From a virus: a DNA stretch of 21,482 bases. This document shows positions 1-21,482 of the stretch, piece after piece (position 1 is the stretch's first letter; the number at the start of each line of letters is the position of its first letter). The notes beneath the pieces are model-generated. The model saw only the letters and a list, made by a program, of their open reading frames with translations, ran no database searches and was not told the origin of the DNA. The stretch covers positions 1 through 21,482 of the IMG/VR virus record IMGVR_UViG_3300022707_002328, one strand, 5' to 3'. The position numbers and the translations under genes are program-made.

Positions 1-78
1 TTAAACAGAATAGTGATTATACTTGACGATATAACTAAAGTTTTACAAATTCTTCATGTCGAGGAGAAGAAGAAATGA
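1..78 (+). CDS. C-terminal end of an upstream gene (partial)
   Basis: The first frame is open from the window edge to TGA at 76-78 and gives 25 residues ending in a charged tail (HVEEKKK). The stop overlaps the ATG at 75 in an ATGA junction, the same arrangement that joins the next genes, which is the main reason to believe it is a real gene end. The function cannot be told from so short a piece; the visible part is an amphipathic, probably helical tail. Confidence 0.5.
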   Translation, partial: LNRIVIILDDITKVLQILHVEEKKK

Positions 79-170
79 GATGTTCACATTCTTGGGTTTA
101 TGAAATGGGAACTATTTTTGCGTTTAGATGTAGATGTTGTGGTATTAGAAAGGGGAGTGTTTGCCAATGA
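75..170 (+). CDS. Tiny cysteine-rich protein (31 aa), putative zinc-binding
   Basis: This 31-residue ORF starts at ATG 75, within the stop of the preceding frame, and has an AG-rich Shine-Dalgarno-like stretch (GAGGAGAAG) just before it. The product has Cys3, His5, Cys19, Cys21, Cys22 and Cys30, and the core FRCRCCGIRKGS resembles half of a zinc ribbon. Its stop at 168-170 overlaps the next ATG at 167. A longer frame at 100-297 overlaps it but has a poor composition and no junction with its neighbours. The evidence for translation is the coupled arrangement and the Cys pattern; the function is unknown. Confidence 0.5.
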   Translation: MRCSHSWVYEMGTIFAFRCRCCGIRKGSVCQ

Positions 171-331
171 ACGACACAGACATAAAGGATCTAATATTCC
201 AACGGTTAAAATGCAACAGATGTCATTATCAATGGTATCCCAAAATAATAGCTGGCAAGCTCAAAGAACCAAAGACTTGTGCTGGATGTCGAAGTAAATA
301 TTGGAATAAGAAAAGGGTGAGATCCCTTTGA
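167..331 (+). CDS. Small zinc-ribbon protein (54 aa)
   Basis: The product carries a clear two-knuckle zinc ribbon: CNRCHYQWYPK, then PKTCAGCRSKYW followed by basic residues. This 'CxxC-x-W-x-P ... P-x-x-C-x-x-C-x-S-x-Y-W' pattern is common in small archaeal and archaeal-virus proteins thought to bind DNA or RNA. It starts at ATG 167 inside the stop of the 31-aa ORF and ends at TGA 329-331, overlapping the TTG start of the 525-aa gene. It is probably translated in one polycistronic message with its neighbours. The zinc ribbon is seen directly; a nucleic-acid-binding role is inference. Confidence 0.75.
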   Translation: MNDTDIKDLIFQRLKCNRCHYQWYPKIIAGKLKEPKTCAGCRSKYWNKKRVRSL

Positions 332-1905
332 AATTTGCTGCTGATCCATTATCAATACTCATATTATCGGTGATTTTGGTGTTATTACTATCAATGTCGT
401 TATTTGGTTTCGTGCAAAATGCTTTTGCCTCACATAAAGCTGGACATGAAGGCCCAGCAGAAGATCTTACAGTTGTGTTGAACGAGAATGTGAGTATTAC
501 TGATATAGTAACAACATTTCATGATTCCCAACCGCAAGCCTTTGAAATTTCACTTGTTGAGACTATGGAGATTAATGATTTAGTCGATTCTTCGACTTCC
601 CATAACATTTCATTATTTGAAGTAGTCTTAGCAAGCGATTCATTTATTTCATCAACTGATTTTAAAATCAGCTTTACAGAACAAGTGAACATAATAGACC
701 AGGAAGACACAAAATCTACATTTTTTGTAGATATTGTAGAAACAATAAATATTAATGATTTAGTAACATCTTCTATTTTTACCCTACCTCAAACCTTTGC
801 AATCTCACTCACCGAAACTGTAAATATGATAGACACCATAACAACTTCACTTTTTACACTACCACAAGCTTTTGCAATTTCATTAGATGAGGGTATAGAC
901 ATTATAGATGGAGTTGAATCTTCAACATTTACAGTGCCACAGACATTTGTAATAGGACTTAGTGAGAATGTAGAAGTTGGAGATATAATAATATTAGTAT
1001 CTGAAGTCCCACCATCAACAAATTTCACAAAGTTCTTACTAGAACAAATTAATGTTAATGATTCTGTGTTAGTAGCTACTTCTGGTCCTACTTCTGATCC
1101 GAATAACTTCTTCATTAAGATGACTGAACTAGTAATAGTCTCTGATATTATAGAGGGAATCACCCCAACAAAAATAATAATAGTAGCTAAAATCGATAAT
1201 GGTAGGCCAAAACTTGATCCAGCACCAGAAATAGTAAAATTCTCAATTAATGGTACAACATATAATGATCTACCATTTCATAAAGTAGTCAATGATGAAT
1301 TCTTTATAGGAACACCCATTAATTTCGCTTTTGAAATATTAGAGAATAGTGGAGCAAAACATGTTAAAATGATTCAGTTGGCTTTAGGATTACCAGTAGA
1401 TGATTATATTTCTCAAGCTGACACTAGAATAATTCTCTATTATTCTGGAACTACCAATAGAAGTGAATCTATAATTCTTGATAAAAATGATTCAATAGAA
1501 AATGTCACAACAAGCATAGTCATAGGTGATAAATTAACTTATGTGAATTTTACTTTAACACCAACAAAAGCAATGGAACATAAGAAATTAGGACTCCAAG
1601 TTACAGACGATCGTGGAAATGGAAAACAATTCTATTTGCAAGGTATGGGTATTATAGATCCTTCGCCACCAGAGTTTGATAAAATAACATTAGAACCAGA
1701 AAAATGTAAAGTTGTAATAAGTTTAAAACGAGATTGGTGTGGCTGGGCTGATTATCTAGAAAATCAAGGTGTTCAAGCTATGAACTATTTGAGATCTATA
1801 GCAACACTAGAGAAAGAATATCATACACATTCGCTTGAAGAGATAATTATAAAGAATCTACATAGTCCGATAGTTAATTATTATCCTTGGGAGCATGGAC
1901 AATGA
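328..1905 (+). CDS. Secreted or membrane-anchored repeat protein (525 aa), thaumarchaeal cell-surface type
   Basis: An N-terminal hydrophobic segment (about residues 8-28) followed by QNAFA-SHK looks like a signal peptide with cleavage near residue 35. Residues ~49-275 hold about ten degenerate repeats of 20-27 residues with the core L-x-E-x-(V/I)-x-(I/V)-x-D, e.g. LTETVNMIDTI, LDEGIDIIDGV and LSENVEVGDII, probably beta-rich. Residues ~280-445 are a non-repetitive beta-rich domain, and the C-terminal ~80 residues contain three tryptophans and two cysteines. Similar repeats occur in predicted surface proteins of ammonia-oxidising archaea. The chosen TTG start at 328 overlaps the previous stop and has GGTGAG upstream. 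A virus could use such a protein on the virion for adhesion, to remodel the S-layer, or to exclude superinfection; the sequence does not decide between these. Confidence 0.7.
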   Translation: MKFAADPLSILILSVILVLLLSMSLFGFVQNAFASHKAGHEGPAEDLTVVLNENVSITDIVTTFHDSQPQAFEISLVETMEINDLVDSSTSHNISLFEVVLASDSFISSTDFKISFTEQVNIIDQEDTKSTFFVDIVETININDLVTSSIFTLPQTFAISLTETVNMIDTITTSLFTLPQAFAISLDEGIDIIDGVESSTFTVPQTFVIGLSENVEVGDIIILVSEVPPSTNFTKFLLEQINVNDSVLVATSGPTSDPNNFFIKMTELVIVSDIIEGITPTKIIIVAKIDNGRPKLDPAPEIVKFSINGTTYNDLPFHKVVNDEFFIGTPINFAFEILENSGAKHVKMIQLALGLPVDDYISQADTRIILYYSGTTNRSESIILDKNDSIENVTTSIVIGDKLTYVNFTLTPTKAMEHKKLGLQVTDDRGNGKQFYLQGMGIIDPSPPEFDKITLEPEKCKVVISLKRDWCGWADYLENQGVQAMNYLRSIATLEKEYHTHSLEEIIIKNLHSPIVNYYPWEHGQ

Positions 1906-2060
1906 CACACTTACTTTCAAACCTACTACCACAATGGTTTACAGATTATAATCTTGTCTGGTATTTTGCAGATAAAATTTCTTATGATGAATTACTCATG
2001 GCATCTGATTGGTTAATTAATAATCTAATGAAAACCGTTCATGTTACGGGGTCCGCCTAA
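1902..2060 (+). CDS. W-motif small protein (52 aa), paralogue 1
   Basis: The start ATG 1902 overlaps the stop of the 525-aa gene (ATGA), and the stop at 2058-2060 overlaps the next ATG (TAATG). The product consists almost entirely of one motif, LPQWFTDYNLVWYFADKIS followed by YDELLMASDWLINN. It matches, with gaps, the unit P-x-W-(I/F)-x-N-N-x-x-W-W-x-x-x-x-I-x-x-x-x-F-x-x-x-I-x-x-L-I that is repeated in many thaumarchaeal secreted proteins. Two more copies lie at 8141-8356 and 8356-8529. Here the unit stands alone without a signal peptide. The motif is usually found outside the cell or next to membrane anchors, but its function is unknown. Confidence 0.7.
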   Translation: MTHLLSNLLPQWFTDYNLVWYFADKISYDELLMASDWLINNLMKTVHVTGSA

Positions 2061-2407
2061 TGGTCTTAGATGCTATAATTATATTTGAAATGTTTGCTGT
2101 TTGTATTGGATTTGATGGTCATGTCTGTCCTATTGTTGATGGTGAAACTCAATATTGGAATGAAGATATTCTTTGGAAAGTAATCTATATGCCTCACGTT
2201 ATGAAATGGATGGAACCAGATGTTACGAAAAAATGGCTAACTGGTAGATGTGTTGAGGGTATACAAGGAGCCTTTGGGCAAGTTCAAATGACTTTAATTA
2301 TTGGCGGAAGTCCGTTGATCGATAAATTTGGTTATTCTGTTTTTACTCATGAGATAAGACATGCTATGAATTCATGTGCAGGATGGGAAGGACATGGTTC
2401 AGGATGA
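2060..2407 (+). CDS. Small HExxH protein, putative zinc metallopeptidase-like
   Basis: This 115-aa protein begins at ATG 2060 and overlaps both neighbours by one to four bases. Residues 97-101 read HEIRH, preceded by hydrophobic SVFT and followed by HAMN, which fits the zinc-binding helix of zincin metallopeptidases. Glu110 or His112 near the C-terminus could be a third ligand, but spacing does not match the metzincin HExxHxxGxxH pattern. The N-terminus (residues 1-18) is hydrophobic and could be a short anchor or part of the fold. At 115 aa it would be a minimal peptidase. Its position beside the secreted repeat protein suggests a role at the cell surface, for example cutting S-layer protein during entry or exit; this is inference. 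It could also be an inactive fold relative. Confidence 0.55.
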   Translation: MVLDAIIIFEMFAVCIGFDGHVCPIVDGETQYWNEDILWKVIYMPHVMKWMEPDVTKKWLTGRCVEGIQGAFGQVQMTLIIGGSPLIDKFGYSVFTHEIRHAMNSCAGWEGHGSG

Positions 2408-2790
2408 ATAGAAGACAGAGAATGTATGCTAGTAATCTAAGAGCTAGGAAATTCTTACTTGCACATAACTATGATGAGATATGGTTCAAATCCCACACAC
2501 GAAGAAAAGACAAGGTATATGCTCAGCGTGGTACTTACAAGGCAACCGATCTATGGAACCTCTTTGATGGGATTTGTTTTGATTCTGAGGGCGTTCTTAT
2601 ATTCTTTCAAGTAAAGACAGATGCGTGGCCCTCTGGAAAAGCTATTATTGATTTTCTATCATCTAAGCAAACGATAGCATTCTATGTTATGGCAATCAAT
2701 GTTCATAAAACCAAAAAGGGGTGGAGGACTGATACTAGAACGTGGGTTAAAACGGATACAAAAATATTGGGAAAAACATCAGTATTATGA
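2404..2790 (+). CDS. PD-(D/E)XK-superfamily nuclease-like protein (128 aa)
   Basis: I chose ATG 2404, which overlaps the previous stop as ATGA; an in-frame ATG at 2374 would overlap the previous gene by 34 bases. Residues 48-71 run ATDLWNLFDGICFDSEG, then LIFFQVKT. This is the D-x(13)-(E/Q)-x-K arrangement of the PD-(D/E)XK nuclease core, with Asp55, Gln69 and Lys71 as likely metal and catalytic residues; Gln in place of Glu is found in some active members. The rest is basic (RRKDK, KKGWRTD), consistent with DNA binding. Possible roles are a resolvase-like or repair nuclease in viral replication. The fold call is moderately secure; the role is inference. Confidence 0.55.
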   Translation: MNRRQRMYASNLRARKFLLAHNYDEIWFKSHTRRKDKVYAQRGTYKATDLWNLFDGICFDSEGVLIFFQVKTDAWPSGKAIIDFLSSKQTIAFYVMAINVHKTKKGWRTDTRTWVKTDTKILGKTSVL

Positions 2791-3149
2791 AAAGAAACAG
2801 ACTCACTTATGTGCCACTCCAAGTAGCAGAAGAACACCCTAACTTGATAATAGAAAGTCATGAGGAAATAAACGGTGCTATAATGGCTCGAGTACATGAT
2901 TATTCTATACTCACCCTAATCAAAATATTACATCCGTTACTCGAACATCCCCAAATAGCCACTAACCTATACATGAGATCAAAAATCAGAATGAAGAGAG
3001 CGTTTTATAACTATCTACATCTTTGTTTACTTTACAAATTCTTAACAAAAGAAAAGGTAGGTCATAATGTTATATACACTATCTCTGATAAAGGTAGACA
3101 GTTCTTGGATCTATTCATAGTCAAGGACATTCAACCAAATACTCTATAA
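2787..3149 (+). CDS. Winged-helix DNA-binding protein (120 aa)
   Basis: ATG 2787 overlaps the upstream stop (ATGA). Residues ~33-50 (HDYSILTLIKILHPLL) and ~63-111 (a helix with RMKRAFYNYLHLCLLYKFL, then a wing VGHNVIYTISDKGRQFLDLF) fit a winged helix of the kind found in many archaeal and archaeal-virus transcription regulators, where 'Y-x-L/I-T/S-x-x-G-x-x-x-L' marks the end of the domain. It is the last gene of the left operon. It may regulate that operon or act on the regulatory element directly downstream. There is no ligand-binding domain. Confidence 0.65.
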   Translation: MKRNRLTYVPLQVAEEHPNLIIESHEEINGAIMARVHDYSILTLIKILHPLLEHPQIATNLYMRSKIRMKRAFYNYLHLCLLYKFLTKEKVGHNVIYTISDKGRQFLDLFIVKDIQPNTL

Positions 3150-3194
3150 TAACAATACATTAATTAATTACATTAATTAATTAATTAATAAGAT
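3150..3194 (+). promoter_or_regulatory. TTAATTAA-rich promoter/operator element
   Basis: About 32 bases (3159-3190) consist of tandem, self-complementary TTAATTAA units interrupted by one AC (ATTAATTAATTACATTAATT and continuation). The block ends ~20 nt before ATG 3210 and just before ATG 3195, so it covers the expected TATA-box position for a leaderless transcript. Because each unit is palindromic it could also be an operator for the ribbon-helix-helix-like protein encoded next, giving autoregulation; this is inference. Confidence 0.55.
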
Positions 3195-3521
3195 ATGGTA
3201 GTATTCCAAATGTCCTTGAATCCAAGAAGAGAGGAGCTTTTTAAGAAATTAGAAGAGATTCCTGAGTTTGGGAAAACCTCAAAATCTGCCTTGGTTGAAT
3301 TAGCTTTAGAAGAACTCATTTTAAAACATGGTGAGTCTAACAACCCTCAAACCCAGATGGATCTATTCCAAGATAATATGATTAAAGCCATTCCGAATAT
3401 TTACGCAAAACCTACTCAGTTTCAAAAATTCTACAAACTAATCAAATCTAAGGAAGAATACAAAAGACTTGATGAGCAAATTAATATGATACTTCACATT
3501 CATAATGAGAATATAAAATGA
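3195..3521 (+). CDS. Ribbon-helix-helix-like regulator (108 aa)
   Basis: Residues ~6-45 begin with a short strand (MSLNPRREELFKKL) followed by two predicted helices (TSKSALVELALEELILKHG). This is the order of a ribbon-helix-helix DNA-binding domain, although the spacing is loose. The following segment SNNPQTQMDLFQD...KAIPNIYAKP is a linker type that I associate with small regulators in archaeal genomes. The start may be ATG 3195 or the in-frame ATG 3210; the latter would place the TTAATTAA block at typical TATA distance. It heads the second early-type operon and ends in an ATGA overlap with the next gene. Confidence 0.55.
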   Translation: MVVFQMSLNPRREELFKKLEEIPEFGKTSKSALVELALEELILKHGESNNPQTQMDLFQDNMIKAIPNIYAKPTQFQKFYKLIKSKEEYKRLDEQINMILHIHNENIK

Positions 3522-3727
3522 AGGCTAGAGAACAATTATTCATCTTAGATGCTAATGAAAAGGAACATAAGATTATAGTTAAAATTAACGAATTGTTGAA
3601 AGATCAGGCTCACACGGACCAGCTAATCCATAATATAATGATCTCTAAAAACAATGCAGAAAGGGATATGATAAAAATAGATAAGGAGTTGAAACAGATA
3701 CGGAAGCTACTGACGAACAGATGGTAA
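3518..3727 (+). CDS. Small coiled-coil protein (69 aa)
   Basis: The product is highly charged and almost wholly helical, with heptad-like spacing of I/L through residues ~15-66 (KIIVKINELLKDQ, DMIKIDKELKQIRKLL). It starts at ATG 3518 inside the stop of the regulator gene. It may partner with that regulator or with another small protein of the operon; no enzymatic motif is visible. Confidence 0.6.
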   Translation: MKAREQLFILDANEKEHKIIVKINELLKDQAHTDQLIHNIMISKNNAERDMIKIDKELKQIRKLLTNRW

Positions 3728-3873
3728 AGTCGGTTTTCCGAATGATAAATACCAAACTTATAGAATGTCTCATATTATGGCAATCATGTGTGCCAAAGAG
3801 CAAGACCGCTTTCTTTGATATTGACTCACCAGATGGTAGTTTCTTTAGGGTAGATTTTAAGAGGATAAAATGA
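3721..3873 (+). CDS. Hypothetical small protein (50 aa)
   Basis: ATG 3721 lies 7 nt before the end of the coiled-coil gene, and the stop TGA 3871-3873 overlaps the next ATG in an ATGA junction. It exactly fills the gap between two better-supported genes. The product starts basic (MVKSVFRMINTK), has a hydrophobic helix and ends FFDIDSPDGSFFRVDFKRIK, which looks like a beta-hairpin. I do not recognise the family. The junctions at both ends are the main evidence that it is translated. Confidence 0.5.
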   Translation: MVKSVFRMINTKLIECLILWQSCVPKSKTAFFDIDSPDGSFFRVDFKRIK

Positions 3874-4283
3874 CTAAATGGTTAATCGCTAATACAGAAG
3901 CAGTCAAAGGTGGTCCAATTGAACACCAAATACCTGAAAGACCATTACTTCATTGTTGTTGTGCGGATGATCATTTTGGTACTGTTAATGTAGATATTCG
4001 TAAAGAAGTAAATCCTGATTGTGTGTGTGATGTGACTAAAGAATTACCATTCAAAGACGGTGAATTTAAAGCAGCCTTTGCTGATTTTCCTTGGATAGAG
4101 AAATTCAGATGGGATGCTGCAAGAGCAATCAAACAAATGCTAAGAATTGCTCCAATTGTTTACATAATCTGTCCTTGGTTATATGGTGCTAAAACCTGTT
4201 ATCCAGAAAAAATAGATGTATCATGGAGGCCAGGTATCAACCATCCAATTTTGTTTGTTAAATATGTAAGGAGAGAAAAATAA
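3870..4283 (+). CDS. SAM-dependent methyltransferase-like protein (137 aa)
   Basis: Residues ~26-75 read like the central part of a class I methyltransferase: a loop with several Cys (LLHCCCADDHFGTVNVD) ending in Asp42 as a candidate SAM-ribose ligand. CDVTKELPFKDGEFKAAF then matches the 'D-x-x-x-LPF-x-D-x-x-F-D' signature, followed by ADFPW, which resembles the DPPW catalytic motif of DNA N6/N4 methyltransferases. The end (HPILFVKYVRRE) is a typical terminal beta-hairpin. It is shorter than usual for a DNA methyltransferase and has no clear target-recognition domain, so the substrate could be DNA, RNA or a small molecule. It precedes, by one zinc-ribbon gene, the Dam-type methyltransferase. 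Confidence 0.55.
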   Translation: MTKWLIANTEAVKGGPIEHQIPERPLLHCCCADDHFGTVNVDIRKEVNPDCVCDVTKELPFKDGEFKAAFADFPWIEKFRWDAARAIKQMLRIAPIVYIICPWLYGAKTCYPEKIDVSWRPGINHPILFVKYVRREK

Positions 4284-4507
4284 TGGTTGGCATTACTGCC
4301 TCTGATTACGCATCTGAGTATAAAAAATTCCAAGCGAAACGAAAGACAAGAATGGATCAAACAAGATACATGACAAAAATAAGGATCCCAACCCAAACGA
4401 AAACAAAGAAACAATATTGTGGTAACTGCCTAAAACAGTTAGAAGTAGGTGAGATGCCATGCAAACAATGTGGGGTAACAACAAAACCACGGAGTAGAAG
4501 AAAATGA
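4283..4507 (+). CDS. Zinc-ribbon protein (74 aa)
   Basis: The start ATG 4283 overlaps the preceding stop (TAATG), and the end overlaps ATG 4504. The N-terminal ~45 residues are basic and probably helical. Residues ~46-63 form a zinc ribbon, CGNCLKQLEVGEMPCKQCG, with four Cys spaced CxxC...CxxC, and the tail is basic (TTKPRSRRK). The layout is that of a small nucleic-acid-binding protein. Between two methyltransferase genes it might serve as a DNA-targeting partner; that is inference. Confidence 0.7.
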   Translation: MVGITASDYASEYKKFQAKRKTRMDQTRYMTKIRIPTQTKTKKQYCGNCLKQLEVGEMPCKQCGVTTKPRSRRK

Positions 4508-4950
4508 GAACTGAATTATCCCTCTCAGATGAATGGGAAACACCAAACGAACTCTATGATTATCTTTGTAATACTTACAAAATCTACCCTGAATTAGATG
4601 TAGCTTGCACATCTGAAAACTGCATTACTGGTAGAATGATACCTATAGATTCATTAGCAGCTGATTGGGATACAGGAGATAAATGTGATGTCTGGTGTAA
4701 TCCACCACATACAAAGACTGAAGAATTTGTAAAGAAAGCATACGAAGAATGGATTAAACACAATATCAACATCATGATGATTTTACCAGCTAATGCAATG
4801 TGTACAAATTATGCTGAAAATTGGATAGAACCATTTGCTAGGTATCATCCTATTAATAGAAGACTGTGTAAATTTTTACACAAAGGAAAGAAAATGGATA
4901 GTTCTCGAAATGGTTATTTCGTAGTTATATGGCGTAAGGTGAATAAATAA
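4504..4950 (+). CDS. Phage-type DNA N6-adenine methyltransferase (Dam family)
   Basis: The 148-aa product matches the compact phage adenine methyltransferase family. It opens with SDEWETPNELYDYL (residues 8-21, the 'W-x-T-P' signature), has ELDVAC (30-35), then CDVWCNPPH at 61-69 as the catalytic (D/N)PP(Y/H) motif, followed by KTEEFVKKAYEEW. Further hydrophobic strands (IMMILPANAM) and a terminal strand with YFVVIWRKV complete the fold. The length is normal for the family. It transfers a methyl group from SAM to adenine in DNA, either to protect the viral genome from host restriction or as the modifying half of a viral pair with the next gene. Confidence 0.8.
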   Translation: MRTELSLSDEWETPNELYDYLCNTYKIYPELDVACTSENCITGRMIPIDSLAADWDTGDKCDVWCNPPHTKTEEFVKKAYEEWIKHNINIMMILPANAMCTNYAENWIEPFARYHPINRRLCKFLHKGKKMDSSRNGYFVVIWRKVNK

Positions 4951-4953
4951 TGG

Positions 4954-5376
4954 GTGAACAAGATAATGGAGATATATGCACATCTCACTCACTTCTGCAA
5001 AGCTAATAACTTCAATTTTAAATTCCAAGTAGATCATGGCAACTTTGAAACAGCAATAGAATTCATGGGGAATGGTCATTCACATCCACCTATCTCATCA
5101 AATTGGACCGCTTTACAAAAGAATGGTCACGCCATAATATGTCCCGATCTATTAGATTACAATAGTAGGATAGTAATAGAATACGAGGAAGAACCAAAGC
5201 CAATGAAAGGACCAAAAATAATAAAAAAAGGACATATAGAAGAATCAAAAAAAGACACAGATAGAGATAATTTCTATGAACAAGGAGAGTTCAAACTATT
5301 CAAGATATGGGAATTTGACGATGATTGGCGTAGACATCTAGACAAGTTTATCTTGCAATGTTATGAGGATGTGTAG
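4954..5376 (+). CDS. Putative Vsr/DUF559-like nuclease (PD-(D/E)XK fold)
   Basis: The start is GTG 4954 or ATG 4966. Residues ~62-120 show the order of a Vsr/DUF559-type endonuclease: ICPDLLD with a candidate metal-binding Asp, a strand IVIEYEEE with acidic residues in place of E-x-K, a His/Glu-containing helix (KKGHIEESKKD), then the 'D-x-x-R-D-x-F-Y' helix (KKDTDRDNFYEQG) and the strand FKLFKIWEFD. In Vsr-like enzymes this last helix-strand pair is diagnostic. The N-terminal ~60 residues are a separate domain rich in His and aromatic residues. It lies 3 nt after the Dam-type gene, so the two may act together. Without a visible catalytic Lys in the usual place, activity is uncertain. Confidence 0.5.
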   Translation: MNKIMEIYAHLTHFCKANNFNFKFQVDHGNFETAIEFMGNGHSHPPISSNWTALQKNGHAIICPDLLDYNSRIVIEYEEEPKPMKGPKIIKKGHIEESKKDTDRDNFYEQGEFKLFKIWEFDDDWRRHLDKFILQCYEDV

Positions 5377-5520
5377 ATGCTAAAATGTAGGTTTTGCCCA
5401 ATGGGCTTTGTGGAAAGCATGAATGGATTAACAATTAAAATCTTCCACGAACTACTCCATGATCCAAGCACCATAAACAACCCTTTAAGTAAAGAGAGTG
5501 AGATACTTACTAATGACTAA
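5377..5520 (+). CDS. C2H2-like zinc-finger protein (47 aa)
   Basis: ATG 5377 follows the previous stop directly. The N-terminal part has Cys4, Cys7, His24 and His28 (CRFCPMGF ... FHELLH), i.e. C-x2-C-x16-H-x3-H with an aromatic after the second Cys. This is close to a classical C2H2 finger but with a longer loop. The C-terminal 19 residues are polar. Single C2H2 fingers are frequent in archaeal viruses as DNA-binding proteins; that role is inference here. Confidence 0.6.
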   Translation: MLKCRFCPMGFVESMNGLTIKIFHELLHDPSTINNPLSKESEILTND

Positions 5521-5528
5521 TTCACACT

Positions 5529-5545
5529 ATAGTAAGACCATGAGG
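5529..5545 (+). repeat. Short dispersed repeat ATAGTAAGACCATGAGG, copy 1
   Basis: This 17-nt sequence is identical to bases 5723-5739. The core TAGTAAGACCAT is found again at 5880-5891, and a weaker match (ATAGTAAGAT) lies at 5901-5910. In copy 1 it sits in the spacer before the 60-aa gene; in copies 2 and 3 it lies across the end of a gene in different reading frames. Confidence 0.7.
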
Positions 5546-5554
5546 AGATAAGAA

Positions 5555-5737
5555 ATGGATGAAATAGAAGAAACCACCAAAGTACTACAAAAAGAATATG
5601 ATAAAATCAAGTATATGTTGCCTTGGAATAGCTCCATTTATGAGGAAGTAGCCAAACAAATCATGCTATATGGTAATATCATAGACATGGACAAAATCCA
5701 AGAAATCTTCGATAATAAGATAATAGTAAGACCATGA
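5555..5737 (+). CDS. Hypothetical small acidic helical protein (60 aa)
   Basis: ATG 5555 is preceded by GAGGAGATAAGAA, a good Shine-Dalgarno-like site. The product starts with an acidic coiled-coil-like helix (MDEIEETTKVLQKEYDKIK), then a helix pair up to KIQEIFDNKIIVRP. No family is recognised. The end overlaps the next ATG (ATGA) within the second copy of a 17-nt repeat. Confidence 0.55.
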   Translation: MDEIEETTKVLQKEYDKIKYMLPWNSSIYEEVAKQIMLYGNIIDMDKIQEIFDNKIIVRP

Positions 5738-5739
5738 GG
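5723..5739 (+). repeat. Short dispersed repeat, copy 2
   Basis: Identical over 17 nt to bases 5529-5545. It includes the ATGA junction between the 60-aa and 56-aa genes. Since the copies are read in different frames, a protein motif cannot explain the repetition. Confidence 0.7.
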
Positions 5740-5904
5740 GAAAAGGATATGAATGAAAGAAAATGGACACTCGAAGAAATTCGCGGTTTCTTACAATGGG
5801 ACTATGACCGTAAGAATGACAAACTAGGCACTCCTATGCGTTTTAAAACAGTTAAAGATTTACGTGCATGGTTAGATTCTAGTAAGACCATAGTAGGAGT
5901 ATAG
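5734..5904 (+). CDS. Hypothetical small protein (56 aa)
   Basis: ATG 5734 overlaps the previous stop; an in-frame ATG at 5749 is an alternative. The product has WTLEEIRGFLQWDYDR and KTVKDLRAWLDS, two amphipathic helices with conserved-looking Trp residues joined by a polar loop. This fits a small helical DNA- or protein-binding domain. It is the last gene of the second left-hand operon; the end runs through the third copy of the AGTAAGACCAT repeat. The family is unknown. Confidence 0.5.
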   Translation: MREKDMNERKWTLEEIRGFLQWDYDRKNDKLGTPMRFKTVKDLRAWLDSSKTIVGV

Positions 5905-6021
5905 TAAGATGATTATGGTACTAGTAACTCTAGGCATGGGTTAGGCGTGTGTTTTTCTTACTAGTAGTAGTAACATACGATTCCTTAATACATTTAACCT
6001 AATACCACGTACCCCCCATAT
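5905..6021 (+). promoter_or_regulatory. Intergenic promoter region before the terminase genes
   Basis: This stretch has no convincing gene. It contains a T-rich run (GTTTTTCTT, 5951-5959) that could end the upstream transcript, and a TATA-like TTAATACATTTAACC (5985-5999) centred about 29 nt before ATG 6022. That is compatible with a leaderless or nearly leaderless mRNA. The match to the late-gene motif described elsewhere is only partial. A run of six C (6012-6017) lies close to the start codon. Confidence 0.55.
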
Positions 6022-6318
6022 ATGACAGTTGGTGAGTCTGATACTGAACATTTAGCAGAGTCTATCAAGGGTGTCTTTGATACGCTGTTAGAGAAATTCC
6101 ACGTATTAGAACAAGACGAAAAGGCAAAACTATCTGATTTAGCCAAACTCACATCTGCCATAGGATACATGGCTCAGGTTCATGCAGGTCTAAGAAAGAA
6201 TCTCTACGTAGAGAAAGAGATTAAGGAGATTAGAGAACTAGTAGATAAGATCCCTGCAGAAGTAATAGCAAAAATACATAGTCCTCAAGTGTTGGAGGAT
6301 ACAGTTGCCCTCAGATAA
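6022..6318 (+). CDS. Small terminase subunit candidate (98 aa)
   Basis: The product is almost entirely helical: an acidic N-terminus, then LLEKFHVLEQDEKAKLSDLAKLTSAIGY in two pieces, a conserved-looking IGYMAQVHAGLRK (residues ~47-59), and a coiled-coil-like end with EIKEIRELVDKI. Small terminase subunits are short helical oligomers encoded directly before TerL, and this gene overlaps the TerL start by 14 nt. Such proteins recognise viral DNA and start packaging. No HTH is obvious, so the assignment rests on position, size and helical character. Confidence 0.55.
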   Translation: MTVGESDTEHLAESIKGVFDTLLEKFHVLEQDEKAKLSDLAKLTSAIGYMAQVHAGLRKNLYVEKEIKEIRELVDKIPAEVIAKIHSPQVLEDTVALR

Positions 6319-8131
6319 AGGTAAATATCTTAGGCGTAGTGCTCATGATCTAACCGGTGTAGATAAGGCTCTTGATGATCTATGGCATCTAATTCACCCA
6401 CAAACACAAGTACAATTACCCACCTTACCAACAAATACATTGGATTGGATAGAGAAGGCTCGACCATTAGTAGGTAAAGTAGTAAGAGATTTTAGATGGG
6501 AACCATTCTGGATTCCAGTATATGAGGATAACTATCCTAATATTGTAATTTTAGCAGCTAGACAAACATTCAAGTCTACATTTGGAACTGATAAACTAGC
6601 ATGTTATATGACTTCACACCCAAACTCTGAAGTCACCTATGTTGTAGATAGGGCAGATAGGGCTAATGCTTGGTCCAAACAAAGATACCGAAAAGATACT
6701 TTCATAAAGAATCCAATCTTGAAGCAATTTCTAATCTCAGGAAAGGCCGCAGTGGGAGAAATCAATGGTGAGAACGATGCAGTAACGTATGTCAGAACAG
6801 ATGAGAATGAATATAACAACGTGCAAGGCATGACTAACGAAATGATGTTCTTTGATGAATGCCAATATCAAGAACTACAATTTAGGCGTGAAGCATTGAA
6901 TAGTATGGTACAAACTAAAGGCCAAGCATACTACACAGGCATTGGTGGAGAGAAAGGCTCTGAATGGTATAGGATTTGGAAAGCATCAGATCAAAGAGAA
7001 TGGGTATTTGCTGATAAATATTGGCGTGAGAAACTAAAGTTTGATGAAGCAGGTTATCTAGCTAATGAACACCCAGAGAATATAGTGGCTGGTAGATGGG
7101 TAGCACAAGAACCAAACAATAGAGAATATAGAGGTTATCACATGAGCCAGACAATGTTTGCCAGGATTCCATTAACTATTAATGATGCAATAAATAAATA
7201 CAAGACTAGACCAGATAACTCTATTGAGCATCAGCAAAAATACTCTCCATTATCTATTTATACATCACATACAATCGGAGATTTCTTCAAGGCAGAACGA
7301 AGACCAATTACACCAGAAATGGTTGAAGCTTGTTATGATTACTCAACCTCTCTTTTATCCCCTCAAGAAGTAAGACAACTTAAACACAAATTTGGTAATA
7401 AGGTAATGGTGTATGGTGGAACAGATTGGGGTTCAGGTCCAGCAGCATCTTATACTGTACCATGTATCATGTTATATTGGAAGATAACCAAACGCTATCA
7501 AATAGCCTGGATAGAGAGAATGGATCAAATGAATCCCCTAGATCAAGTACGGTACATTGCTGAACTATTTGGTAAAGAAGGGTACAACGTTGATCTCGCT
7601 GTAGGAGATTATGGTTATGGTGATACTAAAGTAAAAATGATGCAAGATGGTGGAAGGGATTCTAGAGATAATAAATACAAAGGATTAGGTAGAAGACGAT
7701 TCATTGGTTGTAGAACAATAGGCGATGAAACAAAGCCTGAAATGATATACACACAAGAATCAGACGAACATGGCACAGAACTAGGTAAACTACAGATTGA
7801 TAAAACTACGACAATTCAAGGTTTTGTGGATATAGTAGGGAGATATGTAGCAGATCCAGACCACCCTGACAATGAAAAACTAAAGAAGACTGTACTAATG
7901 ATTCCTTATGCTAAAGATTATGAGGTTAGTTTCCTAATGGAGGATATGACGTCTATCACTAGAAAAGACCTGGAAAAGCAGCAAGATGTGAGAATCGAGG
8001 ATCCAAGGCAAAGGGCTAGAAAAGAGTTTAATCATCCACCAGATACAGTAATGGCTATGATATATTGTATTGTAGCATCAAATCAATATGATCCAGACGC
8101 ATTCAAGATTTTACCTATTAAAAAGAGATAA
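6305..8131 (+). CDS. terL: Large terminase subunit (TerL), 608 aa
   Basis: TerL packages viral DNA into the prohead through the portal and cuts the concatemer. The ATPase domain has AARQTFKSTF at residues 84-93, a Walker A variant of the terminase type with Lys90, and MFFDE at 181-185 (Walker B). The nuclease domain has an RNase H-like set of acidic residues: Asp374 in GGTDWGSGPA, Asp435 in VGDYGYGD and Asp580 in FNHPPDTVMA. The length is normal. The start is TTG 6305 inside the small-terminase candidate gene, suggesting coupled translation. The end, KILPIKKR, is repeated with only synonymous changes near 8567-8593. This is the firmest evidence that the window is from a tailed virus. Confidence 0.95.
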   Translation: MPSDKGKYLRRSAHDLTGVDKALDDLWHLIHPQTQVQLPTLPTNTLDWIEKARPLVGKVVRDFRWEPFWIPVYEDNYPNIVILAARQTFKSTFGTDKLACYMTSHPNSEVTYVVDRADRANAWSKQRYRKDTFIKNPILKQFLISGKAAVGEINGENDAVTYVRTDENEYNNVQGMTNEMMFFDECQYQELQFRREALNSMVQTKGQAYYTGIGGEKGSEWYRIWKASDQREWVFADKYWREKLKFDEAGYLANEHPENIVAGRWVAQEPNNREYRGYHMSQTMFARIPLTINDAINKYKTRPDNSIEHQQKYSPLSIYTSHTIGDFFKAERRPITPEMVEACYDYSTSLLSPQEVRQLKHKFGNKVMVYGGTDWGSGPAASYTVPCIMLYWKITKRYQIAWIERMDQMNPLDQVRYIAELFGKEGYNVDLAVGDYGYGDTKVKMMQDGGRDSRDNKYKGLGRRRFIGCRTIGDETKPEMIYTQESDEHGTELGKLQIDKTTTIQGFVDIVGRYVADPDHPDNEKLKKTVLMIPYAKDYEVSFLMEDMTSITRKDLEKQQDVRIEDPRQRARKEFNHPPDTVMAMIYCIVASNQYDPDAFKILPIKKR

Positions 8132-8140
8132 TGTTCTATT

Positions 8141-8356
8141 ATGGTACAACTCTATAGTATTATAGTAGTTGACATACACCATAGTATGCATGGTGAGGGT
8201 CTTTGGGAAATGCTCACAGTATTATTTCCAGAGTGGTTTATGAACAATAATTTTCATTGGTATCTAAATGATAAGATTTCTATTCATGAATTTGTTACTG
8301 CTGGTAATTGGTTAATTAACAACGTTACAAATTATAGATCTGGAATTTTATCCTAA
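8141..8356 (+). CDS. W-motif small protein, paralogue 2 (71 or 56 aa)
   Basis: Two starts are possible, ATG 8141 and ATG 8186. The second aligns with the start of the next paralogue (MHGEGLWEMLTV against MHPPYGFMDLLTV) and is preferred for that reason. The core is FPEWFMNNNFHWYLNDKIS then IHEFVTAGNWLINN, one unit of the thaumarchaeal P-x-W-F...W-Y...I...F...W-L-I motif. It is clearly related to its neighbour at 8356 and more distantly to the ORF at 1902. The function is unknown. Its position between TerL and a second TerL-like tail suggests that it arrived by insertion or local duplication. Confidence 0.7.
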   Translation: MVQLYSIIVVDIHHSMHGEGLWEMLTVLFPEWFMNNNFHWYLNDKISIHEFVTAGNWLINNVTNYRSGILS

Positions 8357-8529
8357 TGCACCCACCTTACGGATTCATGGACTTGCTTACCGTTGCACTG
8401 CCTGAATGGTTCTTTAAAATCAATATACTTGATTGGTATTTTGATGAAAAAATTACCCTTAACGAGCTTTTAGTTGCTGGAAACTGGTTAGTTGATAACG
8501 TCATATTTCCATTGAATACCTCAAGTTAA
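8356..8529 (+). CDS. W-motif small protein, paralogue 3 (57 aa)
   Basis: ATG 8356 overlaps the previous stop as TAATG. The product, with LPEWFFKINILDWYFDEKIT and LNELLVAGNWLVDN, is a tandem paralogue of the preceding gene: most motif positions are the same and the spacing differs by one inserted residue. Like the other copies it consists of a single motif unit with a short N-terminal extension and has no signal peptide. It may act as a pair with its neighbour. Confidence 0.7.
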   Translation: MHPPYGFMDLLTVALPEWFFKINILDWYFDEKITLNELLVAGNWLVDNVIFPLNTSS

Positions 8530-8593
8530 GATAGGATGGTTACATAAAATATATCATTCAACTTATAAGATACTACCTATTAAGAAAAGGTAG
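8528..8593 (+). pseudogene. Remnant repeating the 3' end of terL
   Basis: The frame leading to TAG 8591-8593 ends with the same eight residues and stop as TerL, KILPIKKR, preceded by Tyr where TerL has Phe. Aligning 8567-8595 with 8105-8133 gives 23 identical bases of 29, and every difference within the codons is synonymous. Further upstream the resemblance fades. It looks like the decayed end of a second terL copy, or the old end of terL left behind after a cassette was inserted. The downstream gene starts with GTG 8593 at this stop. A chance match of eight residues plus stop right beside terL is unlikely. Confidence 0.55.
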
Positions 8594-8721
8594 TGAAAAC
8601 ACAACTCATAGAGCGAGATAAAATATTAAAAGAAACCGAAAAATTAATGAGAAAATATAATATCACTCCAGACAGAATACTTGCTGACAGAAGTACACTG
8701 AAATGGTTGTTCCTAAAATGA
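8593..8721 (+). CDS. Hypothetical small basic protein (42 aa)
   Basis: GTG 8593 shares a base with the preceding TAG, and the stop TGA 8719-8721 overlaps ATG 8718. The product is a helical, charged peptide (QLIERDKILKETEKLMRKYN) ending in RILADRSTLKWLFLK. No family is recognised; the tight junctions at both ends are the evidence for translation. Confidence 0.4.
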   Translation: MKTQLIERDKILKETEKLMRKYNITPDRILADRSTLKWLFLK

Positions 8722-8822
8722 ACGCAGAAATGGTATGGAAACATCAAGCTAGCCGATCAATACAGGAATTAGAAAACGTATGTATAAAAGGCAGATGTGT
8801 TATCTGTAAGAGGCTGAAATGA
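8718..8822 (+). CDS. Tiny Cys-containing protein (34 aa)
   Basis: ATG 8718 and TGA 8820-8822 both take part in ATGA overlaps with their neighbours. Its C-terminal half has VCIKGRCVICKR, with C-x5-C-x2-C, a possible incomplete metal site that could be completed by His9 or by dimerisation. It opens with MNAEMV, comparable to MNAKTMEV in the 9083 gene. Confidence 0.4.
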   Translation: MNAEMVWKHQASRSIQELENVCIKGRCVICKRLK

Positions 8823-8902
8823 TTAAAGCGAGTTTAAAAGACATATACGAATATCAAGAAATGTATTATAGGTATAAGAAAGAACAAGAGAAAAAGGGAT
8901 GA
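8819..8902 (+). CDS. Tiny charged peptide (27 aa)
   Basis: The ORF starts at ATG 8819 inside the upstream stop and encodes a Tyr/Lys/Glu-rich helix (YEYQEMYYRYKKEQEKKG). After it, a four-codon frame (8899-8913) links to the next ATG at 8910. It may be a real peptide or only a spacer that keeps ribosomes coupled; the support is weak. Confidence 0.3.
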   Translation: MIKASLKDIYEYQEMYYRYKKEQEKKG

Positions 8903-8909
8903 AAAATAG

Positions 8910-9086
8910 ATGAGTTGTAAATGCACATTAAACCATTGTTGTCAAGACCTTTGTAATTCTCCATGTGTTTATATAAAAGATTATGAAAACCATTCAAACG
9001 GTTTGGTGGGTGTTTATGGTTACGATATGAATGATGAGTCAGAGTTTACATTTTGTCCTTATTGTGGTATGAGTTGGATGAAATGA
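8910..9086 (+). CDS. Cys-rich zinc-binding protein (58 aa)
   Basis: The product has a Cys-dense N-terminal part (MSCKCTLNHCCQDLCNSPC) and a C-terminal knuckle FCPYCGMSW. Together these provide enough ligands for one or two zinc ions. ATG 8910 follows a four-codon frame and the stop overlaps ATG 9083. The paired-knuckle pattern supports a real protein; the function is unknown. Confidence 0.6.
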   Translation: MSCKCTLNHCCQDLCNSPCVYIKDYENHSNGLVGVYGYDMNDESEFTFCPYCGMSWMK

Positions 9087-9283
9087 ACGCAAAAACAATG
9101 GAGGTACCCATGTTAATTACAAATTATACTAGTTATCCATTTACTACCTGTCCTAGTTGTTTGGTTCAACCTTCTCGTAATCGAGTAATAGCCAAAGCTT
9201 GCTATGTGAAGGATATGCCATATTCTAATTTGATGGTAATGACTTGTTTAAAATGTGGAGAAACATTCAAGGTGTGTGATTAA
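9083..9283 (+). CDS. Zinc-ribbon protein (66 or 57 aa)
   Basis: A zinc ribbon is formed by TTCPSCLVQ and MTCLKCGETF, with ~30 residues between the two CxxC pairs. ATG 9083 overlaps the preceding stop (ATGA), but ATG 9110 has a strong Shine-Dalgarno match GGAGGT at 9100-9105 with good spacing and gives a 57-aa protein starting just before the ribbon. Both starts may be used. Extending to the further in-frame ATG at 9053 would overlap the previous gene by 34 bases and is less likely. Confidence 0.65.
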   Translation: MNAKTMEVPMLITNYTSYPFTTCPSCLVQPSRNRVIAKACYVKDMPYSNLMVMTCLKCGETFKVCD

Positions 9284-9487
9284 ATGGTTGATCATAATAT
9301 TACAGAGAAGATGAGAATTTACACATTTCCAAATAATGAAACTATAATCATTGAAGAAGTTAGAGCGTTAAGAATTAGTGCTAGTGGCAATCATAGAATT
9401 AAAACTAAGAATGGTCGTTTACATATAATTCCTAAAGGCTGGCTACACATCGAAATTGAATCTGAAGTAGGTAAGTGGGAGCTATAA
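9284..9487 (+). CDS. Hypothetical beta-rich protein (67 aa)
   Basis: The start follows the previous TAA directly, and the stop is followed directly by ATG 9488. The sequence alternates hydrophobic and polar residues in at least four strands (MRIYTFP, ETIIIEEVRALRIS, HRIKTKNGRLHIIP, WLHIEIESE), suggesting a small beta-barrel or sandwich. There are no Cys, unlike the genes around it. I do not recognise the family. Confidence 0.6.
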   Translation: MVDHNITEKMRIYTFPNNETIIIEEVRALRISASGNHRIKTKNGRLHIIPKGWLHIEIESEVGKWEL

Positions 9488-9577
9488 ATGATATCTCAAC
9501 AATTATGTCATTTACATTGTAGAATGGTTACTAAAATAAATAACTTCAAAATTATATGGGATTTGTTTCATCAATGA
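9488..9577 (+). CDS. Tiny protein of the MTS-type array (29 aa)
   Basis: It starts ATGATATCTCAACAATTATG, nearly the same as the start of the ORF at 9836 (ATGACATCTCAACAATCATG), and ends in an ATGA overlap with the next gene. The product has QLCHLHCRMV, a C-x-x-x-x-C/His cluster, but no second knuckle. It may be a shortened member of the zinc-ribbon array that follows. Confidence 0.4.
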   Translation: MISQQLCHLHCRMVTKINNFKIIWDLFHQ

Positions 9578-9696
9578 CATCTCCTTGTCCTTCATGTGGA
9601 TATGATGGGGGTAAATGGGGACACCAAAAACAAATTAATCCAGACAATCCTTTCAAATGGATTTGTGGCTCTTGTAGTCAGGTGTTTGGTAAATGA
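9574..9696 (+). CDS. Minimal zinc-ribbon protein (40 aa)
   Basis: The product is little more than one zinc ribbon: MTSPCPSCGYDGGKW, a 16-residue loop, then WICGSCSQVFGK. Both CxxC pairs are intact and are followed by Gly or Ser as in classical zinc ribbons. It starts at ATG 9574 in the previous stop, and its own stop overlaps ATG 9693. It begins with M-T-S like its neighbours. Confidence 0.65.
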   Translation: MTSPCPSCGYDGGKWGHQKQINPDNPFKWICGSCSQVFGK

Positions 9697-9839
9697 CATC
9701 ATCTACCAAATGTCGTTGGTGTGGGTATAGAATAACTGAATTCTTAGATCCCGTTGTTTTATGTCATAAATGTAATAGATTTACCTTATCTAATGACCAT
9801 CCAAAAACACCTAATATTTTGAGGCGTTGGTTCAAATGA
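9693..9839 (+). CDS. Minimal zinc-ribbon protein (48 aa)
   Basis: MTSSTKCRWCGYR and VLCHKCNRFTLS supply two CxxC pairs separated by a 15-residue loop, followed by a basic tail (LRRWFK). It is linked to the genes on both sides by ATGA overlaps. The pattern is that of a single zinc ribbon with a short nucleic-acid-binding tail. Confidence 0.65.
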   Translation: MTSSTKCRWCGYRITEFLDPVVLCHKCNRFTLSNDHPKTPNILRRWFK

Positions 9840-9937
9840 CATCTCAACAATCATGTTGCTGTATTAGTTGTGAGAATGGTTGTCAAAGAAAGCCAGAGGG
9901 CTTAAATTTATTTTGTAAGGAGTGTTTGACTCATTGA
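9836..9937 (+). CDS. Minimal Cys-rich protein (33 aa)
   Basis: The product contains SCCCISCENGC and LFCKECLTH, seven Cys in 33 residues with CxxC pairs on both sides of a 10-residue loop. The start ATGACATCTCAACAATCATG resembles that at 9488. It ends with a TTGA overlap onto the next frame. Confidence 0.55.
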   Translation: MTSQQSCCCISCENGCQRKPEGLNLFCKECLTH

Positions 9938-10035
9938 CATCTAACTCATATTGCAATTGTAACTTTCCAAATATCCCTTATTCTATGGAAAGTATGATTT
10001 GTCAAAATTGTGGGAAAGAGGTTAAACGACATTGA
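9934..10035 (+). CDS. Minimal zinc-ribbon protein, TTG start (33 aa)
   Basis: TTG 9934 overlaps the previous stop (TTGA) and is followed by ACATCT, so the protein begins M-T-S like the preceding members. YCNCNF and ICQNCGKEV form the two knuckles, and the tail is basic (KRH). The shared beginning and the Cys pairs support the TTG start. Confidence 0.5.
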   Translation: MTSNSYCNCNFPNIPYSMESMICQNCGKEVKRH

Positions 10036-10109
10036 ATACTAAAAATCTTTTAGAAAATTACACGCTAGGAAAAAGACCTATTACTCAAATAGAATGGGAG
10101 TGGACATAA
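10032..10109 (+). CDS. Possible tiny peptide (25 aa)
   Basis: A TTG at 10032 in the previous stop opens a 25-residue frame (NTKNLLENYTLGKRPITQ...) that ends one base before GTG 10111. It has no Cys and no recognisable motif. It may only provide translational coupling to the next gene. Confidence 0.3.
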   Translation: MNTKNLLENYTLGKRPITQIEWEWT

Positions 10110-10110
10110 C

Positions 10111-10536
10111 GTGAAAATTTGTAATTACATTCCTGTAAAGCATGATAAACGGAAAAAAGTAACTCCCACACAAATTCAGAAAATCAAAGAATTACGTCAA
10201 AAAGGTTATTCTTACATAGCCATAGCAAAAAGGATGCAACGTCATTGGACTACGATTTTTAAGTACATGAACCCTGAATATGCAAAAAGAGTCAAATTAC
10301 TTCAGAACAAAATCAACAAGAAGCGTTTCAAGACTGATAAAAAATATAGAGAAAAACAAATAGCTCAACGTAATAAGCGAAATCTTAAACGTATCCAAGA
10401 AGAGCCTAAATACAAAGACTACGTACGTTGTGTTACACGAAGATGGCGTCTAAAACACAAAAAGTATTATGCAAATTACCGTAAGAATAAAAGAAAACAA
10501 ACTCTAATTCGAAATAAATTTAAACCTGTGCTCTAA
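10111..10536 (+). CDS. Very basic helix-turn-helix protein (141 aa)
   Basis: GTG 10111 follows the preceding frame by one base and has GGGAGTGG upstream. Residues ~18-55 contain an HTH of the resolvase/HTH_23 style: TQIQKIKELRQKGYSYIAIA then KRMQRHWTTIFKYM. The remaining ~85 residues are Lys/Arg-rich helices (KKYREKQIAQRNKRNLKRIQ and YANYRKNKRKQ). There are no catalytic acidic or His motifs of an HNH or GIY-YIG nuclease, so it is more likely a DNA-binding or DNA-compacting protein, or the DNA-binding part of a degraded homing enzyme. It ends the insert-type region before the portal. Confidence 0.6.
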   Translation: MKICNYIPVKHDKRKKVTPTQIQKIKELRQKGYSYIAIAKRMQRHWTTIFKYMNPEYAKRVKLLQNKINKKRFKTDKKYREKQIAQRNKRNLKRIQEEPKYKDYVRCVTRRWRLKHKKYYANYRKNKRKQTLIRNKFKPVL

Positions 10537-10586
10537 ATCCAACACTATTATAGTTTATTATTAGAGTTTAAAGTAGTTTAAACATC
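10537..10586 (+). promoter_or_regulatory. Likely promoter of the 77-aa zinc-ribbon gene
   Basis: This AT-rich spacer holds TATAGTTTATTATTAG (10551-10566) about 25-35 nt before GTG 10587, a TATA-like element at leaderless distance. It also has the closely spaced repeats GAGTTTAAAG and TAGTTTAAAC. Confidence 0.45.
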
Positions 10587-10820
10587 GTGGCAAAGTGTCT
10601 AAATTGTGGTTCTGGTAAAGGGGGAAGATCCAGGAAATCAAAGAATTGGCGTTCATGGCAATTATGCTATGAATGTGCAAAAGAACTCCATCCTAAAGAA
10701 TACGAGAACGAACACCCACATGGCATAGGTGGAAGAGGTTGTGCAGCAGCAAAACATGAGGATTTCTTAGTTGTTAATCCAAATCAAGAAGTTATACTCA
10801 AACACACAAGCTTCATTTAG
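10587..10820 (+). CDS. Zinc-ribbon protein (77 aa)
   Basis: The product begins MAKCLNCGSGKGGRSRKSK and continues QLCYECAKELHP, giving two CxxC pairs separated by ~20 basic residues, a typical nucleic-acid-binding zinc ribbon. A His-rich stretch (ENEHPHGIGGRGC) follows, and the C-terminus is LVVNPNQEVILKHTSFI. The start is GTG 10587, with a TATA-like element upstream. It is larger than the array members at 9574-10035 but of the same general kind. Confidence 0.7.
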   Translation: MAKCLNCGSGKGGRSRKSKNWRSWQLCYECAKELHPKEYENEHPHGIGGRGCAAAKHEDFLVVNPNQEVILKHTSFI

Positions 10821-10935
10821 AATATACCAAATGGTAGATATACCAATTAGTATACAATTCTGCATACGTATGCCGTTTCGCATACATGCGTAGAGTTTTA
10901 GAAATAACTTTATGCTTTTATAGTCAAATTCTATC
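10821..10935 (+). promoter_or_regulatory. Portal-gene control region with palindrome and late promoter
   Basis: The region contains GTATAC (10850-10855), a perfect 12-nt palindrome GCATACGTATGC (10862-10873), and a further GCATAC (10880-10885) that can pair with GTATGC (10868-10873) across a 6-nt loop. The late promoter motif TAGAAATAACTTTATGC then begins at 10899; its G at 10901 is 35 nt before ATG 10936. The half-sites upstream of the promoter could be an operator, or the hairpin could end upstream transcripts. Confidence 0.6.
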
Positions 10936-12585
10936 ATGGGCTTTCTAACACGCCTGAAGAATGGAATAGCCAAATTAGCTGTTAATCAGCCAATTATGCC
11001 GCAACAGTCTAAAGGTGGCTCATTTAGATTAAATGAAGCTAGATCCTTGTTTGAGACAACAGGACTATCTCAACCTGTATGGGGTCCAGAGATTTCCACA
11101 GTAGGTGCTTATTCCAGGGAAGGTTATACATCAAAAACATTTGATACACCAGCTATTAATTTTAGAAAACAAGCTGAAACATTACAAATAGACGAAGATG
11201 TTCAATTAGCAATTAACCATTTATCTGCAAAGGTTACCGGTGGTGAACATTATGTAAAAGCAGCAACAGATGATATTAAGGATTATTTTGAGAAATTTAC
11301 TACAGATTTAAGATTTGATACTTTTGACACAGAAATGGTTAAAGAGTTATTATGGTATGGTAACTCATTTTATAAACCAAGATTAGGTATTGCGAATGTT
11401 CAACGCTTTGATGATTTAATGCACATACCAATATCATCTGCTGTCAGAATATGGTGGGATAGACAAAGAATCCCATACAAATATGAATTTAGAGGAACAG
11501 AGTATCAAGGCTATCATAACCCAAGTGAGATAATACACTTCAAATGGAATCCTATAGACGCATCAGCCTTTGGTACAGGATTCGGTGTAACATTAACTGC
11601 TCCTAGATTCTTTGAAGAAGAAATAGCTAATGAGGTAATAAAACAAAGATCCTTAGGCTCACCAATTGATAGAAAATATGCAACACAAAGAAGAATGCAG
11701 AAATTAGAATCACGATATATCACTAGAAATATTTACATGGCTGAAGGGGATGTAGAAGAAAGAGGCCAACTACAAAGCCAGATTCAAAGTCTTGATGATG
11801 GTGAAGATTTTGTAGCTAGTCAGAAACTAGATGTAAAGGAACTTGGTTCTACTCAAAGAAACTTTAATGCAGAACAATTCTCAGATATTACTTCAGGACC
11901 AATACTAAAAGGACTAAACGATTTCCATGGTAAACAAGGTTCTAGCGAATCACATCAATACGCAAACGCTAAAACATCCGCAGTGTTGGATGAAATAGGA
12001 CTATCAGCATTTCCACCAGCAGTAATGGAACAATTACATGAATATATATTCAAACCTTGGTATATGTCAAATCCAATGCCAGATCCAGCAACAGGTGGTA
12101 TAACCTTCATTCCTTGGGAAAAGACAAGATTTGAGATAAACTTTGGTGAAGTAGAAAAGAAAGACATTCCAATAGAGGAAATGATTAAACTAATAGATTT
12201 ATTCATGCAATCACCAATACCCAAAGATCCAAACATGATATACGACTTATTCGAGAATGCTGGCTTACCAATCACAAAGGATCAGCGAGTAGCATTAGAA
12301 CAACAATACAATGATCCAATGGGTCAGATGGCTATGAATCAGATTGGAGCACAACAGCAACCCTATGCGGATATTGGTGGTGGACCTGTAGTTCCTAACG
12401 CACAGCCAATGGGCGTTCCTAACTTCAATAACCAAGTAATGGGTAATCCTCCAAATGATATGCCAATATATGATAGACAGGCAGTAGATCTTAGAGGAAC
12501 ACAAAAACAACCATTCGTACCTAATGTAGCTTCTGCTCAACCTTCAAAGAAATCACAAGATTGGAATATAGGAGAATACGAATAA
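10936..12585 (+). CDS. Portal protein (549 aa)
   Basis: The portal is the dodecameric ring at one head vertex through which DNA is packaged and the tail attached. Portal-like features include DEDVQLAINHLSAKVTGG (residues 87-104, the helix and turn after the N-terminal arm), KELLWYGNSFYKPRLG (136-151) and SEIIHFKWNPIDASAFGTG (197-215), which matches the 'I-x-H-F-x-x-N-x-x-x-x-x-x-G' region of HK97/SPP1-type portals. The C-terminal ~95 residues are rich in Gln, Asn and Pro, as in many portals. Length and order after TerL fit. A large insert of small genes separates it from TerL. Transcription probably starts at or next to the ATG from the motif at 10901. Confidence 0.85.
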   Translation: MGFLTRLKNGIAKLAVNQPIMPQQSKGGSFRLNEARSLFETTGLSQPVWGPEISTVGAYSREGYTSKTFDTPAINFRKQAETLQIDEDVQLAINHLSAKVTGGEHYVKAATDDIKDYFEKFTTDLRFDTFDTEMVKELLWYGNSFYKPRLGIANVQRFDDLMHIPISSAVRIWWDRQRIPYKYEFRGTEYQGYHNPSEIIHFKWNPIDASAFGTGFGVTLTAPRFFEEEIANEVIKQRSLGSPIDRKYATQRRMQKLESRYITRNIYMAEGDVEERGQLQSQIQSLDDGEDFVASQKLDVKELGSTQRNFNAEQFSDITSGPILKGLNDFHGKQGSSESHQYANAKTSAVLDEIGLSAFPPAVMEQLHEYIFKPWYMSNPMPDPATGGITFIPWEKTRFEINFGEVEKKDIPIEEMIKLIDLFMQSPIPKDPNMIYDLFENAGLPITKDQRVALEQQYNDPMGQMAMNQIGAQQQPYADIGGGPVVPNAQPMGVPNFNNQVMGNPPNDMPIYDRQAVDLRGTQKQPFVPNVASAQPSKKSQDWNIGEYE

Positions 12586-12595
12586 TAATTTTATT
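12582..12595 (+). promoter_or_regulatory. Late promoter motif (ATAATAATTTTATT)
   Basis: This stretch matches the late motif GAAATAACTTTATT at 11 of 14 positions. Its first base is 36 nt before ATG 12618, the same spacing as in the other four late promoters. It overlaps the end of the portal gene. Confidence 0.5.
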
Positions 12596-12617
12596 CTAGT
12601 AGGCTATAGAGAGAATC

Positions 12618-12905
12618 ATGAGTGAAATAGAAGATCAAGGTAAAATGTGGAGATTTAAAGGTATAGCCTTTTCTAAGGATATTTATCCTGATAAAGAATC
12701 AGTATTATCTTTTGCCAAATTAAAGGGATGGCTTGAAGGTGAACCTAAAAAAATAGTTAATATAGCAACCTCAGCAAGCGATGAAGCAACTGTTCCAGGA
12801 AACACTTATGATTATACAATTACGGAAGAAAAACCAAAAAAGAAAAGATGGTCTGGATTGAGAAAGAAATCATCTAAAAAGAGGAAAAAGGAAGATGCCA
12901 GCTAA
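12618..12905 (+). CDS. Hypothetical virion-region protein (95 aa)
   Basis: The N-terminal ~40 residues (MWRFKGIAFSKDIYPDKESV, LSFAKLKGWLEG) look like a small alpha/beta domain with conserved-looking aromatic residues. The centre is polar and the last ~25 residues are extremely basic (KPKKKRWSGLRKKSSKKRKK). The basic tail suggests contact with nucleic acid or with an acidic partner in the prohead. It has its own late promoter and overlaps the next gene by 11 nt. No family name is justified. Confidence 0.6.
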   Translation: MSEIEDQGKMWRFKGIAFSKDIYPDKESVLSFAKLKGWLEGEPKKIVNIATSASDEATVPGNTYDYTITEEKPKKKRWSGLRKKSSKKRKKEDAS

Positions 12906-13242
12906 ACTAGATAGATGTGTAGCAGATGTCTCACAAGATCCAAGTATAGATAATCCTTGGGCAGTTTGTAACGCATCAATAGAGGAGCAAGCTCCACAAG
13001 TTTGTCAAGTTTGTGGTGCTGATCCAATATCACACTTAAATGATGCTAGTCACCCATTCACAAACCAATCAAGTGGTCAATCACCATTTACTCCACATCA
13101 AGAACAATATACAGTTTCTATTCCAGGTTCACTATCAGCAATTAATGTTCATGCTAAAGAACCTAAAATCAAAGAAACTATTTTTAAGACAGTTTTAGAT
13201 TCTAAATTATCATGCAAGTGTCAAAAGTCAAAGAAACAGTAG
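12895..13242 (+). CDS. Phage-type small structural protein with a 'CVADV...NPWAVC' domain (115 aa)
   Basis: The N-terminus KLDRCVADVSQDPSIDNPWA followed by VCNASI matches a short Cys-paired motif (K-x-x-x-C-V-x-x-V ... A-W-A-x-C-x-A-S) found in many phage and archaeal-virus head proteins, often fused to larger structural proteins. A second small site follows, VCQVCGADPISH with His53 nearby, which could bind zinc. The C-terminal half includes a strand-rich part (YTVSIPGSLSAINVHAKE). Starts and stops overlap the neighbours by 11 and 31 nt. A virion or assembly role is inferred from position. Confidence 0.6.
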   Translation: MPAKLDRCVADVSQDPSIDNPWAVCNASIEEQAPQVCQVCGADPISHLNDASHPFTNQSSGQSPFTPHQEQYTVSIPGSLSAINVHAKEPKIKETIFKTVLDSKLSCKCQKSKKQ

Positions 13243-15446
13243 TTCCAGCACCTTATGCAGTACCACGCATGACCAAGGCAGAAGCTGGTTATGTGGATCC
13301 ACCTACTAATGGTCAGGGTATACGCTGTGGTAATTGTAACATGTATGTAGATAATGGCACACCTTTAGGATTATGTACTAGTGTTTCAGGAGATATCAAC
13401 GAACAATATGGAATCTGTGAAATGTGGGCAGAAAGAAGAACTGCACCAACTTTTGAGATGATACAGATTGGTAAGCAAAAAACAAAACTAGAAGCAGGGT
13501 ATGAGGATGTACCACCAGACGGCACTAAATGTGGAACTTGTAATCATTTTGTGCAACCAAATGCTTGTGATATGGTAGGCTATCCCAATGAAGGACCAAT
13601 ATTACCAAAAGCTTGTTGTAGAGAATGGATCCCAATAATAGAAGCAACACAGGAAGCATTAGTAGAAAATGCAATTTACAATGAGATTCAACGAATGAAG
13701 TTAGCAGGAATACCAGACGAGGAAATTCAAAGAGTTATGCAATCCTATATTCAAGAACCAAATCCAACAGCAGAGCCTTGGCCTGGACCAGTTGTAGGAA
13801 TTGATTTAATGCCACAGATAACAAATACAGATCCTACTACAAAGGAACCACCAGTTTATCAACCAAATACTGCAGGACCTACTCAACCATTTTGGATTCC
13901 TAACACAAATCCTTATCCAACTGCTCCAAGTCCATTTGAAATAAAAAACACACTTAGTGTAACAAATTTACCTAATCCAGTACCATCTGCAAATTGGGTA
14001 CATGATGGAGCACATATTGGAATGGAACCATCTATGGAAGGAGAACACGGATTTAATGTAGCTAAACAAATTCCAGAGTGGAGTTATCCTATAGAGGATT
14101 CACAATCATTAGCTGGAAATAAACCACCAATAAATTATCCACCAAGTTTTGACGCACCACAATTTCATACAGATAGAATTCATATTAATGAAACAAGAGA
14201 AGGAGGTGCTGGTAGTGGCTGTCATGGCCCTAAGTGTGGAAGACCTGAGGGTAAGGGAACCATTCAAAATGCTTTGAGTCAACGTGGTTTATCTCCAGAA
14301 GATGTTGAAATGAATATTATGAAAGCTGACGAATTACGTGATAATGGTGCTCATATACATAATGATGGAACCGTGAGATTATATCATCACACAAGTCCTG
14401 AAAACAAACAACTCATAATGAACTCAAAACAAATGGTGGGTTTGGAAGATGGTGTTTTCTTTTCAACTAAAAAGGATGGTGCAGCGTCAGGATTTGGAAA
14501 AGATGTTATTCAAATTGATATTCCAATCGAACAATTACAAATTGATGATGAGTTTGGTGATGAAGCACACGTAAGAATTCCAACATCTCGCCCAGGGGCA
14601 TTAGTTGATATTTCAAACTATAGAATTCAAGAAATAGAATGGAATGAAGAAGATCATCCTAGAGATGAAGATGGTAAATTTGCAGGTGGTGGAGGTATTG
14701 GAAAGAAAGATTCTCTGTTAAAACAACTGAATTTAGATAAAGAGAGAATTGGTATAGTTAAGCAAGATTTTATACGTTCTCCACAATTATCTGATGCAGG
14801 AGATTCATTTAGAGATTTTGGTATAACATCAGATGATGCGATAAGACACATGAGTAATGTTGAATCTAATGAATTTGAGGAATCTTTAGAATCTGGTGAT
14901 CATGAAAGAACAGATGAGATGTTTATGAAGGCCATAAACAAAGATCCAAAACTATTACAGAATTTCAAAGAAAACGCAGAAGAAGTAGAGGCATTTAATC
15001 AATCTTTAGTAGATAGGTTAGCTAAAACAGAACAAGTTCATAGATTCATTTCTGTTGAGGAGTTAGATAACTATTTAGAAACAGGAGAATTCCAAAGTAA
15101 GAAAAATGATTTTGTTTCATTCACAGTAGAAAAGAGATCAGTGTTCTTTGGTGAACGTGCAGTGACAATTTCTGTACCTGCTAAAGAAATAAAACAAAAC
15201 CTCAAACCAATAAAATATTCAGCTTTGCCCAGAAACACTGACGAGAAGAAAGAAAAACTTGAATCAGAGAAACATCAAGGTTTTGCTCTTGAAGTGGAAG
15301 CTAGATTACCCACAAATACAAAGATCCCAGCAAATTTAGAAATCACAATAAATGAGTATACGCCTGCTAGTGAAGTAGAGGCGATAAAGCAGAAATATAG
15401 TAAACTAGGAAAAACAACCTTTAAAAACATACAGAGGGATCTATAG
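13212..15446 (+). CDS. Multidomain virion-region protein: two Cys4 domains plus two ADP-ribosyltransferase-like domains (744 aa)
   Basis: Residues 24-72 and 94-139 are tandem Cys4 domains, each preceded by (A/L)EAGY: C39-x2-C42, C55, C69-x2-W72, and C107-x2-C110, C119, C135/C136, W139. The spacing recalls HiPIP-like or zinc-binding modules of phage head proteins. Residues ~180-325 are a Pro/Asn-rich linker. GGAGSGCHGPKCGRP (331-345) and DHPRDEDGKFAGGGG (481-495) are linker types seen in phage minor head and toxin fusions. The first ART-like region has VRLYHHTS (388-395), GVFFST (414-419) and GDEAHVRIP (449-457). The second has HRFIS with Arg611, SFT (636-638) and LEVEARLP with Glu694-x-Glu696, the R-S-E(x)E order of arginine-specific mono-ADP-ribosyltransferases. 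It may be carried in the virion and injected to modify host proteins. Catalytic residues are inferred by eye. Confidence 0.6.
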   Translation: MQVSKVKETVVPAPYAVPRMTKAEAGYVDPPTNGQGIRCGNCNMYVDNGTPLGLCTSVSGDINEQYGICEMWAERRTAPTFEMIQIGKQKTKLEAGYEDVPPDGTKCGTCNHFVQPNACDMVGYPNEGPILPKACCREWIPIIEATQEALVENAIYNEIQRMKLAGIPDEEIQRVMQSYIQEPNPTAEPWPGPVVGIDLMPQITNTDPTTKEPPVYQPNTAGPTQPFWIPNTNPYPTAPSPFEIKNTLSVTNLPNPVPSANWVHDGAHIGMEPSMEGEHGFNVAKQIPEWSYPIEDSQSLAGNKPPINYPPSFDAPQFHTDRIHINETREGGAGSGCHGPKCGRPEGKGTIQNALSQRGLSPEDVEMNIMKADELRDNGAHIHNDGTVRLYHHTSPENKQLIMNSKQMVGLEDGVFFSTKKDGAASGFGKDVIQIDIPIEQLQIDDEFGDEAHVRIPTSRPGALVDISNYRIQEIEWNEEDHPRDEDGKFAGGGGIGKKDSLLKQLNLDKERIGIVKQDFIRSPQLSDAGDSFRDFGITSDDAIRHMSNVESNEFEESLESGDHERTDEMFMKAINKDPKLLQNFKENAEEVEAFNQSLVDRLAKTEQVHRFISVEELDNYLETGEFQSKKNDFVSFTVEKRSVFFGERAVTISVPAKEIKQNLKPIKYSALPRNTDEKKEKLESEKHQGFALEVEARLPTNTKIPANLEITINEYTPASEVEAIKQKYSKLGKTTFKNIQRDL

Positions 15447-15447
15447 T

Positions 15448-16764
15448 ATGTTAAAAATCGTTTATGCTGGTTCTGTTGCTGACCAAAAAAAGAACCCCGT
15501 GTATGCTTTATTATTAGAATATGAGAAAATGAGAGAAAATGAAATAATATCTCATATCAATTCTTGGTGGTATAATGTAGATGGTAGAGAGATATTTGAT
15601 CAATCTAGGGATTCAGGATTAATAACCAAAATGGATGGTCATTGGTCTTTAAATCATAATATTCAAGAAACCGAATCTGCTATTGGAATTACCACTATAG
15701 GCGATACCGCACAAAAGAGGAAAAAATCTTTATTGGCACTATTAAGTCCGTGGTTGGCTCTTATTGGAACAGCAGGACTAGCTCTATTACTTGCACCAAA
15801 GATTCTTTCAGGAAAAGAACCTTTAAAGTTAATGGCTGTTTATCATACCACTTCAGGTCATGTTGGTTCAGATATTTGTGATAAGTTTGATGGAGGTACT
15901 TTTGATTTATTAAACAAATTTAATCGACCTGTACCACCATCTGAAGGATTAGGATATACAACAACTCATCCAAATTGTCATTGTACTTGGGAAATAATTA
16001 AAGAGGTTACAAAACAAGATCGAGAAACCAAAATGACAAAGCCAGAGAAAAAACACGTTAAACAAATACAAAAACAAATAATTAAAAAAGCCAAGAGTGG
16101 CGAATTACACACGGTTAAAACTGATGGCTCTTTAGTTAAAAGAACAAGAAAATCTAATCCAATGAGGGAAACCATAGAAGAGATAAGAGAAGACTTTGAA
16201 TGGGTAAATGACGATTATTTAGAATCAGCCTTAAGTTTAGCTAATACTAGAGGAGGTCAACTATATCTTATTAGAGCAGCAGAAGAAACAATAACTGATC
16301 ATAGAAGCGAAGGAGAACAATATCGCAGATCCTTAGATGCCTATGAGCTTCATGGCATGGCACGAACAGCAATAGGCAAACACGCAGACATTAACCACTT
16401 TGGTCCAAGCTTCCAAACTGAGTTAGATATCATTGATTCTGAATTTGATCCTAAAAGAAAGGAAATACAAATGGTGGTAATAGAGAAAGATCCAGAAATA
16501 ATTAATGCAATCGCTAATGGTCAGATATCCGCAGTATCAATAAATGGTGGAGCACCAAGAACTGAAATAATAGCACCATGCGATCCTAACTGCAAAAATG
16601 ATCAATGTGAGATGTGTAATCATCCCAGAGGCGTAGCACTAGGCGAAGTAGATAATATTGGATTTACTTGGGTAATCACAGATCCTCAAGGAATGATGTG
16701 GAGAGGACATAAACTACCAGCAGCAAAGCCAGGAATACACACAACTGGTATTCAACCAATCTAA
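15448..16764 (+). CDS. Minor head (Mu gpF-like) and prohead-protease-like fusion (438 aa)
   Basis: The N-terminal part ends in a Mu gpF-like motif: HTTSGHVGSDICDKFDGG (133-150) and, after a spacer, TTHPNCHCTWEI (172-183), the 'C-D-x-x-x-G ... H-P-x-C-x-C' pattern of phage minor head proteins. A hydrophobic stretch lies at 94-120. From ~270 onward the sequence resembles prohead proteases: LHGMARTAIGKHADINHFG offers His302 or His312, the strand segment ELDIIDSEFDPKRKEIQMVV follows, then NGQISAVSINGG with Ser361/Ser364. This is the His...Ser layout of capsid maturation proteases. C378, C382, C387 and C390 form a zinc-knuckle-like insert. It begins two bases after the 744-aa gene. Fusion of the two functions in one chain is unusual and may be resolved by self-cleavage. 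Confidence 0.6.
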   Translation: MLKIVYAGSVADQKKNPVYALLLEYEKMRENEIISHINSWWYNVDGREIFDQSRDSGLITKMDGHWSLNHNIQETESAIGITTIGDTAQKRKKSLLALLSPWLALIGTAGLALLLAPKILSGKEPLKLMAVYHTTSGHVGSDICDKFDGGTFDLLNKFNRPVPPSEGLGYTTTHPNCHCTWEIIKEVTKQDRETKMTKPEKKHVKQIQKQIIKKAKSGELHTVKTDGSLVKRTRKSNPMRETIEEIREDFEWVNDDYLESALSLANTRGGQLYLIRAAEETITDHRSEGEQYRRSLDAYELHGMARTAIGKHADINHFGPSFQTELDIIDSEFDPKRKEIQMVVIEKDPEIINAIANGQISAVSINGGAPRTEIIAPCDPNCKNDQCEMCNHPRGVALGEVDNIGFTWVITDPQGMMWRGHKLPAAKPGIHTTGIQPI

Positions 16765-16771
16765 ATCATTA

Positions 16772-16785
16772 GAAATAACTTTAAA
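16772..16785 (+). promoter_or_regulatory. Late promoter motif (GAAATAACTTTAAA)
   Basis: The first base lies 35 nt before ATG 16807, and AGAATCTAGTTTATAT follows up to the start codon. TAACTTTAAA would be the TATA box and GAAA the BRE. It sits in the 42-nt gap after the protease-like gene. Confidence 0.65.
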
Positions 16786-16806
16786 TAAACAGAATCTAGT
16801 TTATAT

Positions 16807-17688
16807 ATGACAACTAATATTAGAAAACTTCAAGAAGCAACTTCTATTACAGAAATTGATGCCGTTCTAGGTAACCGTAAAATCGGTCCAGCCGTACGCA
16901 GCCATCTTGAAACTGGAATTATTCTAAAATCTCACAATGATCCTAACCAACGTCAATTAGGCGAAAAATGGACTCAGGAAGCTATTCGTGAAATTGAAGA
17001 TGATGACAAGATTGAGGAAGCAAACGGAGCATTCAAACCAGAAAACACTCCAGGCGAGGGCGAGAAAGACATTACAAATAAAGTAAAAGAAGAAGTATTG
17101 GCTAATAACAATCCACATACAGCTAATGCAGGTTCTGAACAATCTTCTGATAATACTGAACCTTATCCAAAAGAAGGTACAGATTCATCAATTACAGATA
17201 TGAAAGACGCAGAAGGTGAAAACCAGATGAAAGAAGCAGGATTCCCACCAATTAACATTCCAGGTGTAAACAATGGAATTGAACCAGGTATAGCATCTGA
17301 AATGGGTCAAGGTATGCCAGCACCACCTCCAATGACACTACCTCAACAGGTAAGACAAACACAATACACAGTAAATGAGACTATCAAGAAAGTGGTATTA
17401 CCATATATGCAGGAGATTTCAAAACTCAGAAATGGGATTAGTTCATTACAGAAACAAGTCCAAGAATTACAGTTAGCAAAAACTGGAGTAGCATTGGATA
17501 TGAGTAAACTCAATAGAGTACCAGCAGTTCCTGTAAGAATTCTAGAGACAGCAGGTAAAAGTCCACTAGACCCACAGTACGGAGTACCAGAATTCAAATG
17601 GACAAGAGCAGAACTTGAAGAAACTAGAAATAGAATAGCCGAACAGGATAATCTATTAAATCAAAACCGTGGTCAGCCCTACGGTTAA
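16807..17688 (+). CDS. Acidic coiled-coil head protein, scaffold candidate (293 aa)
   Basis: The N-terminal ~75 residues are helical and charged, residues ~75-180 are a low-complexity acidic/Gly/Asn/Pro linker, and residues ~185-222 form a coiled coil (ISKLRNGISSLQKQVQELQL). The end has a conserved-looking FKWTRAELEETRNRIAEQDN. Acidic, elongated proteins encoded after the head protease commonly serve as scaffolds for capsid assembly, but the position is the main argument. It does not look like an HK97-type major capsid protein. It has its own leaderless promoter, pointing to high expression, and a T7 run shortly after the stop. Confidence 0.45.
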   Translation: MTTNIRKLQEATSITEIDAVLGNRKIGPAVRSHLETGIILKSHNDPNQRQLGEKWTQEAIREIEDDDKIEEANGAFKPENTPGEGEKDITNKVKEEVLANNNPHTANAGSEQSSDNTEPYPKEGTDSSITDMKDAEGENQMKEAGFPPINIPGVNNGIEPGIASEMGQGMPAPPPMTLPQQVRQTQYTVNETIKKVVLPYMQEISKLRNGISSLQKQVQELQLAKTGVALDMSKLNRVPAVPVRILETAGKSPLDPQYGVPEFKWTRAELEETRNRIAEQDNLLNQNRGQPYG

Positions 17689-17691
17689 ACC

Positions 17692-17703
17692 CTTATTTTT
17701 TTA
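17692..17703 (+). terminator. T-rich terminator candidate
   Basis: CTTATTTTTTTA, with seven T in a row at 17696-17702, lies 8 nt after the stop of the scaffold candidate. Archaeal RNA polymerase stops at such T runs without need of a hairpin. Confidence 0.5.
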
Positions 17704-17880
17704 ACATTTATTAATAATAATGATTTTATTATATCGTCTAGTAGTGTGAGCCCAAGCACGTTTATGAATAGTTATGCCGTAGATGGGGCTGTTTTAGGAG
17801 AACTCGAGTGAACCCTAATTCCAAAGGAAATCCTACAAGTTCATAAGAAGACTGGTGTGGCGAACCAGCTAGATGTTCTA
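17704..17880 (+). other. Unexplained stretch with a promoter-like motif; possible small RNA or broken small gene
   Basis: This stretch has no clear gene. A sequence resembling the late promoter (10 of 14 positions) begins at 17717 and would start an RNA near 17750. From GTG 17746 a frame runs 21 codons to TGA 17809-17811 (SPSTFMNSYAVDGAVLGELE), and the same frame continues without stops to TAA 17881-17883 (LIPKEILQVHKKTGVANQLD). So either a TGA has split a 45-codon gene, or the frame is chance. At the TGA, GTG 17808 opens a 12-codon frame. A small hairpin CTGGT/ACCAG lies near 17852-17868. Composition is less AT-rich than the flanking spacers. Confidence 0.35.
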
Positions 17881-17893
17881 TAAATAACTTTAT
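17881..17893 (+). promoter_or_regulatory. Late promoter motif (TAAATAACTTTAT)
   Basis: The motif begins 34 nt before GTG 17915. It lies inside a perfect 7-nt inverted repeat, CTATAAA-TAAC-TTTATAG, at 17877-17894. Confidence 0.6.
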
Positions 17894-17914
17894 AGAAATA
17901 AGTTAAATTAAATT

Positions 17915-18121
17915 GTGAATTGGAAGAAAAGATTTTCAAAAGTTTTAGGATCTTATATTATTGGATACTCAGGAGGTTTAGGTCTAGCGATACCATTAAT
18001 TGCTACACTAGATCCATCACGACTGACACTGGAAACCATCCTGATTTATCCTTCAATAGCTGGCTTAATAGTAGCACTACCACAACTGGGAAAGATCTTT
18101 AATGAATATTCCACTTCTTGA
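17915..18121 (+). CDS. Small membrane protein with two helices, holin-like candidate (68 aa)
   Basis: After a basic N-terminus (MNWKKRFSKVLG) come two hydrophobic helices: residues ~13-32 (YIIGYSGGLGLAIPLIATL) and ~40-58 (ETILIYPSIAGLIVALPQLG), then a short polar tail. Length and topology fit holins or other small viral membrane proteins. GTG 17915 is chosen for its position 34 nt after the start of the promoter motif. A second frame at 17920-18102 overlaps but has a poor composition. In an archaeal virus without a peptidoglycan target, a holin role remains a guess. Confidence 0.6.
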   Translation: MNWKKRFSKVLGSYIIGYSGGLGLAIPLIATLDPSRLTLETILIYPSIAGLIVALPQLGKIFNEYSTS

Positions 18122-18218
18122 TCGAATTTTAAAACATTTTGATTCAAAATATACTAACGGTAAGGAAGCTTGTCAGAAATACAAATTATATGATTTATTT
18201 GATTGTATGGATGATTAA
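18102..18218 (+). CDS. Hypothetical small protein (38 aa)
   Basis: ATG 18102 lies 20 nt before the end of the membrane-protein gene, in another frame. The product (MNIPLLDRILKHFDSKYTNG ...) is a soluble helical peptide with two Cys and an acidic end. Its TAA overlaps, tail to tail, the stop of the minus-strand gene through a shared TTAA. The family is unknown. Confidence 0.45.
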   Translation: MNIPLLDRILKHFDSKYTNGKEACQKYKLYDLFDCMDD

Positions 18219-18439
18219 TTCTTTTTACCTACAGTTCTACCAAGCCCAAATATAGCTAAAGCAGCTCCAACACCCATAATTATAAGAACTCTCATATCTT
18301 GGGCTAATGCAAGTTTAAAGTCTGCGTCACCATGATAGAATGTGTAATAACCCAAATATCCAATCATTGCACCAATAAGGATGAATGAAATAATAATTTG
18401 ACCTAGTCTTCTAATTCCATCATTGTTTACTAATTCCAT
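18215..18439 (-). CDS. Small membrane protein with two helices (74 aa), minus strand
   Basis: This is the only convincing minus-strand gene. From the ATG at 18439 the product starts MELVNNDGIRRLG, then has a hydrophobic helix (IIISFILIGAMIGYLGYYTF), a polar loop with FYHGDADFKLALAQD, a second helix (VLIIMGVGAALAIFGLG) and a basic end (RTVGKKN). The opposite strand shows no alternative. On the minus strand a TATA-like ACTTAAATAA (plus-strand 18461-18470) is centred about 27 nt before the ATG, again suggesting a leaderless mRNA. It could be a second holin-type protein or an antagonist of the 17915 gene; that is inference. Confidence 0.65.
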   Translation of the reverse strand: MELVNNDGIRRLGQIIISFILIGAMIGYLGYYTFYHGDADFKLALAQDMRVLIIMGVGAALAIFGLGRTVGKKN

Positions 18440-18460
18440 CAAAATTAGGTAATAGTATCA

Positions 18461-18470
18461 TTATTTAAGT
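18461..18470 (-). promoter_or_regulatory. TATA-like element of the minus-strand gene
   Basis: Read on the minus strand this is ACTTAAATAA, centred ~27 nt upstream of the ATG at 18439, the expected distance for a leaderless archaeal transcript. Confidence 0.5.
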
Positions 18471-18512
18471 ATATGCGTGATCTATCTACTATGAGTGGCT
18501 AGAATCATAAAT

Positions 18513-18587
18513 ATGTTGAATAGTGACAACGGGCTTTCTAACGTGCCTTCATTTGATGCCACTCAAAACTTTACTTCAACGAAATAA
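18513..18587 (+). CDS. Possible tiny peptide (24 aa)
   Basis: An ATG at 18513 opens a 24-residue polar frame (SDNGLSNVPSFDATQNFTST) that ends within the next promoter motif. Bases 18531-18548 match the beginning of the portal gene (10938-10955) at 16 of 18 positions, though in another reading frame. The support for translation is weak. Confidence 0.2.
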   Translation: MLNSDNGLSNVPSFDATQNFTSTK

Positions 18588-18594
18588 CTTTATT
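18581..18594 (+). promoter_or_regulatory. Late promoter motif (GAAATAACTTTATT)
   Basis: The first base lies 35 nt before ATG 18616 of the tail-fibre gene. This is the sequence I use as reference for the motif family. Confidence 0.65.
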
Positions 18595-18615
18595 TAAACA
18601 AATTCAATCTAATTT

Positions 18616-21482
18616 ATGTCTTCTACTGACAATCTGAGGATACCTTGGACCACGACTAAACCCCAAAATCCCCTCTTTGACGTATCAGCAGATGAGTTAG
18701 CAAATCCCCTAAACATTATAAATATTTCTGGTGATGTCAATTGGCGAACCAATAAAATCATCAATTTAAAAGATCCTACTCTAGATCAGGATGCAGCCAC
18801 TAAAAAGTTCGTTGATGACCATACTTGGGTTAAAGCTGATGTTACAGACACTCCTTGGTTATTAGGAACCGAAGTAACAGGAGCTAGTACAGATTTAACA
18901 GATACTGCTATTATAGCAAGAAGCACTAATAATTTAGGATTTTTTGCAGCCACAACATCTTCACAGTTAGCAGGAGTAATTTCAGATGAAACAGGATCAG
19001 GACTACTTGTCTTTGGTACATCACCAACGATTGTAACTCCTACTATAGCTAGTTTTATCAACGCTACTCATAGTCACCTAAACGCAATTGGTGGAGGGTT
19101 AATCACTGAAGCTTCAATATCTGACTTAGGAACTTTAGCAGCTTTAAAATCTGACAAACTTAGTGTGTTTGCTGCTACTACTTCAGGAGAACTAGCTGGA
19201 GTGATATCTGATGAAACAGGATCGGGATTATTAGTATTTGGAACCTCCCCAACAATTATTACTCCAACAATAGCATCTTTCACAAACGCAACTCATGATC
19301 ACTCTAATGCTGCCGGTGGTGATAATCTCACTAATACAGCACTAACATCTGGTGTCTTTGCTGCAATTACTGGATTAGGTTTACAATCACAAATACTTAA
19401 TATGAATACTCAAAAGATTTCGAATGTTGTAGATCCAACACTTGATCAAGATGCAGCAACAAAGAACTACGTTGATTCTATTGCAATCAATGGCGTAGTA
19501 TGGAAGGCATCCGCTAGAGTTGCAACTACAGGAGACATCACTCTATCAGGAGAGCAAACCATTGATGGTGTTCTTACTAGTACAGATAGGGTTTTAGTCA
19601 AAAATCAATCAACCCCTGCTAATAATGGTGTTTATGTTAGTGCTGCTGGTGCATGGACTCGTTCTACTGATACAGATACAGGTGCAGAAATTTTACAAAT
19701 GGCTATTTTTGTTGAAGAAGGTACAGTAAATACTGACCAGGGATTTGTTCTAACCACAAACGCACCTATTACGATTGGTGTTACAGATCTTTCTTATACA
19801 CAATTTACAGGTCTTGGTCAGATAACTGCTGGTGCTGGATTAACAAAAACAGGTAATACAATAGATGTTATTGGAACTACTAATAGAATATTAGTTAATG
19901 CAGATGATGTTGATATTTCTCCAAACTATGTAGGTCAGACTTCAATCACTACTCTTGGAACGATAGGATCAGGAACATGGGAAGGTGGTGTAATTAGTGA
20001 TACTTTCCTTTCAGACACATGGAATGCTAACAAAGACGCTGCTGGAAATCAACTCCGAAACGTATTATTTCCAAATGGCAATCCTCCAGATTTTCAAGAT
20101 AGTGCTTTGAGGATTTTTAATCCTGCTGCGTCTTTCCGTTATAAAATCATTGCTAGTGCAATCGGGGGAGATAGAATAACTACACTTCCATTATTATTAT
20201 CAAACGATGAATTTACATTCAATAATCATATAGCAACTTTAGTTGGAAAAACTCTAACAACTCCAACAATCGCAAGTTTTGTTAATGCAACTCACAACCA
20301 TGAAAATGCTGTTGGTGGTGGAACTTTAGGTGCTGCTGCTTTACCTTCGACTATAGTATTCAATAATCAGGCCAATACTTACTCTGGTGGTGGTAAGCAA
20401 GACTTTGGTAATGCAGATATAAGAGTTGGAACTGGAAAAGTAGAATTCCTGACTAATATGTTCATCCAGAGAGATTCGGATGATATGCAACTAAATGTTG
20501 AAGGTGGTGCAGCGTTTATCTTTAAAGAAGGTGGGACTCCCAGATTCGTAGTAGATTCTGGTGGAATAAATCTTCAAACTCTCAATATTACGAATGTTAA
20601 ATTACTTGAAATAAACAATCCAGCAAACACATTCCAATATATCATTACAGGAGCTGCAATTGGAGCAGATAGGATTTTAACTTTACCTTTACTCACAGGA
20701 CCAGACACGGTAGTTACTGAAGCATTCGGACAGCCTCTAACAAACAAAACAATAGATGGGGATCTCAACACAATTCTAGATATTAACGAAACTCAGATGG
20801 ATGTTTCAGTTGGTGTATCAGGAACCGTTTTAACTAGTAATGGTGTTGGTTCACCACCCACATATCAGGCAACTGCCGGTGGAGCACCATTTGTAGATAC
20901 AACTAGTATTATTGAAGGTAGTGCAGATGCAACAAAAGAATTAAGATTTGAAGTAGATGGTTTTACAACTGCAACAATTAGAGTTATTACACCACCAGAC
21001 AAAGATATTACATTAGTTGGAACAGTTGATAATCTTAGCGTTTTTGCTGCTACTACATCATCACAATTAGCAGGAGTCATAAGTGATGAAACTGGTTCAG
21101 GGTTGTTAGTATTTGGAACATCTCCAACTATTGTAACCCCAACAATCGCTAGTTTTATCAATGCAACCCATACCCATCTAAATGCAATAGGTGGTGGCAC
21201 AATCACTGAAGCAGCAATATCTAATTTGGGAACCTTAGCAGCATTAAAAGCAGATAATCTTAGTGTATTTGCTGCAACAACATCTTCACAACTTGCAGGT
21301 GTTATATCTGACGAGACTGGTTCTGGATTATTAGTTTTTGGTACCTCACCAACTATTGTGACACCTACAATCGCTTCATTTGCTAATGCAACACATAATC
21401 ACCAAAACGCAGCAGGAGGGAATACATTAGTAGCTACTTCTGCTTTAACTGCAACTGGAACTAAAAATTCTACAACTTTTCT
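18616..21482 (+). CDS. Tail-fibre protein, at least 955 aa, continues past the window edge
   Basis: The frame from ATG 18616 stays open for 955 codons to the edge. The N-terminus ends in LKDPTLDQDAATKKFVD, the 'D-P-T-x-x-Q-D-A-A-T-K-x-Y-V-D' motif of phage fibres, repeated as VDPTLDQDAATKNYVD. Next comes a VWKASARVATTGDITLSGEQ domain with DRVLVKNQSTPANNGVYV and GAEILQMAIFVEEGT, widespread in tail fibres. 75-residue repeats starting FAATTS(S/G)(Q/E)LAGVIS begin at 18943, 19168, 21043 and 21268. Each contains LVFGTSPTI, TPTIASF and an N-A-T-H-x-H motif. HxH motifs bind iron along the axis of trimeric fibres such as T4 gp37. Two copies of NPA-x-x-F-x-Y ... DRI-x-TLPLL lie at ~20120-20200 and ~20620-20700. 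It probably forms a trimeric receptor-binding fibre. Confidence 0.85.
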   Translation, partial: MSSTDNLRIPWTTTKPQNPLFDVSADELANPLNIINISGDVNWRTNKIINLKDPTLDQDAATKKFVDDHTWVKADVTDTPWLLGTEVTGASTDLTDTAIIARSTNNLGFFAATTSSQLAGVISDETGSGLLVFGTSPTIVTPTIASFINATHSHLNAIGGGLITEASISDLGTLAALKSDKLSVFAATTSGELAGVISDETGSGLLVFGTSPTIITPTIASFTNATHDHSNAAGGDNLTNTALTSGVFAAITGLGLQSQILNMNTQKISNVVDPTLDQDAATKNYVDSIAINGVVWKASARVATTGDITLSGEQTIDGVLTSTDRVLVKNQSTPANNGVYVSAAGAWTRSTDTDTGAEILQMAIFVEEGTVNTDQGFVLTTNAPITIGVTDLSYTQFTGLGQITAGAGLTKTGNTIDVIGTTNRILVNADDVDISPNYVGQTSITTLGTIGSGTWEGGVISDTFLSDTWNANKDAAGNQLRNVLFPNGNPPDFQDSALRIFNPAASFRYKIIASAIGGDRITTLPLLLSNDEFTFNNHIATLVGKTLTTPTIASFVNATHNHENAVGGGTLGAAALPSTIVFNNQANTYSGGGKQDFGNADIRVGTGKVEFLTNMFIQRDSDDMQLNVEGGAAFIFKEGGTPRFVVDSGGINLQTLNITNVKLLEINNPANTFQYIITGAAIGADRILTLPLLTGPDTVVTEAFGQPLTNKTIDGDLNTILDINETQMDVSVGVSGTVLTSNGVGSPPTYQATAGGAPFVDTTSIIEGSADATKELRFEVDGFTTATIRVITPPDKDITLVGTVDNLSVFAATTSSQLAGVISDETGSGLLVFGTSPTIVTPTIASFINATHTHLNAIGGGTITEAAISNLGTLAALKADNLSVFAATTSSQLAGVISDETGSGLLVFGTSPTIVTPTIASFANATHNHQNAAGGNTLVATSALTATGTKNSTTF
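18943..19392 (+). repeat. Pair of 225-nt coding repeats in the fibre gene, first pair
   Basis: Two units of 75 codons begin at 18943 and 19168 and encode nearly the same sequence over their first ~50 residues (AGVISDETGSGLLVFGTSPT is identical). The second unit diverges after the HxH motif. Confidence 0.75.
21043..21482 (+). repeat. Pair of 225-nt coding repeats in the fibre gene, second pair (cut by the edge)
   Basis: Units begin at 21043 and 21268, again 225 nt apart. The first is almost identical in protein to the unit at 18943 but differs from it at many synonymous codon positions. A partial unit with LTTPTIASFVNATHNHENAV lies at ~20250-20315. Confidence 0.75.

Follow-up and report, generated by a model that had tools for sequence, protein, structure and literature searches.

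About a dozen tiny overlapping genes, roughly half of them of a minimal zinc-binding type, lie in a run between the TerL and portal genes of a tailed virus. The best explanation, to which a probability of about 0.6 is given, is that this array forms the stretch rich in zinc-ribbon genes within a hypervariable accessory block and encodes rapidly exchanged, translationally coupled microproteins that probably act at the virus–host interface. The units of the array would be complete mini-genes of 25–67 codons placed in the packaging/head cluster, between TerL on one side and a conserved C4 anchor gene and the portal on the other.

The array and its genomic setting

The window is the whole virus record of 21,482 bases, in which TerL occupies 6305–8131 and the portal gene 10936–12585. 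It represents a fragment, since the long ORF at its 3′ end continues beyond the record. This ORF (18616–21480) contains repeated stretches (SVFAATTSSQLAGVISDETGSGLLVFGTSPTIVTPTIASF.NATH) and probably encodes a repeat-built tail-fibre protein. A DNA N-6-adenine methyltransferase (Pfam Dam, E 3.5e-17) is encoded at 4504–4950. With regard to the host, two scans of the whole collection of cellular genomes, one with the portal as query and one with a portal alignment, detected no provirus relative, and hence no host assignment through a cellular genome was possible. In the phage collection, no relative of the portal was detected, and the matches of TerL were mostly Bacillus phages (about 23%). The GC content of the window (33–38%) is close to the mean of 36.3% reported for soil viruses of ammonia-oxidising archaea (PMC9859776), which makes an ammonia-oxidising (thaumarchaeal) archaeon a plausible host.

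The array is real and lies far beyond chance expectation. Head-to-tail, very small ORFs of the + strand (at least 25 codons) cover 99.5% of positions 8718–10035, compared with a mean of 49% and a maximum of 82% in 1000 dinucleotide-preserving shuffles of the same region. Four ORFs with two CxxC motifs were observed against a shuffle mean of 0.002, six looser paired-Cys ORFs against 0.016 expected, and six 4-nt overlaps between ORFs of 25 aa or more against 0.29 expected; none of these four values was reached by any of the 1000 shuffles. On the antisense strand of the region, no Cys-pair ORF of such type was found. The codon-usage score ranks the proposed frame as the best of six for nearly all members, the score being weak for 9693 and 9934, where another frame is equal or better. 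Common gene callers use a default minimum of 90 nt, and most of the array ORFs are longer than this.

Eight NTGA stop/start overlaps between co-directed genes occur from 8718 to 10032, an arrangement typical of termination-reinitiation gene pairs: ATGA at 8718, 8819, 9083, 9574, 9693 and 9836, and TTGA at 9934 and 10032. ORFs 9284 and 9488 abut a preceding TAA stop without overlap, and upstream of 8910 there is only a 4-codon ORF. The tight chaining described in the initial annotation is thus borne out by the coverage and the overlaps. Its picture of minimal zinc-ribbon genes, with paired CxxC knuckles in at least six ORFs, needs trimming: the Cys-pair ORFs are non-random and strict paired CxxC motifs are present in four (9083, 9574, 9693 and 9836), but 8910 has one CxxC (CPYC) together with CKC/CC/C, 9934 has CNC and CQNC, and 8718 (a single CVIC), 8819, 9284 and 10032 lack paired CxxC motifs and are not zinc ribbons. 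The features of the region are listed in Table 1.

Table 1. Genes and ORFs of the TerL–portal interval in the window
Position	Strand	Feature	Remarks
8141..8356	+	Small ORF of the PEWF..W..DKIS..E...AGNWLINN type	48% identical to 8356–8529, E 2e-11; belongs to the cargo block that L002 lacks
8356..8529	+	Second PEWF-type ORF	Start overlaps the stop of 8141..8356 by 1 nt; tandem paralogue
8593..8721	+	Small ORF without Cys pairs, first in the overlapping chain	
8718..8822	+	34-aa ORF, single CxxC (CVIC), ATGA overlap	First 15 nt resemble 9083 (14/15)
8819..8902	+	27-aa ORF without Cys, ATGA overlap	
8910..9086	+	58-aa Cys-rich ORF (CKC, CC, C, C, CPYC)	
9083..9283	+	66-aa zinc-ribbon-type ORF (CPSC ... 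CLKC), internal ATG at 9110	
9284..9487	+	67-aa ORF without Cys, abutting both neighbours (TAA/ATG)	
9488..9577	+	29-aa ORF, a degenerate frameshifted copy of 9836	Full-length DNA similarity, reached by 0/3000 codon shuffles
9574..9696	+	40-aa zinc-ribbon-type ORF (CPSC ... CGSC)	Homologue L015:2849–2956, 57–60% aa identity, 4/4 ligand Cys kept
9693..9839	+	48-aa zinc-ribbon-type ORF (CRWC ... CHKC)	
9836..9937	+	33-aa zinc-ribbon-type ORF (CISC ... CKEC, extra Cys)	
9934..10035	+	33-aa Cys-pair ORF (CNC ... CQNC), TTG start	
10032..10109	+	25-aa ORF without Cys, TTGA overlap	
10111..10536	+	HTH protein (HTH_38), basic tail	Pfam E 7.6e-8; tblastn to L051 and L057, E 6e-13 and 3e-10
10587..10820	+	Anchor gene, conserved C4 protein (C..C...NW..WQLC..C)	In 71/82 loci, always beside the portal

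The PEWF...W..DKIS..E...NWLINN pattern marks three small paralogous stretches of the window (1890–2027, 8141–8356 and 8356–8529), of which the last two are tandem ORFs; no such stretch was found in the relatives. The pattern presumably recalls a motif of thaumarchaeal secreted proteins.

A cargo slot and its moving mini-genes

The interval between TerL and the portal is a hypervariable cargo slot. In L002, a relative with 78% identity in TerL and 77% in the portal, TerL is followed by about 50 bp, the C4 protein and then the portal, whereas the window carries an extra 2.4 kb between TerL and the C4 protein, the block 8141–10536 being absent from L002. Among the 70 loci having both genes, the length of the interval varies between 273 bp and 3.4 kb, and the window has the highest number of strict zinc-ribbon ORFs in it (five, anchor included). 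Homologues of the HTH protein in L051 and L057 are located inside the same interval. In L003, a methyltransferase-like ORF (5526–5954), similar-looking to that of the window, also lies within the interval, which thus takes non-zinc cargo too.

The C4 anchor is present in 71 of the 82 non-redundant loci and remains next to the portal also in those with an inverted TerL. TerL is on the strand opposite the portal and anchor in about 15 relatives (L004, L027, L028, L067–L078, L087 and L094), with the cargo interval in between. The anchor, whose motif reads C..C...NW..WQLC..C...HGTGG, has a dN/dS of 0.06–0.10 and is possibly a packaging or head factor. No family match was obtained for it, and the search with its model (pLDDT 67) gave no significant fold match, the top rows being mostly ribosomal proteins.

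In three groups of relatives, the presence or absence of whole mini-genes changes exactly at stop/start seams, the direction of the indels (gain or loss) being unrooted; these gene-exact insertions are hand-checked cases only, the automatic scan being noisy from antisense ORFs. In L015, compared with L016/L017, a 93-bp insertion at the junction of the portal and the next gene is one complete zinc-ribbon ORF (MNECPKCGYDKPIKQINPECPFDWICGSCPEVYNA). In L089, a 66-codon ORF (197 bp, ATGA to ATGA) separates two Cys-pair genes that overlap by ATGA in L088/L093. At another seam, four contents were observed: nothing in L049, one zinc-ribbon ORF in L053, an 82-aa ORF without paired CxxC in L105, and two small ORFs in L040.

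The inserted ORF of L015 is the sole homologue found of any array member; it matches 9574 and is located at a different seam. A concatenated-protein scan of viral contigs gave no relatives of the other members, a scan with the 9574/L015 alignment returned L015 only, and a distant blastn search of phages with the whole block returned none. In halovirus HGTV-1, 9574 gave a weak tblastn match, which was rejected because it falls within a SprT protein and not a mini-gene. Between 9574 and its homologue, pS is 0.33 (on 19 synonymous sites, a small sample), compared with 0.78 for the portals of the two viruses, in which no 35-codon stretch is as low as 0.33 (minimum 0.51). This silent-site divergence, far below that of the portals, points to a horizontal move of 9574 after the two virus lineages separated, and such a move suggests that whole-gene gain contributes at least as much as duplication. 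The initial annotation had named Cys-codon conservation and dN/dS in relatives as checks: 9574 keeps all four ligand Cys in L015, and its dN/dS is about 1, which is compatible with either fast change or weak constraint. In L036 (7386–7508) and L040 (4205–4336), small Cys proteins of one type (CVxC.DEH...C.C.CH) form one similarity cluster at different genome positions and possibly represent a second mobile mini-gene.

Across the clade set (862 kb of relatives, with permutations within loci), adjacent pairs of small Cys-pair genes number 18 against 5.7 expected, a value reached by none of 2000 permutations, and 12 against 3.0 with the strict pattern. Runs of such genes were detected in L088/L093/L089, L051, L080, L048 and L096. 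In L088/L089, homologous tandem zinc-ribbon genes retain all Cys and have dN/dS values of 0.30 and 0.25, from which they are judged to be under purifying selection. Orphans are common: of 180 small Cys-pair ORFs, 80 are without a match in the other loci of the set. Three adjacent paralogous zinc-ribbon genes in L051 (481–1097), belonging to the MACKGICDKYKAKK family that is present in several of these viruses, are a clear tandem duplication.

Origin of the array and role of its products

It was initially proposed that the array grew by duplication, followed by divergence of everything except the start and the metal ligands. The M-T-S start is indeed present in all four ORFs for which it was noted (9574, 9693, 9836 and 9934, the last with TTG), as TGACATCT three times and TGACATCA once. 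CATCT after NTGA was found at only three of 1197 other NTGA junctions of related viruses; TGACATCW is not rare in the window as a whole (6 against 3.0 expected), and it is its placement at four successive array starts that stands out. A different start is shared by 8718 and 9083 (14/15 nt). The near-identical beginning described for 9488 and 9836 was also recovered (91% over the first 23 nt) and extends to similarity over the full length, with a DNA score of 166 against a shuffle mean of 74 (0/3000 shuffles; fitted p 4e-5, 45 pairs compared). The alignment of this pair contains several 1-nt gaps, and the 9488 protein matches 9836 at the start only, the paired ligands being gone, so 9488 reads as a decaying, frameshifted duplicate. 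Duplication is thus supported for one pair, but in this pair the copy lost its frame and its ligands, the opposite of what had been proposed. An exact DNA scan for the 9488/9836 start yielded no relative.

Local multiplication of one ancestral mini-gene, with all but start and ligands changed, is retained as a tentative account of the array. It would explain the 9488/9836 homology and the shared starts just described, and tandem paralogues exist both next to the array (8141/8356) and in L051. However, no other array pair among the 45 compared exceeds shuffles (Cys-preserving for proteins) after correction for pair number, Cys spacings differ among members, non-zinc ORFs are interspersed, and the homologue of 9574 was seen as a single member in another virus and not within the array. 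Common starts with unrelated bodies could be either old duplications or traces of exchange at the seam. As a long shot, the stop/start overlap itself could be the exchange seam, mini-genes moving between viruses or operon positions as ATGA-bounded units by microhomology recombination, with insertions automatically registered for termination-reinitiation and the array being a growing and decaying stack; the unit border would then be ATGA or a common start of slightly greater length, such as AATGACATCT. The shared recombination site of an integron-like cassette array was not found: there are short start-proximal repeats only, not at every junction, and no longer common site.

It is unlikely that the products regulate late transcription of the virus itself or serve as packaging assembly factors. 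The position in the TerL–portal block, beside the HTH protein and the conserved C4 anchor, would suit such a role, as would the DNA binding of small archaeal zinc-finger proteins such as AFV1p06 (mentioned, as cited work, in a passage of PMC7230728), but close relatives retain the packaging genes and lack the array, which is hence not required for packaging, and in relatives mini-genes of a similar kind are also encoded at a distance from TerL. Mostly non-functional turnover, in which short ORFs are carried along, translated or not, and kept briefly, appears improbable. It accords with the dN/dS of 9574, the decay of 9488 and the abundance of orphans; on the other hand, the coverage, the overlaps and the Cys pairs depart strongly from random expectation, the clustering of small Cys-pair genes is non-random, and the tandem zinc-ribbon genes of relatives show signs of purifying selection.

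In the preferred reading, that of an exchanged accessory block at the virus–host interface, the array genes would share a transcript and be translated by termination-reinitiation at their 4-nt overlaps, by analogy with the overlapping genes found to be translationally coupled in tested pairs of Haloferax volcanii and Escherichia coli (PMC6728339). Each four-Cys product would bind one zinc and fold as a minimal ribbon or knuckle. The products would bind host or viral proteins or nucleic acids, with host transcription, translation and defence as the likeliest targets, and such binding would explain rapid turnover and protein change in which little beyond the ligands is kept. By analogy, and from the pattern of rapid gain, loss and exchange, interaction with host macromolecules is the most likely role, with which inhibition of host transcription or defence, the putative role first suggested, is compatible. 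Counted against this reading are the failure of the searches to find relatives of members other than 9574, the dN/dS of 9574, the decayed 9488, the lack of a family or fold match, and the several Haloferax microproteins that do not bind zinc. No library gave a significant, specific family assignment for the array members, and the Cys-pair ORFs reached no curated cut-off in Pfam or NCBIfam, zinc-ribbon matches having E 0.03 or worse. Matches of 9083 to UEV (Pfam E 6e-4, below cut-off) and of 8910 to blaACI (E 0.007, far below cut-off) were regarded as chance matches. The model of 9574 (pLDDT 76, from a 2-sequence alignment) predicts two short strands and a short helix; its fold search gave no significant match, the hits being mostly zinc-binding folds at E 2 or worse (VIA Z at most 2.9).

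Very small genes of archaeal viruses form a large unexplored class. Here, whole mini-genes of about 100–200 bp can be observed to join or quit an operon precisely at gene borders, and one gene of the zinc-ribbon type appears to have crossed virus lineages. These viruses therefore offer a tractable system for how very small viral genes arise, move and persist, and a short list of candidate effectors against little-studied, ecologically important probable hosts.

Comparison with known systems

In thaumarchaeal mobile elements, genes for Zn-ribbon proteins rank among the most frequent (PMC6563490), and the Zn-ribbon arCOG08677 of thaumarchaeal integrated elements may be compared with the array by this description. 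The C(P)XCG microproteins of H. volcanii likewise have fewer than 70 aa and four Cys in two pairs (PMC11241148), whereas no array member has an exact C(P)xCG twice, there being at most one CxxCG and a second pair without Gly; no significant match of the array to the HVO Pfam/NCBIfam models was obtained. Several Haloferax CxxC microproteins do not bind zinc, and structure prediction does not settle zinc binding by the C(P)XCG type (PMC11241148). Lar-like restriction alleviation proteins (PHROG 38103 and 6422) are also small phage proteins with Cys pairs, and their profile match was not significant (E 0.12 for 9083 and 0.46 for 9574).

The closest parallel is provided by haloviruses (Serpecor1 and Hardycor2 of the HF1 group, and Hardycor1), which likewise encode many CxxC proteins of fewer than 100 aa with an unknown role (PMC7230728). 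By the definition of this archaeal class (under 100 aa, at least one CxxC), it includes 9083, 9574, 9693 and 9836 with two motifs each, and 8910, 9934 and 8718 with one. In Hardycor1, three CxxC genes lie in tandem with 4-nt overlaps at 29,114–29,867 (PMC7911831), as was confirmed in the sequence record. Serpecor1 and Hardycor2, in contrast, have no CxxC gene in the 26-kb block starting at terL (PMC7230728), whereas the run of the window sits between TerL and the portal; its members are shorter (33–66 aa) and form a longer run, and they showed no sequence relationship to the halovirus genes. A run of small CxxC genes is thus already known in a halovirus, and what differs here is the TerL–portal position, the length of the run, the smaller size of its genes, and the evidence for gene-exact insertion or loss and for transfer between lineages.
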